Source of the DNA: Clostridiales bacterium
GTDB taxonomy: Bacteria; Bacillota; Sulfobacillia; CADDZV01
Assembly (NCBI GenBank): GCA_902812875.1
Contig: CADDZV010000003.1
Location: 1-64,000, forward strand
Length of the DNA: 64,000 bases
Direction of reading: 5' to 3'
The notes under the pieces were generated by a model. The model saw nothing but the letters and a program-made list of their open reading frames with translations, had not been told where the DNA came from and did not search any database. How positions within the stretch are numbered: position 1 is the stretch's first letter; every line of letters begins with the position of its first letter. A program made the translations under genes and the position numbers. Shown here in pieces: positions 1 to 64,000 of the stretch.

Positions 1-627
1 GTGTTCACCGAAGTAACGCCGCCGGTGCTGGCCGCCGACGCCCCGGAAGACGTGATCATCGAATGGGAAAAAGGCACGCCGGTGGCGGTGAACGGCGAGC
101 ACCTGGACCCCGTGGCCCTGGTGGAATACCTGAACGCGGTCGCGGGACGGCACGGCGTGGGCGTGCTCGACATGGTAGAGGACCGGCTCGTGGGGATGAA
201 GTCGCGGGGCGTGTACCAGACGCCGGCCGGGACCGTGCTGCATTTCGCCCACCGGAGCCTGGAACACCTCACCCTTGACCGGGCCACGCAGTCCTTCAAG
301 ACCATCGTGGCTGCCCGTTATGCGGAGCTCGTCTACGACGGCCTGTGGTTCTCGCCGCTTCGTTCGGCTCTGCAGTCCTTTGTCGATGCCACGCAGCAGA
401 CGGTCACTGGCTGGACGCGGGTTCGCCTGTACAAGGGACAAGTGCTGTATGCAGGAGCCGGCTCGCCTTACTCGCTCTACTCACCGCAACTGGCCACCTT
501 CGGGGCCGACGAGGTGTACGACCACAAGGATGCCGCCGGCTTCATCCGCCTTTTCGGGCTACCGCTGGAGGTAGAGGCCAGGGTGGCGAAGGCCGCGCTA
601 ACGCTCGCGGGGGGGCGGACAAAGTGA
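1..627 (+). CDS. argG: Argininosuccinate synthase, C-terminal part (cut by window edge)
   Basis: ArgG joins citrulline and aspartate with ATP to make argininosuccinate in cytosolic arginine synthesis. Only about 208 residues of a roughly 400-residue enzyme are inside the window; the GTG at base 1 is internal and not a start. The visible part matches the C-terminal half of the family, with the block reading LWFSPLR followed by [12 protein letters not shown], typical of the tetramerisation and active-site region. The stop at 625-627 overlaps the argH start by 4 bases (GTGA), so the two genes are translationally coupled. The family call is secure; the N-terminal half cannot be judged. Confidence 0.95.
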
Positions 628-2060
628 GCGCGGGCGACCACCGGCCCGCTACCATGTGGGGCGGGCGCTTTGCGGCCCCGCCTGACCCGCAGGCCTATCG
701 TTATCAGGCTTCGCTGGCCGTGGACTGGCGGCTTTGGCCATACGACATCGCAGGCTCGATCGCCCACGCCCGCATGCTCGCCCACGCCGGGATTATTTCC
801 GCGGCGGAGGCCCGTCAGATAGTCCAGGGGCTGGCCGACCTGCGGGACGATCTGCAGGCCGGTTCGGCCGTGCCACCCGCGGATGCCGAGGACGTCCACT
901 CCGCCATCGAAGCCATGCTCGTGGCACGCATCGGCAAACCAGCGGAGAAACTCCACACGGGCCGCAGCCGCAACGACCAGGTCGCCCTCGACCTGCGGCT
1001 TTATCTGCGGGACGAGGTCCGCGCCGTGGACCACCTGCTGGCCAAGGTGCAGTGTGCCCTTCTCGACGTGGCACAAGCCCACACAAAGACCGTGATGCCG
1101 GGCTACACGCACCTGCAGCTGGCCCAGCCCGTCACGCTGGCACACCACCTGATGGCCTACTACGAGATGTTCCGCCGCGACCGGGCACGGCTGGCCGGTA
1201 TCCTGCCGCGGATCAACGTCATGCCGCTCGGGGCCGGCGCCCTGGCCGGCTCCACCCTTCCGCTCGACCGCGATTACGTGGCCCGCGAGCTCGGTTTCCC
1301 AGCCGTGGCGGCCAACAGCATGGACGCGGTGGCCGACCGGGATTTCGTCGTCGAGTTTATCGCGGCCGCCGCCCTGGTTATGACCCACGTGAGCCGCCTC
1401 GCGGAAGAGCTCGTGCTGTGGTCATCGCAGGAATTCGGTTTTGTGGAGATCGACGATGCGTATGCCACCGGTTCGAGCCTCATGCCGCACAAGAAGAACC
1501 CCGACCTGCCAGAACTCATGCGGGGGCGGGCCGCCCGCCTGACCGGTGACCTGGTAACCGTGCTCACGATGCTGAAGGGGCTGCCGCTCACGTACAACAA
1601 AGATCTGCAGGAGGACAAACCGGCCCTCTTCGACGCTGTGGACACGGTGAAAGACACTGTGGCAATACTGCCGCCGTTTCTGGCGTCGCTGCGGTTCAAC
1701 GTGGCTAAACTGGCTGCGGGCGCCGCGGGCACGCTCGACCTGGCTCTGGCTACGGATCTGGCCGAGCACCTGGTCACCCAGGGGATACCGTTTCGCACGG
1801 CACATGCCCTGGTGGGCCAGCTCGTCCGTTACTGCCTGGATCGAGGCCGCCCGCTCACCAAGCTCACGGCAGACGATTGCCGCGGTGTACCGGGGATGGA
1901 CGATGGCACTGCAGCGGCAGTGGCGGCGTGGGCGGCGTCGCTGCAAAACGGCAGCGTCGCGGAGGCGGCCGTCGCCCGGCACCGTACGGTGGGCGGGCCG
2001 GCCCCGGAACTGGTCGCGGAGGCCATCAACCGCGCGAAGCTAGCTTGCTCCGGTGGTTAG
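624..2060 (+). CDS. argH: Argininosuccinate lyase
   Basis: Splits argininosuccinate into arginine and fumarate, the last step of arginine synthesis. The 478-residue protein has the usual length for the fumarase/aspartase superfamily. It carries MWGGRF near the N-terminus, [15 protein letters not shown], and the signature [12 protein letters not shown] near residue 283, which holds the catalytic serine loop. The chosen start is the GTG at 624, which overlaps the argG stop; the reading frame stays open upstream but that region is argG coding sequence. The argininosuccinate pair is here, while ornithine carbamoyltransferase lies separately at 45092-46024. Confidence 0.96.
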
Positions 2061-2197
2061 GTCATTTCCAGGCACCGGCAGCCCACATTGGCTTGGATGT
2101 GGTCACCATATGCCCACAAAAGGCGGCACAGCGGGCGTTGTAGGCACAAGATACCCTGAAATTGGCATAAAATGGCAGACTTGGGCAAGAGAGGTAA

Positions 2198-2249
2198 CAG
2201 CACTGGGCCACAGCACTCGGCCACATCGCTGGGCTACAGCACCTGCAGC
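2198..2249. repeat. Imperfect 13-bp tandem repeat between argH and the HD gene
   Basis: Three consecutive 13-base units, CAGCACTGGGCCA, CAGCACTCGGCCA and CATCGCTGGGCTA, are followed by a partial fourth unit beginning CAGCAC. The third unit contains the stop codon of the convergent HD-domain gene. No function is evident. The remaining sequence between argH and this repeat shows no gene and no clear terminator. Confidence 0.6.
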
Positions 2250-2827
2250 CCGTCCGTCTCCGCCGCCAGGGCAGCCAGAAAATCGTCCATCTCTGCCTGC
2301 CGCTTCTTGCCGAGGCGGCGGGCCGCGTCCGTGTGAAGGCGGGCAAATAGCTCACGGCGGAAGCGGTCAATCAACGTGATGGCGGCCGGGAGGTCCGGCG
2401 TCCAGTCGTCACGGCCCACGATCGACAGCAGCCGGGCAATGCCCACGGCCCCCATGAAATCGAGCACATCGGCATCGTGGAAGTACACGGCTTCCGGCAT
2501 GGCAGCCGGCTCCGCGTAGTACATGTGGCCCCGGACGATTTCCTGGACGACCGGAACCCTGGAGTCTGGGAAACCAGCCGCTGCCAGTACTTCCGGTGCC
2601 ACTTCCACCGAACGCTGGGCATGGTCCACACCTTCGCGCCGGTACGGTGGGAAGGCACCCAGGTCGTGCACGTACGCCGCCGCGAAGAGGGCCTCATTGT
2701 CGAGAGCCGCCCCAGCCGCCGTCCCCAGCTGCGCTGCCAGCTCATACACCCGGCGGCAGTGGGCCACTCCCCAAGCGGGGTGCTCAAACCGGGCCGCTTC
2801 TGCCACCAATCGCTCCTGCCATGACAT
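2234..2827 (-). CDS. HD-domain metal-dependent phosphohydrolase, substrate unknown
   Basis: A 197-residue protein of the HD superfamily, close in form to the YpgQ/YedJ-type predicted hydrolases. A conserved His near residue 26 precedes the HD pair at residues 54-55 in AYVHDLGAFPPY, followed by a helical region with EIVRGHMYY and YFHDADVLDFMG, which supplies further metal-ligand candidates. The ATG at 2827 was preferred because GGGGAG sits six bases upstream; an in-frame codon at 2857 would give ten extra residues but has no such site. The gene is convergent with argH and divergent from the yhhQ-queF operon. Nucleotide or phosphoester hydrolysis is a family-level inference. Confidence 0.8.
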   Translation of the reverse strand: MSWQERLVAEAARFEHPAWGVAHCRRVYELAAQLGTAAGAALDNEALFAAAYVHDLGAFPPYRREGVDHAQRSVEVAPEVLAAAGFPDSRVPVVQEIVRGHMYYAEPAAMPEAVYFHDADVLDFMGAVGIARLLSIVGRDDWTPDLPAAITLIDRFRRELFARLHTDAARRLGKKRQAEMDDFLAALAAETDGLQVL

Positions 2828-2868
2828 CAAGAACTCCCCCTCACCTGGCTTTGCCACATAAGTTTGCG

Positions 2869-2907
2869 GCCTTGGCGGCTATCCCTTTCTGCCGCAATCG
2901 CCAAGGC
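2869..2907. promoter_or_regulatory. Inverted repeat, possible operator for the yhhQ-queF operon
   Basis: GCCTTGGCG at 2869-2877 is exactly complementary to CGCCAAGGC at 2899-2907, with 21 bases between the arms and 30 bases between arm centres, about three helical turns. Each arm is itself nearly palindromic (around CGCCAAGGCG). The right arm ends just before the -10-like TACAAT at 2910, so a bound protein would compete with RNA polymerase. No T-tract follows, so a terminator is unlikely. Confidence 0.5.
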
Positions 2908-2909
2908 GG

Positions 2910-2915
2910 TACAAT
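2910..2915 (+). promoter_or_regulatory. Candidate -10 box of the yhhQ-queF-GH38 operon
   Basis: TACAAT lies 22 bases before the ATG at 2937. No convincing -35 hexamer is visible at the right distance, which would fit an activated promoter or one governed by the adjacent inverted repeat. The implied 5' leader is only about 15 bases, too short to hold a preQ1 riboswitch. Confidence 0.45.
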
Positions 2916-2936
2916 ACTAGTCTAGGGGGTGGGCAC

Positions 2937-3599
2937 ATGCCGCTTTACCCGGTGCTCGGGGGACTTTTCGTGGCCTTTCTCTTGATCTCCAACATCGTGG
3001 CGGGGAAGCTCATCCTGGTGGGAGGATTGGTACTTCCAGCCGCGGTGGTGCTTTTCCCGGTGACTTACATCTTCGGCGACGTACTCACCGAGGTCTACGG
3101 ATTCAAGCGGTCGCGGCTTATCATCTGGACGGGTTTCGCCGCCAACGTCATCATGGCTCTGGTATTCCAGCTGGTAGTAGCCCTGCCCCACCCGCCGTTT
3201 TGGACCGGGCAGGATGCCTACGCGACGGTGCTTGGTATGGTCCCCCGCATCGTGGTGGCTTCGCTTTTGGCCTATCTGGCCGGCGAATTCTCCAACTCCG
3301 TCGTTCTTTCACGCATGAAGATTCTCACGCGGGGCCGGTGGCTTTTCACGCGTACCATCGGGTCGACCATCGTCGGGGAAGGAGTAGACACCCTCATCTT
3401 CATTACCCTGTCGTTCTACGGACTGGTGCCTGGCCACGTGCTCGGGCAGATGATGGCAGCCCAGTACCTCTGGAAAGTAGCGTACGAGGTCCTGGCCACT
3501 CCGCTGACATACCTGGTGGTGGCGTTGGTAAAGCGGGTCGACCGGGTCGACACGTATGACTACGGTGTCCGCTACAATCCGTTTAGCCTGGAGGTGTGA
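2937..3599 (+). CDS. yhhQ: Queuosine precursor transporter, YhhQ (VUT/DUF165) family
   Basis: A 220-residue integral membrane protein of the YhhQ family, whose characterised members import queuosine precursors such as preQ0 and preQ1. Hydrophobic segments start at about residues 3, 32, 62, 98, 145 and 175, consistent with six helices. Family landmarks include FLLISNIVAGKL near the N-terminus, the loop FGDVLTEVYGFKRSR at about 46-60, and VGEGVDTLIFI near 143. GGGGGTGGG lies just upstream of the ATG. The next gene, queF, starts one base after this stop codon, and this pairing strongly supports a role in preQ0 uptake. YhhQ membership is clear; the exact substrate is inferred from context. Confidence 0.9.
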   Translation: MPLYPVLGGLFVAFLLISNIVAGKLILVGGLVLPAAVVLFPVTYIFGDVLTEVYGFKRSRLIIWTGFAANVIMALVFQLVVALPHPPFWTGQDAYATVLGMVPRIVVASLLAYLAGEFSNSVVLSRMKILTRGRWLFTRTIGSTIVGEGVDTLIFITLSFYGLVPGHVLGQMMAAQYLWKVAYEVLATPLTYLVVALVKRVDRVDTYDYGVRYNPFSLEV

Positions 3600-3600
3600 C

Positions 3601-3993
3601 ATGGCTGACTATCAGTTCGAAGCCCTCGGGCACGAGATACGCGAACCAAGGCGGAAACTGGAGGTTTTCCCTGCTCCGCCGCATGTGACCACGGTGGTGC
3701 TCTCCTCCGACGAAGTCACGAGCCTCTGCCCGGTCACCGGCCAGCCCGACTGGGACACGGTCACCATCGAATACTCCCCTGCCGCCTTCTGCATCGAAAG
3801 CAAAAGTCTCAAGCTGTATCTGTGGAGCTTCCGCAACGAAGGCGTCTTCTGCGAATCGTTCGCGGAGCGCATCGCCCAGGATGTCATGGCCGCCGCCCGG
3901 CCGCACTGGTGCAAGGTGACCGTGACGCAGAAGCCCCGTGGCGGCATCACCATTACCGCCACTGCCATGGTGACGGAGGAGCCGCCGGCATGA
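3601..3993 (+). CDS. queF: NADPH-dependent 7-cyano-7-deazaguanine reductase (preQ0 reductase)
   Basis: Reduces the nitrile of preQ0 to the aminomethyl group of preQ1, the base that tRNA-guanine transglycosylase inserts into tRNA on the way to queuosine. At 130 residues it is the short unimodular (Bacillus-type) form. The nucleophilic cysteine is Cys43 in SLCPVTGQPDW, with the conserved Asp50, followed by the QueF motif ESKSLKLYLWSFRNE at residues 66-80. A GGAGG ribosome site lies within the end of yhhQ. The stop overlaps the next start by 4 bases (ATGA). No other queuosine gene is in the window, so preQ0 is likely supplied by the transporter. Confidence 0.96.
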   Translation: MADYQFEALGHEIREPRRKLEVFPAPPHVTTVVLSSDEVTSLCPVTGQPDWDTVTIEYSPAAFCIESKSLKLYLWSFRNEGVFCESFAERIAQDVMAAARPHWCKVTVTQKPRGGITITATAMVTEEPPA

Positions 3994-6650
3994 AACACTT
4001 CTTTGTGGTCCCCCACACGCACTGGGATCGCGAATGGTACCTGCCCTACCAGGAATTCCGGGCGCGGCTGGTGCGCATGATTGACAAGCTGCTCGCCATC
4101 ATGGAATCGGACGAGGAGTTCCGCTTTTTCGTCCTGGACGGGCAGACGGTGGTACTGGAAGACTACCTCGAGATGAGGCCAGAGAACAAAACTCGCCTGG
4201 AAGCTCTTGCCAAGGCGGGCCGGCTGCTGGTAGGCCCCTGGTACGTGCTGCCAGACGAGTTTCTGGTCACGGGAGAAGCGATCGTCCGCAACTTGCTTTT
4301 GGGCGCCGCCATTGCCCGCGATTACGGCGGCCGCATGCCGGTGGGGTATCTGCCCGACCAGTTCGGGCACATCGCCCAGATGCCGCAAATACTGCAGCTG
4401 GCCGGACTAGAAACCGCCGTGCTGTGGCGCGGCGTGCCTCCCGAGATCACACAGAACGAGTTCCGGTGGGTGGCCCTGGATGGGTCAGAAGTTTTCTGCG
4501 TCTACCTCTCACAAAGTTACTCAAACGGCGTCAACCTCCCGCTCGATCCGGTTGCCCTGGAGTCCCGGCTGGAGGACATCGCCGCCCGCCTGGCGCCGTA
4601 CGACCGTACGGGCCTTTTACTGGTCATGAACGGCTCTGACCACCGCGACCCGCAGGCCGGTCTGCCGCAAGCCCTGGCGGCGGTCAGGCGGCCAGACTGG
4701 CAGTTGGAGATCACGAGCCTGCCAGCCTACGTGGAAAAGGCCCGTGCGGCCAGAGCCGGCACAGACGCTGCCAACACACCCAAGGAAGCCCTGCCGGTGT
4801 GGCGGGGCGAGCTACGCTCGCCGGCGCGGGCCCCGATGCTGGTGGGCGTCAGCTCCACCCGCATTGGCCAGAAGATCCGCCACTTCCGGCTGGCAATTCT
4901 TCTGGAAAAACGGGCAGAGCCGGCCGCGGCGTGGGCTTGGCTCACCGGCAGCCGGTATCCGGCCCAGGAACTCTACCAGGCTTGGAAGTACTTACTCCAA
5001 AACGAGCCACACGACAGCATCTGCGGCTGCAGCGTCGACCAGGTGCACCGGGAGATGGAGACCCGGTTCGATTGGGGCGAGCAGATTGCCGGAATTTTGG
5101 CCCGCACCGCCGAAGAAGAGCTGGCGGCCCGCATAAACCAAGACAGCGCACCGGCTCGTGCGGACGGGCTCGCTGACGATGGGAAGTCCGTTGTCGTCTT
5201 CAACCTCGGCGGTCCCGGCGGGCCGGCCGTGATCGAGGGCATGCTCGCCGCCGCCGAGGCACCCCTGGAAGCCGTCACCCCGTCCGGGACAGTCTTGCCG
5301 GTCCAAGTCGCCACCGCCGCGGGGGCAAGCCCCACCGGCCGCCCGGTGGTCTTGGTAGACCCCGACCTGCCAGCCGGCGGCTTCCGAACCTACCGCCTCC
5401 GCACCGCTCGCGCCGGCAAAAAACCAGCGGCCAGGCCGTTCTTGTCCGTGCGCATCGCACCCGCAGAGCTCGCCAACGAATTCTTTGCTTTGTCGGTCAA
5501 CCCGGACGGATCCCTGCGCCTGACCGACCGGCGCACTGGCGTCGTCTATCCTTCTATCAACCGCTTTGTGGACGGTGGCGACGCCGGGGATGAGTACAAT
5601 TACTCCCCGCCGGCCCGAGATCACCTCGTGATGGCACCCAGTGGCGATCCCCTGTCCGGGTCCAGCGCCGCCGTGCAGGTCACCGTGGTGGAAGACGGGC
5701 CGGTCCGGGCCACGCTAGCGATCTGTCCTCGCTACCGTGTCCCCGCTGGCCTCTCCGAAGACCGCCAGGAGCGGGACCGGGACCATTACGTGGAGCTTCC
5801 CATCATCACACGAGTGAGCTTGTACGCAGGGCTGCCCCGCATTGACTTCGCGACCACCATCGAAAACCGGGCCCGTGACCATCGCTTACGGGTTCATTTC
5901 GATACCCCGTTCACCGTCACGGGCGCCGTCGCGGAAACGCAGTTCGGCGTTGTGGAACGGCCGGTGGCCGAAAACAGCGATGCGGGGTTTGCCGAAGTGC
6001 CCCAGGGCACAAAACCCAGCCAGGGCTTTGTGGACATCAGCGACGGACGGGCGGGCCTCGGCATCATGAGCCGTGGCCTGCCCGAATACGAGGTGGTGCC
6101 CGGAAAAGAAGGCGGATCCGCCTTGGCCTTGACACTTTTGCGCGCCGTCGGGTGGCTTTCCCGCGGCGACCTGGCGGTACGTCGCGGTCATGCCGGTCCG
6201 GGCTACCCCACCCCCGATGCCCAGTGCCTGGGAACCCACACGTTCGAATATGCCGTGCTGCCGCACGCCGGCTCGTGGTTGGAGGCGGACCTGCCGACCA
6301 AGGCCTGGGCCTACAAGGCACCGCCCATACTCCTTGCCCTGCCCTCCCCCCAAGAGGAGAGACCGGGCCCTTTGCCGCCGGAAGGCAGTTTTTTGCGGGT
6401 AACTCCCAGTGCGGTGCAGGTGAGTGCGGTAAAAAAGGCAGAGGCGACCGACGAGCTCATCGTCCGCATCTTCAACGATTCGCCAGCCGCGGTGACGGCT
6501 AGGGTGAACACCATCCTGTCATTGGTGGCGTGGCGGCGGGTCAGCCTGATGGAAGAAGCCACATCCCCGGAAGCCGGCCCGCCGTGCACCCTTACGCTTC
6601 AACCGTGGGAAATCGCCACGCTGGCCCTGGCGCTGTCCGCCGGCCACTAG
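3990..6650 (+). CDS. Glycoside hydrolase family 38 alpha-mannosidase
   Basis: An 886-residue exo-acting alpha-mannosidase of family GH38, similar in size to E. coli mannosylglycerate hydrolase MngB. The N-terminal catalytic barrel opens with HTHWDREWYLPYQEFR, where His11 and Asp13 are probable zinc ligands. The predicted nucleophile is Asp123 in GYLPDQFGHIAQ, and the middle-domain motif NEPHDSICGCS lies near residue 335. The C-terminal half is the beta-rich GH38 region. There is no signal peptide, so the enzyme should be cytoplasmic. The start overlaps the queF stop (ATGA), which implies co-translation with a queuosine gene. Candidate substrates include mannosylglycerate, mannosides from glycans, or, speculatively, mannosylated queuosine. 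Confidence 0.93.
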   Translation: MKHFFVVPHTHWDREWYLPYQEFRARLVRMIDKLLAIMESDEEFRFFVLDGQTVVLEDYLEMRPENKTRLEALAKAGRLLVGPWYVLPDEFLVTGEAIVRNLLLGAAIARDYGGRMPVGYLPDQFGHIAQMPQILQLAGLETAVLWRGVPPEITQNEFRWVALDGSEVFCVYLSQSYSNGVNLPLDPVALESRLEDIAARLAPYDRTGLLLVMNGSDHRDPQAGLPQALAAVRRPDWQLEITSLPAYVEKARAARAGTDAANTPKEALPVWRGELRSPARAPMLVGVSSTRIGQKIRHFRLAILLEKRAEPAAAWAWLTGSRYPAQELYQAWKYLLQNEPHDSICGCSVDQVHREMETRFDWGEQIAGILARTAEEELAARINQDSAPARADGLADDGKSVVVFNLGGPGGPAVIEGMLAAAEAPLEAVTPSGTVLPVQVATAAGASPTGRPVVLVDPDLPAGGFRTYRLRTARAGKKPAARPFLSVRIAPAELANEFFALSVNPDGSLRLTDRRTGVVYPSINRFVDGGDAGDEYNYSPPARDHLVMAPSGDPLSGSSAAVQVTVVEDGPVRATLAICPRYRVPAGLSEDRQERDRDHYVELPIITRVSLYAGLPRIDFATTIENRARDHRLRVHFDTPFTVTGAVAETQFGVVERPVAENSDAGFAEVPQGTKPSQGFVDISDGRAGLGIMSRGLPEYEVVPGKEGGSALALTLLRAVGWLSRGDLAVRRGHAGPGYPTPDAQCLGTHTFEYAVLPHAGSWLEADLPTKAWAYKAPPILLALPSPQEERPGPLPPEGSFLRVTPSAVQVSAVKKAEATDELIVRIFNDSPAAVTARVNTILSLVAWRRVSLMEEATSPEAGPPCTLTLQPWEIATLALALSAGH

Positions 6651-6688
6651 CGGCGGCAGGGCTAGGGCCGAACGCAGCGATAGATTAC

Positions 6689-7624
6689 CTAGCGACGCGT
6701 GGGTTTCAGCTCGACGTAAGTCCGCGGCTTTTCCACCGGCTCGTCCATGTCGCCGGTCATATACACAAAGGTGGCGTTCGGGTTGTCGGAGAAAGCCGCC
6801 GGCTCGCCGTGGCGGTCCAAGGCCACGATGTTCATGCCGCCGAAATACTCATCCACCAAATCCTCAAGGTCGTTCATGGCCCGGATGCCCGCCTCCTGGA
6901 TCCCGAGCCCAGCCTTCAGGTACATGACCACACTGTGGGCGGTGGCCGCCCGGATCGCCATCTCGCCACGTCCCGTGCAGGCGGCCCCACCGTAGCGACT
7001 GTCGCAGTAATTGCCAGCCCCGATCACCGGCGAGTCGCCCAGCCGTCCAGGATACTTCCATGCCCAGCCGCTGGTGCTGACGCCACAAGCCATATGCCCG
7101 TGGTCGTCCAAGGCAATGAAGTTCACGGTGCCGTGGGCCTTTTCGGGATCCTTGGCCATGGCCGCAAGCTTACGCATGCGCTCCAGATAACGCACGCGCT
7201 CCGGGGCAGAATAAAAATCGGAGTCCACAAAGCCCCTGGCCCAGATCTCCTTGGCCTCGGGTGTCAGCAGGTCAGTCGGCTCGAAACCCATCTCTTTGGC
7301 GAAACGTTCCGCCCCCGGGCCGACCAGGAATACATGCGGCAGTTCCTCCATCACGCGGCGGGCGATGGAGATCGGGTGTTCAAAACCGTGCACTGCTCCC
7401 ACCGCACCGGCCGCCAGGGTGTCGCCATCCATGATGCTGGCGTCAAGCTCCACTTCACCCGCCAGGTTGGGCAGGCCGCCCTTGCCGACGCTGTGGTCTT
7501 CCAGATTCGATTCCACCAGCCGGATGCCCGCCTCCACCGCGTCGATCGGGCTGCCGCCCTTTTTCATGACTTCGATTGCCGCTTTGATGCCCACCCGCCC
7601 ATTGGCGGACGCGACGACGATCAT
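6689..7624 (-). CDS. N4-(beta-N-acetylglucosaminyl)-asparaginase / isoaspartyl peptidase family Ntn hydrolase
   Basis: A member of asparaginase family 2, enzymes that cut their own chain to expose an N-terminal threonine. The probable cleavage site and nucleophile lie in HGTVNFIALDDHG (near residue 165), followed by the substrate-binding block SGWAWKYPGRLGDSPVIGAGNYCD and the GGAACTGRGE loop, all typical of the glycosylasparaginase branch. The ATG at 7624 has GGAGGG six bases upstream and was chosen over an in-frame ATG seven codons earlier. The 311-residue product has no signal peptide. It starts 33 bases after the ABC permease gene and may be co-transcribed with it. Whether it acts on glycoasparagine, isoaspartyl peptides or asparagine cannot be decided here. 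Confidence 0.88.
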   Translation of the reverse strand: MIVVASANGRVGIKAAIEVMKKGGSPIDAVEAGIRLVESNLEDHSVGKGGLPNLAGEVELDASIMDGDTLAAGAVGAVHGFEHPISIARRVMEELPHVFLVGPGAERFAKEMGFEPTDLLTPEAKEIWARGFVDSDFYSAPERVRYLERMRKLAAMAKDPEKAHGTVNFIALDDHGHMACGVSTSGWAWKYPGRLGDSPVIGAGNYCDSRYGGAACTGRGEMAIRAATAHSVVMYLKAGLGIQEAGIRAMNDLEDLVDEYFGGMNIVALDRHGEPAAFSDNPNATFVYMTGDMDEPVEKPRTYVELKPTRR

Positions 7625-7657
7625 CTCATGCCCTCCCCGGACCAAATTGGTACGCAG

Positions 7658-9355
7658 CTAAACCTCCAGATTCTCGAACCTGGCGGCTGCCAGTCCAAGC
7701 GGTAAAATGGCCGCCAATACGCATATTACTGCCAGCGCGAGCCCGCCGAAAAGATGCCGCCACCCTTCGGGCACGGCAGCGGAAACCCGCAGGACGGCTA
7801 GCAAAAACCCGCCGGCATCATTCTGCCAAAGACTGGCAGAGAGAAAATCCGGGAGGATGCTGGTCGCAGCCACCACCGCAATCAAGGCCCCATAGACAAA
7901 CTCCGCCGCCAAGTACACCAAGCTGCCCGCAGTGGTCACCCTCTGCTTCAAGGCCTTGGCGTCAAAGCGCGGAAACATGGCCCCGATGGCAATCGCGATG
8001 CCGGTTGACCCCGCGCTCACGAGGGCAATCGACGCCAGGGCAGCGGCAATAACGCTGAAAGATTTGTGCATAAAAGCCAGCACAGCAGCGCCGAACACGG
8101 CCAGGCTAAGCATCGACGGCAGGTAGCCGGCCCAGAATTTGGCCACGAGCACGCTACGACCCCTCACCGGCGCTGCCCGGATGATGCCAATGGAATGGCC
8201 TTCCCGCCCAAGGCTATAAAGACCAAGGTTTCCACCGGCCATCACCCCCACCAGCACCATCACCACCACAAACACGGCATCCAGACCGGCTGCTCCTTGC
8301 AACCTGGTGCCCCAGATCATCCGGAGCGTGAGCACTACCAACACGACCACCGGCATCAAAAGTTGCACCCATTCCTGGACATCACGCCGCAGGTATTTCC
8401 AGTCTTTGCCGATAATCGCGGCCTGGCTAGGCCCAAACCAGGTCTCCGCCCGCCCGGACCCCACGGCCCCGCCACGCCGCGGCCTGGCTCGGCGCTGGGA
8501 CTCCGAAAACCCTGTCCACCCGTAGTAAAGGCCCTGCCGGGCCAGGGCGGCACTGCTCAAAGCGACCACGATGGCGCCCCCGGCCACCACCAGCAAGGGG
8601 CACCACCACGCCTGCCCACGGCTGGCCTGCACGATCGGCCAAGCCAAATAGCTGTAGTTGAAGAAGCCCTGTCCCAAAAGACCAGTGATCCCCGTTGGCA
8701 GCACCGTCTTCCCCTGGGGGGCCAGCAGGTCGGGCAAAAACTGCGACCCCATGTACATGACCACGAAAAGCAGTACCCCCACGACAGCGTACAACCGCTT
8801 CATGAAACGGGGCGGAATCAGGCGCGCCAGAGCGAGGTTGAACGATACTGCCATGCCCGCTGCCGTCAACGCCAAGCTAATGCCGTAGGCCAGGGCCACC
8901 ACGTACGCCGCAAAGCCCGCGTGCACCGCCCCCAGGTAAGCCAAGGTTACCGGCCCCGCCACTAATAAAAAAACCCCCAAAGAGCCGGCAGCCACGATGC
9001 CAAGTTTAAGCCCCAGCACGAAGCTTGCCGGTAGCGGGCTCGCAAAAAGCAGTGCGAGGTCGTCGGCAAAAAACAGGCTCGAAAACGCCAGCTGCACACC
9101 GGTAATCAACATGAACAAGACGACACCAAGAAACGACATGCCCAGCAAAGCCGCCAGCCCGGCCTCGCCCAGCACGAGACCCAAATTAGACATGAGGTAC
9201 TGCGAAAGACCGTACAGGCTGCCCGTGACCGCCACCACGCCCACCGCGGCCGCGATGGCAAAAACGGGGCCGCCGGGGCGCCCGGTCAACAGCCGCCGCC
9301 ACCCGTTCCGAACCGTGCCCCTGATAAGAACGCCCAGCTGCATGGTACGGTTCAT
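7658..9355 (-). CDS. ABC-2 type exporter permease subunit
   Basis: A 565-residue polytopic membrane protein with roughly twelve or more hydrophobic segments and a central cytoplasmic stretch (about residues 275-310) containing RRARPRRGGAVGSGRAETWFG. This is the form of large putative ABC exporter permeases found in Bacillota. The start overlaps the stop of the upstream ATPase gene by 4 bases (ATGA), so the two subunits are made together. The substrate is unknown; nothing in the neighbourhood (asparaginase, MBL hydrolase) identifies it. The role as exporter subunit rests on topology and on pairing with the ATPase. Confidence 0.85.
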   Translation of the reverse strand: MNRTMQLGVLIRGTVRNGWRRLLTGRPGGPVFAIAAAVGVVAVTGSLYGLSQYLMSNLGLVLGEAGLAALLGMSFLGVVLFMLITGVQLAFSSLFFADDLALLFASPLPASFVLGLKLGIVAAGSLGVFLLVAGPVTLAYLGAVHAGFAAYVVALAYGISLALTAAGMAVSFNLALARLIPPRFMKRLYAVVGVLLFVVMYMGSQFLPDLLAPQGKTVLPTGITGLLGQGFFNYSYLAWPIVQASRGQAWWCPLLVVAGGAIVVALSSAALARQGLYYGWTGFSESQRRARPRRGGAVGSGRAETWFGPSQAAIIGKDWKYLRRDVQEWVQLLMPVVVLVVLTLRMIWGTRLQGAAGLDAVFVVVMVLVGVMAGGNLGLYSLGREGHSIGIIRAAPVRGRSVLVAKFWAGYLPSMLSLAVFGAAVLAFMHKSFSVIAAALASIALVSAGSTGIAIAIGAMFPRFDAKALKQRVTTAGSLVYLAAEFVYGALIAVVAATSILPDFLSASLWQNDAGGFLLAVLRVSAAVPEGWRHLFGGLALAVICVLAAILPLGLAAARFENLEV

Positions 9356-10131
9356 GGCCGGCCACCCTCATCCGCCCGGTCTCCGAGGAAGGCAATAAGC
9401 TCACGATCTTCCTCGCCCCCGGTGAGCTGCAGAAAGATGTCTTCGAGACTCTGGCCAGGACCGCCGTGCGCCCGCAACTCGTCTACGGTGCCGGTGGCAA
9501 TGATCCGTCCGTGGTCGATGATGGCGACGCGGTCGCACATGCGTTCCGCGATTTCCATGATGTGCGTGGACATGAACACCGTCACCCCACGCTGGCATAG
9601 CCCGCGCAGGAGGTCCTTGATCAGGCGGGCCGAACGCGGGTCCAGCCCAACCGTGGGCTCATCGAGGAAAAGAACCTGCGGGTCGTGGATCAGGGCACCG
9701 GCCAACGCCAGCTTCTGTTTCATGCCGTGGGAATAGCCTTCGCAGAGATCGCCGCTGGCCCCGGTCAGGTCGAAAAGTTCCAAGAGCTCTTTCGCCTTCC
9801 GTTGCCGCTCAGCCGGGGGGATACCCCAAAGCCCGCCCATGAAGTCCAAAAACTCGCTGCCGGTCAATTTCTCGTACAAAAGTGGCTGGTCCGGGACATA
9901 TCCGACGATGGCCTTGGCCGCGAGCGGATCCGCCACGACGTCGTACGGTCCGATCCACACGTGGCCGGAGGATGGGCGCAAAAGCCCGGTGCACATTTTG
10001 ATGGTGGTGGTTTTGCCCGCCCCGTTCGGTCCGAGAAAGCCGAAAAGCTCCCCCCGGTGCACCTCCAGCGTAACGCCATCCACAGCCGTCAGCTGCCCGT
10101 AACGCTTGGTCACGTTCTGCAACCTGATCAC
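9352..10131 (-). CDS. ABC transporter ATP-binding protein
   Basis: A 259-residue ABC ATPase of the type paired with ABC-2 exporters. Walker A is GPNGAGKTTTIK, the Q-loop lies in GYVPDQPLLYEKLTG, the signature region is GYSHGMKQKLALAGAL, Walker B is VLFLDEPTVGLD and the H-loop is FMSTHIMEIAERM. The GTG at 10131 begins VIRLQNVTKRYG, the normal start of the fold, and has GGGGGCGGA just upstream. An ATG at 10188 would add 19 atypical residues and would place a probable -10 box (10166-10171) inside the gene, so it was rejected. It is the first gene of an operon with the permease. Confidence 0.94.
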   Translation of the reverse strand: MIRLQNVTKRYGQLTAVDGVTLEVHRGELFGFLGPNGAGKTTTIKMCTGLLRPSSGHVWIGPYDVVADPLAAKAIVGYVPDQPLLYEKLTGSEFLDFMGGLWGIPPAERQRKAKELLELFDLTGASGDLCEGYSHGMKQKLALAGALIHDPQVLFLDEPTVGLDPRSARLIKDLLRGLCQRGVTVFMSTHIMEIAERMCDRVAIIDHGRIIATGTVDELRAHGGPGQSLEDIFLQLTGGEEDRELIAFLGDRADEGGRP

Positions 10132-10165
10132 ATGTCCGCCCCCGTTTTTCTCACCGTTCTCCCAG

Positions 10166-10194
10166 AGTATATATCCTGGCAAATCCATACTTCA
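10166..10194 (-). promoter_or_regulatory. Candidate promoter of the ABC exporter operon
   Basis: Read on the minus strand, TATACT (complement of 10166-10171) is a good -10 box; 17 bases upstream lies TGAAGT (10189-10194), a poor -35. The -10 box sits 35 bases before the chosen GTG. The rest of the 165-base divergent spacer (10132-10296) shows nothing else recognisable. Confidence 0.35.
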
Positions 10195-10296
10195 TCGGAT
10201 CCCGCGCCCATGCCCGGCCAGGCAGGAAAACGGCTGGCAAAAACCTAACTTCACAAGCTGGCCCGACATTGCCAAAAGACTGCGAGGGACCGCGAT

Positions 10297-11178
10297 TTGG
10301 GCTCCAGCACCACCAAGCCAGGGCTTCGGTTTTGCTCCCTTTCGAGCTCGAGTGTGCACGGAAACGCCTACCTCATCGAAAGCACCGGCACCGGCCGTAT
10401 TCTGGTGGATTGTGGTGTGAGACTGCACCGGTTGCAGGATTACCTGCAGGAACTTGGCGTGGAGCCAGAAAGCCTCCAGGCCATCCTGCTCACCCACGAG
10501 CACACCGACCACGTGCAAGGGCTTCTGACCCGCCGCCCCTTCGCAGTCCGGCACCACGTGCCTGTGCTCGCCCCGGCAGGCCTTTGGTCCACGTGGCCGT
10601 ACCCGTGGGAGGAGCACCTGGCTGGCCTGGCCCGGACCGTCCCGGTAGCGCGGAGCTTCTGGGTCGGAGATCTGCAGGTCGTCGCCTTTCCCAAACCGCA
10701 CGATGCCGTGGCGCCGGTGGGTTATCTCATCGAGTATCAGGGTCTTCGCCTCGGGGTGTTGACCGACCTCGGACATGTACCACCAGTCATCACAAAACTC
10801 CTCTACGGGGTGGATGGGCTCATTTTTGAAACCAACCACGACCGTGAGCTGGAGCTGCGGTCCGGACGGCCTTCTGCTCTTATCGAGCGGGTGCTGGGCG
10901 ACTATGGCCACCTCTCCAACGAGCAGGCCGCGGTAGCCCTGGAGAGCATAGTCACTGGACGCACGCAGTCCATTTTGCTTGGGCACCTGAGTCTCGACTG
11001 CAACCGGCCCGAGCTCGCCGAAGGTGCCGTGCGGGCGGTCCTGCACCGCGCCGGCTGGCACGGCGAGCTGCAAGTGGCGCCGGCCGGCAGCCCCGGCCGG
11101 TGGATGCACGTCGCCACGCCGGCGGTCGAAAAAGCCCAGCCCTGGCCCGGCCGTGTTAAGATAAGCGGAGGTAACTGA
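10297..11178 (+). CDS. Metallo-beta-lactamase-fold hydrolase, YycJ/WalJ-like
   Basis: A 293-residue MBL-fold protein with the metal-binding motif THEHTDHVQGL at about residues 66-76, a later TDLGH (about 150-154) and HLSLD near residue 230, matching the order of ligands in the family. It opens with FCSLSSSSVHGNAYLIES, the N-terminal pattern of YycJ/WalJ proteins, which are predicted nucleases or phosphodiesterases in Bacillota. The TTG at 10297 has GAGGG eight bases upstream. It is not beside the walKR two-component genes as yycJ is in Bacillus, so function is assigned to family only. OsmC and aldolase genes follow in the same direction. Confidence 0.82.
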   Translation: MGSSTTKPGLRFCSLSSSSVHGNAYLIESTGTGRILVDCGVRLHRLQDYLQELGVEPESLQAILLTHEHTDHVQGLLTRRPFAVRHHVPVLAPAGLWSTWPYPWEEHLAGLARTVPVARSFWVGDLQVVAFPKPHDAVAPVGYLIEYQGLRLGVLTDLGHVPPVITKLLYGVDGLIFETNHDRELELRSGRPSALIERVLGDYGHLSNEQAAVALESIVTGRTQSILLGHLSLDCNRPELAEGAVRAVLHRAGWHGELQVAPAGSPGRWMHVATPAVEKAQPWPGRVKISGGN

Positions 11179-11192
11179 AAGGAGGTCAAGCC

Positions 11193-11657
11193 TTGAACGC
11201 TACTGTCAGCTGGAAAGGCGGCATGAAGTTTGAGGGCCTGTCGAAATCCGGCCGGCCCATACTGCTTGACGGAGGTCCCGAAACCGGTGGGGAAAACGCC
11301 GGTCCGAGGCCCATGGAAACTCTCCTCTTTGCCCTGGGCGGCTGCACCGGCATGGACGTCGTCTCCATCATGAACAAGATGCAACTGCCCTACACGTCGT
11401 TCTGGATGGAGATCGAGGCCCACCGCCAGCCCGAGCATCCCAAGTATTTCCACACGATCCATGTCACGTACCACGTGACTGGACATGACCTGCCGCGGGA
11501 GCGGGTGGAACGGGCAGTGGCACTGTCGCGTGACAAGTACTGCTCGGTCATGGCCTCGCTCAAGGCCCAAATCACCACTGCGGTCGTCCTGCACGAGCCC
11601 GGCGAAGAGGCACAGTCCGAGGCGGCAGTGGCCACCACCGGCGGCGACGAGAAATAG
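11193..11657 (+). CDS. OsmC family protein (YhfA-like)
   Basis: A 154-residue OsmC-fold protein. The two conserved cysteines of the family are present: one in GGCTGMDVVSIM (about residue 51) and one in RDKYCSVMASL (about residue 110). In characterised members this pair reduces organic hydroperoxides, though the YhfA-like branch is less well studied. The TTG start is fixed by AAAGGAGGT at 11178-11186, a nearly perfect ribosome binding site. The gene begins 14 bases after the MBL gene and is probably co-transcribed with it. A thiol-dependent peroxidase role is a family inference. Confidence 0.88.
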   Translation: MNATVSWKGGMKFEGLSKSGRPILLDGGPETGGENAGPRPMETLLFALGGCTGMDVVSIMNKMQLPYTSFWMEIEAHRQPEHPKYFHTIHVTYHVTGHDLPRERVERAVALSRDKYCSVMASLKAQITTAVVLHEPGEEAQSEAAVATTGGDEK

Positions 11658-11698
11658 CCGGGTGTGCCCGTAAATTGGTCATTTGGGGGTAAGGCGGG

Positions 11699-12553
11699 AT
11701 GCCGCTCGTCAGCACGCGCGAGCTCCTGGCCGCGGCCGAGGCCGGCGGCTATGCGGTCGGGGCGTTCAATTTTGTCGACATGGAGGTCTTGCAGGCCATC
11801 GTCCAAGGGGCCCGCGAGGAACGCGCGCCGGTAATCGTGCAGGCCAGTGCCGGGGCGATCCGGTATGCTGGCGCCGACTACCTGGCTGCCCTGGCCACGG
11901 TGGCTGCTTCGCAGGCCGGGGTGCCCATCGCCCTGCACCTTGACCACGGCCCTGATTTTGCCACCGCCATGACGGCCATCCGGGCCGGGTTTACATCGGT
12001 GATGATCGATACCTCGCGCTATCCTTTCGCGGAAAACGTGGCTCGCACGCAAGAAGTAGTGACGGCCGCCCACGCCGTCGGCGTGTCGGTGGAAGCGGAA
12101 CTTGGTCACATCGGTGGAGTGGAAGAAGAAATCCAGGTGGACGCCCAAAAGGCCTTGCTGACGCGCCCAGACGAAGCGGCCGCATTTGTTTCCGCCACCG
12201 GCGTGGACGCCCTCGCCGTGGCCATCGGCACTGCCCATGGGCTTTACCAAGGCACCCCGCACCTCGATTTCGAACGCCTCTCGGCGATCCACCAAGTGGT
12301 AAAAGTGCCGCTCGTGATGCACGGCGGATCGGGACTGCCGGACGACCTGGTGCGGGAGGCTATCGCCCGCGGCATCCGCAAGATCAATATCGACACCGAG
12401 CTGCGGCACGCCTACCTGGATGCCGCCAAAAAGGTCATGGCGGAGAACCCGGAGGAGTATGACCTCCGCCAGGTCTTCGGCCCCGCGCGGGCGGCGGTAA
12501 CCGCGGTTGTCCGCGAGAAGATCCGCCTATTTGGAGCGAGCGGGCGGGCGTGA
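11699..12553 (+). CDS. fba: Class II (zinc) fructose-bisphosphate / ketose-bisphosphate aldolase
   Basis: A 284-residue class II aldolase for reversible cleavage of a ketose bisphosphate such as fructose 1,6-bisphosphate in glycolysis or gluconeogenesis. The catalytic Asp82 and zinc ligand His83 lie in LHLDHGPDF; further zinc ligands are in GTAHGLY (about 177-183) and HGGSGLP (about 206-212), and the phosphate-binding NIDTEL is near 231. Tagatose-bisphosphate or related aldolases share this outline, so the sugar specificity is not certain. It lies downstream of osmC in the same direction and faces the PEP/pyruvate-binding-domain gene. Confidence 0.9.
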   Translation: MPLVSTRELLAAAEAGGYAVGAFNFVDMEVLQAIVQGAREERAPVIVQASAGAIRYAGADYLAALATVAASQAGVPIALHLDHGPDFATAMTAIRAGFTSVMIDTSRYPFAENVARTQEVVTAAHAVGVSVEAELGHIGGVEEEIQVDAQKALLTRPDEAAAFVSATGVDALAVAIGTAHGLYQGTPHLDFERLSAIHQVVKVPLVMHGGSGLPDDLVREAIARGIRKINIDTELRHAYLDAAKKVMAENPEEYDLRQVFGPARAAVTAVVREKIRLFGASGRA

Positions 12554-12571
12554 CACCGCCGGTGCCAACCG

Positions 12572-14320
12572 TCACACGGGGTGGGAACCGCGGTCGATGA
12601 CCACGCCTTCGGGGCGGCGGGCATCCATGTACACGGCAAACTCGCCCTGGAACACGCGAACGGCTGGATGCCCGGAGGTGGCGATGATCCCCGCCCCGGC
12701 AGAGAAATACTGCCAGTCAACCAGGTTGTCCGGTGCCCCGTCGATCACGGGCATGTACAGGATGCCGTCCTGCTCCAGATCGGCAAAGAAATGGGTGCCC
12801 CACGAAAACTCCGGCGTAAAATCACCAGCCACAGTGCCAAGCTCGACGAGCACCCCGCAGTTGGAGATCTCGCCATAGCGCACGGGCACGCCGAGGCCGG
12901 GACTGGTGGAACCCCAGCGTCCCGGCCCCACCAGAATGTACCGCTCGCCGGCCAACTTCCGGTTCAGGTTCCCCACCGCCCGTGCTACTGAATGCTTGTC
13001 TGCCGTGCTGGCGTACGCGGCCGGGTCTACCACCACCAGCCAGCGGGCAGTGCGCTCGCCGTTAGTCAGCATGCGGTTGCCGCGGAGGATCACGCCCTTT
13101 TCGCCCGCGGGCACGTGCACGGGCCGGTACTCCTCCCATGACCACAAAGGCCGGGCCTGGATAAGGTAGTAGCGGTCGTCAGCAGGCTCGGCCGCGAACT
13201 CGAGATCAACCGGCACTTCCATTTTGGCTTCCAAAAGGCGGAAGAGATAGCTCGTCGCGTCGATGACCATACGGGCCGACCGCTCCAGAGCCGGAAAAGT
13301 AAATACGTATTTCTCGCGCGGCGAAAGCACCGGATCCCCGCGGGCCGACCGGAGCTCTCGCCGCCCCGCGTCGTAGATCTGCAGATAGCCGGGGCCGCCG
13401 CTCGTGCCAAACGCCAAGGCTGGTTCGTCGTTTATGTTGACGGAAAGGGTGGCCCCGGTCTCCAGGTCAAGCACGTCCACGATCTCCTGGGCGTAGCGGG
13501 CCACCGCCGCGGGGTCCTGGCCTTCGGGGCGCAGGCGTGGGTGGGCAGGACAGATCACCCGCGCATAACCCCGGCCGGTGGAACGGGTGCCGAGGCCGAA
13601 CACCACCCGCATGACCCCATCCTCGACAGCGATGCGTTCCGTCCAGCGGCGGTAGTTGTGCGAGTGACCCACCCCGGCCAGCTCCGGGTAGAAATACCGT
13701 CCCCGCGCGCGGCCGGCCAGCTTCTGCACGATCACAGCCATCGAATCGCCGTCGAGATTGTGCCGCCGGCGATACTCGGTCGCGTCCAGGCCGTACGTAC
13801 TAAAGTAGACGCGGCGGATGGCCTCTGCCAAGGCGCGCACCCGCGCTTCCACCGGCCCGGTGTTGCTGAGAAAAACGGTCAGATATTTGCCCGCGAAAGA
13901 AGCGTGCGGACTGTCTTCCAGGCGAGAGGACGACCGCACCGCCAGGGGAAAATCCATCTCGGTGACGATGCGGGCCAATACGGGGTCAAGCCAGGCCGGA
14001 AACTGGGCATCCTGAAAGCGGTTTTTCGTTTCTTCATCCAGCGGTTCGATGCCGGGCGGCGGCAGGTGGTTTATCGCGAGGAACTCGGCAAAGACGCCAT
14101 CGGCGATGACATACACCGGGGGAATCTCGATCACGGCCGCAATATCGTCGGGGGCAAAGCCGCCCGGGAACGTCTGCCGAGCCACGGCAGACAGTGCCTC
14201 GTGGGCAAACACCAGTCCCTTCGCTTTACCCCCGATCGAGCCGCTGCCGATGATGGGCCCGACGGCAGCGGCCCCGGGGAGGGGATCGTAATGGAGATAA
14301 CGCTCCGCCGAGTTCCACAC
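12572..14320 (-). CDS. PEP/pyruvate-binding (PPDK N-terminal) domain protein, stand-alone
   Basis: A 582-residue protein whose first two thirds match the ATP-grasp nucleotide-binding domain of PEP synthase and pyruvate phosphate dikinase: GSIGGKAKGLVFAHEAL at about residue 27, PLAVRSSSRLEDSPHASFAGKY near 124, and LEFAAEPADDRYYLIQARPLW near 375. The phosphohistidine swivel motif (GGxTCHAAI type) and the PEP-binding barrel of true PEP synthases are absent. Instead there is a C-terminal region of about 180 residues, with YILVGPGRWGSTSPGLGVP, that I do not recognise as a named domain. The GTG at 14320 follows a GGAGGTGGT site. It may be a kinase-like or phosphotransfer module; its substrate is unknown. 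Confidence 0.75.
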   Translation of the reverse strand: MWNSAERYLHYDPLPGAAAVGPIIGSGSIGGKAKGLVFAHEALSAVARQTFPGGFAPDDIAAVIEIPPVYVIADGVFAEFLAINHLPPPGIEPLDEETKNRFQDAQFPAWLDPVLARIVTEMDFPLAVRSSSRLEDSPHASFAGKYLTVFLSNTGPVEARVRALAEAIRRVYFSTYGLDATEYRRRHNLDGDSMAVIVQKLAGRARGRYFYPELAGVGHSHNYRRWTERIAVEDGVMRVVFGLGTRSTGRGYARVICPAHPRLRPEGQDPAAVARYAQEIVDVLDLETGATLSVNINDEPALAFGTSGGPGYLQIYDAGRRELRSARGDPVLSPREKYVFTFPALERSARMVIDATSYLFRLLEAKMEVPVDLEFAAEPADDRYYLIQARPLWSWEEYRPVHVPAGEKGVILRGNRMLTNGERTARWLVVVDPAAYASTADKHSVARAVGNLNRKLAGERYILVGPGRWGSTSPGLGVPVRYGEISNCGVLVELGTVAGDFTPEFSWGTHFFADLEQDGILYMPVIDGAPDNLVDWQYFSAGAGIIATSGHPAVRVFQGEFAVYMDARRPEGVVIDRGSHPV

Positions 14321-14412
14321 GTTCTACCACCTCCGCTGGTGCCGGCACCTTTTTCGGAAAACGGCCGGCGACCTGGCAGGGTACCGAGCTGGCAGCAAAG
14401 AAGTGATGAATT

Positions 14413-15102
14413 ATGCTGATAGCATTCGACATGGACGGAACGGTACTCCTTGGACACATTGACGGTATCGCGGCGGGCAATGCGGCGGCGGCCCGGGTGC
14501 TGACCGGCTACGGCGTGCCGGAGGAGCGGGCCATGGAGGCCGTGCGGCTGGCCTACAAGTATACGACGACCCGCGCCGGCGGCTTTGTCACCACCAAACA
14601 CGAACAGCTCGGTCTTTGTGCCCTTCTCGCGGGCGTAAAGCCCGATGCCGCTCTGGAAGAAGCCATGTTCCAGGCGTTCATCGAGGGGGTGATGCCCTAC
14701 CGGCACCCGGATCCGGATATACCGGATCTTTTCCCCTACCTCCGCCGGTCCGGCCACCGCCTGTGCGTGCAGACCAACTCCCCGCACGACGTCGCCCTCA
14801 AAGAGCTCGCGCTGTCAGGCATCCTGCCGCTCGTGGATTTTGTCCTCACTGCCGACGGCGCCGGCGGCCCGAAAGGCACCCGCCGCTACGCGGAAGCCCT
14901 GGCGGCCGCCAGCCCCTATCCGGCCAAAGACATATTGGTCGTGGGTGATGAAGAGTCCGACCTGGTGACGGCCATGATCATGGGAGCGAACGCCGTGCTG
15001 GTGGACCACGACGGCACGCGGGAAACCCTCGGGGTGGACCCGGCCTTCGTCATCAACCGACTTGGCGAGCTTGCCACCGTCCTCGCCCTCCTGCCGCACT
15101 AG
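14413..15102 (+). CDS. HAD-superfamily hydrolase
   Basis: A 229-residue HAD phosphatase. Motif I is FDMDGTVLL at residues 5-13 with both aspartates intact, motif II is probably VQTNSPHD at about 119, a conserved Lys is in GGPKGTRR, and motif IV is VGDEESDLVTA at about 176. The cap is a helical insert between motifs I and II. The ATG at 14413 follows AAGAAGTGATG. The gene diverges from the PEP-binding-domain gene across a 92-base spacer and ends four bases from the end of the convergent acyl-CoA synthetase gene. The phosphate substrate cannot be predicted. Confidence 0.85.
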   Translation: MLIAFDMDGTVLLGHIDGIAAGNAAAARVLTGYGVPEERAMEAVRLAYKYTTTRAGGFVTTKHEQLGLCALLAGVKPDAALEEAMFQAFIEGVMPYRHPDPDIPDLFPYLRRSGHRLCVQTNSPHDVALKELALSGILPLVDFVLTADGAGGPKGTRRYAEALAAASPYPAKDILVVGDEESDLVTAMIMGANAVLVDHDGTRETLGVDPAFVINRLGELATVLALLPH

Positions 15103-15105
15103 CCC

Positions 15106-17199
15106 TCACGCGGGCCGCGTCACAAGCTTGGCATCGAGTGCCAAAGCGCCATCGGAAGTCACCAACAGCGGGTTCACATCGAGCGTCACCAGCCGGTCGC
15201 CGATGTCCATCGCGAGCTGGCCGATGCGCAGCACCGCCTGCACCAGGGCGTCCACATCTACCGCCAGCCCGCGGTAGCCTGTGAAGACCTTCCGTCCGGC
15301 CAGGCTGGCCAGCATGTCCCGTACGTCCTCTTCGTGCACCGGCAGGGCACGGAACGTGACGTCCTGGTAAAGCTCGGCCCAGAATCCGCCCATTCCGACC
15401 ATCAGGCTGGGGCCGAAAGTCCGGTCCACCACAGCGCCGACAATCATTTCCAGGCCGGCCGGAGCCATCGACTCCACGAGCAGGTTTTTGTCCGGAAAAC
15501 GCCTGCGAAACTCGGCGACCTGAGACTCGAGCTCCGCACGGGTTGCCAAGCGGAGCCGCACAGCGTCGGCTTCGGTCTTGTGCGTAATGCCCGGGTCGGA
15601 AACCTTCAGAACCACCGGAAACGGCACCGGTCCCCCCGGTACAAGCGATGAAGGCAGCTCCTGGCCTGGCGGAATCACCACCCGGGCGGGTGAAGCCACC
15701 CCGTAACTCGCCAACAGGTCCTTCAACTCGTACTCGGCCAGCGGCCGGCCAGGCACGTCCAGCGGACGCGACGGTCCCGCTGCCGACGTGACCGCCTTTT
15801 GCCGCCGTAAAAATTCCCCCCGCGCGACCAGGGCCGCCACCGCCCGGGCCGCACGCCAAGTGCCCTGGTAGGCCGGCACGTGCAAGGCCTCGAGCCGCCG
15901 CAGCATTTCGTGCCCGACCGCCCCGCCGATCACATAGGCCACGATCGGCTTGGCCGCGGCATGGGCACGCTTTGCGAGCTCGTCGACGAGGCTCGCGTCG
16001 ATGTACGGGGTCTGCAAAAGCACACCGCAGATGATGGCGTCCACACCCGGATCCGCCAGCAGGTCATCCACCGCAGCGGTCATCATGGCCGTGGAACCGC
16101 TGGCCGTTATGTCGACCGGGTTGCGCACAGAAGCAATGGGCAGGGTCTCCGACCGCAGGCGTGCGACCGTCTCCGGACTGAGGGTGGCCATCTCCAACCC
16201 AAACCCGTGCACCGTGGCGGCGATCTCGTCCGCCAGGATGACCCCATGCCCGCCGGCCGTCGTCACCACCGCCACCCGCCGCCCCGGAGCCGGGGGCACG
16301 TAGGCCAGCGCCCGGGCCGCATCGACGAGCTCCTCCTCGTCGTAAACCCGGTGAACCCCGAGCTGCCGAAGGACACCCTCGGTCACCCGGTCCTCGCCAG
16401 CCAGCGCCCCCGTATGCGACGACGCCGCCCGGGCACCCGCCGCCGACCGCCCCGCTTTGAGCATCACCACCGGCTTTTTGCGGATCACCCGCCGCACCGC
16501 TTCCATGAAGCCGCGCCCGTCGGCGAAATCCTCGAGGTAAAACGCTAGCACCGCCGTGTCCGGGTCATCGCCGAAGTAATCGCACAGCTCGTTTTCGTTG
16601 ACGTCCACTTTGTTTCCCAGACCGACAAAGGCAGAAAACCCGACGCCGTAATACGCCTGGGCATCCATGACCGTTACCCCGGTGGCGCCACTTTGCGAAA
16701 TGAACGCGATCGCTCCCGCCGGCGGGCGCTGGCAGCGCTCCTTGACCACGAACATGGTGTCTAGCCCGCTCGCCGGTACCAATATCCCGAGCGTATTCGG
16801 GCCCAGTATCCGCATCCCCGCCTGGCGGGCGGTCTCTTTCACCTGGCGCTCGAGGGCCGCCCCCTCGGGGCCGGTTTCCGCGAAGCCGCCCGAGACCGGG
16901 ATGGCCGCCCGTACCCCGGCGGCGGCACACTCCTGTATGGCCCCTGGCACCGCCGCGGCCGGCAGAGTGATCACGGCGAGATCCACGGGCTCGGGGATCT
17001 CCTTCACAGAGGCATAACAGGGCACGCCGTCGATTTCAGGCACCGACGGGTTGACTGGATAGGTGCGCACTTGGCTTTCCCGCAAGTACTGGAAAACGAT
17101 GTGACCGATCTTTTCGGGATGCTGCGAAGCTCCAATCACACAGGCTACCTTGGGCCGGAAAAGGCTTTCGAGCGAAGACGATGGCAACGGTCCTGTCAC
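15106..17199 (-). CDS. Acyl-CoA synthetase (ADP-forming), fused alpha-beta subunits
   Basis: A 697-residue enzyme of the NDP-forming acyl-CoA synthetase superfamily, which interconverts acyl-CoA, ADP and phosphate with acid, CoA and ATP. The N-terminal CoA-binding Rossmann domain starts VACVIGASQHPEKIG; a succinyl-CoA-ligase-like domain follows, with the phosphorylated histidine in ASSHTGALAGE at about residue 260. The ATP-grasp beta part occupies roughly the last 230 residues. In anaerobes it conserves energy as ATP during acetate or amino-acid-derived acid formation. The GTG at 17199 has little room for a ribosome site; a TTG 12 bases later follows GAGGTGA and may be the true start. It lies 20 bases after the MFS gene, probably in one operon. 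Confidence 0.9.
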   Translation of the reverse strand: MTGPLPSSSLESLFRPKVACVIGASQHPEKIGHIVFQYLRESQVRTYPVNPSVPEIDGVPCYASVKEIPEPVDLAVITLPAAAVPGAIQECAAAGVRAAIPVSGGFAETGPEGAALERQVKETARQAGMRILGPNTLGILVPASGLDTMFVVKERCQRPPAGAIAFISQSGATGVTVMDAQAYYGVGFSAFVGLGNKVDVNENELCDYFGDDPDTAVLAFYLEDFADGRGFMEAVRRVIRKKPVVMLKAGRSAAGARAASSHTGALAGEDRVTEGVLRQLGVHRVYDEEELVDAARALAYVPPAPGRRVAVVTTAGGHGVILADEIAATVHGFGLEMATLSPETVARLRSETLPIASVRNPVDITASGSTAMMTAAVDDLLADPGVDAIICGVLLQTPYIDASLVDELAKRAHAAAKPIVAYVIGGAVGHEMLRRLEALHVPAYQGTWRAARAVAALVARGEFLRRQKAVTSAAGPSRPLDVPGRPLAEYELKDLLASYGVASPARVVIPPGQELPSSLVPGGPVPFPVVLKVSDPGITHKTEADAVRLRLATRAELESQVAEFRRRFPDKNLLVESMAPAGLEMIVGAVVDRTFGPSLMVGMGGFWAELYQDVTFRALPVHEEDVRDMLASLAGRKVFTGYRGLAVDVDALVQAVLRIGQLAMDIGDRLVTLDVNPLLVTSDGALALDAKLVTRPA

Positions 17200-17219
17200 C
17201 TCGCCGCTGGGTTTCTTTT

Positions 17220-18512
17220 TTACCCGACCGGTTTCAGGTTTTGCTCCATGGACCGCCGGGCCATAGCTTTACGATACCACACCCAGACCGCCGCAAGGCT
17301 CGCCAGGGTGGTAGCGCCACCCACTCCGAACCCGCCCACAATGCCCCAGGCCGAAGTCACCGAACCTGCCAGGAGTGCCCCCAACGGCGTCACGCCGCCG
17401 AACACAAGCGAATAGACCGCCATGACCCGGCCGCGCAGGTGGTCGGGTACCACCATTTGGATCATGCTGTTGGCGGTAGCACTGATGGTGATCATGCTGA
17501 AACCGAGCCAGAAAAGCAGGATCGACGAAATCCAATAACCGTGGAGGATCGCCGCCAGGATCTCCAGGGCACCGAGCGCCGCTGCCCCGCCAAAAAGGTA
17601 CGACCGCTGGGGCCCCCGGTGGGATACGCTGGCAAGCGCCAAGGCACCCGTGAGGGCGCCCGCCCCCATGAACGACATCAGAAAACCGTACCCCGTGGCC
17701 TGCTCGTGCAGAACGATCTTGGCCAGCACCGGCACCCAGATATTGAAGTTCATCCCAAAAAGGCTGACGAGGCCGATCAAAAGCATTGGCAGCATGACAT
17801 CCGGCGCCCGCACGATGTACTGGATGCCCTCCGCCACATCACCGAGTATGGTGTTGCCGCGGGTGACCGGACGGGCCTTCTGCACGACCTGCATGAACAC
17901 GAGGGCAGCAATCACCGCCAGAAAACTTACACCGTTCAGGAAAAAGGCCATGCCCATGCCCACCGCACCGATCACCAGGCCCGCCACGGCCGGACCGACA
18001 ATGCGGGCACCGTTGAAGGCAGAAGAGTTGAGGGCGATGGCGTTCATGAGGTCCTCGCGGCCCACCATTTCCACCACAAACGCCTGCCGGCCGGGCGTAT
18101 CAATGGTGTTCACAAGCCCGTAGACGAGGGCCAGGATAAGCACATGCCAGTACCGTGCCCGCCCCGTCCAGACGAGCACGGCCAAAACAAGAGCCTGCAG
18201 GGCCAACATGGATTGGGTAAAAATAATCAGACGCCTTTTGTCAACACGGTCGACCACGACCCCAGCAAACAGGGACAAAAGAAGCTGGGGCAAAAACTGC
18301 ACCGCCTGCAGAAGTCCCAAAAGAAAGGCGGAGTTGGTCAGTTCCAGCACCAGCCAGCCCTGGGCCATGGTCTGCATCCAGCTGCCGATCAGCGAGACCA
18401 CCTGGCCGGAGAAATACATGAGAAAACTGCGATGCCGCAAAGCACTGAACGGATGATGGCGCACAGATACTGCCCTTGTATCACTTGCCATCGCTTCGTC
18501 GGACTGGGACAA
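17220..18512 (-). CDS. MFS transporter, EntS-like drug or siderophore exporter type
   Basis: A 430-residue major facilitator protein with about twelve hydrophobic helices. The loop between helices 2 and 3 reads GVVVDRVDKRRLI, the MFS signature, and the N-terminal part LRHRSFLMYFSGQVVSLIGSWMQ is typical of the EntS/MFS_3 group. The TTG at 18512 is preferred because GAGGGGGGTAG lies upstream at the right distance; an ATG at 18491 is an alternative. A sigma-A-type promoter at 18629-18657 and a leader of about 100 bases precede it. The exported compound is unknown. The acyl-CoA synthetase gene follows after 20 bases. Confidence 0.88.
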   Translation of the reverse strand: MSQSDEAMASDTRAVSVRHHPFSALRHRSFLMYFSGQVVSLIGSWMQTMAQGWLVLELTNSAFLLGLLQAVQFLPQLLLSLFAGVVVDRVDKRRLIIFTQSMLALQALVLAVLVWTGRARYWHVLILALVYGLVNTIDTPGRQAFVVEMVGREDLMNAIALNSSAFNGARIVGPAVAGLVIGAVGMGMAFFLNGVSFLAVIAALVFMQVVQKARPVTRGNTILGDVAEGIQYIVRAPDVMLPMLLIGLVSLFGMNFNIWVPVLAKIVLHEQATGYGFLMSFMGAGALTGALALASVSHRGPQRSYLFGGAAALGALEILAAILHGYWISSILLFWLGFSMITISATANSMIQMVVPDHLRGRVMAVYSLVFGGVTPLGALLAGSVTSAWGIVGGFGVGGATTLASLAAVWVWYRKAMARRSMEQNLKPVG

Positions 18513-18628
18513 AGAACTACCCCCCCTCGGGGTTACGGGCTTGTACAGGTACTGTTGCACAGGCGCGCCGCCGGCGTGTGACCGCATCCGGCAAAATAAT
18601 GTTTCGTAACCCGAACTTGCTCGCTATA

Positions 18629-18657
18629 AATGTACGCTGGCGGCGAGAGCAGGACAA
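18629..18657 (-). promoter_or_regulatory. Sigma-A-type promoter of the MFS-acyl-CoA synthetase operon
   Basis: On the minus strand TTGTCC (complement of 18652-18657) and TACATT (complement of 18629-18634) are separated by 17 bases. Both hexamers match the consensus at four or more positions. The predicted leader to the TTG start is about 105 bases and contains a short hairpin, CCCCGAGGGG, just before the ribosome binding site. Confidence 0.6.
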
Positions 18658-18729
18658 GATAGGCCGGTACCGAAATCACGGTTATGTTCGCATGCTGCTT
18701 GTAATGATCACTGTGGAAGGAAGGGTCGT

Positions 18730-19485
18730 ATGCTCGCCAAGGACATTCTCCCCATCCCCGATATCTTGTCAGCACGGTCAGTTCTGGTCATACAGCCTCA
18801 TCCGGACGATGCCGACATCGGCGCCGGCGGCACCATCGCCCGGCTGGCCAAGGCCGGTGCCACGGTCAGCCTCGTGACCATGACGGACGGCAGCCGCGGC
18901 ACCATGGACCCCGCCCAGTCCATGGAAACACTGGCCAGAACGCGGCGCCAGGAACAGGAAGACGCCGCCCGGGCCGTCGGTGTAAAAGAGCTTTTGTTCC
19001 TCGACTACCCGGACGGTGAGTTGCCGGCCGGTTCCGAGCCGCGGGACCGGCTCATCAGCATCATTCGCCGGTACCGGCCAGACCTCGTGATGACTGTTGA
19101 CCCGTGGTTGGCGTATGAAGCACACCCTGATCACCGCCTGACCGGCCTGGCGGTGGCGGCGGCTTGTCTTTTTTCCTCCATGCCCACGTTCAACCCCGAA
19201 GATCTCGCCGCCGGGCTTTCTTTGCACGCCCCCTCTATGGTGGCTTTTTTTGGCACCGCCCACCCAAACCAGTTCGTCGATGTCGACGACACCTGGGAGA
19301 ACAAGCGGGCCGCAATCTCAGCCCATGCCAGCCAGTTTTCGGGACAGACGCTCGAGCTCTACCTTTACTACCTTGAACTGAAAGCCAAAGAATTGGCGGC
19401 CGGCCGCGGCCCACAGCGGGTGGAAGCCTTCAAAGTCTTGACACCTACCCACCTTCACTACAACGTGGACGCCCTGGTCTCGTGA
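18730..19485 (+). CDS. PIG-L family N-deacetylase (LmbE-like)
   Basis: A 251-residue zinc-dependent deacetylase of the PIG-L/LmbE family, which removes acetyl groups from N-acetylglucosamine-type sugars or conjugates. The metal motif HPDD is at residues 24-27 (IQPHPDDADIGAGG) and the second histidine pair is in EAHPDHRLTG (His132, His135). GGAAGG precedes the ATG. It is the first of three same-direction genes with a GH4 glycosidase and a BadF-type sugar kinase, so a role in breaking down an N-acetylated disaccharide is likely. BshB-type bacillithiol deacetylase is an alternative but does not fit the context as well. Confidence 0.88.
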   Translation: MLAKDILPIPDILSARSVLVIQPHPDDADIGAGGTIARLAKAGATVSLVTMTDGSRGTMDPAQSMETLARTRRQEQEDAARAVGVKELLFLDYPDGELPAGSEPRDRLISIIRRYRPDLVMTVDPWLAYEAHPDHRLTGLAVAAACLFSSMPTFNPEDLAAGLSLHAPSMVAFFGTAHPNQFVDVDDTWENKRAAISAHASQFSGQTLELYLYYLELKAKELAAGRGPQRVEAFKVLTPTHLHYNVDALVS

Positions 19486-19516
19486 CCAGAACGACGTCCG
19501 AGGAGGAGATTTTGAC

Positions 19517-20836
19517 ATGCGGGGTCTCAAGATGGTGGTGATCGGGGGCGGCTCGTCATACACCCCTGAGCTCGTAGACGGACTGATACGGTACCGCGAA
19601 CAAATCCCTCTGCGGGAGCTCGTCCTGGTGGACGTGCCCATGGGGGCCGAAAAACTGGCGATCATGACGGCCATGGTAGAGCGTATGTTGGCGGCCAAGG
19701 ACCTCCAGGTGGCGGTTTCGGGTACCATGGACCGCCGCCAGGCGCTGGCCGGCGCCGACGTGGTCATAAGTCAGTTCCGCGTGGGGGGGTTACCCGCCCG
19801 TGCCTTGGACGAGCGCCTGCCCTTGAAGTGGGGCGTCATCGGGCAGGAGACCACAGGGCCAGGCGGTTTTGCCAAGGCCCTGCGGACCATCCCCGTGGCC
19901 CTGCAGATTGCCCATGACGTGGAGGAACTCTGCCCGGACGCCTGGGTGCTGAACTTCACCAATCCATCCGGTGTGGTCACGGAGGCCCTCATGAAACACA
20001 GCCGGGTGAAGACGGTCGGGCTGTGCAACGTACCGCTCAGCATCCAGCGCGGCATTGCCGCTGCCCTGGGCGTGGATCCTGCCCGCGTGGTGCTCGACAT
20101 GGCCGGTCTGAACCACCTTTCCTTTGCCCGCCACGTCTATCTGGATGGCACTGACATCCTCCCCAAGCTTCTCGGCACTGATTTCGTGCGCCAAGAGATC
20201 GTGAAAAATATCGGGGCGCTCGAGTGGGGCGACACCACGCTGCAAGCCCTCGGGATGCTGCCGTCGCCGTACCTGCAGTACTACTACGGCGGTGCCGCGA
20301 AAGTGGAAGAAGAAAAGCAGGCGATCGCACAGGGCCGGGGTACGAGGGCGGATGAGGTGATGCGCGTGGAAGCCGAACTTTTCAAGCTCTACCGGGATCC
20401 GGCCACCATCGAAAAACCGGCCCTTTTAGGCAAGCGGGGAGGAGCGTTTTATTCCGAGGCTGCCCTGGGGGCGCTCGCCAGCATATTGCAAAACCGCCGC
20501 GAGGTACACATCGTGAATACCAGAAATGGCTCTTGCCTGCCAGACCTGGGTCCCGACGTGGTGGTGGAAGTGCCGTGCGTGCTGGATGCCACGGGCGCCC
20601 ACCCGTTGACCCAAGGCCCTCTGCCGACGGCCGTGCGCGGGCTTGTGCAGCAGGTGAAAGCATATGAAGAGCTGACCATCGAAGCGGCGGTCACGGGTAA
20701 CCGGCACACCGCCTTCCTGGCCTTGTTGAACCACCCGCTCGTGCCAGGTGCCCAGGCGGCGGCAGGATTACTCCAAGACATCCTCGCTTTCCACCGGGAG
20801 TACCTGCCACAATTCTTCCCGGCTTCACAAAGCTGA
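19517..20836 (+). CDS. GH4 6-phospho-glycosidase (6-phospho-beta-glucosidase type)
   Basis: A 439-residue family GH4 enzyme, which cleaves phosphorylated disaccharides by a redox mechanism needing NAD and Mn2+. The dinucleotide site is VVIGGGSSYTPELVDG (residues 7-22). Metal ligands Cys170 (VGLCNVP) and His200 (GLNHLSF) are present, together with NFTNPSGVVTEA at 146-157. The ATG follows GAGGAGGAG. Lying between a deacetylase and a glucosamine/GlcNAc-type kinase suggests a chitobiose- or muropeptide-derived phosphosugar as substrate, comparable to ChbF of E. coli, but no PTS or ABC importer is encoded here. Confidence 0.92.
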   Translation: MRGLKMVVIGGGSSYTPELVDGLIRYREQIPLRELVLVDVPMGAEKLAIMTAMVERMLAAKDLQVAVSGTMDRRQALAGADVVISQFRVGGLPARALDERLPLKWGVIGQETTGPGGFAKALRTIPVALQIAHDVEELCPDAWVLNFTNPSGVVTEALMKHSRVKTVGLCNVPLSIQRGIAAALGVDPARVVLDMAGLNHLSFARHVYLDGTDILPKLLGTDFVRQEIVKNIGALEWGDTTLQALGMLPSPYLQYYYGGAAKVEEEKQAIAQGRGTRADEVMRVEAELFKLYRDPATIEKPALLGKRGGAFYSEAALGALASILQNRREVHIVNTRNGSCLPDLGPDVVVEVPCVLDATGAHPLTQGPLPTAVRGLVQQVKAYEELTIEAAVTGNRHTAFLALLNHPLVPGAQAAAGLLQDILAFHREYLPQFFPASQS

Positions 20837-20854
20837 CACCTGGGGGGTGTGGAC

Positions 20855-21856
20855 ATGCGTTATTTCTTGGGCGTCGACGGCGGCGGCACCAAAACGGACG
20901 CCGTGGTCGGAGACGAAACCGGACGTCTTCTGGGGCTTGGGCACGCCGGGCCGGCCAACCATGCCGTCGTTGGTATCGAAGGTGCCGCCCAAGCCGTCCG
21001 CCAGGCGACCGAACTTGCCCTCAAGGAGGCCGGCCTGGCCCTGGACCAGCTCGACCACGCGGTTTTGGGTCTCGCCGGGGCTGATTTCCCGGAAGACTTC
21101 GAAAACCTCACAAGGGCAGTGGGCGCCGCCCTGCCTGGTCTCCAGTTTCGCGTCGTCAACGACACCTGGATCGCCCTCGCCGGCGGTGCGGAACGAGGCT
21201 GGGGAGCGGTCGTGGTCTGCGGTACCGGCGTGAATGCCGCTGCCCGCAACCGCGAGGGGCAGGAGGTCATCCTGCGCGGGCTCACGTACGAGGTGGGCAA
21301 CCGGGGCGGGGCGGTAGATGTCATCCGCGACGCCTTGTACGCCGCTTTCCGGGCCCACGACGGGCTTGGTCCCGCTACCGCCCTCGAACACGTGGTGCTC
21401 GAGACCCTCGGCGTGGACAATTACGATGATCTGGCCCGCATGATCATACATGCCGGTCCGGAGGGCTATTTTCTTGCGATGGGACTGGCACCGGCCGTTT
21501 TCACCCTGGCCAGCCAGGGCGACCAGGTGGCCCAGGACATCCTCATCAGCCATGGCACCGCCCTGGGGGAATCCGCCAGCGCGGTGATCCGGCGGGCCGG
21601 ACTGGAAAAGGAAGAAGTGGAAGTGGTGCTGGCTGGCAGCCTCTGGCGGGGTGCCTCGCCGCTTATGCGTGACCAGTTTATTACCACGCTGCACCGTACG
21701 GCACCGCTGGCCTGGGCTCACCTGCCGGCCTACGAGCCGGTCGTGGGTGGATATGTCATGGCCCTCCAGCAGGCCGGGATTGACATCAATCCCCGCACCA
21801 GCACCGCACTCGCCACCTCGGCGGCGCACTGGGGCAGGGCCGTACGCGGCCAGTAA
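20855..21856 (+). CDS. BadF/BadG/BcrA/BcrD ATPase-family sugar kinase (N-acetylglucosamine kinase-like)
   Basis: A 333-residue member of the acetate and sugar kinase/Hsp70/actin superfamily. The phosphate-1 loop is FLGVDGGGTKTDAVV at residues 4-18, the phosphate-2 region is VVVCGTGVNAAARN at about 128, and the adenosine loop lies in VVLAGSLWRGASPL. Within this family the N-acetylglucosamine and glucosamine kinases are the usual match. The ATG at 20855 is preferred to a GTG two codons earlier because GGGGGG then has a seven-base spacing. It follows the GH4 gene by 18 bases and should act on the monosaccharide released by it. Confidence 0.85.
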   Translation: MRYFLGVDGGGTKTDAVVGDETGRLLGLGHAGPANHAVVGIEGAAQAVRQATELALKEAGLALDQLDHAVLGLAGADFPEDFENLTRAVGAALPGLQFRVVNDTWIALAGGAERGWGAVVVCGTGVNAAARNREGQEVILRGLTYEVGNRGGAVDVIRDALYAAFRAHDGLGPATALEHVVLETLGVDNYDDLARMIIHAGPEGYFLAMGLAPAVFTLASQGDQVAQDILISHGTALGESASAVIRRAGLEKEEVEVVLAGSLWRGASPLMRDQFITTLHRTAPLAWAHLPAYEPVVGGYVMALQQAGIDINPRTSTALATSAAHWGRAVRGQ

Positions 21857-21918
21857 ACATGGGCATGCCAATCGTGCCGGTAGGACCTGTTATTTACCCG
21901 GCCGGGGCGGCGCGTTAG

Positions 21919-21956
21919 TATAATCCGAAAGTAAAAGGCCCGTCCTCGGCCGGGCC
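21919..21956 (+). promoter_or_regulatory. Candidate -10 box and leader hairpin before the aldo/keto reductase
   Basis: A consensus TATAAT is at 21919-21924; the best upstream hexamer, TTTACC at 21893, is 20 bases away, so the -35 is weak. The transcript would begin near a hairpin with arms GGCCCG (21937-21942) and CGGGCC (21951-21956). No T-tract follows, so this is not a terminator on the plus strand. Confidence 0.4.
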
Positions 21957-21998
21957 AAAACCACAGCCTTGCGGCTTTGAACGGGAGGCCATCGCCAT

Positions 21999-22946
21999 AT
22001 GCAATACCGTCGTCTGGGCAAGTGGGGCGTCAAAGTGAGCAGCATCAGCCTTGGATCCTGGCTTACCTACGGAGCCACGGTGGACCGCGAAACCGCCACG
22101 GCCTGCATCCACAAGGCCCTCGATCTGGGGGTCAACTTTTTTGACACTGCCAACGTCTACGCCCGGGGGGCAGCTGAAGAAGTGGTCGGACAGGCCCTGG
22201 CCGGCATCCGCCGCGATTCCTACGTACTGGCTACCAAGGTGTTCTGGCCCATGGGTGACGGGCCAAACGACCGCGGCCTTTCCCGCAAGCACATCGTTGA
22301 GCAGTGTAACCAGAGCCTGCGCCGGCTCCGTACGGATTACGTGGACCTTTACCAGTGCCACCGTTACGACCCCGAAGTACCGCTCGAGGAGACGGTGCGG
22401 GCCATGGAGGACCTCGTGAGCCAGGGCAAGGTACTGTACTGGGGTGTGAGCGAATGGTCGGCCGTGCAGATCGACGATGCCATCCACATGACGCGTGCCC
22501 ACGGCTGGCATGAACCCGTGTCCGACCAGCCGGTCTACAACATGTTCAGCCGGTACATCGAAGACCAGGTCATGCCGCTCGCCCGCCGGGAGGGGATGGG
22601 GCTGATCGTGTTCTCGCCCCTGGCCCAGGGGCTTCTCACCGGCAAGTACAAGGCAGGCGAGCCCGCCCCCGCTGGCTCCCGCGGGGCCAATCCGGAAACC
22701 AGCCGCATGATCGCCAATCTGGCGACGCCCGAGCGCCTGCAAAAGGTGGAAGCCCTGCGGCAGGTGGCCGGCCGGCTTGGCATCAGCCTGGCCCAGCTGG
22801 CGCTGGCCTGGGTACTACACCATCCGGAGATCTCCAGTGCCATCACCGGTGCCACCAAGCCGGAGCAGGTGGAAGAAAACGTCCGGGCGGCCGACATCAC
22901 CCTGTCCGACGAGGTCATGGCCGAAATCGCTGCCATCCTGGGGTAA
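21999..22946 (+). CDS. Aldo/keto reductase (Kv-beta / YghZ-like)
   Basis: A 315-residue NADPH-dependent oxidoreductase of the aldo/keto reductase superfamily with an (alpha/beta)8 barrel. The catalytic tetrad is complete: Asp49 in NFFDTANVY, Tyr54, Lys80 in LATKVFWP and His121 in YQCHRYD. The pattern of loops, with YARGAAEEVVG and the C-terminal SAITGATKPEQVEENV, places it with the potassium-channel beta-subunit-like branch, which reduces aldehydes and methylglyoxal-type carbonyls. GGGAGG lies about nine bases before the ATG. The unrecognised gene at 22957 follows after only ten bases. Confidence 0.9.
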   Translation: MQYRRLGKWGVKVSSISLGSWLTYGATVDRETATACIHKALDLGVNFFDTANVYARGAAEEVVGQALAGIRRDSYVLATKVFWPMGDGPNDRGLSRKHIVEQCNQSLRRLRTDYVDLYQCHRYDPEVPLEETVRAMEDLVSQGKVLYWGVSEWSAVQIDDAIHMTRAHGWHEPVSDQPVYNMFSRYIEDQVMPLARREGMGLIVFSPLAQGLLTGKYKAGEPAPAGSRGANPETSRMIANLATPERLQKVEALRQVAGRLGISLAQLALAWVLHHPEISSAITGATKPEQVEENVRAADITLSDEVMAEIAAILG

Positions 22947-22956
22947 GGGTGCCTCT

Positions 22957-23553
22957 ATGATTACCTACGAACGACTGTGCGATTTGCTGGTGGAATCGGC
23001 GCAGGCCCACGGGCTTTGGGTGACGGACAGCCGGCATTTCATCGCCTTGCCCACGACCGAGCGTACATTCGAAATGGTGGTGGTACCGGTAGGCTGGCAG
23101 CCGCCGCACGATATCCGGGCGCGGCTTGATTTCACATGGGATGCGGCATACACGTCGATTACCCTGTACGACCAGGACGACCTTTGCTCGCTCTACCACG
23201 ACGAGCACGAGGACTGCCCGCACCAGAAATATGCCCCGCACATCGCCATCGAACTCGAGATTCGCTACGAATTCACGCCGCCGGAAGCGGGCGAAGCCCC
23301 GGAGATCGCGGGGGCCCTGCGGCGTATCCTCGGGGAGCAAATCCCGTCGCCGAATCTGCCCGAGATCAAGTTCGAGATATCGTACGTGCCGGACAGCGGG
23401 CTCGTCATTCACGACGCTTTCGCGTTCCAGGTGTGGACGCTCGAAGGCGAAGACCTTGTAGAGGAACCGGACCTGAGCGACATCTTCGAAGAAATCCAAC
23501 GCCTTTTGTGGGCACTATACAATAGCGGTTACTTCCACGGGCAGCGGCGCTAG
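22957..23553 (+). CDS. Hypothetical protein, not recognised
   Basis: A 198-residue acidic, probably cytosolic protein with no signal peptide or membrane segment. The ATG at 22957 is ten bases after the reductase stop, so they are likely one operon; the frame is open further upstream only as a shadow of the reductase gene. Visible features are an aromatic-rich N-terminal half, a cluster DQDDLCSLYHDEHEDCPHQ at about residues 70-88 with two Cys and three His that could bind a metal, and a very acidic C-terminal region VEEPDLSDIFEEIQ. I do not recognise the family and assign no function. A hairpin spanning the stop codon probably ends transcription. Confidence 0.75.
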   Translation: MITYERLCDLLVESAQAHGLWVTDSRHFIALPTTERTFEMVVVPVGWQPPHDIRARLDFTWDAAYTSITLYDQDDLCSLYHDEHEDCPHQKYAPHIAIELEIRYEFTPPEAGEAPEIAGALRRILGEQIPSPNLPEIKFEISYVPDSGLVIHDAFAFQVWTLEGEDLVEEPDLSDIFEEIQRLLWALYNSGYFHGQRR

Positions 23554-23565
23554 CCGCGCCCGTGG
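23535..23565. terminator. Hairpin terminator between convergent genes
   Basis: CCACGGGC (23535-23542) pairs with GCCCGTGG (23558-23565), with an inner GCGGC/GCCGC pairing, forming a long GC-rich stem that includes the stop codon of the plus-strand gene. The following T-tract (CTTTCTG) is short, so the strength is uncertain. It could serve both the gene at 22957-23553 and the convergent lipoprotein gene. Confidence 0.55.
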
Positions 23566-23582
23566 AGGCTTTCTGTTCCCGA

Positions 23583-25022
23583 TTACGGCACGGCAAACAC
23601 CACTGCCACCTGGTCCTCGCTGTGTCCGGCCAGCCCGGCGGCGTAGTGGCCATCCGGTGACACAATCAAGTTATCGACCGGGGCCGGTCCGCTGTAGCAA
23701 CTGGCCAGACGGTGGCCCTGGCCGTCGAGTTTCACAATCTCCACCCCACTCGCAGTATCCTGCTCGACCAGCACGGCCCCCGAAGGCAGGTACACGGCAG
23801 GATTTGAAACTTGGCTCGTGGCAGTGATCTCGTAAGGCGGCCGCACCCCTGCGGGGTCGACCAGCCACAACGAAAGGTTCCCCCCTCCGCTGCCGCTCCC
23901 CTGGACCGTAACCAGCAGGCTCGATCCGTCCGGCGCCCACGTGAGATCGTTCGGCATCCCCGGCAGGCTGCTGGCCAGGGTCCGCAGCTGGCCGTCAGGT
24001 GAATAAAACAGGACATCGGTGACGGCCTGTTGGTTCTGATCTGTTCGCAGCGTCAAAAACGCCACCCCGTCGCCGGCAGGCGAAAAGGCCAGGTTGCCGG
24101 TACCACCATTGCCGGGCACCGGTACACCCGATATGAGACTCCCCGTAACGGAGAAGAAATACACGTAATCAGCCATCACGGGGGAAGACTCGTCTTCGGC
24201 CGGCGGGTACGTCTTGTCGGCCGGCAAAGACCAGACAGCCAGGGTCTGGCCGTCCGGGGACCAGGACGGCTGGAAAACGTGGCGGTTGGGCACCCGCAGG
24301 ACGGCCACCCGCTTTTGGGTGCTCAGATCTACTACCACCACTTCGCTCGGCAGCGGGTTCCATTGTTCCCCGGCCACATAATGACCGGACCATGCCATTC
24401 CCGGCACCATATATGGAAACTCATACGCCGGGAGATCGGGAACTGGCTTGGGCTGCCCGCCGGCCGTGAAATCTACGTACGCCAAGCGGTTGTCCTGGTA
24501 TTGCAAGAGGATGCTTTTGCGGTCATCCGAAAGCACATAATAGAACGCCCCGGACGCGATCTCGGTGGCCGGTTTGCCCGGCGGCTCATACCAGATGCCG
24601 GCCGGCGTGGACTGGTCGCTCCCCGGCAGGGTGCTGTACACGATGCCCAAGCCGCCGCCCAGAAGGTCCAGACCATACACCTGCGATCCCAGCGCGGTGA
24701 TGTCGTATTCCCGCGTGGCCTTTCCGCTTTGCGGGTCGAACACCAGAAGGTGGGCGCTGTCCTGATCCTGCCAGCGCACCCAAAGCTCGTGCTGGCCGTC
24801 CCAGCCGGCCACCTGGAAATAGCCCGCCTTGACCGGACCCAAAGTCCATCCGGCACCGGCTGCACTCACGGGAAATGGAGGATTGATGCCGCTGGTGCTG
24901 CCGGGTCCGGGGTTTTTGTCAGCAGTGTTGGTTGGTGTCCGGCCGGCGCAAGCCGTCACCACCATACCCACCGCGATTGCCGCCAGCCCGATCCGGAGTC
25001 TTTTCGCTCCCCTGCCCGCCAT
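23583..25022 (-). CDS. Lipoprotein with a TolB/PD40-like beta-propeller
   Basis: A 479-residue exported lipoprotein. The signal peptide starts at the ATG at 25022, with basic residues then a hydrophobic stretch ending in the lipobox VVTAC, so the mature protein begins at that cysteine (about residue 25) and is anchored outside the membrane. A Pro/Gly/Thr-rich linker follows. The rest is beta-rich, with repeated blades ending in patterns such as WSPDGQTLAVWSL, FSPAGDGVAFLTL, WAPDGSSLLVTV and VSPDGHYAAGLAG, typical of WD40-like PD40 propellers. GGGGAGTGA precedes the start. The gene is divergent from a receiver-domain gene. Its ligand or partner is unknown. Confidence 0.85.
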   Translation of the reverse strand: MAGRGAKRLRIGLAAIAVGMVVTACAGRTPTNTADKNPGPGSTSGINPPFPVSAAGAGWTLGPVKAGYFQVAGWDGQHELWVRWQDQDSAHLLVFDPQSGKATREYDITALGSQVYGLDLLGGGLGIVYSTLPGSDQSTPAGIWYEPPGKPATEIASGAFYYVLSDDRKSILLQYQDNRLAYVDFTAGGQPKPVPDLPAYEFPYMVPGMAWSGHYVAGEQWNPLPSEVVVVDLSTQKRVAVLRVPNRHVFQPSWSPDGQTLAVWSLPADKTYPPAEDESSPVMADYVYFFSVTGSLISGVPVPGNGGTGNLAFSPAGDGVAFLTLRTDQNQQAVTDVLFYSPDGQLRTLASSLPGMPNDLTWAPDGSSLLVTVQGSGSGGGNLSLWLVDPAGVRPPYEITATSQVSNPAVYLPSGAVLVEQDTASGVEIVKLDGQGHRLASCYSGPAPVDNLIVSPDGHYAAGLAGHSEDQVAVVFAVP

Positions 25023-25056
25023 GGGATCACTCCCCAGTCGCTCCGCTACCCAGGTT

Positions 25057-25085
25057 AGATTAGTCACGGGCGGGGAAAGTTTCAA
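25057..25085 (-). promoter_or_regulatory. Candidate promoter of the lipoprotein gene
   Basis: On the minus strand TTGAAA (complement of 25080-25085) is a good -35 and TAATCT (complement of 25057-25062) a moderate -10, with a 17-base spacer. It lies 35 bases before the lipoprotein ATG. Confidence 0.5.
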
Positions 25086-25134
25086 GGGATAGCGCCTCTA
25101 CCTGGCTGGCAACGGGAAACCAGGCGGCTTTTCG

Positions 25135-25164
25135 TTGACCCGCACGGGCAAACTTGGATAACAT
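25135..25164 (+). promoter_or_regulatory. Candidate promoter of the receiver-domain gene
   Basis: TTGACC at 25135-25140 and TAACAT at 25159-25164 are separated by 18 bases. The predicted start of transcription is about 30 bases before the GTG, leaving room only for the strong GGAGGTGAT ribosome binding site. It is divergent from the lipoprotein promoter. Confidence 0.55.
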
Positions 25165-25203
25165 GGACATGCAGGCCGCTTTTTTCCCCCGGAGGTGATC
25201 CCC

Positions 25204-25674
25204 GTGAACGCTTCGGTGCTGGTAGTAGATAACCAGCTCATGCTCCTTGACTTGGTAAGCTCAAGCCTTCGCCAGGCAGGGTTTGAAGTTTCCACGGCTG
25301 TAAATGGCCAGGGGGCTTTACAAGCCGCCGCACACAAGCCGGGGGCCATTGTGGCCAGCCCCACACTCCCGGACATGGGCGGTGTGGAACTGCGGCGCCG
25401 CCTGCGTGACGCCGGTTACAAGGGTCCGGTCCTTTTCCTGGTTTCCCGGGAGGACCTGGACATGATAGAGAAAATGGGACTGGGCGCGAACGACTATATC
25501 ATCCGGCCCTTTGTGCCCAGAGACCTCGTGGCCAGAGTCAAGTCCGCCATGGCCAGAAGCCCGGCGCGCAAGCCGAAACCACCGGCCAAGCCCGGGCCAG
25601 CCCCCAGTACGCCGGGCGCCACCGCCCGCCGGGACGGCAAGAAAAAGCACCCCGGGCCCGGGAAAAGCGGCTGA
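25204..25674 (+). CDS. Degenerate (pseudo-)receiver domain protein
   Basis: A 156-residue protein made of one response-regulator receiver fold (residues 4-116) and a basic Pro/Lys-rich tail, with no output domain. All four key receiver positions are altered: the acidic pair is Asp9-Asn10, the phosphoacceptor position is Ser52 (ASPTLPDMGG where LDxxLPxMDG is expected), the Thr/Ser switch is Ser81 and the invariant Lys is Arg101 (YIIRPF). Phosphorylation in the usual way is therefore unlikely. GGAGGTGAT placed four bases before the GTG at 25204 fixes the start. No histidine kinase is nearby. The tail (residues 120-156) could bind nucleic acid or acidic partners, which is a guess. Confidence 0.85.
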   Translation: MNASVLVVDNQLMLLDLVSSSLRQAGFEVSTAVNGQGALQAAAHKPGAIVASPTLPDMGGVELRRRLRDAGYKGPVLFLVSREDLDMIEKMGLGANDYIIRPFVPRDLVARVKSAMARSPARKPKPPAKPGPAPSTPGATARRDGKKKHPGPGKSG

Positions 25675-25681
25675 GGTTCTT

Positions 25682-26236
25682 TCAGAGCTCGCCTTTCAAA
25701 AGCCCTGAGCGAATCTTCTCGAGCTCACGGAATACGGCGTGCTGGCCATCGTGATTTTGGTACCAACTGTCCGCAGCGATTTCTCCATCCGACGGGCAGC
25801 ACACTGCCTGCACGTTCGGGAAGGCATTGTGGAAACCGAGCCACGCTCGGCGCATGTGGGGCGGCACGGAAACCAGGATCACAGTGCGGAGGCCTGACAA
25901 AAGGCCTTTTTCTTCGAGTGCTTTCCTGCCAAACAAGAGGTTCTCGCGGGTGTTGATCGAGCGGTTTTCGCAGAGGATAGCTTCTTGTGGGACGCCGGCA
26001 TCGAGAAGAATCTGGCGGAGGAAAGACGCTTCTGTCTGTCCGCCCGGCACCATGCCACCGCCGGTAACCAGGATGCGGGGAGCAAAGCCTGCATGGAAGA
26101 GTTCGGCTGCTTTCTGGGCCCGGGCTGGCTCGGGGCCGCCGAACACGAAGATGAGATCCGATTTTTGCGGCATGTCACGGCAGAACAGGTATTCTGTCAC
26201 TTCCCGCAGTGACATGCCTTCATACACCCGCTCCAA
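25682..26236 (-). CDS. YdcF family (DUF218) protein
   Basis: A 184-residue soluble protein with the YdcF/DUF218 pattern: IFVFGGPEPARAQKAAELF, ILVTGGGMVPGGQTEASFL, GVPQEAILCENRSINTRENLLFGR and a later VSVPPHMRRAW. E. coli YdcF binds S-adenosylmethionine; SanA and ElyC relatives affect the cell envelope, but those carry membrane anchors absent here. The TTG at 26236 is chosen because GGGGGG lies six bases before it; an ATG at 26251 with a poor site would add five residues. It ends seven bases from the end of the convergent receiver gene. Function is unknown. Confidence 0.8.
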   Translation of the reverse strand: MERVYEGMSLREVTEYLFCRDMPQKSDLIFVFGGPEPARAQKAAELFHAGFAPRILVTGGGMVPGGQTEASFLRQILLDAGVPQEAILCENRSINTRENLLFGRKALEEKGLLSGLRTVILVSVPPHMRRAWLGFHNAFPNVQAVCCPSDGEIAADSWYQNHDGQHAVFRELEKIRSGLLKGEL

Positions 26237-26272
26237 TGCACATCCCCCCATTCGCTCGACTGGCTTCGGCAC

Positions 26273-26302
26273 TTGACCGGCGTTTTCCTTTCTTCCTACA
26301 TA
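26273..26302 (+). promoter_or_regulatory. Sigma-A-type promoter of the gamma carbonic anhydrase gene
   Basis: TTGACC (26273-26278) and TACATA (26297-26302) are separated by 18 bases, with an AT-rich stretch following. The leader to the TTG start is about 90 bases and ends with AGGAGGTG; no known RNA motif was recognised in it. Confidence 0.55.
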
Positions 26303-26400
26303 AAATATTCTTTGCCTTCGCTGGCAGGATAAAGCCATCACGGGAAGTGAATTTACCGGCAAAGCCCGCGGTTACTTACAGCACTAGGAGGTGCAAGCGT

Positions 26401-26922
26401 TTGTCAGAAACGTTGCCACAACCCCAGATCAGCGAATCGGCCTGGGTTGCCCCGGGAGCCAAGATCGTCGGGGATGTACACATCGGCGAGCGTGCGAGTG
26501 TGTGGTACAACGCTACCATCAGGGGAGACCTCGCACCCATACGCATCGGGGACGACACGAACATCCAGGACAACGCTGTGTTGCATGTTGATGTAAATAC
26601 ACCGCTCACGATCGGCCGCGCGGTGACGGTCGGGCACCAGGCCATCCTGCACGGGTGCACGATCCGCGACGGCGCCCTCATCGGCATGGGGGCGACGGTG
26701 TTGAACGGGGCGGTGATAGGTGAAGAGGCCATCGTGGGGGCGGGAGCACTCGTCACGGAAGGATTCGAGGTGCCGCCCGGCACCTTGGCACTGGGCGTGC
26801 CGGCCCGCGTCGTGCGCCCGCTTACCCCCGACGAACGCCTGGCCGGACGGGCCGGAGCGGAGCATTATGTCGCTTTGGCAAGAATACATAAAAATAACAC
26901 AGAGGAAGCGGCCGCACCGTAA
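26401..26922 (+). CDS. Gamma-class carbonic anhydrase family protein
   Basis: A 173-residue left-handed beta-helix protein built from hexapeptide repeats. The three metal-binding histidines of the gamma-carbonic-anhydrase family are present at His62 (NAVLHVD), His79 (VGHQ) and His84 (ILHGC), and Arg41-Asp43 (TIRGDL) is conserved. It resembles YrdA/PaaY-type members, of which only some hydrate CO2. The TTG at 26401 follows AGGAGGTG with a seven-base gap; longer in-frame extensions upstream run across the promoter and were rejected. It is monocistronic as far as can be seen, facing the MocA-like gene. Confidence 0.92.
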   Translation: MSETLPQPQISESAWVAPGAKIVGDVHIGERASVWYNATIRGDLAPIRIGDDTNIQDNAVLHVDVNTPLTIGRAVTVGHQAILHGCTIRDGALIGMGATVLNGAVIGEEAIVGAGALVTEGFEVPPGTLALGVPARVVRPLTPDERLAGRAGAEHYVALARIHKNNTEEAAAP

Positions 26923-26946
26923 CCGCCCAGGCTACAAACCGTAACA

Positions 26947-27570
26947 TCAGGCCCCGGCAAGCGCAGCCAGTAATGCCAGGTCCTCGGGGCGGTTGAGATC
27001 GAAAAGCACAGATGGATCCCGGACCGGCACCGGGCATGCCTGATGCCGGTCGCGAAGAGCGCGTAACCCGCCCGTGTTCTCGTCGAGGGTCATGAGCTCT
27101 TCAGCCAACACACCCGCCACCACCAGGGGGTGGCCGCGGCGGCCTTGGTAAACAGGCACAAGCACGAGGCAATCTTTTTCCTGGGTGGCCGTCAGCATGC
27201 CTTGCAACGCCACCCGGCCGACGGGCTGGTCCACACCCTGGATAAAAAACCACGCCGGCCGGTCGACAAGCTGGCTGGCGGCGACGACTCCGGCACGAAT
27301 GCTGGTCGTCTTGCCCGCCCACCAGTCCGGGTTGGCAACACCGTATACCCCTTTTTGCTGGCAACGGGCAAGCACCTCCGTGGCGCGGGAACCGGCCACC
27401 ACCACCACCTGCCCGATGCCCGCTGCGAAGAGCTCGCCCAGGACATAATCCAAAAGCACCGGGCCGTCCCCCGGAGCGGCACCGGCAGCTCCCGGCAATG
27501 GCAGAAGGGCCTTGGGGCCACCGAGCCTGCGCCCTTCACCCGCCGCCAGGACGATGGCCACCACGCTCAT
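26947..27570 (-). CDS. MocA/MobA-like nucleotidyltransferase for molybdenum cofactor
   Basis: A 207-residue NTP-transferase with the N-terminal nucleotide motif VLAAGEGRRLGGPKALLPL and a later metal-binding GVDQPVG (about residue 108). MocA adds CMP to molybdopterin to make the cytosine dinucleotide form that many bacterial xanthine-dehydrogenase-type hydroxylases need, and that fits its position as last gene of the hydroxylase operon. The ATG overlaps the stop of the Mo-subunit gene (ATGA). A long in-frame extension upstream to 27687 is inside that gene. Sequence alone does not separate MocA (CTP) from MobA (GTP). Confidence 0.88.
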   Translation of the reverse strand: MSVVAIVLAAGEGRRLGGPKALLPLPGAAGAAPGDGPVLLDYVLGELFAAGIGQVVVVAGSRATEVLARCQQKGVYGVANPDWWAGKTTSIRAGVVAASQLVDRPAWFFIQGVDQPVGRVALQGMLTATQEKDCLVLVPVYQGRRGHPLVVAGVLAEELMTLDENTGGLRALRDRHQACPVPVRDPSVLFDLNRPEDLALLAALAGA

Positions 27571-29864
27571 GAACTGTTCTGCCGCCGGATGGCCATGAAC
27601 ACGCGTTCCGGCGTAAGAGGCGTCTCGTAGATCCGCACACCCGTTGCCTGGTAGACAGCGTTGGCGATGGCCGCCAGCGTCGGGCACGTAGGTGGTTCTC
27701 CTACGCCTTTCACGCCGTACGGCCCCTGCGTGCTGGGCTTTTCCAGGATGATGCTTTCCACTGCCGGCACGTCCGTCGCGGTCGGCAGTTTGTAGTCCGC
27801 GAAATTCGGATTCACGAGCTTGCCGCCTTGCCAGACCATTTCCTCGTAGAGGGCCTGTCCGATCGCTTGTACCATGCCACCTTCGATCTGGCCCTCAATC
27901 CCCTGCGGGTTGATGGCACGTCCGACATCCTGCGCTGCCACTGCCCGCAGGAGCGTCACCTGGCCGGTTTCCATATCCACTTCTACTTCCACGGCCTGGG
28001 CAAAGTAGGCGGGGTCGTTGAAGGCCCCCGAAGCGTCCCCCCGGACGCGCGTGCGGTCGTAACCGGGGCGCGGATACACAAAGCTGCCCCGACCGACCGG
28101 CGGCCCGCTGTACCGGTACATGACCCTTGCCAGTTCCCGGAAGCCAAGCCGCTTTTGGGGGTCGGCCTGTACGTAGACGGACTGGTCGCCAAACGCGAGT
28201 CCATCCGGCGAAACACCAAGACGCTTCGCCGCTTCGTCTTTCAGCATACCGGCCAAGTCGACCGCCGCCGCCCGGGCAGCACCCCCGAGGTTGTAGGTAA
28301 TCCGGCTGCCCCACGACCCCACGTCGTACGGTCCGGTGCTGGTATCACCGTGGGCTACCACCACCTGCGAAGGGTGCAGGTTGAGCTCCTTGGCGACAAT
28401 GGCCGGCAGGCTCGCGTACACCGATCCGCTACCGAGCTCCATGCCGGTCGTCTGAACGGCGACGGTGCCGTCGTCGTTCAACTTGACCGTCACCGTGGAC
28501 GCCCCGGTGCCGGTAAACCACCAGCCCACGGCCACGCCCACACCCCGTCGGCGGGTGCCCGTGGAGCCGGCCGCCGCCGCGTTCGGGTCGGATGGCCATC
28601 CGATCGCCTTTGCCGCCGCCTCGAGGCACTCCTTCACACTGACGCTCTGCATGACCTGGCCGGTGGGCGACCGGTCGCCGTCCACCCAGGCGTTTTTCAG
28701 CCGGAAAGCCACCGGATCCATGCCGAGGGCCCTGGCACAGCTGTCCATGTGCGACTCGACCGCGAAATCGGCCTGCGGACCGCCCGGCCCCCGGAAGGAA
28801 CCGCAACTCGACTTGTTGGTCAGCACGCTGTAGCCTTCCACCTTGACCGCCCCGATGCGATACGGCCCCGTCGAAAGAAGGGCTGCCACGCCAATGGCGG
28901 AACCACCCGGGTAGGCGCCCGTGTCCATGATCATCCGTACGTGGCGGCCAAGAATGGTCCCGTCTTTCTTGAGGGCAGAGCGGATATAGGTGATCGACGG
29001 ATGGCGCGGATTTCCGACGAGGAACTCTTCCTCGCGCGTGTTCGCAAGCCGCACCGGGCGCCCGCTTTTGCGGGCCAAAAGGCACACGATGGGCTCCAGC
29101 TCGCTGCCAGTCTTGCCGCCAAAAGCGCCGCCGGGGAACGGCCCGTGCACGATGACCCGGGTCTGCGGCTCCTTGAGCACGATGGCGACGTCGGCCCGCA
29201 CAGCATGCACAGACTGCGTACTTGTCCATATCTCATACCCGCGACCGGGGTGCCACTGCGCGACCGCGATACGCGGCTCGATGTAGGCCTGGTGCACCAT
29301 CTGGGTACGGTAGGTTTCCTCGACGATAACGTCGGCCTCGGCAAAGGCGGATTCGATGTCGCCATCCTCAATACCGGCAAACACCGCCACGTTGGGCGAC
29401 AGGCCGGCCGTTTCGCCCTCCGGCTGCGCGGCCGCGGCGGCGGTATCGCCCACCAACGGGGCGCCAGGTGCCATCGCCTCTTCGGGGTCGAACACTGCCG
29501 GCAGAGGCTCGTACTCTACTTCGATGAGGGCAAGGGCTGCCGCCGCCTGCTCGGCAGTGCGGGCTGCCACCGCCGCCACCGCGTCGCCAGCGTACCTCAC
29601 CTTGTGCGACGCCAATACCCCCACACCAAGCACCGGGTCCGGCAGGTCATCAGCCGTCACGACCGCCTCCACACCCGGCGCCTTGGCCGCCTTTGAGACG
29701 TCGATCCGCTTGATCAGGGCATGCGGCACCATCGCCCGCAGGACCCGGGCGTGGAGCATACCCGGCAATTTGACATCCCATGTAAACAGGGCCTTTCCCT
29801 GTACCTTGTCGATGAGGTCCTGGCGGACCCATTGGGGGCCGAAGCGTTCCACCGTACTAGCCAT
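27567..29864 (-). CDS. Xanthine dehydrogenase-family molybdopterin-binding (large) subunit
   Basis: A 765-residue large subunit of a molybdenum hydroxylase. Molybdopterin-contact motifs include GPFPGGAFGGKTG (about residues 232-244), SSCGSFRGPGGPQ near 350, which corresponds to the FRGFGGPQ loop of xanthine dehydrogenase rather than the AYxCSFR loop of CO dehydrogenase, and GMELGSGSVYAS. The catalytic glutamate is in GVGEPPTCP near the C-terminus. The ATG at 29864 follows GGAAGGGGAC and overlaps the 2Fe-2S gene by eight bases. With the small and FAD subunits it forms an L-M-S hydroxylase; the substrate (a purine, nicotinate or other heterocycle or aldehyde) cannot be fixed from sequence. Confidence 0.94.
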   Translation of the reverse strand: MASTVERFGPQWVRQDLIDKVQGKALFTWDVKLPGMLHARVLRAMVPHALIKRIDVSKAAKAPGVEAVVTADDLPDPVLGVGVLASHKVRYAGDAVAAVAARTAEQAAAALALIEVEYEPLPAVFDPEEAMAPGAPLVGDTAAAAAQPEGETAGLSPNVAVFAGIEDGDIESAFAEADVIVEETYRTQMVHQAYIEPRIAVAQWHPGRGYEIWTSTQSVHAVRADVAIVLKEPQTRVIVHGPFPGGAFGGKTGSELEPIVCLLARKSGRPVRLANTREEEFLVGNPRHPSITYIRSALKKDGTILGRHVRMIMDTGAYPGGSAIGVAALLSTGPYRIGAVKVEGYSVLTNKSSCGSFRGPGGPQADFAVESHMDSCARALGMDPVAFRLKNAWVDGDRSPTGQVMQSVSVKECLEAAAKAIGWPSDPNAAAAGSTGTRRRGVGVAVGWWFTGTGASTVTVKLNDDGTVAVQTTGMELGSGSVYASLPAIVAKELNLHPSQVVVAHGDTSTGPYDVGSWGSRITYNLGGAARAAAVDLAGMLKDEAAKRLGVSPDGLAFGDQSVYVQADPQKRLGFRELARVMYRYSGPPVGRGSFVYPRPGYDRTRVRGDASGAFNDPAYFAQAVEVEVDMETGQVTLLRAVAAQDVGRAINPQGIEGQIEGGMVQAIGQALYEEMVWQGGKLVNPNFADYKLPTATDVPAVESIILEKPSTQGPYGVKGVGEPPTCPTLAAIANAVYQATGVRIYETPLTPERVFMAIRRQNSS

Positions 29865-30435
29865 GTGCACCGTCCCCTTCCGGAGCCTCCCCGCGGTGAT
29901 CCACAACCACCCGCTCGCTTGGCGTGTCACCGGCCGTGGCCACCGGTGCCAACGCCGTAATCGTGCTGGCCGCCATGGCTTCGGCGGCGTGTTTCACTGC
30001 CGCCACGATCTTCCCGTAACCGGTGCACCGGCAAAGGTTGCCCGCCAGGGCGGTCCTGATCTCGCCCTCGGAGGGATGCGGATTATTGTCCAGCAGGGCC
30101 TTGGCCGACATCAACATTCCGGGCGTGCAAAAACCGCATTGCGCAGCCCCGTGTTCAAGGAAGGCCTCTTGCAGCACATGCAGGCCCTGCTCGTCGGCCA
30201 AGCCTTCCACGGTTTCGATGTGCCCGCCGTCGGCCTCCACGGCTAACACCAGGCACGACGACACCGGCCGGCCATCCCACAGAACGGTACACGCCCCGCA
30301 GTCGCCGGCATCGCAGCCTTCCTTGGTGCCGGTGAGTGCAAGATCGTCCCGCAGCACCTGCAAAAGGGTGCGGGTGGGTTCCACATCAACCTTGTATTCA
30401 CGCCTGTTTACGGTCAGGGTAATCTCTATGCTCAT
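29857..30435 (-). CDS. Molybdenum hydroxylase 2Fe-2S (small) subunit
   Basis: A 192-residue CoxS/XdhC-type iron-sulfur subunit that passes electrons from the Mo centre to FAD. The plant-ferredoxin cluster cysteines lie in CDAGDCGACTVLWDGRPVSSC (about residues 42-62) and the second cluster in CGFCTPGM and CRCTGYGKI. The protein is about 30 residues longer than usual at the C-terminus (GDTPSERVVVDHRGEAPEG), a tail of unknown use. The ATG overlaps the FAD-subunit stop (ATGA). Third structural gene in reading order of the hydroxylase operon. Confidence 0.95.
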   Translation of the reverse strand: MSIEITLTVNRREYKVDVEPTRTLLQVLRDDLALTGTKEGCDAGDCGACTVLWDGRPVSSCLVLAVEADGGHIETVEGLADEQGLHVLQEAFLEHGAAQCGFCTPGMLMSAKALLDNNPHPSEGEIRTALAGNLCRCTGYGKIVAAVKHAAEAMAASTITALAPVATAGDTPSERVVVDHRGEAPEGDGAHG

Positions 30436-31358
30436 GCCTGTACACCTTCTCGGATCACCCATTCTCCTGGCGTGGCCCTGCCCAGGGCTTGCCACAGGGC
30501 CCGCCGCACGGCCACTGGAATCATGGCGCGCCGGTAGTCAGCACTCGCCCGCACATCCGAAATCGGGCTCGCGGCTTCCGTGGCCAACTGCGCGGCCTGG
30601 GCGAAAATATCGTGTACACCGGAAACCAGTTCCCAGGTACCGTCGTGCGGCAAGGCCAGCTGCTGGCCGACTACGGCCGCACCGGCACCGGTAAGGAGCG
30701 GAACGGGCGCCACCGAAGCAAGCGCGACACGGCAGTCGAGGCAGCGACCGTTTTCGTCCAGCCACAGGCTCACGGCGGCGCCGACCACCGCGATGTCCAT
30801 GGCCCGCCGTGGTGAGATCTTGACGTAGGCCCCGCCGCCAAGCCCCGCGGGCGGCGGCACGCGTATAGCGCTGACCATTTCGCCGGGCTGCAGCACAGTG
30901 CGGCCGGAACCCAAAAAGAATTCCGCAATGGGAATATCCCGTGTGCCTTGCAAAGAACGCGCCTCCACCACTGCCCCGAGTGTCAAAAGTGCACTGGCCG
31001 TGTCGGCCGCGGGAGAGGCGTGGCAGATGTTGCCCACCACCGTGCCTAGATTCCGCACCTGTACCGATCCTACACTCTGGCACGCCCAAGCCAGGGCGGG
31101 CCACCTGGCCCACACCTCCGGATGCGAGGCGACGGCCGCATGCGTGCTAAGCGGCCGGATCACAAGACCATCCGCTCCGACGCTCAACTCCCCGACGCCG
31201 GGTATACCCCGCAGGCTGACGTACCCCCGGACAGACTGCCGCCCGGCCCGGTAGGCCGGTACGAGATCGGTTCCGCCCGCCAGCACCACGCTGCCCGGCC
31301 TGCCAGCGAGGACGCCCACCGCCTCCTCCACACTGGCCGGGCGATGATACTCAAGCAT
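30432..31358 (-). CDS. Molybdenum hydroxylase FAD-binding (medium) subunit
   Basis: A 308-residue CoxM-type flavoprotein subunit. The N-terminal PCMH FAD motif is VVLAGGTDLVPAYRAG (about residues 25-40) and the second FAD loop is RNLGTVVGNICHASPAADT (about 98-116); the C-terminal CO-dehydrogenase flavoprotein domain has ISPRRAMDIAVVGAAV. Two ATGs, at 31364 and 31358, are possible; the second has GGGGGG seven bases upstream and is preferred. The gene overlaps both the XdhC gene before it and the 2Fe-2S gene after it. Confidence 0.93.
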   Translation of the reverse strand: MLEYHRPASVEEAVGVLAGRPGSVVLAGGTDLVPAYRAGRQSVRGYVSLRGIPGVGELSVGADGLVIRPLSTHAAVASHPEVWARWPALAWACQSVGSVQVRNLGTVVGNICHASPAADTASALLTLGAVVEARSLQGTRDIPIAEFFLGSGRTVLQPGEMVSAIRVPPPAGLGGGAYVKISPRRAMDIAVVGAAVSLWLDENGRCLDCRVALASVAPVPLLTGAGAAVVGQQLALPHDGTWELVSGVHDIFAQAAQLATEAASPISDVRASADYRRAMIPVAVRRALWQALGRATPGEWVIREGVQA

Positions 31359-32466
31359 CGACATGCCCCCCTTGGAAGACCACTGGTTCCACGAGCACGG
31401 TCATGACACCCCCGCAGATGCGGGCGCCCGTTTCGCCGGGATCAGCCGTAAATTCAACGTTGGTTATTTTGGCCACACCCTGACGCAAAACCTCCAACGC
31501 CGCTTGGCGGATTTCTTCCTCGCCGCCGCCCCCACCGGCGGTCCCCGCTATGTGGCCATCCTCCCACACCAGCATGCTGGCGCCCGCCTTGCGGGGGGTG
31601 GCCCCACGGGTGGAAACCACGGTGGCTACGGCCAACCTGCTGCCCGCTGGCCGATCCAGGCGCGGCCAATCTGCCCCCATGCCGCGCTGCCGCGACGGGC
31701 GGCCTGCCCCTTCTCCCCGATGCCGTGCGAGCACAACCTCTGCCATGACGGCCACGGCGATCTCCCCAGGCGTTTCCGCCCCGATGTCAAGCCCAATGGG
31801 AGCATGTACCTGTTCGAGCCAGTCGGCAGGAACGCCCGCCCTTTCCGCCTCCGCCCGTACCGCGGCCACCCGCCGGCGGCTCCCGATCATGCCGATGTAA
31901 TCGGCCATGCGTCCGCGGGAGTTTGACCACAAGGCGCGCAGGCAGGCAACATCGTGATCGTAGCTGCGGTTCAGCAAGGCCACCGCCAGAAATCCGGCGG
32001 CGGGCAAAAAGGCGCCGACGGTGGCCCACGGCACGGAAACCACCCGGGCACCGGGAAACCGCCCCGGAACAGCGTACTCGGGGCGGTCGTCCACGACGGT
32101 CACGTCGTACCCGGCCGTGATGGCAATCGGGGCCAAGGCTAGGGCGATATGCCCGGCCCCCAAAATGACAAGCGACGGCCCTGGCAGCACCGGTTCCACG
32201 TAAACCGACAGCGTCGTGTCTTGAGCTTTGATAGTCGCCTGAAGAGGCATCCGCTCCGACAGGGTCCGGCGAACAAAGGGCAGCACCACCGGCAACAGGC
32301 TTTGGTCGCCGGCGGCCCCAGCACCAGACCCGGTCCCATCGTCCGGCACTATGAGTACGGTCCCTGGCGGAATACCCGGCCGGTCGGCGGCGAGCACCGC
32401 CACCCTGGCGAAGGCTTGTCCCCCTGCCCGCCACGTCAAACCGAGGTTGAAAAGATCGCCGGTCAT
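31351..32466 (-). CDS. xdhC: XdhC family Mo-cofactor maturation factor with an extra C-terminal CoxI domain
   Basis: XdhC proteins bind and sulfurate the Mo cofactor and insert it into xanthine-dehydrogenase-type enzymes. Here the order is unusual. Residues 1-95 resemble a worn CoxI domain (GQAFARVAVLAADRPGIPPGTVLIV, with no GStPR or CGG motif). Residues 96-250 form the XdhC C-terminal Rossmann domain (SLVILGAGHIALALA, VTVVDDRPEYA, DYIGMIGSRRR). Residues 275-371 are a second, intact CoxI domain (VVSTRGATPRKAGASMLVWEDG, then GTAGGGGGEEE and ICGGVMTVLVEP). The usual family order is an intact CoxI domain followed by Rossmann. The ATG shares one base with the TPR stop (TAATG). The assignment is firm; the domain arrangement deserves checking. 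Confidence 0.88.
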   Translation of the reverse strand: MTGDLFNLGLTWRAGGQAFARVAVLAADRPGIPPGTVLIVPDDGTGSGAGAAGDQSLLPVVLPFVRRTLSERMPLQATIKAQDTTLSVYVEPVLPGPSLVILGAGHIALALAPIAITAGYDVTVVDDRPEYAVPGRFPGARVVSVPWATVGAFLPAAGFLAVALLNRSYDHDVACLRALWSNSRGRMADYIGMIGSRRRVAAVRAEAERAGVPADWLEQVHAPIGLDIGAETPGEIAVAVMAEVVLARHRGEGAGRPSRQRGMGADWPRLDRPAGSRLAVATVVSTRGATPRKAGASMLVWEDGHIAGTAGGGGGEEEIRQAALEVLRQGVAKITNVEFTADPGETGARICGGVMTVLVEPVVFQGGHVDA

Positions 32467-34505
32467 TATTTTTGAATGTCCCTCAGGACTTTCAGGTATG
32501 GGGCGTTCCCGAGCCCGCGCTGGTAGAGCACCGCGGCCGCCTGGCCGCCTTTCTCCAGAACAGACATGAGATCTTCTTTGAAGCCGACCGTATACCGCGC
32601 CCGCCGGAGTCTTGTGGCCAGGCGCTGGCGTGTGTCCCCTGGCAGGGCATCAATGGCCGGAGCATAGGCCCAGAGCACGTCCGAGCCCTTGCTCCACGCC
32701 CGCCGCCAGGATTTCACGGCCCGGTCGTCCTCGCCGTTCATGGCCTGATACACGCCTTCCAGGAACAGGACGGCCGGATCCCTGGCCGCCAGGGTCCTGG
32801 CGACGAGCCAGGTGTGACGGCTAGCCTCCACCTTCCCCAGGCTCAGGTACACCTGTACAAGTCTCAGTATAGCCGGCACGTCGGCCGGGCGCTCCGCCAG
32901 GTGCTCCTCGAGGATCTGCCGCCCTTCCTCCGCCTTGCCGAGAAGACACAGCGCCAGGGCGATGGAGCTCATCACCGTTCCGTAAGGGGCATGCCAGGCT
33001 GCCCTCACCCAGGCTTCCTTGGCTGGCCCCCACTGCCCCTGGGCCGCGAAGATGTCGCCGCGGGTCTCAAGCAGATACGGGTCGTCCGGATCCAGCCCAA
33101 GGGCGCGCGTGACCGACGCCACCGCCAGCCGCATCCGGCCGCTGGTAGCATGGATACGTGCCAAAAGACCGTAGGACATGGCCTCGGCGGGATGAACCGC
33201 AATGGCACGGCGGGTGAGGCGTTCCGCCGCTGCCACTTGGCCGAGGCTGAGAAAAGCCCGTGCCTGGGCCAGGAGCATCCACACGTTGTCCTGGTGCTGA
33301 TCGAGCACACGTGCGGCCTTGGCCACCACCTCTGCCGGTTCATGGATGAGTTCGTACGTGGTACTGAGGAGAAACGACACCTGCTCCGACATGTCCGCCG
33401 GCAGCTCCTCCGCGTGTCCGGACAGGAGGGCGCGCTCCCAGGCAGAAACGGCCCCGTGGTGGTCACCGAGCATGAACCTTGCCTGGCCTAGGAATACCAT
33501 CGTGACCGGATCGGAAGGATCGAGGGCGGCGGCGGTACCCCAGGCCCGGGCGGCCTCCCGCATCCGCCCCCGGTCAAACTGCACGGCCCCCAGCACCACC
33601 CAGGCCGCCGGGTCGCCCGGCATGAGCCTTGTGGCCTGGCGGGCCGCCTTTAAGGCACGGTCCGCGTCCTGCCGGCGGAAATACAGCTGGGACAACGAGA
33701 GGGCCGCCGGACCGAACTCGGGATCAATCCGCAGCACCGCCCGCCACATGCTGATGGCCGTATCGTCGTCGCCACTGTCCTCGGCCACCCTCCCGAGGCC
33801 GTAGAGGGCCGCTGTGTTGCCCGGCTGGGCCATGAGGGCTTGGCGGAACAGGCGCCCCGCCGTCCGGCTGTCTTTCTTGTACAGGTACACCAGCCGCCCA
33901 GCCTCCGCCATGCCGTCAGTGAACGTGGGGTCGTGCCGGATGGCGGTTTGCAGCACCGCAAGCCCATCCTCCCACCGCCCCTGGGCTTCCCGGGCGGCCG
34001 CCAGCCCCAGCACGGCCTCCTTCATGCCGGGCATCAGCTCAATGGCACTGTGAAAACACCGTTCTGCCCGGCTGGCCAGACCGGTCTGGAGGTACAAAAA
34101 CCCCAGGCGCATGATGACCATGGCCCTTTTGCGGTTCTGGCGGGTAGTTCCGGGCTGGCATACCCGCAACGCACGCCCGAGATAACGCCTGGCCTGTACG
34201 CTGGCACCATGCTTGGCGCAGATGTCCGCCGCCAGCACGAGTGTTTCCGGATCGGGCTCCGCAAGCATCAGCGGCTGTAACGGTTCCAGCGTGTTATCCA
34301 AGGCTCCAGGGGCACCAGGCTGGTAGGCGAAATAAAGGTTGCGGGCGATTTCCCGCCGGGCGTGCACGTGCGATGGGTCAAGCGCTAGCACTTCGCGGAA
34401 GGCAGCTGTGGACGACCCAAGATCGCCTTGCCGCCGATACCAGAGACCGCGGCGTAAAAGCGCACGGATCTTCCGCTGTATCTCGGTATGATCTTCCACA
34501 TCCAC
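32466..34505 (-). CDS. Large TPR-repeat protein, first gene of the Mo-hydroxylase operon
   Basis: A 679-residue protein built almost wholly of tetratricopeptide-like helical repeats, for example GDLGSSTAAFREVLALDPSH, GNTAALYGLGRVAEDSGDDD and NVWMLLAQARAFLSLGQV. There is no signal peptide or membrane segment, so a cytosolic scaffold is likely. Translation of xdhC restarts on its stop codon (TAATG), which makes this a true member of the molybdenum-hydroxylase operon, not just a neighbour. CAGGAG lies close to the GTG at 34505; a GTG two codons on is possible. TPR proteins are not a standard part of such operons. A role in enzyme assembly is my inference. Confidence 0.82.
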   Translation of the reverse strand: MDVEDHTEIQRKIRALLRRGLWYRRQGDLGSSTAAFREVLALDPSHVHARREIARNLYFAYQPGAPGALDNTLEPLQPLMLAEPDPETLVLAADICAKHGASVQARRYLGRALRVCQPGTTRQNRKRAMVIMRLGFLYLQTGLASRAERCFHSAIELMPGMKEAVLGLAAAREAQGRWEDGLAVLQTAIRHDPTFTDGMAEAGRLVYLYKKDSRTAGRLFRQALMAQPGNTAALYGLGRVAEDSGDDDTAISMWRAVLRIDPEFGPAALSLSQLYFRRQDADRALKAARQATRLMPGDPAAWVVLGAVQFDRGRMREAARAWGTAAALDPSDPVTMVFLGQARFMLGDHHGAVSAWERALLSGHAEELPADMSEQVSFLLSTTYELIHEPAEVVAKAARVLDQHQDNVWMLLAQARAFLSLGQVAAAERLTRRAIAVHPAEAMSYGLLARIHATSGRMRLAVASVTRALGLDPDDPYLLETRGDIFAAQGQWGPAKEAWVRAAWHAPYGTVMSSIALALCLLGKAEEGRQILEEHLAERPADVPAILRLVQVYLSLGKVEASRHTWLVARTLAARDPAVLFLEGVYQAMNGEDDRAVKSWRRAWSKGSDVLWAYAPAIDALPGDTRQRLATRLRRARYTVGFKEDLMSVLEKGGQAAAVLYQRGLGNAPYLKVLRDIQK

Positions 34506-34720
34506 CGACTCCTGCGGCTTTTTGTGGGATCAGCCGCTTGTGCGATTCCGGGTCGCCAAGCTCTTCGGCACTCGTGTGCTGATACCCTTCCCGACAGCAT
34601 ATGCCCCACTGTCTGCCCGCGTCGCCTTTTCGAGCATGGCCGGAAGGAAATTCCACACAGTCGCCAGAATATTGCTGTTATTCGCTGGAATCCCAGAGCC
34701 CGGGCACGGGGGTGAAAGAC
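34506..34720. other. Divergent spacer between the TPR gene and the penicillin acylase remnant
   Basis: The 215-base spacer shows no supportable gene, no known RNA motif and no promoter of good quality on either strand, although two operons diverge from it. Open frames here are extensions or shadows of the flanking genes. GGTGA lies five bases before the GTG at 34721. Confidence 0.5.
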
Positions 34721-37205
34721 GTGAGGAAAATCGCAGTCGTAGCCGTGGCACTGCTACTGATCCTGGCCGGTGTGGCAGGCTTTATCTGGTACTGGACCGT
34801 CGACCGGCCCGTGACCTCGTACACGGGTACGGTCGCGGCGGCCGTGCAGGACCGGGTTACAGTGTACCGCGACGGGTATGGCGTACCCCACATCGTGGCC
34901 CAGAACGAGCATGACCTCTACTTCGTCCAGGGCTACCTCATGGCCCAGGACCGCCTGTTCCAGGTGGACCTCACGCGCCGGGCGGTAACCGGCACTCTCA
35001 GCGAGATATTCGGCAAGGACTTCCTCAAGAAAGACGAGTTTTTGCGTACCATGGGCTTTTACCGGACCGCCCAGGCGGCGGTGCCGGCCTTGGCACCAGA
35101 AGAACGGCAAATCCTCCAGGCTTATGCCGACGGCGTAAACTTCTACATCGACACCCACTTGGGCGATCTTCCGGTGGAGTTCACTCTCCTTCGTTACCGC
35201 CCGGAGCATTGGGAAATCGCCGATTCCCTGGCCATAGGCAAGTACATGGCCTGGACACTCGGCGGAAACATGGACCAGGAGATTTTCATGCTGGCGGCCG
35301 CCAAGCTGCTGGGCCCGGAAAAAGCCTTGTCGCTGGCGCCCGTCTACCCGGCCAGTGCCCCGACCATCATCACGGAAACCGAACGCCTGGCTTTCCATCC
35401 ACCGGCCGGTTTGGCCGCCGCGGAGACAACCCTACGCCGGCACCTACGCAGTCGGCCTGACGGCATGGGCCGACAGTTTGCAGGTTAACAAAGCCCAGGC
35501 GGAAGCGATGCTCGACCTCGCCGCCCTCGTCCAGTCCGCGCGTGGCCTGGCCGGCCCGCTGACCGATCTCGGCAGCAACAACTGGGTGGTAAGCGGAAGC
35601 CGCACGGCGTCGGGCCTCCCTATCCTGGCCAACGACATGCACCTTCAGCTTGGTGTGCCCTCGATCTGGTACCAGCAGCAACTGACCATACCGGGCCGTA
35701 TGAATGTCACCGGGGTCATGTTTCCCGGGGTGCCAGGGGTGATTGTCGGGCACAACGATCGCATCGCCTGGGGTGTTACAATGTAAATCCAGATGTGCAG
35801 GACCTTTATATTGAAAAGCCCAACCCTGATAACCCACACCAGTTTCAGTACGAAGGCCACTGGGAGGATGCCCGTGTCATTCATGAGCAAATCCCGGTCA
35901 AGGGACAGAAAGATCCGGTGCCATTCGACATCGTGATCACGCGGCACGGACCGATCATATCCAGCGTGGAACCAGGTGTAGATGTACCGCTGGCTCTCCG
36001 GTGGACCGCCCTCGACCAGACCGACGAGGTAGCGGCCGTAATCGGCATGGACAAGGCCAGGAACTGGCAGGAGTTTGAAGCCGCCCTGCGCCACTTCATG
36101 GTTCCCGCTCAGAATTTCGTTTACGCCGATGTGGACGGCCACATTGCTTACCGGGCCAACGGGCTGATACCAATCCGCAAGAAAGGCAACGGACTGATGC
36201 CGGTGCCGGGGTGGGTAAGCGATTACGAGTGGCAGGGTTACATCCCCTGGGCGGAACTCCCGCAAGTCTTCGATCCGGCCCGCGGCTATATCGTGACCGC
36301 AAACAACAAGGTCATCGACGACTCCTACCCCTATTTCTTGACCCAGGAGTGGGCTCCGCCTTACCGGGCGATCGAAATCACCCGGCGGCTGACCGCCAAG
36401 ACCAGTCTCACCACCGCCGACATGACGGCCATCCAGAACGAGTGTTACAACCAGGAGGCCGCCCGGCTACTGCCGTCATGGCTCGTAGTGATCAAGCCGT
36501 CCGGTCCGCAGGATAAGGCAGCGTACGAAGCCTTGCAGGAATACGCCCGCACCCCGGAGGACACCCCCGATTCCGTCGGAGCAAGCGTTTTCCACGTGAT
36601 GTACAACGACGCACTGGCGGCTACTTTTCAAGACGAGATGGGTGACGAGCTTTACAAACAGTTTTTGGAGAGTGGTTCCCCGGTGAACGTTTTCGACAAC
36701 CTGCCGGAGGACTCGCCGTGGTTTGACGACGTCACCACACCGCAAAAGGAAACCAAGGCCGATATCCTGCAAAGGGCGTTCCAAAAAGCGGTAGAAGACC
36801 TCTCGCGCCAGTACGGCCCCGACACCTCCCGGTGGACATGGGGACGGCTACACACGATCACCTTTGCCCACCCGCTCGGGAGCGTGAAGCCGCTCGATCG
36901 CCTGTTCAACGTAGGACCGTTTGCTTACACCGGCAGCAACGCCACCCCAGGGGCGGCCTCGTAACCGGCTCGGAGGAGATTTTGCGATCGAAAGCGGGGC
37001 ACCCTGGCGGTACACAGTCGACATGGCGGACCCTGCCCATGCCCTCGACGTGGAAGCCACCGGCGTGTCGGGCCAGCCGCGTTCGCCCCATTACCAGGAC
37101 CAAGTGCAGATGTGGCTACAAGGACAATACAAAACCATGACGTTTGACCTGGCCGAGGTGGAAAAGGACCCCGGGACCGTCACGCAGCAGTTTGTGCCGC
37201 GCTGA
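34721..37205 (+). pseudogene. Penicillin acylase family Ntn hydrolase, broken by three frameshifts
   Basis: Together the pieces encode about 828 residues, normal for a penicillin amidase-type enzyme, with an N-terminal membrane or signal segment (KIAVVAVALLLILAGVAGFIW). Frame 1 runs 34721 to about 35440, frame 2 from there to 35786 with the nucleophile in DLGSNNWVVSG, frame 3 from about 35780 to about 36955, and frame 4 to 37205. The breaks fit an extra C in ACAACCCTACG near 35430, a missing A in GTTACAATGTAA near 35780 (restoring VTNVNPDVQDLYIE), and an extra G in CCAGGGGCGG near 36950. Apart from these the coding sequence looks intact. Either a young pseudogene or homopolymer sequencing errors; I cannot tell which. 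Confidence 0.85.
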
Positions 37206-37213
37206 AATACGGC

Positions 37214-38542
37214 TCAGCGTGAAAGTCTTGCCTGTACCGACCGAACTACGCTGGCCGCCCGGGTTTCTTTCAACAACCGCTCCCACACCGGCGGCGCGAG
37301 CAGCGACAGCATGGCAGAACCGCTGGCGGTACGGAGCTCCGGATCGTGCGCCACTGCTTTCTCCCACCGGCGTGCAGTCTCGCCTGTGCGTCCCCGCACA
37401 GCGGCCAGCACGCCAAGGTCGAAAAAGACGCGGGCATCCTCGGGACCAAGCTCGGCTGCCTTTCGCAGGGCCTTTTCTGCCTCGCCGTACCGGTGTAAAA
37501 GCCCAAGGGTCTCACCGAGATACAGGAAGACATTCGGATTCCGGACATCGAGGCGCGACAGCGATTCCCAGTAGGGCAAGGCATCCTGAGGTCGCCCAAG
37601 CTGCAGGTACGCCACGCCGAGGTTGTACACTGCCTGCAGGTGCTGCGGGTGATGCTGCACGACATCAGACCACAGCTCCACCGCCTTTTCGAAATCGTGG
37701 GCACGGGCCCGCTCCAGTCCCAGGTTGAACAGGGCCACCGGGTCGTGCGGCGATATCGCAAGGACGTCGTGCCAAGTGTTTTGGGCCTTTTCAATGTCGC
37801 CCAGGCTCGCGTATACCCCGCCCAGGGTGTTGCGCGTGTCGACATCGTCCGGCCGGAGGGCGGCTGCCTGCAATAGCGGCTCGATCGCATCCTGCGGGCG
37901 GTTCTGGCGAATGTAGGCCATGCCAATGTTGTACAAGGCATCTGCCCGCCCGCCGTCGAGGGTCAAGGCCTGCCGGCTGTGGGCAATGGATTCGTCATAC
38001 TCGCCCAAGTCAAGCAACAACGCCCCCAGGTTCACCTGCAGCGACACGTCTTGCGGAATAAGCTTCGCTGCCTCCTCCCAAGCCGTGCGTGCCTCGGCGA
38101 GCTTTCCTTGGGCGATGAGGGCTTCGCCCATATACACATACGAAACAGCCTTTTGCGGCGATTGGTCGTGCGCCACCGCCGTCCGGAATTCTTCGACGGC
38201 TTCGTCCAGGCGCCCCTGGAGCATGAGGGATTTTCCCATGAGGTGGTGGGCAGGGGCGTAATCGGGCCTGGCCTTGATCACGCGGCGAAGCTCTGCCTGC
38301 GCCTTGTCGAGCTGTCCAGTCTCGGCATAACAGGCCGCCAGAAAATAACGCGCCAGGTGTTGCCGTGGATCCTGTTTTAGCAGGATTTCAAACTGGGTGA
38401 TGGCCTCTTGGGTCTGGCCGGCATCCATGAGCTGCCCGGCCAAGCTGAACCGGGCGCGGAAGTCGCGGGGGTCCTTGTCAAGCCGCCGGCGGAGCTCCTC
38501 GATGCCCGCCGGTGAAGCAGAAGCTGCCCTTTGGTTTTCCAT
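37214..38542 (-). CDS. TPR-repeat protein
   Basis: A 442-residue cytosolic protein of consecutive tetratricopeptide repeats with the canonical spacing of W/L-G-Y-A-P positions, such as PRQHLARYFLAACYAETGQLDKAQAELRRVIKARPDY and ADALYNIGMAYIRQNRPQDAIEPLLQAAALRPDD. No catalytic domain, signal peptide or membrane helix is evident. AAGGTGAG precedes the ATG at 38542 with a five-base gap. It is unrelated in arrangement to the TPR gene at 32466 and lies between the penicillin acylase remnant (convergent) and mntH (upstream, same strand, 103 bases away). Its partner is unknown. Confidence 0.85.
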   Translation of the reverse strand: MENQRAASASPAGIEELRRRLDKDPRDFRARFSLAGQLMDAGQTQEAITQFEILLKQDPRQHLARYFLAACYAETGQLDKAQAELRRVIKARPDYAPAHHLMGKSLMLQGRLDEAVEEFRTAVAHDQSPQKAVSYVYMGEALIAQGKLAEARTAWEEAAKLIPQDVSLQVNLGALLLDLGEYDESIAHSRQALTLDGGRADALYNIGMAYIRQNRPQDAIEPLLQAAALRPDDVDTRNTLGGVYASLGDIEKAQNTWHDVLAISPHDPVALFNLGLERARAHDFEKAVELWSDVVQHHPQHLQAVYNLGVAYLQLGRPQDALPYWESLSRLDVRNPNVFLYLGETLGLLHRYGEAEKALRKAAELGPEDARVFFDLGVLAAVRGRTGETARRWEKAVAHDPELRTASGSAMLSLLAPPVWERLLKETRAASVVRSVQARLSR

Positions 38543-38645
38543 TTTGTCTCACCTTCCCCCAGGACGTGCTTCAATGGTTCGCCCGCCCGGATAATGTTCC
38601 CTGCCAAAAGGTCCTTGTTGCCCCGGGGAGCCGGTTGCAGGGCCG

Positions 38646-39941
38646 CTACAATATCGACCAGTAAAGCAAAAGCACGTTCAGTCCCACCACGACCGTGGCC
38701 GTCAGCACGGCGAGGGCAAATTCCCACTTGCCGGAGGCAAATTCACCCATTACTGCTGGGTCGCGCGTCAGGACGATTAAAGGCACCATGGTAAATGGCA
38801 ACTGGATGCTCAAAACCACCTGGCTCCATATGAGCAACGCAAACGGGTCCGGTGCCAGGGCGATGGCCGCTACCACCACCGCTCCCGACAGGATCAGTAT
38901 TCCTCGCAACCAAAGGCCGCGTTCGTCTTCCGGCCGCCCGAGGTAGCCCATGATGATGCCCGCTTTTGATAGCGAGGACGTCAGCGACGAGCCCCACCCG
39001 CACGCCAGGAGTGCGGCGGCAAAAAGTACTCCCGCCACGTTGCCCACGAGCGGGCGCAGGCTCAGGGCGGCCTGGCTGATGGTCTGCACGACGATGCCGT
39101 GCGGGTAAAATACCGTGGCCGCCACGATGATCATGGAGGAATTGATGAGCCAACCAGTGAGCATGGCCATGACGGTGTCGATAGAAGCAAAACGCAAAAG
39201 GCGCCGCCGGTGCTGGCCGGTTCCCCATTCACGGGCGCGAATCACGTTCGAATGAAGATAGAGGTTGTGCGGCATCACCACGGCCCCGAGCATACCCATG
39301 GCGAGGAACAGGCTCTTTTGATCCACGTGGACCATGAAAGCGTGCGGCCACACGGCGATCCAGTCTGGGCGGACTATGATGAGCTCCACCAGGTAGATCA
39401 CCGCTACCACCTGGAGGAACGCCAAAAGAATGTGCTCGAGCCGGCGATACTGCTCGCGGTACACCAGTACGTTCACCACCACGCCGGTAATCACCGCCCC
39501 AAGCCAGCGTGGAACACCAAAAAGAAGCTCGAGCCCGAGCGCACCACCCAGATATTCGGCCAGATCGGTGGCGATGCAAGCCAAGGTGATGGTGATACCC
39601 AGAAACCCTGCCGCGGCAGGCGAAAAACGCGTCCTGATGTTAGAAGCCAGGGACAGTCCTGTGACGGCTCCCAGCCTGGCTGCCATCTGTTGCAGGAGAA
39701 TCAGCATCAATGTAGAGGCAGTAATGACCCACAACAGGTCATACTGGAACTGGGAACCGCCGGCCATGTTGGTAGCCCAGTTACCAGGGTCAATGAATCC
39801 CAGGGTGACGAGAAAACCAGGCCCGAGGTAGGAGAGGAGTTCGCGGTTGAAAAGCCCGCGCCAAAAAGCCAGAAGGCGAGCCGCCTGGCTTTGCCGGTAG
39901 ATTTGCACCCCGGCAGGGCTAAAATTCTCACGCACAGACAC
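38646..39941 (-). CDS. mntH: Nramp-family divalent metal (Mn2+/Fe2+) transporter
   Basis: A 431-residue proton-coupled metal importer with eleven or so membrane helices. The helix 1 metal motif DPGN is at residues 51-54 (GFIDPGNWATNM) and the helix 6 motif is MPHNLYLHS near residue 220, with the Met and His used for metal selectivity. The GTG at 39941 follows AAGAGGTG by six bases; a GTG two codons later and one three codons earlier are alternatives. It is divergent from a GDT1-family gene, and that family includes Mn2+ exporters, so the pair may balance manganese. Confidence 0.93.
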   Translation of the reverse strand: MSVRENFSPAGVQIYRQSQAARLLAFWRGLFNRELLSYLGPGFLVTLGFIDPGNWATNMAGGSQFQYDLLWVITASTLMLILLQQMAARLGAVTGLSLASNIRTRFSPAAAGFLGITITLACIATDLAEYLGGALGLELLFGVPRWLGAVITGVVVNVLVYREQYRRLEHILLAFLQVVAVIYLVELIIVRPDWIAVWPHAFMVHVDQKSLFLAMGMLGAVVMPHNLYLHSNVIRAREWGTGQHRRRLLRFASIDTVMAMLTGWLINSSMIIVAATVFYPHGIVVQTISQAALSLRPLVGNVAGVLFAAALLACGWGSSLTSSLSKAGIIMGYLGRPEDERGLWLRGILILSGAVVVAAIALAPDPFALLIWSQVVLSIQLPFTMVPLIVLTRDPAVMGEFASGKWEFALAVLTATVVVGLNVLLLYWSIL

Positions 39942-39986
39942 TGCCAACACCTCTTGTCGCCGATGGCGGATTTACCCCGCCTACAC

Positions 39987-40015
39987 GGTATGGTCAGAGT
40001 CTGTGCGTGGTGCAA
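39987..40015 (-). promoter_or_regulatory. Candidate promoter of mntH
   Basis: On the minus strand TTGCAC (complement of 40010-40015) is followed after 17 bases by CATACC (complement of 39987-39992), a weak -10. The same six bases of the -35 serve as the -35 of the opposite promoter, so the two would compete. The mntH leader would begin near a small hairpin, GGCGG/CCGCC at 39965-39981. Confidence 0.4.
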
Positions 40016-40037
40016 AGCTTCCTCCCACGGGTATAAT
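40010..40037 (+). promoter_or_regulatory. Candidate promoter of the GDT1-family gene
   Basis: A perfect TATAAT at 40032-40037 lies 16 bases after GTGCAA (40010-40015). Transcription would begin about 40 bases before the TTG at 40083. It overlaps the mntH promoter on the opposite strand. Confidence 0.55.
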
Positions 40038-40082
40038 GGGTTTGCTCTTCTCGACGACCTTTTCTGCAAAGGGTGATGGCTT

Positions 40083-40355
40083 TTGGATTGGCGGCTATTC
40101 TTCACCACGCTCGGCATCATCTTTCTCGCCGAGCTCGGCGACAAAACCCAGCTCACCACCATCGCCATGTCCGCCCAAGCCGAAAAACCCTGGTCCGTCT
40201 TCTTCGGCGCCGCCCTGGCTTTGGTCCTAACCAGCCTTCTCGGGGTGGCAGTGGGTCACTTTATCACTGATCTTGTCCCTACCAGGCTTGTACACATCGG
40301 GGCCGGCATCCTGTTTGTGATCCTGGGTGTGCTTTTGATCACGGGCCGCGTATAG
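40083..40355 (+). CDS. Half-size TMEM165/GDT1 (UPF0016) family membrane protein
   Basis: A 90-residue protein with one copy of the UPF0016 unit, about three helices. The signature ELGDKTQLTTIAM, which forms the cation-binding site, is at residues 17-29. Most bacterial relatives (MntX/GDT1) have two such units in one chain of about 190-200 residues and export Mn2+ or Ca2+. A single-unit form must work as a dimer or with a second half, which is not in this window. AAAGGGTGAT lies before the TTG at 40083. Divergent placement next to mntH supports a manganese role. Confidence 0.88.
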   Translation: MDWRLFFTTLGIIFLAELGDKTQLTTIAMSAQAEKPWSVFFGAALALVLTSLLGVAVGHFITDLVPTRLVHIGAGILFVILGVLLITGRV

Positions 40356-40356
40356 C

Positions 40357-40381
40357 AAAAAGCCCGGTGGTCGGTCTTTTT
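40357..40381. terminator. Possible bidirectional terminator
   Basis: AAAAAGCC (40357-40364) faces GGTCTTTTT (40373-40381) across a short loop, giving a weak stem with T-tracts in both directions. It sits between the convergent ends of the GDT1-family gene and the first cyclic-diphosphoglycerate-synthetase-like gene and overlaps the latter's stop codon. Confidence 0.4.
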
Positions 40382-41777
40382 ATACCCCGGCTGCCACCCA
40401 GGCAGGCGTAGGCACGGGGGTTTGCCCTGGCAGCGTAGCAAGCCACGGGATGATCACGTCCCCCAGCGACGGCCGGCCGATTTCCTGCAGTTCGTAGTGC
40501 ACTCTCACCATGGGTTTGTTCACCCTCACCAGCCGCCACAGGTCGATCGGCGTAGCCACCACCACCACGTCTGCCGGCACCCGGTTGATGGTCTCTTCGA
40601 GATCGCGGATTTGCCGGCCGCTGTACCCCACCGCCGGGAGCACAAGCGTGGTCTGGGGATATCGGGCCAAAGCCTCGGCCACGGTGCCTACGGCATAGGG
40701 CCGCGGCTCCACTAGCATAGATGCTCCCCACTTCCGTGCTGCCACCACCCCTGCCCCGATCGACAGACCGCCGTGCGTAAGTGTCGGCCCGTCCTCCACC
40801 ACCAGCACCCGCCGGCCGGAGAGAAGCTGCGGCTCCGACACGCTTACGGGAGAAGCCGCCTCGACCACCACGGCGCCGGGATTTCGCCGGCGTATGTTTT
40901 CCCGTACCAGGGCGACGTTGTCAGGCAAGGCGGTGTCAATCTTGTTGATTACTACCAGATTTGCCCGCAAAAGGTTTACTTCCCCAGGGAAATACGAAAG
41001 CTCATGACCGGGCCGGTGCGGGTCGACCACGGTGATCCACAGGTCGGGAGCAAAAAACGGGACGTCGTTGTTGCCGCCATCCCAGAGAATGATGTCGGCC
41101 TCCTGTTCGGCTCGCTGCAAAATCAGCCCATAGTCCACGCCGGCGTAGACCACGTTGCCCCTGGTAATGTGCGGTTCGTACTCTTCGCGCTCTTCCACCG
41201 TGCACTCATAACGGTCGAGATCTTCGTAGGTCTGGAAACGCTGTACCACCTGGCGGCGCAAATCACCGTACGGCATGGGATGCCGCACCACGACCACACG
41301 CCGGCCTGCCGCGGTAAGTATCTCCGCTACCCGCCGGGTGGTCTGACTTTTGCCCGCCCCCGTCCGGACGGCTGTCACTGCCACGACCGGCTTGTGGGCT
41401 TTCAGCATCGTATGACCAGGCCCGAGCAACCGAAAATCCGCCGCGAGAGCGAGGGCCATCGAAGCCCTGTCCATGACATAGTCGAAAGACACATCGCTAT
41501 ACGAAAAGACTATCTGTTCGATGGGCCGGCCCTCTTGGCGACAAGACGCGACGAGACTGGGAAGGTCCTCCTCCGGAATGATGGGTATGCCCTGTGGGTA
41601 GCCGGGCCCCGCCAGTTCCGGTGGGTAGGCCCGACCAGCGATATCAGGGATCTGGGCGGCAGTAAAGGCAACCACCTCATAGGTAGGGTTGCCGCGGAAG
41701 AACATGTTGAAGTTGTGAAAATCCCGTCCGGCTGCGCCCATAATCACGACGCGCACCGGCTTGTCCATGTCTGGCAA
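40380..41777 (-). CDS. Cyclic 2,3-diphosphoglycerate synthetase-like P-loop protein, paralog A
   Basis: A 465-residue protein close in length to archaeal cyclic 2,3-diphosphoglycerate synthetase, which uses ATP to cyclise 2,3-diphosphoglycerate. An N-terminal Rossmann-like part begins VVIMGAAGRDFHNFN; the P-loop is RTGAGKSQTTRRV (GxGKS at residues 140-144), followed by VVRHPMPYGDLRRQ, EEREEYEPH, DIILWDGGNND and VINKID, a G4-like motif. The TTG at 41777 follows GGGAGGCGG. It strongly resembles the protein at 43702-45015. Family membership is by pattern recognition; the reaction in bacteria is not established. It is last in a run of eight genes that includes argF, arcC and the AmmeMemoRadiSam genes. 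Confidence 0.8.
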   Translation of the reverse strand: MPDMDKPVRVVIMGAAGRDFHNFNMFFRGNPTYEVVAFTAAQIPDIAGRAYPPELAGPGYPQGIPIIPEEDLPSLVASCRQEGRPIEQIVFSYSDVSFDYVMDRASMALALAADFRLLGPGHTMLKAHKPVVAVTAVRTGAGKSQTTRRVAEILTAAGRRVVVVRHPMPYGDLRRQVVQRFQTYEDLDRYECTVEEREEYEPHITRGNVVYAGVDYGLILQRAEQEADIILWDGGNNDVPFFAPDLWITVVDPHRPGHELSYFPGEVNLLRANLVVINKIDTALPDNVALVRENIRRRNPGAVVVEAASPVSVSEPQLLSGRRVLVVEDGPTLTHGGLSIGAGVVAARKWGASMLVEPRPYAVGTVAEALARYPQTTLVLPAVGYSGRQIRDLEETINRVPADVVVVATPIDLWRLVRVNKPMVRVHYELQEIGRPSLGDVIIPWLATLPGQTPVPTPAWVAAGV

Positions 41778-41840
41778 GTTGACCGCCTCCCGGAACGAAT
41801 TCGGGTTACCCCGAACTATGATGATCCGCCCCGGGAAAAA

Positions 41841-42971
41841 CTAACCTGCCTTTGTAAGCTGGTCGTCAGACAAAGGCCAGCGTCCCGCCCGCACCAGGGC
41901 GTCAACTGCCCGAACCACGGAGGGATCAAACTGGCTGCCGCTGCCGCGGTGCAGCTCCTGGAGAGCTTCCGCCGCCGTGCGGCCCGCATGGTAGGCGCGG
42001 CCCGAGGTCATGGCATCGAAGGCGTCGGCCACGAGAATAACGTGCGACAAAAGAGGAATATCCTCACCCCGCAGTCCGGCCGGATAGCCCCCGCCGTCCC
42101 AGCGTTCGTGGTGATGGGCAACCGCCTTCGCCACCTCTGTCAGTTCCGCGGCCCGGGACAGGATATAGGCACCAGCGGCCGGGTGCTCTTTGATCACCGC
42201 CCACTCCTTGTCCGTCAGGCGCCCCGGCTTGTGGAGGATTTCCTCGGGAACGTGAATCTTGCCGATGTCATGCAGAAGAGCACTGAAACGCAAAGCGGAA
42301 AGCTCCTGCCGGGAAAGCCCGAGCTCACTGGCGATCAGCAGGGCGTACTTTTGCACCCGCCGCGAATGGCCGTAAGTATAAGGGTCCTTGCTGTCGACCG
42401 CCGCCGCCAGGCTTTCGACCATGTGGTTCAACAGATTCCTCTCCCGCCGTTGCTGGTAGATAAACGCATCTGCCATTACGTCGGCCATGAGGCCGAAGGC
42501 GACAAAAAACACTGCGTCCGTGGCCGTAACTGTCTTGATGATCCCCTGTGCCGGGTGGTGCGGCGAGAAGGTGGCCACCACCCATACTGCCGCCAGTGCC
42601 CCAAGCCCTACCACCAGACCCGAATGGCGGTAGGTGCGCACCCCTGAAACCCCGATGACCATGTACATGAGCGGGACATACACACTGTCAGCGCCGCCCG
42701 AGCCCCAGGCCAGCCATGCCACGGCCGCTACGTCCAACGCCACCAGCCACCCCTGGCATTGCCGCCACCGCGCCGAGCGGTCCCCCATCGCCGCATTAGC
42801 AATCAGAAAGCATAGGTTCACGAAAACCACAGTATATACGACGCTTTTGTTCCCAGCCTCCGCGGGCGGAGAGATGTAGTGTAGGGCGAGGATGGCCATG
42901 GCAAGAGCACCACGGTAGTACGTCTCGGTGGTCAGGTGCAGGTTTCGCAAGCGGAGAGAACGGTGCTGCAA
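41841..42971 (-). CDS. Membrane-bound HD-GYP phosphodiesterase
   Basis: A 376-residue protein with about five to six membrane helices in residues 20-165 and a cytoplasmic HD-GYP domain in roughly 175-360. The catalytic HD is in LLHDIGKIHVPEEIL, and the GYP motif is intact in HHERWDGGGYPAGLRGEDIP. Proteins of this class hydrolyse cyclic di-GMP. The N-terminal membrane part is a short, unnamed sensor. The TTG at 42971 follows AGGGGGG by six bases. It lies between the two cyclic-diphosphoglycerate-synthetase-like genes with the DedA gene, all on the same strand. The signal it reads is unknown. Confidence 0.9.
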   Translation of the reverse strand: MQHRSLRLRNLHLTTETYYRGALAMAILALHYISPPAEAGNKSVVYTVVFVNLCFLIANAAMGDRSARWRQCQGWLVALDVAAVAWLAWGSGGADSVYVPLMYMVIGVSGVRTYRHSGLVVGLGALAAVWVVATFSPHHPAQGIIKTVTATDAVFFVAFGLMADVMADAFIYQQRRERNLLNHMVESLAAAVDSKDPYTYGHSRRVQKYALLIASELGLSRQELSALRFSALLHDIGKIHVPEEILHKPGRLTDKEWAVIKEHPAAGAYILSRAAELTEVAKAVAHHHERWDGGGYPAGLRGEDIPLLSHVILVADAFDAMTSGRAYHAGRTAAEALQELHRGSGSQFDPSVVRAVDALVRAGRWPLSDDQLTKAG

Positions 42972-43057
42972 GCTTTACCCCCCTTGGGGTTTCGCATTGC
43001 CAACCACCCCACACAATTCGACATTTTCCATGCTATTTCATGCCGCAGTATCACCGC

Positions 43058-43660
43058 TCAGTGCTGGTGGGAGACAACCCGCCACCCCACGGCCAGCAAG
43101 ACCAATACCACTCCCGCCGCTACCACGAGGTCAAGGCGGTGGAAAAGCGGCTCGATGATCTGCCAATTCTCTCCCAGTTTATACCCGACGTACATCAGGC
43201 CGGCTGACCACGGCAGCGACCCCAGGGCGGAGTACACTATGAACCTCAGTAAAGGCATGCGGGCGATCCCGGCCGGCAACGAAATAAATGTGCGCACACC
43301 CGGTACGAGGCGGCCGAAAAACACTGTGGCCTCCCCATACCGCTGAAACCAGTCCTCCGCCCGCAAAAGCCCGTGCGGTGAAATAAACACATAGCGGCCG
43401 TACCGTGCGAGAAGCGGGCGTCCTCCCCAAAACCCCACATAATAGGACACCACCGACCCCGCCAGGCCGCCGGCGATCGCCGCCAGCAAAGCCGCGGCAA
43501 AACCAACATGTCCAGTGAACACGAGATAACCGGCAAAGGGAAGGATGACCTCGCTGGGCAAAGGAATGGCGGCACTCTCGATGGCCATCTCCACCCCGAT
43601 ACCCCATACACCCCAAGCAGCCAGATATTGCACTATCAGGTTTACCACGTGACTTGGCAC
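43058..43660 (-). CDS. DedA family membrane protein
   Basis: A 200-residue member of the DedA/VTT superfamily; characterised members move polyprenyl-phosphate or phospholipids between membrane leaflets. Typical sequences are IESAAIPLPSEVILPFAGYLVF near residue 25, the glycine-rich GGLAGSVVSYYVGFWGG, and the re-entrant FFGRLVPGVRTFISLPAGIARMPLLRF with the conserved Arg residues. The GTG at 43660 has GGGGAGG five bases upstream and gives the normal length; a codon at 43693 was rejected. It starts 41 bases after the end of paralog B of the cyclic-diphosphoglycerate-synthetase-like pair. Confidence 0.93.
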   Translation of the reverse strand: MPSHVVNLIVQYLAAWGVWGIGVEMAIESAAIPLPSEVILPFAGYLVFTGHVGFAAALLAAIAGGLAGSVVSYYVGFWGGRPLLARYGRYVFISPHGLLRAEDWFQRYGEATVFFGRLVPGVRTFISLPAGIARMPLLRFIVYSALGSLPWSAGLMYVGYKLGENWQIIEPLFHRLDLVVAAGVVLVLLAVGWRVVSHQH

Positions 43661-43701
43661 GTCATCCTCCCCTTGCCGGTCGTGCTCCAGCACCCCTCAG
43701 C

Positions 43702-45015
43702 CTATTTCAAAACCGGTGCGAGGGCATCGCGAAGCGTGGGCGTGCCGATCTCTTGCAACTCGTAGCGAACCCGCAGGGCAGGCTTGTCAATCTTCATAAT
43801 CCGCCGCAGGTCGATGGGAGTGGCCACGAGCACCACTTCGCAGGGCGTGGCAGCAATGGTGGCTTCCAGCTCCCGTACCTGTTCGTGGCTGTAGCCCATA
43901 GCCGGCAACAGGTCCGTCAGATGGCTGTACTTCTGGTACACGCCCCGGATGCTGCCAACCGCGAACGGCCGCGGATCGACGAGTTCGGCACCAAAACGCC
44001 GGGCGGCGACGACCCCCGCCCCGTACGTCATGCCGCCGTGGGTAAGAGTGGGACCGTCCTCGATGACCAGCACCCGCTTTCCGCGGAGACTGGCCGCATC
44101 CTCGACAAAAATCGGCGACGCTGCCTCTATGACCATGGCACCCGGGTTGATCTCGGCCACGTGCTGCCGGACCAGGGCAACGTTGGCCGGCTCCGCCGTG
44201 TCGACCTTGTTGACCACCACGGTGTCAGCCAAGCGGACATTGACCTCCCCCGGATGATAGGTGACCTCGTGCCCGGGACGGTGCGGGTCCACAACCGTGA
44301 TATATACATCCGGCTTTATAAATGAAAAGTCGTTGTTGCCGCCATCCCACAGGATGACATCCGCTTCTTTTTCAGCTGCCCGCAGGATCTTTTCGTAGTC
44401 CACCCCCGCGAACACAAGCGTGCCGCGGTCCAAGTGCGGCTCGTACTCCTCGCGCTCCTCGATCGTGCAATCCTGGGCAGTCAGGTCGTCGTAGGTGGCG
44501 AACCGCTGCACCTCCTGCCGTACGAGGTCGCCGTACGGCATGGGATGGCGGATTACTGCCACCTTCTTGCCGGCCGCCCGGAGAATGTCGGAGACCCTCC
44601 TGGTGGTCTGGCTTTTGCCCGAACCGGTGCGAGCAGCGCATACCGCTACCACGGGCTTTTCGGATTTCAGCATGGTATGCTCCGGCCCGAGCAGGCGGAA
44701 GTCGGCTCCTTCGGCCATCACCAGCGAGGCACGGTGCATGACGTACTCGTGCGAGATGTCGCTATACGAGAACACCACCTCGTCGATGTGCTCGCGACGT
44801 ATGATGGCCGCCAGGTCATCCTCCGGCAGGATGGGTATCCCCTCCGGATAACCCGGACCGGCCAGGGCCGCCGGGTACACACGCCCGTCGATGTCCGGAA
44901 TCTGGGTGGCGGTGAAAGCCACCACCTGATAGTCCGGATTGCCGCGGAATACCATGTTGAAATTGTGGAAGTCTCTTCCAGCCGCACCCATGATAATGAC
45001 GCGCTTTTTCGCCAA
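43702..45015 (-). CDS. Cyclic 2,3-diphosphoglycerate synthetase-like P-loop protein, paralog B
   Basis: A 437-residue paralog of the protein at 40380-41777, alike over its whole length by eye. It has the same order of motifs: VIIMGAAGRDFHNFN, P-loop RTGSGKSQTTRRV (residues 130-142), HPMPYGDLVRQ, EEREEYEPH, VILWDGGNNDFSF, VVDPHRPGHE, VVNKVD and EDGPTLTHGGMTYGAG. The TTG at 45015 is fixed by GGAGGAG; an in-frame codon 18 residues earlier was rejected. It lies 76 bases after argF and probably shares its transcript. Two such genes so close could mean a heteromeric enzyme or division of substrates; the product in this organism is unknown. Confidence 0.8.
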   Translation of the reverse strand: MAKKRVIIMGAAGRDFHNFNMVFRGNPDYQVVAFTATQIPDIDGRVYPAALAGPGYPEGIPILPEDDLAAIIRREHIDEVVFSYSDISHEYVMHRASLVMAEGADFRLLGPEHTMLKSEKPVVAVCAARTGSGKSQTTRRVSDILRAAGKKVAVIRHPMPYGDLVRQEVQRFATYDDLTAQDCTIEEREEYEPHLDRGTLVFAGVDYEKILRAAEKEADVILWDGGNNDFSFIKPDVYITVVDPHRPGHEVTYHPGEVNVRLADTVVVNKVDTAEPANVALVRQHVAEINPGAMVIEAASPIFVEDAASLRGKRVLVIEDGPTLTHGGMTYGAGVVAARRFGAELVDPRPFAVGSIRGVYQKYSHLTDLLPAMGYSHEQVRELEATIAATPCEVVLVATPIDLRRIMKIDKPALRVRYELQEIGTPTLRDALAPVLK

Positions 45016-45091
45016 TGCTGTCTCCTCCCCCAAATGCTTTCCTCTATGCCGATGCGGGGCGAGGGCCACGCCTCTGCCCCCGCCGTACGGT

Positions 45092-46024
45092 CTACATCAC
45101 CAACGCGAGAATCGCCTTTTGAACATGAAGCCTGTTCTCGGCCTGGTCCCACACGACGGACTGCGGCCCGTCGATCACCTCGTCCGTAACCTCTTCGCCC
45201 CGGTGTGCCGGCAGGCAGTGCATGAAGAGCGCCTGCGGTCCGGCCGCATTCATGAGTGCCTGGTTCACCTGGTATGGCCGCAGACTGGCCGCCTTGCGGT
45301 CATGTTCCGCTTCCTCGCCCATGGAAGCCCAGACGTCCGTGTACACCACGTCCGCCCCCCGCACCGCTGCCATGGGGTCGTGCACGATATCCACCGAGCC
45401 ACCAGTCAGGGCAGCATCCTCCTGGGCCCAGCGGACCACATCGTCGTTCGGTTCGAACCCGGGCGGCGTGGCGACCACCACGTGCATGCCCGCCTTGGCA
45501 CCACCCAGCATGAGCGAATGGGCCATATTGTTGCCGTCGCCCACGTAAACCAGGCGGAGCCCCTCCAGGCGGCCCTTTTTCTCGCTGATGGTGAAGAGGT
45601 CCGACAGCGCCTGGCAGGGATGCAACAGGTCGGTAAGCCCGTTGATCACCGGGATGGTGGCGTAGCGAGCCAGTTCCACCACGTCGGCATGGGCAAAGGT
45701 CCTGATCATGATGCCGTCCAGGTAGCGCGACAAAACGCGGGCCGTATCGGCGATACTTTCGCCCCGCTTTAGCTGCATGTCCTGGGCGCTCAGGAATATC
45801 GCCTGCCCGCCCAGCTGGTACATCGCCACCTGGAAAGACAGGCGCGTACGCGTAGACGGTTTATGGAAAATCATGCCCAGGGTCTTTCCGACCAGCGGCG
45901 TAAACACCCCGCCGGCCTTTTGGTGCATCTTCAGCCACCGTGCGGTCTCCAGAATCTGCATAACCTCTTCCCGCGAGAGATCGTGGATGGAGACTAGATC
46001 CTTCCCCCGCATATCAACTGCCAT
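45092..46024 (-). CDS. argF: Ornithine carbamoyltransferase
   Basis: A 310-residue enzyme that transfers the carbamoyl group of carbamoyl phosphate to ornithine, giving citrulline (or the reverse with carbamate kinase). Carbamoyl-phosphate motifs STRTR (residues 57-61) and HPCQ (135-138) are present, and the ornithine-binding DVWASMGEE and HCLPAHRGEEV mark it as an ornithine rather than an aspartate, putrescine or oxamate enzyme. GGGGGG precedes the ATG. It follows the carbamate kinase gene by 11 bases, an arrangement seen in catabolic arginine deiminase operons, but arginine deiminase itself is absent here; argG and argH lie at the left end of the window. Confidence 0.94.
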   Translation of the reverse strand: MAVDMRGKDLVSIHDLSREEVMQILETARWLKMHQKAGGVFTPLVGKTLGMIFHKPSTRTRLSFQVAMYQLGGQAIFLSAQDMQLKRGESIADTARVLSRYLDGIMIRTFAHADVVELARYATIPVINGLTDLLHPCQALSDLFTISEKKGRLEGLRLVYVGDGNNMAHSLMLGGAKAGMHVVVATPPGFEPNDDVVRWAQEDAALTGGSVDIVHDPMAAVRGADVVYTDVWASMGEEAEHDRKAASLRPYQVNQALMNAAGPQALFMHCLPAHRGEEVTDEVIDGPQSVVWDQAENRLHVQKAILALVM

Positions 46025-46035
46025 AGACTTCCCCC

Positions 46036-47004
46036 CTATCCATTTGACTCATCCGGCACGATCCTGGTGCCTGCCCGCCCCTCCAGGGCAGCGATGCCGG
46101 CTCCCAGGGCCGCAATCACGGCCTCCCGGCCGCCTGCCTCCAAGAAACGAATGGCCGCCTGAATCTTGGGCGCCATGCTCCCCACCCCGAAATGTCCCGC
46201 CGCCAGGTAAGCCTTGGCCTCGCTTACCGTGAGCTGCGCGAGCTCCATTTCGTTTGGCTGGCCATAGAAAAGTTTGACGCGTGGAACATCCGTGAGGATG
46301 AGAAAATAACCGGCCCGGACGTCGGCCGCAAGCCGCTGGCCGGCCAGGTCCTTGTCGATCACTCCCTCCACCCCCACCAGGGTGCCGTCGCGCACCACCA
46401 CCGGCACGCCGCCACCACCCGACGCCACCACGACCACACCGGCATCCACAAGCCGTTCGATGGCGGCTGCTTCCACAATCGCCAGGGGATCGGGCGAAGC
46501 GACCACCCGGCGCCAGCCTTTGTCAGTCTTTTTCATGGTCCAACCCCGCTCAGTTTTAAGCCGCTCGGCCTCCTCTTCCGGGTAAAAACGGCCCACGGGC
46601 TTGGTAGGGTTGGAAAACGCCGGATCGTGCGGGTCCACCATCACCTGCGTGATGATCGCGGCCACCGGCCGCGGGACCCCCCGGGCAGCCAAGGCACTGC
46701 CGAGGGCTTGGGCGATCATGTAGCCGAGCATACCCTGGCTTTCGGCCCCGCAGATGTCCAAGGGCATGGGCGGCACCGTGTGCTGGGCCTCCTCGTTCTG
46801 CAAAAGGATGTTGCCGACCTGGGGCCCGTTGCCATGCGTGACCACCACCCGCCAGCCAGCCGCCACCAGGTTGGCGATTTCGAAGGCAGTGGTGCGGACG
46901 TTTGCCATCTGTTCGGCGGCCGTGCCGCGCTGGCCGGCCTGGAGGATGGCATTGCCTCCAAGGGCGACCACTACCGTATCCGCCCGGCTTTCGTATCGGT
47001 CCAA
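46036..47004 (-). CDS. arcC: Carbamate kinase
   Basis: A 322-residue amino-acid-kinase-family enzyme that makes ATP from carbamoyl phosphate and ADP. Landmarks are VVVALGGNAIL near the N-terminus, VVTHGNGPQVGNIL at about residue 55, the substrate loop VVASGGGGVPVV near 215 and DKDLAGQRLA near 240. The TTG at 47004 follows GGGGGG, placed inside the last codons of the amrS gene, which ends two bases before this start. It is followed by argF, so carbamoyl phosphate made or used by one is at hand for the other. Confidence 0.93.
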   Translation of the reverse strand: MDRYESRADTVVVALGGNAILQAGQRGTAAEQMANVRTTAFEIANLVAAGWRVVVTHGNGPQVGNILLQNEEAQHTVPPMPLDICGAESQGMLGYMIAQALGSALAARGVPRPVAAIITQVMVDPHDPAFSNPTKPVGRFYPEEEAERLKTERGWTMKKTDKGWRRVVASPDPLAIVEAAAIERLVDAGVVVVASGGGGVPVVVRDGTLVGVEGVIDKDLAGQRLAADVRAGYFLILTDVPRVKLFYGQPNEMELAQLTVSEAKAYLAAGHFGVGSMAPKIQAAIRFLEAGGREAVIAALGAGIAALEGRAGTRIVPDESNG

Positions 47005-47006
47005 GC

Positions 47007-48059
47007 TTAAATCCCCCCGATTTCTCCCCTGATAGGGCCCCTCACCGGTATTTCCAGGCCGCACTGGCTACACCGGCCACCCTCCAGGGCCTGGACGTGA
47101 ATGTCATAGCCATCGCGTGCGATCAGTACCGCACCGCAGCGCGGACAAATCGTATCTTCGCCCCCTGCTCCAAAAAGGTTGCCCAGGTACACATAGTGCA
47201 GAAACCGCCGGGCAACGTCCCTGGCTTTTTCCATGGTCGTCCGCGGGGTGGCTGGGCGGTCCCTCATCAAGTAGTCCGGGTGGAAACGGGTAAGATGCAG
47301 GGGAATATCTGGTGAAATACTCGCAAGCCAACGGGCCAGTGCCTCAATCTCCTCTTCGCTGTCGTTGAGGCCAGTCACAAGGAGTGTGGTCACTTCGACG
47401 TGTTGGCCGGCCCGGTAGATCGCCTCCACTGTGCGGAGCACAGGCTCGAGGCGCCCCGAGACGACCTTCTTGTAATAGGCCGGATCAAACGATTTGACGT
47501 CGACGTTGAACGCGTCCATCCAGGGCAAGAGGGCGGCCAGGGGATCCGGTTCGATATAGCCGTTCGTGATCATGGCGTTCACAAGCCCGTGCCGGTGAGC
47601 CTCGCGGGCGGTATCGAGCACGAACTCGTACCAGATGGTGGGCTCGGAATACGTGTACGCGAGGCCGACACAACCCCGGCGCCGCACCTGCAACGCGAGC
47701 TCCACCGCCTCTTGCGGCGTGATCACACCGGTGCGGGCTGGCACCTGCGATATCTCCCAGTTCTGGCAAAACCGGCAACGCAGGTTGCACCCGGCCGTGC
47801 CCATCGAAAGAAGGTATGAGCCGGGATAAAAGTGGAAAAGCGGCTTTTTCTCCACCGGATCGAGGTGGATGGCGGCCACCCGCCCGTATCCTTCCAGAAC
47901 AAGCTGCCCATCCACGTTGCGCCGTACCCGGCACACCCCGGTGCGGCCCGGTGGAATCACGCACTGGTGCGGGCACAACCGGCAGCGCACACGGCCGCCG
48001 GCCATCGCCTCCCAGTACATGGGCGTACGCACAGTACCCGGCTGTTCAGGACTCCTCAT
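47007..48059 (-). CDS. amrS: AmmeMemoRadiSam system radical SAM enzyme
   Basis: A 350-residue radical SAM protein of the AmrS family, conserved with AMMECR1 and Memo homologs; the reaction it catalyses is not known to me. The cluster motif CNLRCRFC (Cys91, Cys95, Cys98) follows a cysteine-rich N-terminal part CRLCPHQCVIPPGRTGVC. The middle contains AYTYSEPTIWYEF and NVDVKSFDPAYY, as in pyruvate-formate-lyase-activase-like enzymes. The C-terminus carries a probable zinc ribbon, CPRCGAVL and CSQCG. The ATG at 48059 overlaps the end of the amrB-amrA gene by 14 bases; an ATG at 48020 is possible. Confidence 0.93.
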   Translation of the reverse strand: MRSPEQPGTVRTPMYWEAMAGGRVRCRLCPHQCVIPPGRTGVCRVRRNVDGQLVLEGYGRVAAIHLDPVEKKPLFHFYPGSYLLSMGTAGCNLRCRFCQNWEISQVPARTGVITPQEAVELALQVRRRGCVGLAYTYSEPTIWYEFVLDTAREAHRHGLVNAMITNGYIEPDPLAALLPWMDAFNVDVKSFDPAYYKKVVSGRLEPVLRTVEAIYRAGQHVEVTTLLVTGLNDSEEEIEALARWLASISPDIPLHLTRFHPDYLMRDRPATPRTTMEKARDVARRFLHYVYLGNLFGAGGEDTICPRCGAVLIARDGYDIHVQALEGGRCSQCGLEIPVRGPIRGEIGGI

Positions 48060-49470
48060 AACGCTCCACGGTGAACCGGTACAACTCTACGTCTTTGTCT
48101 GTCCGTGGTATCCCGGCCTTTTCCTTTGCGATCGCCACCTGCTCTTCCACGGTGTCAATCCCTTCGAGATCCGGCAGCAGAAGGCCCTGCCGCCCTCCTT
48201 TGCGGACCAGCACACCGTAACGGTGCGGATCGAGATCGTCGGGACTGTCCACCCGTTCGAGCGGGCTCAAGATGTCGACGGAATACGTGAGGTCAGGCAA
48301 CTCGCCCTTGGTGACCGGCCGGAAGCGCGGATCCTCGGTGCCAGCCGCAATGGCATTGTAGATGATCTCTTCGGCGATGCTGTCACGGGTAGGGGCAATG
48401 GTGCCGATGCAGCCCCTCAACACACCGTATTCGTGCAGGGTCACAAAGACGCCGGCCCGCCCCTGCAGGCAGGCGGCCGGATTCTCCGGTACCGGTATGA
48501 TCCTGCCCTCCCGGACGTAGGTCTCGAGGCTTCGCCGCGCCAGATTGGTCACGTCGGTGGCACAGCTGACGTCTTCCGGTTCCGCCAGCCCGGGTACCAT
48601 CAATGCCGGTCCTTTCCACCCGCCTGCAGCGGCTAACCCACTTCCGCCCGGCTTAGTTTCTTCTTCGGCCGGTGCGGGCGTAAAGACAGCCACGGCGTAT
48701 CCAACCCCAAAGGGACCTTCGTATGAAAGCACCTCGCACTGCGGGTGCAGGCCCTCAACCGCGCCCATGGCCAGGCAGAGGGGATCAAGGCCGCAGTACC
48801 CGGCCCGGGCCTCGAGCCGCGGGTCGATGTGTAGCAGGCGCCGGCCGTCCCCTTCCCGCATGGCTGCGACCACCAGCGCATCGAAGTCCTTGCCGGCCGG
48901 GTCGTACCCGGCCGGGGCACCAGGCGTCAACCGGTGCGACAAATCCCCGGACGCCAAAACCACTCCCCGCAGGTCCAGATCTTCCAGGGCTTCGCGGACC
49001 ACCCGGCCGAGCCGGAAATAATCGACGTGGGAAGCCTTGCCAAGGGTAATAGAAACCAACGGGGCACTGACCCCGGCAGCACGCAGGTAGTAAAGCGGTA
49101 CCAGGGCCGCGTAAGACAACCGGTCTTCGGTGCCTTCGCGGCCGATGACGGGCAGGTCCGCCTCGCGGGCCCCGTCCACGATGCGGTTGGCCAGCTTCTG
49201 GTGGGAAGGCCACCGGAAAGAAAGGTCGGGATAGTTGAACTCACGAAAATCGCCTTCGAGCACCGGTGCCTTGTGCACCATAATCCCCTGGCGGGAATAT
49301 TCCCCGTGCGGATCGCACAACACAATCACGTCTGGTGCGATGTCTTTCATACGGCGTGCCAGCGCCGCCAGAGCTTCTTGCGTCTGGCGGGCTTTTTGCC
49401 CTTCTTCTCTCCCGATCTCGGGTACGATGATTGGTGGGTGTGGTGAAAGCCCTGCCAGAACTACTCCCAT
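48046..49470 (-). CDS. AmmeMemoRadiSam proteins B and A fused (Memo-like + AMMECR1)
   Basis: A 474-residue fusion. Residues 1-270 form a Memo/LigB class III dioxygenase-like domain (GLSPHPPIIVPEIGREE, VLCDPHGEYSRQG, ASGDLSHRL with conserved His), and residues 300-474 an AMMECR1 domain with the signature GVFVTLHEYGVLRGCIGTI and DLTYSVDILSPLE. A Pro/Glu/Lys-rich linker joins them. The ATG at 49470 follows AAGGGGG; an in-frame codon 39 residues earlier was rejected. The biochemical role of AMMECR1 and Memo is unsettled. Fusion and overlap with amrS support a single functional unit. First gene of the eight-gene minus-strand run. Confidence 0.92.
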   Translation of the reverse strand: MGVVLAGLSPHPPIIVPEIGREEGQKARQTQEALAALARRMKDIAPDVIVLCDPHGEYSRQGIMVHKAPVLEGDFREFNYPDLSFRWPSHQKLANRIVDGAREADLPVIGREGTEDRLSYAALVPLYYLRAAGVSAPLVSITLGKASHVDYFRLGRVVREALEDLDLRGVVLASGDLSHRLTPGAPAGYDPAGKDFDALVVAAMREGDGRRLLHIDPRLEARAGYCGLDPLCLAMGAVEGLHPQCEVLSYEGPFGVGYAVAVFTPAPAEEETKPGGSGLAAAGGWKGPALMVPGLAEPEDVSCATDVTNLARRSLETYVREGRIIPVPENPAACLQGRAGVFVTLHEYGVLRGCIGTIAPTRDSIAEEIIYNAIAAGTEDPRFRPVTKGELPDLTYSVDILSPLERVDSPDDLDPHRYGVLVRKGGRQGLLLPDLEGIDTVEEQVAIAKEKAGIPRTDKDVELYRFTVERYEES

Positions 49471-49521
49471 GGCACGAACCCCCTTCAGCCGGTATCGCCA
49501 TTCCACCGGCCACTGCCGGCA

Positions 49522-49580
49522 TCTCCCGATAGGTTTTGCCGCCACGCTACTGTGCATTACACTAGCAGTCCAACGGGAGA
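49522..49580 (-). promoter_or_regulatory. Possible structured 5' leader of the amr operon
   Basis: In the 280-base space before the amrB-amrA gene, seven-base arms TCTCCCG (49522-49528) and CGGGAGA (49574-49580) are fully complementary and enclose a second hairpin with arms GCTA (49546-49549) and TAGC (49563-49566) plus GTG/CAC. I could not match this to a known riboswitch class. The rest of the spacer holds a -10 box and the chemoreceptor terminator but no gene. Confidence 0.4.
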
Positions 49581-49619
49581 GAGTCACCCGGTCGGAGGCA
49601 TTTATGCAGAACTGATTAG

Positions 49620-49625
49620 ATTATA
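49620..49625 (-). promoter_or_regulatory. Candidate -10 box of the amr-arcC-argF operon
   Basis: A perfect TATAAT on the minus strand (complement of 49620-49625) with no clear -35 hexamer at 16-18 bases. The leader to the ATG at 49470 would be about 145 bases and would contain the paired arms described at 49522-49580. Confidence 0.45.
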
Positions 49626-49664
49626 CCTGTAGACCGCCCACCAGACTACACGTTTGGGGTCCAA

Positions 49665-49687
49665 GAAAAAAGCCCTCTCGCGAGGGC
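49665..49687 (-). terminator. Rho-independent terminator of the chemoreceptor gene
   Basis: On the minus strand GCCCTC and GAGGGC (49672-49677 with 49682-49687) form a six-pair GC stem with a four-base loop, followed directly by TTTTTTCTT. It lies about 65 bases after the stop of the chemoreceptor gene. Confidence 0.85.
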
Positions 49688-49750
49688 AGGTTGGAAAGAG
49701 ATTTGGGCGCTTCCGGTCTTCCCGAAAGCCTTCTTTATCGTGTGCCGTGG

Positions 49751-50908
49751 TCAGCCGGCTGCGAAACGCGACATGAGCTCACCCAGGGTTCCTTTGAGCT
49801 TGGAAGCAGCCTCCTGAGTGTCTTTGGCCATGGCGGCGAACTGGGCCACCGCCCGCGAGAACCAGTCGGCGGCGGCCAGCTCGTCCAGTGTCTGGGTATT
49901 TTGCTCCGAAATCGCCGTGGCATCCTGGATCGCCTGCACCACGTCCCGGATGTGGTCCGCATTCCCCCGGGCATGAGCCGAGACCTCCGCAATGTTTTGC
50001 CCGAGCTGTCCGGCCGTGGCCGTAATCTCCTCCAGGGCCTGTCCGGCCGCGGCAGCGAGACTGTAGCCGCGCTGCACGACGTCCCGCCCCTGTTCCATCC
50101 CGGCCACCGCCGCCTTGGTTTCCTTGTTGATGGTCTCGATCAGACCCTCGACCTCCTTGGCGGCACGGTCCGATTTTTCCGCCAGTTTTCGCACCTCTTC
50201 GGCCACCACCGCGAACCCACGCCCGTTTTCACCCGCGCGGGCAGCCTCGATGGCCGCGTTCAAGGCCAAAAGGTTCGTCTGCTCCGCGATATCACGAATG
50301 GTCAGGATGATCGCGCCGATTTCTTGCGACCGCTGTCCGAGTTGGCGTATCTGGTCCGCCACCTGGAAGACCGCCCCACGCACCTGTTCCATCTCGGCCA
50401 AGGTGTCGGCCACGGCTTTTTTACCGCGGCCAGCAGTGGCCAGCATCTGCGTAGCTCCCTGCGACATGACTTCGGCGTTCGCAGCCACCGCGGCCGTAGC
50501 CGCCGCCATCTCGTCCGCCAGCTCTTTCAGGGCGATAAACTGCCTGGCCTGCTCCTTGCCCCCGGCCGCCACCCCCGTGAGGGCATCGTTCACCCGTCCC
50601 ACCATTTCTTTGATCGTGGCGACCGCCGCCACGAGCCCCGCGGCCCCTTCCTCAATGCGGCGGCTGATCGCGGCCAGATCCTGGAATTGACGCGAAGTTC
50701 CGGTGTCTCTGGCCGAAAGCCGTGTGAGCGCTTCCGACTGCTCTTTCAGCTGGGCCTGGAGCCGTTCATGCAGGGTCTGGAATTCCGCCTGGCGAGCCGC
50801 GAAGGCTTTCTCCTTCTCCCGGTGCACCCGTGCCGCCCGCCGCGAAACCCAAAAGCCGCCCAACACAGCGCCGATTACCAGCGAAACTGCTGCCACCGCG
50901 TATATCAC
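49751..50908 (-). CDS. Methyl-accepting chemotaxis protein with one N-terminal helix and no external sensor
   Basis: A 385-residue chemoreceptor. One hydrophobic segment ([20 protein letters not shown]) at residues 1-20 is followed directly by a cytoplasmic coiled coil and the signalling hairpin, whose tip [21 protein letters not shown] and flank [18 protein letters not shown] are intact. No periplasmic, HAMP, PAS or Cache domain is visible. The GTG at 50908 follows AAAGGATGAGG; the frame is open for 47 more codons upstream, without a good start. It should report on an internal or membrane signal. No other chemotaxis or flagellar gene is in the window. Confidence 0.88.
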
Positions 50909-51045
50909 GCTCGCCTCATCCTTTCGGCCAAGAAATGCCGGGTAGATGCCAACGCGGGTCGAAAACGCTGCCTTGGTGGAAAACCGCAGGCTGAAGGCAT
51001 GTCCCCCTTTTTGAAACGGAAAACCGGGGACAAAATTTAACAGTA

Positions 51046-51837
51046 TCAATGTGGTCCTGGCACCGGTTCCTGGCCCTCACGGAGAAAATCGAGCACGCCA
51101 AGATAGATCGCCCAGGCCAGCTTGTCCTGGTACGCCCGGTCCTGGAGCAGCATCGCTTCGCGGGGGTTAGATATGAACCCGACCTCGATGGTCACCGCCG
51201 GCATGGTGACGTATTTGAGCACGTACTGGTCGTAGAGTGGCAACGGCATGCGGCGGGTGTTTTCCGCCACCCGGCTCACCGCCGACTGAATGGCCAAAGC
51301 CAGCCGGCGGCTGTCCGGATTGGGGTTGGGATTGAAAAACACCTGGGCACCCGCCCAGGCGGAGCCGCTGGCACCATTGACGTGGATGCTGAGATAGACG
51401 TCCGCCTTGGCGTCATTGGCGATCTTGACGCGTTGGCTGAGATCCCGTGCCTTGCGGGTGCGAAGGCTCGGGTCGCCCTGATCGGCCAGGTCGGTGTCCG
51501 TGGTACGGGTATAAATCACGGTCGCCCCCGCGTTGCTGAGAAGACTGCCAAGCCGCAGCCCGATCGCCAGGTTGATGTCTTTCTCGAGCACATCGCCCCG
51601 GTTGGCGCCGGGATCAGGGCCGCCATGTCCAGGATCGATAACGACGACGCGGTTTTGCACCAGGGCAGAGGTCTGCAAAGCTGGTTTCACGACATGCCAG
51701 GCCACAAGAGCGGCCGCCCCCACGAGCACAAGCAACATAAGAGCGGCCAGATGCCGGCGCCGCAACACCATGACCCTGGGACGGCGCCACCGGGGCCGCG
51801 GAAGAGGAGACACGAAAAGCCGCGCGTGCGCGCGCAC
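51046..51837 (-). CDS. cwlD: N-acetylmuramoyl-L-alanine amidase CwlD, spore cortex type
   Basis: A 263-residue exported amidase. In Bacillus CwlD makes muramic delta-lactam in the spore cortex, and its gene sits just after the same ribosomal block, as here. An N-terminal membrane anchor ([18 protein letters not shown], near residue 35) precedes the Amidase_3 domain with zinc ligands in [15 protein letters not shown], Glu in [13 protein letters not shown], His in SIHVNGA and the catalytic Glu in [10 protein letters not shown]. The GTG at 51837 has GAGGGGGG six bases upstream; an ATG two codons earlier has no gap. It follows the rpsI terminator, so its own promoter or read-through is needed. 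Confidence 0.92.
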
Positions 51838-51870
51838 AGCCATCCCCCCTCGGCGGTAAAGACGGGCCCC

Positions 51871-51907
51871 AAACAAAAAACCTTCCCACGCAAAACATAT
51901 GGGAAGG
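51871..51907 (-). terminator. Rho-independent terminator after rpsI
   Basis: On the minus strand CCTTCCCA and TGGGAAGG (51900-51907 with 51881-51888) form an eight-pair stem, followed by TTTTTTGTTT. It separates the rplM-rpsI transcript from cwlD. Confidence 0.9.
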
Positions 51908-51933
51908 TAACCAGTCCGTATGAAAGTAGCAGA

Positions 51934-52326
51934 TTAACGCTTGCTGAACTGCGGTGCCTTGCGAGCTTTTTTCAAACCGTACTTCCGTCTTTCCTTCATC
52001 CGCGGGTCCCGGGTCAAAAACCCGCCCGCCTTGAGCGCCGGCCGCAGGCCACTGTCGTAGTTGAGAAGAGCCCGGGCGACTCCGTGCCGGATGGCACCCG
52101 CTTGGCCGCTGATGCCGCCTCCGACCACGTTCACCACGACATCGAATTTGTCGGCGCCGCCGGCCACCTCAAGCGGTTGCAGGGCTGCCTTGCGGAGAAG
52201 CTCCGTGGGCAAATACTCGTTGATGTCACGATTGTTAATGACGACCCGCCCCGACCCCGGGAAAAGCCGGACACGGGCCACACTGGTTTTGCGTCTTCCA
52301 GTACCACGATAAGCCAGATCAGGCAT
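51934..52326 (-). CDS. rpsI: 30S ribosomal protein S9
   Basis: A 130-residue uS9 of normal length: [20 protein letters not shown] at the N-terminus, the family signature [20 protein letters not shown] near residue 66, and the C-terminal [12 protein letters not shown] tail that reaches into the P-site of the small subunit. It follows rplM by 15 bases in the usual L13-S9 operon and ends before a strong terminator. Confidence 0.98.
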
Positions 52327-52341
52327 GTGCCATCCTCCCGA

Positions 52342-52773
52342 TTATTGATTGACTAGCCGCGGTTTCTGTGCCTGGTGTGGGTGCTCCGGCCCCGCATACA
52401 CCTTGAGATGCCGGTGAAGCGAACGGCCCAGCCGATTATGCGGCAACATACCGAAAACCGCATGTTCGACGACGCGCTCCGGCCGCTTTGCAATCAGCTC
52501 GCGGAAGGTTTGCACTTTCAGGCCGCCCGGGTACCCGCTGAAATGATAATACTTTTTTTGGTCTGCCTTGCGACCGGTAAGCACAACCTTGGCAGCGTTT
52601 ACGACGATGACGTTGTCGCCACAATCAGTCCCGGGGGTATAGGTAGGTTTATGCTTGCCACGTATAATGGAAGCCGCCAGGGCTGCCACCTTTCCGAGCG
52701 GCTGCCCCTGTGCGTCAATGACAAACCATTCGTGTTTGATATCCGCGGGCCGTGCCATGTAGGTCTTTTGCAC
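52342..52773 (-). CDS. rplM: 50S ribosomal protein L13
   Basis: A 143-residue uL13 with the normal features WFVIDAQGQPLGKVAALAASIIRGKHK and HAVFGMLPHNRLGRSLHRHLKVYAGPEHPHQAQKP. The GTG at 52773 follows GGGAGGGG and gives the usual length; eight further in-frame codons upstream were rejected. It has its own promoter at 52807-52835, overlapping the end of truA. Confidence 0.97.
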   Translation of the reverse strand: MQKTYMARPADIKHEWFVIDAQGQPLGKVAALAASIIRGKHKPTYTPGTDCGDNVIVVNAAKVVLTGRKADQKKYYHFSGYPGGLKVQTFRELIAKRPERVVEHAVFGMLPHNRLGRSLHRHLKVYAGPEHPHQAQKPRLVNQ

Positions 52774-52806
52774 GTGCCACCCCTCCCCAAAAGTCAAGCA
52801 TCGTTG

Positions 52807-52835
52807 ATTTTATCGGACCAGTCCTGGAGTGTCAA
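52807..52835 (-). promoter_or_regulatory. Strong sigma-A promoter of rplM-rpsI inside the end of truA
   Basis: On the minus strand TTGACA (complement of 52830-52835) and TAAAAT (complement of 52807-52812) are separated by exactly 17 bases. The -35 box overlaps the TGA stop codon of truA. Transcription would start about 25-30 bases before the rplM GTG. Confidence 0.8.
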
Positions 52836-53662
52836 TAAAAAACAGCTACCAGCACAAGCCCCTGCGGCGGCGCCGTGACCCCGGCACTGGCCCGGTCACC
52901 CAGCGCCAGAGCCGCCGCCACGCTATCCACACTCCGCCGACCGAGCCCCACTTCCACTAGCGTCCCTGCAATGATGCGCACCATCCGGTACAAAAAGCCA
53001 TCCGCTTCCACTTCGATGAATCCGGCGCCGGCGGGCACGGACCAGAGCGCACACGCCGGCGGGGTCGTAGTAGCAGCCGCAGGCGTGCGTATTTCGCGGC
53101 AAAGGTCCGCCGGACTGCAGACCCGCAGTGCCCCGATGGTACGTACGGTGCGTTTGGCACTCGAACCGAGGTCGCGGAAACTGGCGAAGTCGTGCTGGCC
53201 CACCAGCAACGCAGCCGCTCTTTTCATGGCCTCCCAGTCGAGCGGGCGGGGAACATGCCACGCATACCGCCGGAACATCGGCCAGGGCTGGGCCTGGTTC
53301 CATATGTAGTACCGGTACACTTTCCCAGTGGCCGATTTGCGGGCATCAAAATCCCTGGGTACCTCCCACGCCCTTTGCACCACCACGTCCGGCGGCAGGT
53401 GGGCATTGACCGCCCAGGGGAGCCGTTCCGCCGGTATGGCGGAACCCCGTCCGTGAAAGCTCACCACTTGTCCCCAGGCGTGAACCCCAGCGTCCGTCCT
53501 GCCGGCGCCCTTCACCCGCACGGGTGGCTCAAAAAGCGGCGCCAGGGCATTCTCGATGAGCTCCTGGATGGTTACAAGGCCTTTTCGCTGCCGCTGGAAA
53601 CCGTGATACTGCGTGCCGTCATAGGCCACCAACATGGCCAGGTGCCGTTCCGCCGCTGCCAT
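52832..53662 (-). CDS. truA: tRNA pseudouridine(38-40) synthase
   Basis: A 276-residue TruA that isomerises uridines 38-40 in the tRNA anticodon arm. The catalytic Asp lies in GAGRTDAGVHAWGQVV (about residue 53), after VAYDGTQYHGFQRQ; the family block DFASFRDLGSSAKRTVRTI is near 175 and MVRIIAGTLVEVGLGRRS near 237. A stretch rich in Ala, Thr and Pro (CREIRTPAAATTTPPAC, about 190-206) is an insertion relative to Bacillus TruA of roughly 247 residues. The ATG overlaps the ecfT stop (TGATG). The frame is open far upstream only as a shadow of ecfT. Confidence 0.95.
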   Translation of the reverse strand: MAAAERHLAMLVAYDGTQYHGFQRQRKGLVTIQELIENALAPLFEPPVRVKGAGRTDAGVHAWGQVVSFHGRGSAIPAERLPWAVNAHLPPDVVVQRAWEVPRDFDARKSATGKVYRYYIWNQAQPWPMFRRYAWHVPRPLDWEAMKRAAALLVGQHDFASFRDLGSSAKRTVRTIGALRVCSPADLCREIRTPAAATTTPPACALWSVPAGAGFIEVEADGFLYRMVRIIAGTLVEVGLGRRSVDSVAAALALGDRASAGVTAPPQGLVLVAVFY

Positions 53663-54459
53663 CAGGGCCACCACCTCAGCACCACGGCCACCGCCATCAT
53701 CGCCAGGCCCGCGGTCAGAAAGGCCCAGTCCCGGCGCGCCATCGCCAGCTCCCGCAGCCGGGTGCGGCCCTGCCCGCCGCGGTAAGCCCTGGCCTCCATG
53801 GCCAAAGCGAGATCGTCCGCCCGCCGGAGCGACGAAATGAATAGCGGCACAAGCAGCGGAACCATGTTCCTGACCCGCCGCAGGATATTGCCACCGGTGA
53901 AGTCTGCCCCCCTCGCCATCTGAGCCTTCATGATACGGTCGAGCTCTTCGTACAGGGTGGGAATAAACCGCAGGGCGATCGTCATCATCATGGCAAGCTC
54001 GTGCGCCGGCAGCCCCAGCGGGACAAACGGGCTCAAAAGGTACTCGATCCCGTCCGTGAGAGCCACCGGCGAGGTCGTGATGGTCAGTATGGATGTGGCC
54101 ATGATGAGCAGGATGAGCCTCGTGGCCACAAGAAGCGCCATGTGCATACCCTCGCTGGTCACGTGCACGACTCCCCAATGCCACACGACCTGGCCGGGGG
54201 TGAAAAAAACCTGCAGCACAAAACTCAAAAGCAGTAAAAACAGCATGGGACGAAGGCCGTTGACAAGGCTCCGCAGCGGCGCCCGCGACAGAACTACGCC
54301 GGCCAGACCCAAGACCGCCAGCACTGCGAGACCAAGGAAATTCCGCGCCACAAAAAGGACGATCATGTACGCGAAGACGAGCCCCATCTTGGTGCGCGGG
54401 TCCAGGCGATGCAGAACGGTATTGCCAGGGATGTACTGCCCCAGCATAATGCCGTTCAT
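53662..54459 (-). CDS. ecfT: ECF transporter transmembrane protein EcfT
   Basis: A 265-residue integral membrane subunit that links vitamin-specific S-components to the two ATPases in group II energy-coupling-factor transporters. It begins IMLGQYIPGNTVLHRLDPRTKMGLVF, has five or so membrane helices, and two coupling motifs with the Ala-Arg-Gly signature, MKAQMARGADFTGG (about 195) and ALAMEARAYRGGQGRTRL (about 235). The ATG at 54459 overlaps the ecfA2 stop (ATGA) and its own stop overlaps truA. No S-component gene is present, as usual for this locus. Confidence 0.95.
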   Translation of the reverse strand: MNGIMLGQYIPGNTVLHRLDPRTKMGLVFAYMIVLFVARNFLGLAVLAVLGLAGVVLSRAPLRSLVNGLRPMLFLLLLSFVLQVFFTPGQVVWHWGVVHVTSEGMHMALLVATRLILLIMATSILTITTSPVALTDGIEYLLSPFVPLGLPAHELAMMMTIALRFIPTLYEELDRIMKAQMARGADFTGGNILRRVRNMVPLLVPLFISSLRRADDLALAMEARAYRGGQGRTRLRELAMARRDWAFLTAGLAMMAVAVVLRWWP

Positions 54460-55313
54460 GACGGCCCACCCCCGATTGCCCGCAGGATCTCCGTCACCGT
54501 CTCCTGCACGTCCAGGACAGCCGGGCGCACCGGGAGCCCGCGGGCACGGAGACTTTCCATGAGCTCTACCAGCGGCGGGACGTCGAGGCCCCATTGCCGC
54601 ATCAGTTCCCCGTTCGCGAGGAGCTTTCGAACCGGACCGGTGTAATGCACCGTGCCTTGGGCGACCAGTACGACCTGCGTGGCGAAAGGTGCCACGTCCT
54701 CGAGGGTGTGGCTGACCACTACCACCGTTATGCCAAGCTCACGGTGCCAGGTGGCCACCCGTGCGATAATCTCGTCCCGGCCGCGGGGATCAAGACCCGC
54801 CGCCGGCTCATCCAGCACGAGGACTTCCGGCGACATGGCCAGCACGCCTGCCAGGGCCACCCGCCGCATCTCGCCGCCCGAGAGGCCAAACGGCGACCGG
54901 CTGGCCAGCCCTTGGTCGAGCCCCACGAGGGCCATGGCCATGGCCACCCGCTGTGCGATTTCCTCCGCGGGCAAGCCCAGGTTTCGCGGACCGAAGGCGA
55001 TATCGTCCCAGACGGTCTCTTCGAACAGCTGCTGTTCCGGGAATTGGAATACGAGCCCCACCCGTTGACGGACCCGCCGCAGATCGATACCGCGCGCCGT
55101 GATGTCGACGCCGTCCAGGTAGATGTGTCCGCTCGACGGGCGCAGAAGTCCGTTCAGATGCTGCACCAGGGTGGACTTGCCCGATCCGGTCGGGCCCACG
55201 ATGGCGCAGAAAGACCCGGTCGGGATTTCCAGGTTCACATCATGCAAGGCTTTTTTCTCAAGGGGGGTCCCGGGCAAGTAGACATGCTCCAGGCCTTCAA
55301 CCGTTATGGACAT
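54456..55313 (-). CDS. ecfA2: ECF transporter ATPase EcfA2
   Basis: A 285-residue ABC ATPase. Walker A is GPTGSGKSTLVQHLNGL (about residue 40), the Q-loop is VFQFPEQQLFEETV, the signature is FGLSGGEMRRVALAGVL, Walker B is VLVLDEPAAGLDP, and the H-loop is VVVSHTLEDV. The FPEQQLFEETV sequence is typical of the second ECF ATPase. The start overlaps ecfA1 by ten bases and the stop overlaps ecfT. Confidence 0.96.
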   Translation of the reverse strand: MSITVEGLEHVYLPGTPLEKKALHDVNLEIPTGSFCAIVGPTGSGKSTLVQHLNGLLRPSSGHIYLDGVDITARGIDLRRVRQRVGLVFQFPEQQLFEETVWDDIAFGPRNLGLPAEEIAQRVAMAMALVGLDQGLASRSPFGLSGGEMRRVALAGVLAMSPEVLVLDEPAAGLDPRGRDEIIARVATWHRELGITVVVVSHTLEDVAPFATQVVLVAQGTVHYTGPVRKLLANGELMRQWGLDVPPLVELMESLRARGLPVRPAVLDVQETVTEILRAIGGGPS

Positions 55314-56149
55314 AAAGCTTTGACCAATTCCTCTTTTGATATTACTGCCGGCGGCACTGGCAAGCCCCGGCGCCGCAACTCGTCGGCTACCCGTGCCACC
55401 AGCGGCACATCAAGCCCAATCTGCAAAAGCCGTTCCCGGTCGGCAAAAACCGCTGCCGGCGGTCCGTCCAGGACGATCCGTCCAGACGACATGACCAGCA
55501 CACGGCCGGCCATCGCCGCTTCTTCCATGTGGTGAGTGATGAGGACAATCGTCACCCCGTCTTCCGCATTGAGGCGCTGGATGGTAGCAAGGATCTCCCG
55601 CCGCCCGACCGGATCGAGCATGGAAGTCGCCTCATCGAGGATAAGGCCGTCTGGCCGCATGGCCATGGCACCGGCGATCGCAAGACGCTGCTTTTGGCCC
55701 CCGGACAGATGGTGAGGCTCCTCCTTGCCGAGCTCCCCAAGACCAACCATGGCCAGGGCTTCCCGCACGCGGACCCTGATCTCTGCCGGCGGCACGCCCA
55801 GATTTTCCGGTCCGAAGGCGGCGTCTTCCTCCACGCTGGTGGCCACGATCTGGTTGTCGGGATTCTGGAACACCATGCCGGCCCGCCGCCGGATCTCCCA
55901 CAAGCTCGCCGGATCCCGGGTATCGTGGCCCGCCACCAGCACCTGGCCGGCCTGCGGCAGCAAAAGGGCGTTGCAGTGGCGGGCCAGGGTGGACTTGCCC
56001 GACCCGTTTGCCCCTATGACGGCAACAAATTCGCCCTGGTAGATATCGAGGTCGATACCATCCAGGGCCATCTGTGCCTGCGGCGTACCGGGGTTATACT
56101 CATACCGCACGCCGCGCATGCTGATGAACGGTTGCTTTGCCGGTGTCAA
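55304..56149 (-). CDS. ecfA1: ECF transporter ATPase EcfA1
   Basis: A 281-residue ABC ATPase with Walker A GANGSGKSTLARHCNAL, Q-loop VFQNPDNQIVATSVEEDAAFG (typical of EcfA1), signature HHLSGGQKQRLAIAGAM, Walker B GLILDEATSMLDP and H-loop LITHHMEEA. It powers vitamin or metal uptake with EcfA2, EcfT and exchangeable S-components. The gene starts 23 bases after rplQ and overlaps ecfA2 at its end. Confidence 0.96.
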   Translation of the reverse strand: MTPAKQPFISMRGVRYEYNPGTPQAQMALDGIDLDIYQGEFVAVIGANGSGKSTLARHCNALLLPQAGQVLVAGHDTRDPASLWEIRRRAGMVFQNPDNQIVATSVEEDAAFGPENLGVPPAEIRVRVREALAMVGLGELGKEEPHHLSGGQKQRLAIAGAMAMRPDGLILDEATSMLDPVGRREILATIQRLNAEDGVTIVLITHHMEEAAMAGRVLVMSSGRIVLDGPPAAVFADRERLLQIGLDVPLVARVADELRRRGLPVPPAVISKEELVKALCP

Positions 56150-56172
56150 AGCCCGATCACTGCTGCCGCCCG

Positions 56173-56511
56173 CTAGACAAGCTCCAGCATCACCATGGGG
56201 GCCGAATCGCCCTGCCTTACCCCCAGCCGCACTATGCGGGTGTAACCGCCCGTGCGGTCCTTGTACCGCGGCCCCAGGGTGTCGAACAGTTTACGCACCA
56301 CGTCTTCGTCGTAGAGGTATGCGAGCGCCCGCCGCCGTGCGGCCAAGCCACCCTGCTTGGCCAAGGTGATCATCCGCTCTGCGAGCGGCTGCACAGACAT
56401 GGCCCTTGGTTCCGTGGTGGTGATGTGCTCTTCGGCCAAAAACGACGTGACGAGATTCCGCAGCATGGCCCGTCGATGGCCCATATTCCGTCCCAGTTTC
56501 TTGCGACGCAT
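56173..56511 (-). CDS. rplQ: 50S ribosomal protein L17
   Basis: A 112-residue bL17 of normal length beginning [20 protein letters not shown], with [20 protein letters not shown] and the C-terminal [23 protein letters not shown]. The ATG at 56511 follows GGAGGGG; the open frame to 56568 runs into the rpoA end and was rejected. Follows rpoA by 16 bases. Confidence 0.98.
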
Positions 56512-56527
56512 GTCTATAACCCCTCCG

Positions 56528-57574
56528 CTAATCCTCTGGCTCGGCAAACGAAAGGCCCATCTCGGCAAGCTTCTTCTTGACCTCTTCGAGGGATTTCTTG
56601 CCCAGGTTGCGGACCTTCATCATTTCGCTCTCGGTCTTGGAGATAAGATCGCCCACGGTGTTGAGCCCCGACCGCCGCAGGCAGTTGTATGCGCGGGCGG
56701 ACAGGTCGAGCTCCTCGATCGGCGTGTCCTCAATGCGCCGCTGGGGCGTGGCCACCGTCTCCTGCCGCGTGGTCGTAGGCGTTTCGTCATGAATGCCGTT
56801 GAGCAGCTCGGTCAGCATGGCAAAATGCCCGATCAGGATTTGAGCCGCCACCCCGACCGCCTCGTCCGCCCGCAGGCCACCGTCGGTCCGCACGTCGATG
56901 ATGAGCCGGTCGTAGTCAGTGACCTGGCCGACACGGGCCGATTCCACCGTGAAATTCGCCATGATCACCGGCGAGAAAATCGAGTCGATGGCGATGACGC
57001 CGATGGGCTGGTCCGGCAGCTTGTTCAGATCGGCCGGGCGGTAACCACGGCCGGTTTCCACCGTCATCTCCATGGTGAGCGTGTAGCCGTCGGCGATCGT
57101 GGCGATATGCAGGTCCGGATTGAGAATCTCCACCTCCGCCGGTGCGAGAATGTCACCCGCCGTAATCTCTTTGGGACCCGCAACCTCGAGCCGGAGCAAC
57201 TGGGGCTCTGGCCTGTACGACCGCAGCCGCACCTGCTTAAGGTTGAGGATGATGTCGGTGGTGTCCTCCCGCACGCCCGGGATAGTGGAAAATTCGTGCA
57301 ACACCCCATTGATACGGATGCGCGTGATAGCAGCCCCCGGAAGCGAGGCTAAAAGCACCCGCCGGATGGCGTTGCCGATGGTGGTACCGTAGCCGCGCTC
57401 CAGAGGTTCCATTACCACCTGGGCGTAGCGATGATTGGGATCAATCTTCCTGATCTCGACCTGGGGGTGCACCATGCCTTCCAGTACCCGTGAAAGAACG
57501 TTCTCGTCAAGGGCACCCGTGTCTTCAGCCTTGCCTGGCAGAGTGGCAAAAGCCCACTCTTCAACTTTGGCCAT
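56528..57574 (-). CDS. rpoA: DNA-directed RNA polymerase alpha subunit
   Basis: A 348-residue alpha subunit with both domains. The N-terminal dimerisation domain has [32 protein letters not shown], and the C-terminal domain has [31 protein letters not shown] and [22 protein letters not shown] for binding upstream DNA and activators. The ATG at 57574 follows GAGGAGGAG and gives an N-terminus about 20-25 residues longer than in Bacillus ([23 protein letters not shown]); a later ATG at 57475 lacks such a site. Confidence 0.97.
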
Positions 57575-57620
57575 CCATCTACTCCTCCTCTGGAGGCCGG
57601 AATGTGAGATCGCCCGGAAG

Positions 57621-58247
57621 TTACTTGGAGTACAACTCCACGATCAGATGCTCGTCCACCGGGGCGTCTACTTCTTCACGCTGGGGCAGCCTTAGTACCG
57701 TAGCCATCAGAGCGTCCATGTCCACGCTCATCCAGGACGGAGCGGTGCGGTGAGCCGCCAGTTCCCGCATGAGCTTAAAGTGTTCGAGATCGCGACTGGC
57801 TTCCTTAACCGCGACGACATCGCCCGGCCGCAACCAATACGAGGGAATGTTTACCCGTTTCCCATTGACCGTGAAATGCCCGTGCAACACCAGCTGCCGT
57901 GCCTCGGCACGCGAAGTGGCAAAACCGGCCCGGGCCACAAAGTTGTCCAAACGCCGTTCCAAAAGGCGCAACAGCTCCTCGCCAGTGACCCCACGCGAAC
58001 GCGCCGCCCGGGCAAAATACCGGCGGAACTGCCGCTCGCCCACACCGTAGAAGCGGCGCGCCTTCTGCTTCTCACGCAAACGGATGGCGTACTCCGTCGG
58101 CTTGTGACGGGTAGCACCATGCATGCCAGGTGCCGGATGATGTTTGGCAATCGGGCATTTGTCGGTGTAGCACCGCTCGCCTTTCAGAAACAGCTTGATG
58201 CCTTCGCGGCGGCAAATCCGGCAGACAGGTCCGGTGTATCTCGCCAT
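57621..58247 (-). CDS. rpsD: 30S ribosomal protein S4, zinc-binding form
   Basis: A 208-residue uS4. The four cysteines Cys9, Cys12, Cys26 and Cys31 form the zinc site of the C-plus form, followed by the S4 domain with [38 protein letters not shown]. Placement between rpsK and rpoA is the clostridial arrangement; in Bacillus subtilis rpsD lies elsewhere. Confidence 0.98.
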
Positions 58248-58258
58248 GATGTTTCCTC

Positions 58259-58648
58259 CTAGACGCGGCGCCGCTTCGGCGGACGGCAGCCGTTGTGTGG
58301 AATCGGGGTCACGTCTTTGATCACGCTGATCTCGAGCCCGGCACCCTGCAGCGAGCGGATGGCGGTCTCCCGGCCTGGACCAGGACCTTTGACATATACC
58401 TCCACCTCGCGCATGCCATGGCCCATGGCCTCACGGCCTGCCTTTTCGGCTGCCAACCCGGCGGCGTAAGGTGTGCCCTTTTTGGAGCCCTTGTAGCCCT
58501 CGGTGCCAGCGGATGCCCATGAGATGACGTTACCCTGCATGTCTGTAATGCTCACAATGGTGTTGTTAAAGGTGGAGCGGATGTGGGCCACCCCCCGGTC
58601 CACCATGCGTCTGTCTTTACGCTTAGGCTTTGCAGCACGCTTCGGCAT
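58259..58648 (-). CDS. rpsK: 30S ribosomal protein S11
   Basis: A 129-residue uS11 with [30 protein letters not shown] and the C-terminal signature [22 protein letters not shown]. Normal length; follows rpsM by 56 bases. Confidence 0.98.
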
Positions 58649-58704
58649 AAGGCTTAATCCTCCCGCGGTAGTTTGTCTTTACGATGCGGCATTGAAGGCC
58701 ACGT

Positions 58705-59076
58705 TTATTTGCTCCGTTTTACCCCGACCGTCTTGCGGGGGCCTTTGCGGGTGCGGGCATTCGTATGCGTGCGCTGGCCCCGCACGGGCAGGCCGCGACG
58801 GTGGCGCAGACCACGGTAGCACCCGATGTCGATGAGGCGCTTGATGTTCATCTGCACTTCTCGCTGCAGATCGCCCTCGACCTTGTAATGCTTGTCGATG
58901 TATTCCCGGATGCGACTGGCTTCTTCCTCGGTGAGGTCGCGCACCCGCGTGTCAGGGTTGACGCCCGTGGCGGCCAAAATCTCGCGTGACCGCGTCAAAC
59001 CAATGCCAACGATATATGTGAGACCAATTTCGACCCGTTTGTCGCGTGGAAGATCAACACCCGCGATGCGTGCCAT
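58705..59076 (-). CDS. rpsM: 30S ribosomal protein S13
   Basis: A 123-residue uS13: [22 protein letters not shown], the helix-two-turn-helix region, and the signature [35 protein letters not shown]. The C-terminal basic tail contacts P-site tRNA. It follows rpmJ by 12 bases. Confidence 0.98.
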
Positions 59077-59088
59077 GACAAAACCCCC

Positions 59089-59202
59089 TCAACCCTGACG
59101 CTGCTTGTGTTTAGGATTAGAGCAAATCACCATCACGCGGCCGTGCCGCTTGATGATTTTGCATTTATTGCACATGGCTTTCACGGAAGGGCGTACCTTC
59201 AT
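59089..59202 (-). CDS. rpmJ: 50S ribosomal protein L36
   Basis: A 37-residue bL36, [20 protein letters not shown] and on to NPKHKQRQG. The zinc ribbon is the usual C-x2-C then C-x4-H pattern (Cys11, Cys14, Cys27, His32), so this is the zinc-binding form. GGTGAC lies upstream of the ATG. It sits in its normal place between infA and rpsM. Confidence 0.97.
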
Positions 59203-59262
59203 TTGTCCGTCACCTCTGCATTGAAACTCGCAAGCTCTTTGCCTGGGTCATGGGCCATACGC

Positions 59263-59484
59263 TCACTTAAAACGGTACACGATGCGACCGCGCGTCAGAT
59301 CGTACGGAGAAAGCTGCAGGAGTACCCTGTCGCCGGGCAATATGCGGATATAGTTCATCCGTATCTTGCCCGACACGTGAGCGAGGACTTTATGCCCGTT
59401 GTCCAGCTCCACCCGGAACATGGCGTTGGGCAGGGGCTCGATTACCTTCCCCTCGACCTCGATCACGTCTTCCCGTTTGCTCAT
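59263..59484 (-). CDS. infA: Translation initiation factor IF-1
   Basis: A 73-residue single OB-fold protein that binds the ribosomal A-site during initiation. It reads [20 protein letters not shown], then [32 protein letters not shown], nearly identical in pattern to other bacterial IF-1 proteins. The ATG at 59484 follows GGAGGC and overlaps the KOW-protein stop by four bases. Confidence 0.98.
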
Positions 59485-59813
59485 ACATCCGCCTCCTGTG
59501 AAACACTCCCCCCGGACCCAGCTCCACCCATGGTAGCGATCAAAAGCCGCAACCACTGTCGTAACTCGGCATTAGCCGGCATCTGCCCCGCCCGCAACTT
59601 GCGGCCGATTTCGTCCGCCACTAAATTGTGAGGTTGCAGATGCTTGGGGTTTTTCTTTTTTGGGTTCTCCACGCGGCGCACGACACCGTCGGCGACCTCG
59701 ACCATATTACCAGTAAAACCGATGACCAGATAGTACCTCCCGCGGTCGCGGCCGCCCCGAGAGCTGACCACCTGGCCCAGGCGGAGCCAAGTTCTCGGAT
59801 CTTCAGCTGCCAC
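59481..59813 (-). CDS. KOW-domain RNA-binding protein, L14e-like
   Basis: A 110-residue protein with a KOW motif ([22 protein letters not shown], residues 12-33) followed by a basic [18 protein letters not shown] stretch. Short KOW proteins occur at exactly this site, between map and infA, in many Bacillota (ybzG in Bacillus subtilis), where they are thought to bind ribosomal RNA. This one has an extra C-terminal region of about 40 residues ([23 protein letters not shown] and a Gly/Ser-rich end). The GTG at 59813 follows GGGAGGAG. Confidence 0.9.
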
Positions 59814-59855
59814 GTGACATTCTCCTCCCGTCGAGTAGCAGCAGCCATAAAAGAT

Positions 59856-59864
59856 ATTTTAGCA
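59856..59864 (-). promoter_or_regulatory. Candidate extended -10 promoter before the KOW-infA genes
   Basis: On the minus strand TGCTAAAAT has an extended -10 form (TGn then TAAAAT). No -35 is obvious. It would start a transcript in the 65-base gap between map and the KOW gene, consistent with a separate promoter for infA and the genes after it. Confidence 0.4.
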
Positions 59865-59878
59865 CAGATAATTCGCAG

Positions 59879-60625
59879 CTATGCACTGGTTAGCACAACC
59901 GGTCCGGCAGCTGTCACCGCTATCGTGTGCTCAAAATGCGCCGACAGGCGGTGGTCTTTGGTAACCACCGTCCACCCGTTCGCCAGCTGTTTCACTTCCC
60001 ACGTGCCCACATTTACCATTGGCTCGATTGCCAGGCACATTCCCTCCCGCAGCACGATGCCCCGTCCCGGCGGGCCAAAGTTTGGCACCTGCGGTTCTTC
60101 GTGCATCCTGGTGCCAATACCGTGTCCGACATATTCCCGCACCACAGAAAACCCGTTCTGCTCAACGTATTCCTGTATGGCGTGAGAAATATCGCTCAGG
60201 TGGTTGCCGGCGCGAGCCTGGGCAATGCCCCGCCACAGCGACTGTTGGGTCACCGACATAAGCCGCTCAGCCTCCGCGCTTACCGCACCCACCGGGAACG
60301 TCCACGCAGCATCCGCGTAATACCCCTGGTACACCACCCCGAGATCGACACTCACGATGTCGCCTTCCTGCAGCACCCGTTCATCGGGGATGCCGTGCAC
60401 CACCTCGTCATTTACCGAGGTACAGATATTAGCAGGAAACCCCTGGTAGCCGAGGAACGCCGGGTAACCACCGCGGCTTTTGATACTCCTGGCCGCTACT
60501 TCGTCCAGGGTCTTGGTGGTGACCCCAGGGGCAATGGCTTTTTTGACATCTTCAAGGGCCGCCACGAGAATCCGTCCGGCCTGCCGCATGAGGGCGATCT
60601 CGGCCGGCGATTTGAGCGTAATCAT
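59879..60625 (-). CDS. map: Methionine aminopeptidase type I
   Basis: A 248-residue metalloprotease that removes the initiator methionine. Metal ligands are in VDLGVVYQGYYADAAWTF (two Asp), GHGIGTRMHEEPQVPNFG (His) and the Glu residues of AIEPMVNVG and HFEHTIAVT. It lacks the zinc-finger and SH3 extension of longer forms. The ATG overlaps the adk stop (ATGA), as is common in this cluster. Confidence 0.97.
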   Translation of the reverse strand: MITLKSPAEIALMRQAGRILVAALEDVKKAIAPGVTTKTLDEVAARSIKSRGGYPAFLGYQGFPANICTSVNDEVVHGIPDERVLQEGDIVSVDLGVVYQGYYADAAWTFPVGAVSAEAERLMSVTQQSLWRGIAQARAGNHLSDISHAIQEYVEQNGFSVVREYVGHGIGTRMHEEPQVPNFGPPGRGIVLREGMCLAIEPMVNVGTWEVKQLANGWTVVTKDHRLSAHFEHTIAVTAAGPVVLTSA

Positions 60626-61260
60626 ATGGCGGCCAGCACCCGCGTGAACACGGTGTCTACGGCGGCATTGCCATCCACGTCACGCAGAAGACCCCGTGCA
60701 CGGTAGTAATCGACAAGCGGCGCCGTCTGCTCGGCATACACGGCAAGCCGCCGCCGCACCGTCGCTTCACGGTCATCGTCCCGCTGGTAAAGCTCGCCAC
60801 CGCACAGATCGCAACGGTCCGGCACCGCCGGCGGGTTGAACACCAGATGGTAGTTCGCCCCGCACTGCCGACAGACGCGCCGGCCGGTCGACCTCAGCAC
60901 GATAATGTCATCAGGCACAATCAGGTTCAGCACCCGTTCCAAGGGCTGGTGCAGGTCCTCCAGGATGCCCTGTAGGGCATTGGCCTGCACAACCGTACGA
61001 GGAAAGCCATCCAACACAAACCCCGGCCGGCAGTCAGCCCGTTCCAGGCGTTCGCGCACAATGCCAGTCACGACGTCATCCGGCACCAGCTCTCCACGCT
61101 CCATGATGGCCTGGGCCCGCTTCCCAAGCTCGGTTTGTTCCCTGACCGCTTCCCGGAGCATGTCCCCGGTGGAGATATGCGGTATATGGAAGTGGGCCGA
61201 CACCATCTCGGCCTGCGTCCCCTTGCCGGCTCCCGGCGGCCCCAAAAAGCACAAGCGCAC
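60622..61260 (-). CDS. adk: Adenylate kinase with zinc-binding lid
   Basis: A 212-residue nucleotide kinase (ATP + AMP to two ADP). The P-loop is GPPGAGKGTQA at residues 7-17, followed by STGDMLREAV and FVLDGFPRTVVQA. The lid has the four-cysteine zinc site CRQCGANYHLVFNPP and CDLCG, usual in Gram-positive bacteria. The GTG at 61260 begins MRLCFLGPPG, the family's normal start, and has GGAG six bases upstream; a GTG four codons earlier is possible. Confidence 0.95.
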   Translation of the reverse strand: MRLCFLGPPGAGKGTQAEMVSAHFHIPHISTGDMLREAVREQTELGKRAQAIMERGELVPDDVVTGIVRERLERADCRPGFVLDGFPRTVVQANALQGILEDLHQPLERVLNLIVPDDIIVLRSTGRRVCRQCGANYHLVFNPPAVPDRCDLCGGELYQRDDDREATVRRRLAVYAEQTAPLVDYYRARGLLRDVDGNAAVDTVFTRVLAAI

Positions 61261-61283
61261 AGCCTTCTCCACGCCGCGCCACC

Positions 61284-62540
61284 TCACCGCAAAAAGCCCT
61301 GGTACTGCCTCATCAAAAGATGGGCCTCGATCTGCTTCATGGTTTCGAGTGCCACTCCCACCACGATCAAAAGCCCGGTACCACCAAACCACAAACCCGG
61401 TATATGCGTGATGGCACCCACAAAGTTGGGCAGGACCGCCACCAGGGCCAGGAAAATAGCACCGGGCAGCGTGATGCGGTTCACAATGCCATTCAGGTAG
61501 TCGGCCGTCGGCCGGCCCGGACGCATGCCGGGTATAAAGCCGCCATACTTCTTCAGGTTGTCGGCCACATCCACGGTGTTGAACGTGACCGCAGTGTAGA
61601 AATACGTGAAGAAGATGATCAACAGCGAATATATCAGCATGTACCACGGGTTTGTAAATGTGAACCAGGCCGCAAAACGCTTAAGCCACGACACGTTGAC
61701 GAATTGGGCTATCGTCGGCGGGAACGCCAAAATCGAGGCCGCAAAGATGACCGGAATCACCCCGGCATGGTTGACGCGAATCGGGATGTGCGTGGTCTGC
61801 CCGCCGTATACTCGCCGTCCCACCACCCGCTTGGCGTACTGCACCGGCACCCGCCGCTGCCCCTCTGTGATCCACACTACAGCGGCAATCACGATTGCCC
61901 CGATAATGATCAGCAGTGCCACCGACCACCAGGATACGGTGCCCTGCACGAGGTAATAACCAAGCTTGGCAGCGCCGGCAGGCAACCGGGCCACGATCCC
62001 CGCAAAGATCAGCAATGAAATGCCGTTACCAATGCCGTCCTCGGTGATCCTTTCGCCGAGCCACATGAGAAACGCCGTACCCGCCGTCAGGGTGAGGGCA
62101 ATCAGAAGATAGCTAAAAATCCCCGGCGAACTTACTGCTGCCCGCAGCCCATAAGTGGTGGCAAAAGCCTGTACGAGGGCTAGCACCACGGTTAGATAAC
62201 GTGTATATTGCGTGAGGGTCTTGCGGCCCTCTTCGCCCTCTTTGGACATCTCCTCCCAGGCTGGAATCACCAGGGTCAAAAGCTGCACGATGATGGAAGC
62301 GTTGATGTAGGGCATAATGCCCATGGCGAAAACGGAAAAATTCTTCAGGGCACCGCCGGATACGGTGTCCAAAAAGTCGAAAAGTGTACCCCCGGGAAAA
62401 AGGCTCTGCAACTGCGCGTGGTCGATGCCCGGTACTGGCACGGCTGCACCGATGCGGAACACGAAAAACATGCCGATGGTGAAAAGGATACGACGGCGGA
62501 GGTCACCGATGCGCAGGGCGTTCCGCAGGGTGGAAAACAT
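61284..62540 (-). CDS. secY: Protein translocase subunit SecY
   Basis: A 418-residue channel subunit of the Sec translocon with ten membrane helices. Plug and lateral-gate regions are recognisable (PGIDHAQLQSLFPGG, GIMPYINASIIVQLL), as are the cytoplasmic loops that bind SecA and ribosomes (EGQRRVPVQYAKRVVGRRVYGG and the YGGFIPGMRPGRPTADYL region). Normal length and position after rplO, whose stop codon ends directly before this start. Confidence 0.98.
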   Translation of the reverse strand: MFSTLRNALRIGDLRRRILFTIGMFFVFRIGAAVPVPGIDHAQLQSLFPGGTLFDFLDTVSGGALKNFSVFAMGIMPYINASIIVQLLTLVIPAWEEMSKEGEEGRKTLTQYTRYLTVVLALVQAFATTYGLRAAVSSPGIFSYLLIALTLTAGTAFLMWLGERITEDGIGNGISLLIFAGIVARLPAGAAKLGYYLVQGTVSWWSVALLIIIGAIVIAAVVWITEGQRRVPVQYAKRVVGRRVYGGQTTHIPIRVNHAGVIPVIFAASILAFPPTIAQFVNVSWLKRFAAWFTFTNPWYMLIYSLLIIFFTYFYTAVTFNTVDVADNLKKYGGFIPGMRPGRPTADYLNGIVNRITLPGAIFLALVAVLPNFVGAITHIPGLWFGGTGLLIVVGVALETMKQIEAHLLMRQYQGFLR

Positions 62541-62981
62541 TCAGATCACCTCAGCCTTGCCGCCAGCGGCTGTGATCTTCTGGAGAGCCGACTGGGAAAA
62601 GGCATGCGCCCGCACGGTCAAGGCTACGTTGAGCTCGCCGTCCCCCAGTATCTTGATACCGTCACGAACCTTACGTACGATCCGCGCGTTCACCAGCGAC
62701 TCGGGTGTTACCACACTGCCAGCCTCGAACACACCCAATGCCCCGACGTTCACCGGCGTGAAAACTTTTTGGAAACGGTGCCCCATGCCGCGCTTGGGCA
62801 GGCGACGCTGCAGCGGCATCTGACCGCCCTCAAAGCCACGGCGCACCCCGCCGCCGGCCCGCGCCTTCTGCCCCTTGTGGCCGCGTCCCGCCGTCTTGCC
62901 AAGACCGGAACCAATCCCGAGCCCCTTGCGTGTAGGCTTCGTGCGGGCCCCGGGTGCCGGATGCAACTCATGCACGTTCAA
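62541..62981 (-). CDS. rplO: 50S ribosomal protein L15
   Basis: A 146-residue uL15 with the glycine- and basic-rich N-terminus [44 protein letters not shown]. The TTG at 62981 follows GGGGAGGG and lies inside the last codons of rpmD (14-base overlap). Confidence 0.97.
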
Positions 62982-63189
62982 TTTCTTGTCCCTCCCCGGT
63001 CCCTTCCGGGACCTCCTTTACCTCGACCAGATGACGCACCCGTTGGATCATCCCTCTGACCCAGGGAACGTCTTCGCGAACCACGGTCTGATGCAGCCGC
63101 CGGAGCCCCAACGCCCGCATGACTCGCCGTTCATATTCCGGCCGGCTGGCCACGCTCTTCACGTAAGTGATTTCCAGCTGTTTGGCCAT
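62968..63189 (-). CDS. rpmD: 50S ribosomal protein L30 with C-terminal extension
   Basis: A 73-residue uL30: [53 protein letters not shown] is the whole usual protein of about 58-60 residues. A further 14 residues rich in Glu and Gly ([16 protein letters not shown] region) extend it into the start of rplO. The start overlaps the rpsE stop. Confidence 0.96.
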
Positions 63190-63689
63190 CAGGCACGCAC
63201 CTCTTCTACGCTTTTGCCGCGCAGGGCAGCAACTTCCTCCGGCCGCATCAGGCTTTTCAGGGCCGTGATGGTGGCGAACACCATGTTGGCCGCATTGGAC
63301 GACCCAAGCGACTTGGAGAGCACGTCCCGCACCCCGGCCGACTCGAGTACCGCCCGCACAGGGCCGCCCGCAATTACCCCGGTACCAGGTGCGGCCGGCC
63401 GCAGCAGTACCTTGCCCGCCCCAAACACGCCTGTTACCTCGTGCGGAATGGTGGTCCCATGCAACGGCACTTCGATCAAATGCTTTTTGGCGTCCTCGAT
63501 TCCCTTGCGTATCGCCTCGGAAACCTCGGCCGCCTTGCCCATACCGGCTCCGACCCGCCCGTTCCCGTCGCCGACGACAACGAGGGCACTGAAGCTCCGC
63601 CTCCGGCCGCCTTGCACCGTCTTGGACACGGGATTGATGGCTACCACCCTGTCCTTGAGGTCCTGTTCGCTGATGGCAATCTTGACCAT
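63189..63689 (-). CDS. rpsE: 30S ribosomal protein S5
   Basis: A 166-residue uS5 with the double-stranded RNA-binding part [44 protein letters not shown] and the C-terminal [26 protein letters not shown]. Normal length. Follows rplR by 14 bases. Confidence 0.98.
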
Positions 63690-63703
63690 TGGCCGTCCTC
63701 CCT

Positions 63704-64000
63704 TTAGAACTTCAGCCCGCCCTCGCGGGCACCCTCGGCTACCGCGGCCACACGCCCGTGATAGAGGTAGCCGCCGCGGTCGAAGACCACTTCGGTGATG
63801 CCGGCAGCCTTGGCACGCTTTGCCAGTACCATGCCCAGCCGCCGCGCCGCCTCCACTGTACCGGTACGACCCTGGAGCTCAGCCCGCAAGGCCGGATCCA
63901 GCGTGGAAATGCCCACCAACGTATGGCCGATGGTGTCGTCGATCACCTGGGCGTAAATGTGCCGGTTGCTGCGGAATACATTCAGGCGCGGGCGGGCCGC
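63704..64000 (-). CDS. rplR: 50S ribosomal protein L18 (N-terminus outside the window)
   Basis: The 98 visible residues read [20 protein letters not shown], then [15 protein letters not shown] and [36 protein letters not shown], the C-terminal four fifths of uL18, which binds 5S rRNA. The first 20 or so residues lie beyond the right edge. Confidence 0.96.

Follow-up and report, generated by a model that had tools for sequence, protein, structure and literature searches.

Directly downstream of yhhQ and queF, two genes of queuosine-precursor salvage, the genome of a Clostridiales bacterium carries a gene for a GH38 alpha-mannosidase. The question arises whether this enzyme takes part in queuosine salvage or whether a sugar enzyme has merely come to lie behind unrelated genes. 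We analysed the stretch of 64,000 nucleotides containing the three genes (the window), the remainder of the host genome and GH38 loci of other genomes.

The yhhQ-queF-GH38 operon

The three genes and their surroundings are arranged as follows:

2234-2857, minus strand: HD-domain phosphohydrolase, divergent upstream neighbour bounding the operon (PF01966, 43.8 bits)
2937-3599, plus strand: yhhQ, queuosine-precursor transporter (COG1738/QPTR), 220 aa (PF02592, 182.3 bits; TIGR00697, 139.6 bits)
3590-3594, plus strand: GGAGG within the 3' end of yhhQ, putative Shine-Dalgarno-like stretch for queF
3601-3993, plus strand: queF, type II (unimodular) preQ0 reductase, 130 aa (TIGR03139, 109.5 bits; PF14489)
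3975-3981, plus strand: GGAGGAG within the 3' end of queF, putative Shine-Dalgarno-like stretch for the GH38 gene
3990-6650, plus strand: GH38 alpha-mannosidase, 886 aa (four GH38 Pfam domains; PDB matches 3lvt, 5kbp and 2wyh)
6689-7645, minus strand: Ntn-type asparaginase nearest to glycosylasparaginase, convergent downstream neighbour bounding the operon (PF01112, 237.6 bits)

The genes follow each other head-to-tail. The stop codon of yhhQ ends at 3599 and the ATG of queF starts at 3601, leaving a gap of 1 nt, and the stop codon of queF (3993) overlaps the ATG of the GH38 gene (3990) in an ATGA sequence. The first-pass annotation had described junctions of 1 base and of a 4-base overlap; these coordinates as well as the gene identities were confirmed by the sequence, Pfam and NCBIfam. 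Its assignment of the mannosidase to the queuosine-precursor operon is likewise supported. Since the Shine-Dalgarno-like stretches are situated inside the preceding reading frames, translational coupling of the three genes is plausible. The flanking genes are oriented divergently (HD-domain gene) and convergently (asparaginase gene), and the transcription unit is therefore probably confined to yhhQ, queF and the GH38 gene, which are presumably co-transcribed.

A chimeric assembly join is unlikely, as the two genes overlap exactly and in frame and neither G+C content nor GC3 changes from one side of the junction to the other. With a G+C content of 0.657 and a GC3 of 0.780 the GH38 gene matches its neighbours, and its composition gives no sign of a recent foreign origin. 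Neither a preQ1 riboswitch nor another Rfam element was found in the window at the gathering threshold, and no tRNA genes were found in the window. Between 2800 and 6800 the scan gave no sigma-70-like site (shuffled sequences average 0.6) and three terminator-like sites, 2.7 being expected.

The asparaginase-like gene ends 39 nt from the end of the GH38 gene. Next to an alpha-mannosidase such a gene could hint at the scavenging of glycoproteins.

Protein families and the queuosine route of the host

YhhQ and QueF both score above the cut-offs of their equivalog families (50.95 bits for TIGR00697 and 86.9 bits for TIGR03139). The host genome (1.85 Mb, 88 contigs, 96% complete) contains one match each for YhhQ, QueF and GH38. 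The genes for TGT and QueA are adjacent on another contig (C16). For QueC the sole match above the cut-off was a stretch of 61 residues in a GMP synthase-type protein, which was rejected, leaving no convincing QueC in the host genome. The presence of TGT and QueA together with the missing QueC points to a route that salvages preQ0 or preQ1. Salvage of preQ0 by YhhQ and QueF has been described for bacteria without queD, queE and queC (PMC5372724). The host resembles this system in the transporter, the preQ0 reductase, TGT, QueA and the QueC that was not found, but its operon ends with an additional gene, that of GH38.

The frame of the GH38 gene is uninterrupted across 886 codons. The N-terminal catalytic, the middle and the C-terminal GH38 domains are all present, and four Pfam domains score above their cut-offs (PF01074, 128.3 bits; PF07748, 70.6 bits; PF17677, 41.9 bits; PF09261, 39.8 bits). 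The motifs HTHWDREW, PDQFGH, MNGSDHR and EPHDSIC start at residues 9, 122, 213 and 339, respectively. Using PDB alignments and the residues H13, D15, D125, H351 and D232 of SpGH38 as given in PMC2815779, we mapped the predicted zinc ligands to H11, D13, D123 (the predicted nucleophile) and H341, and the acid/base to D217; the roles of D217 and H341 are assigned by motif alignment. The protein is thus predicted to be a metal-dependent retaining alpha-mannosidase of family GH38. Inspection by eye revealed no leader peptide ahead of the catalytic motif, which makes a cytoplasmic location most likely. The first-pass annotation had also taken the mannosidase to be cytoplasmic, in agreement with a missing leader and an HTHWDREW motif beginning at residue 9.

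Among the closest known enzymes of the family, SpGH38 (Spy1604) from Streptococcus pyogenes (PDB 2wyh/2wyi) agrees with the window protein in domain set, active-site motifs and absence of a leader; that 2wyh is SpGH38 we take from the title of the paper and the PDB match. The SpGH38 gene shares a glycan-degradation operon with genes of families GH84 and GH1 (PMC2815779), whereas the GH38 gene of the window lies with queuosine genes. The best PDB match is the bacterial GH38 enzyme of entries 3lvt and 5kbp (375.6 bits over both halves), which is nevertheless distant in sequence. With MngB (NF007331) the window protein shares membership in a common group of bacterial GH38 enzymes, but it remains far below the curated cut-off of that family.

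Gene neighbourhoods in other genomes

We searched genomes of the same class, 154 for QueF (at the cut-off) and for GH38 at E <= 1e-40, and 151 for YhhQ and for GH38 at E <= 1e-3. The sample consists mostly of fragmented drafts and holds no other member of the family or order of the host. QueF was found above the cut-off in 21/154 genomes. YhhQ gave matches in 8/151, two of them only weak. GH38 matches were obtained in 43/151 genomes at E <= 1e-3 and in 15/154 at E <= 1e-40.

Both YhhQ and QueF exceed the cut-off in four genomes (the host G000, G034, G036 and G042). The genes are adjacent in three of them, and in G034 yhhQ runs off the end of the contig. The pairing of yhhQ with queF is a real operon structure. 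The closest pair is that of G036 (YhhQ 68% and QueF 76% identical), where queF directly follows yhhQ and is itself followed by a gap and then by an E1 dehydrogenase/2-oxoacid acyltransferase/lipoyl synthase-type cluster. No GH38 match was found in G034, G036 or G042.

QueF above the cut-off and GH38 (E <= 1e-3) occur together in eight genomes (G000, G043, G056, G088, G102, G106, G110 and G118). The two genes share a contig only in the host; the other seven are fragmented drafts in which a linkage across contig ends is possible. In G043 and G056 queF adjoins a Glu/Gln-type tRNA synthetase gene, away from GH38. The best 80 of 589 confirmed public GH38 loci were examined together with flanks of at most 6 kb per side, depending on the extent of the contig. 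None of these 80 loci contained QueF or YhhQ in a tblastn search with the proteins of the window, and the profiles of both families found nothing in 93 GH38 loci, comprising the best 80 of 589 public loci and 13 class loci, of which one public locus (L052) duplicates the GH38 of a class locus. As a control, tblastn recovered QueF in all of the 20 other class loci that carry QueF above the cut-off. A survey for GH38 genes next to yhhQ or queF had been suggested by the first-pass annotation, which had named a lack of recurrence as a finding that would refute its proposal of mannosylated precursors. Within our samples the linkage did not recur.

The nearest relatives of the GH38 protein were sought in a quick tree with SH-aLRT support. 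The window protein pairs with that of G056 (63% identity, support 100) within a clade of 14 rows (support 99), which consists of the window, G056, G057, G077, G103, G060 and eight public rows from Chloroflexota and Actinomycetota. The GH38 gene of G043 (69% identity) is cut off at the start of its contig and its 5' flank is missing. In the five nearest relatives with a visible 5' flank (G056, G057, G077, G103 and G060) the 5' neighbour codes for a fusion of a ROK sugar kinase with a mannose-6-phosphate-isomerase-type cupin. This gene is divergent from GH38 in four of the five, and in G057 it lies on the same strand, directly abutting GH38. The assignment is based on Pfam for G056, G060 and G057 (the last being above the threshold for ROK only) and on tblastn with the G056 protein for G077, G103, G060 and G057; the G056 gene was itself pieced together from contigs C181 and C68, which apparently hold two parts of one gene. 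Downstream of GH38 in G056 an S9 peptidase, a GH1 fragment and a GntR regulator are encoded. Long frames without Pfam domains in the relatives are apparently spurious, arising from greedy ORF picking in G+C-rich DNA.

In the flanks of the eight public rows of the clade no match to the kinase-isomerase was found at E <= 1e-8. ROK-type matches at this threshold were present in three of the best 80 of 589 public loci (L052, L111 and L092), all three of which fall outside the 14-row clade. The kinase-isomerase context thus marks the nearest relatives within the class and not GH38 genes generally. In the host genome a search, performed without positive control, gave no match to the kinase-isomerase cupin. 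Three matches to ROK kinases were obtained there; two of them are situated at contig ends (C12 and C6) and may represent a single gene.

Possible roles of the mannosidase

We consider it very likely that the product of the GH38 gene is an ordinary alpha-mannosidase serving mannoside catabolism in the cytoplasm, and that the gene joined the preQ0-salvage operon by a rearrangement in the lineage of the host. Both the absence of the linkage from the other genomes examined and the location of the nearest relatives beside mannose-catabolism genes lead to this reading. YhhQ would import preQ0, QueF would reduce it to preQ1, and TGT and QueA, which are encoded together elsewhere in the genome, would turn preQ1 into tRNA queuosine. 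Independently, the cytoplasmic GH38 enzyme would release mannose for catabolism from an alpha-mannoside or manno-oligosaccharide that the cell has imported. One transcript would then serve two independent functions, the putative rearrangement having placed GH38 last in the operon; the substrates are likewise putative. Several points stand against this explanation. The tight ATGA junction is a pattern typical of functionally linked genes, a complete mannose route is only putative in the host, where ROK kinases were found but the kinase-isomerase cupin went undetected in a search without positive control, and the kinase-isomerase context is not universal in the 14-row clade. The sample, moreover, contains no close relatives of the host and consists mostly of fragmented drafts.

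The proposal of the first-pass annotation was that the enzyme strips mannose from an imported mannosylated queuosine precursor, which we take here as a product such as the nucleoside or base of mannosyl-queuosine (manQ). The position behind a queuosine-precursor transporter would suit this, and the mannose of manQ is alpha-linked and hence the right anomer for GH38 (PMC12518689). However, this mannose is attached to the cyclopentene ring at its allylic 3-hydroxyl (PMC12518689), and preQ0, the substrate of QueF, has no such ring, which is added later onto the inserted preQ1 (PMC5372724). A mannosylated precursor like that of manQ can thus not stand upstream of QueF. Queuosine freed of its mannose would bypass QueF and QueA, making both unnecessary, but the genome retains both. 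Moreover, manQ is described in animals (PMC12518689), the linkage is absent from the 93 other GH38 loci (the public part being the best 80 of 589) and seen on one contig only in the host among the eight class genomes, and the nearest GH38 genes keep mannose-catabolism neighbours. We therefore regard this role as highly improbable, and the claim of a mannose release from a queuosine precursor found no support. Equally remote is the variant in which YhhQ would also import a glycosylated 7-deazaguanine, for example mannosylated queuine, whose alpha-mannose the coupled GH38 would remove before use. If true, it would be the first bacterial route or enzyme for salvage of glycosylated queuosine, as far as the searched literature shows: titles and abstract openings gave no evident link between queuosine and a mannosidase, and the main text of PMC11130926, on salvage-gene neighbourhoods, contains neither "mannos" nor "GH38".

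Degradation of the compatible solute mannosylglycerate or its 6-phosphate, given as an example in the first-pass annotation, appears improbable as well. The best NCBIfam match is indeed the mannosylglycerate hydrolase MngB (NF007331, E = 1e-151), but the score of 506.7 bits is less than half of the equivalog cut-off of 1138 bits and leaves this example unsupported, and the kinase-isomerase neighbours of the relatives suggest free mannose rather than mannose-6-phosphate as the product. Somewhat less improbable, though still unlikely, is that GH38 and the convergent glycosylasparaginase-like gene together scavenge N-glycans or glyco-asparagine. The product of the neighbouring gene (6689-7645, minus strand) matches glycosylasparaginase 1p4k best in the PDB (161.5 bits versus 133.9 bits for the best isoaspartyl peptidase), and the characterised GH38 enzyme of S. 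pyogenes, presumably located inside the cell, cleaves alpha-1,3 mannose off N-glycans (PMC2815779). The asparaginase-like gene is, however, convergent and hence not part of the same operon. As a relative of it was present in none of the 174 other loci searched, some of which lack GH38, glycoprotein scavenging is a weak lead.

Chance membership of a sugar enzyme in the operon, which the first-pass annotation had offered as the simpler view, is accordingly better supported than a role in manQ salvage, given the lack of recurrence and the mannose-catabolism context of the relatives. The locus also calls for caution in that an overlap of 4 nt in one genome is weak evidence for a shared function. 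It adds one genome that salvages preQ0 and one GH38 enzyme, the nearest relatives of which are associated with genes of the mannose kinase-isomerase type.

Kinase-isomerase fusion and ROK genes

Among the nearest class relatives, the GH38 gene is adjoined in L173, L131, L132, L133 and L134 by a fusion of an ROK sugar kinase and a mannose-6-phosphate-isomerase-type cupin, the cupin preceding the kinase in genome G057.

L173 1517-2800, - strand, ROK kinase-cupin fusion

In the window's own genome, ROK matches are found at the end of contig C12 (end of locus L178) and at the start of contig C6 (start of L179); one ROK gene appears to be divided between these contigs.

The interval downstream of queF in G036

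In G036, which carries the closest yhhQ-queF pair, the interval from queF to the dehydrogenase cluster (L142 912-1286) includes a stretch that, judged by eye from the sequence, resembles a minus-strand tRNA gene.

Further genes of the window

A molybdopterin-binding subunit of xanthine dehydrogenase/aldehyde oxidase type is located at 28000-29930 (-). At 18730-20833 (+) a PIG-L-type deacetylase is followed by a GH4 glycosidase, perhaps a pair for an amino-sugar disaccharide.

Convergent with the GH38 gene lies an Ntn-type asparaginase gene (6689-7645, -), whose product has glycosylasparaginase as its top match among solved structures (PDB comparison). Together, this gene and GH38 could hint at a possible role in glycoprotein scavenging.
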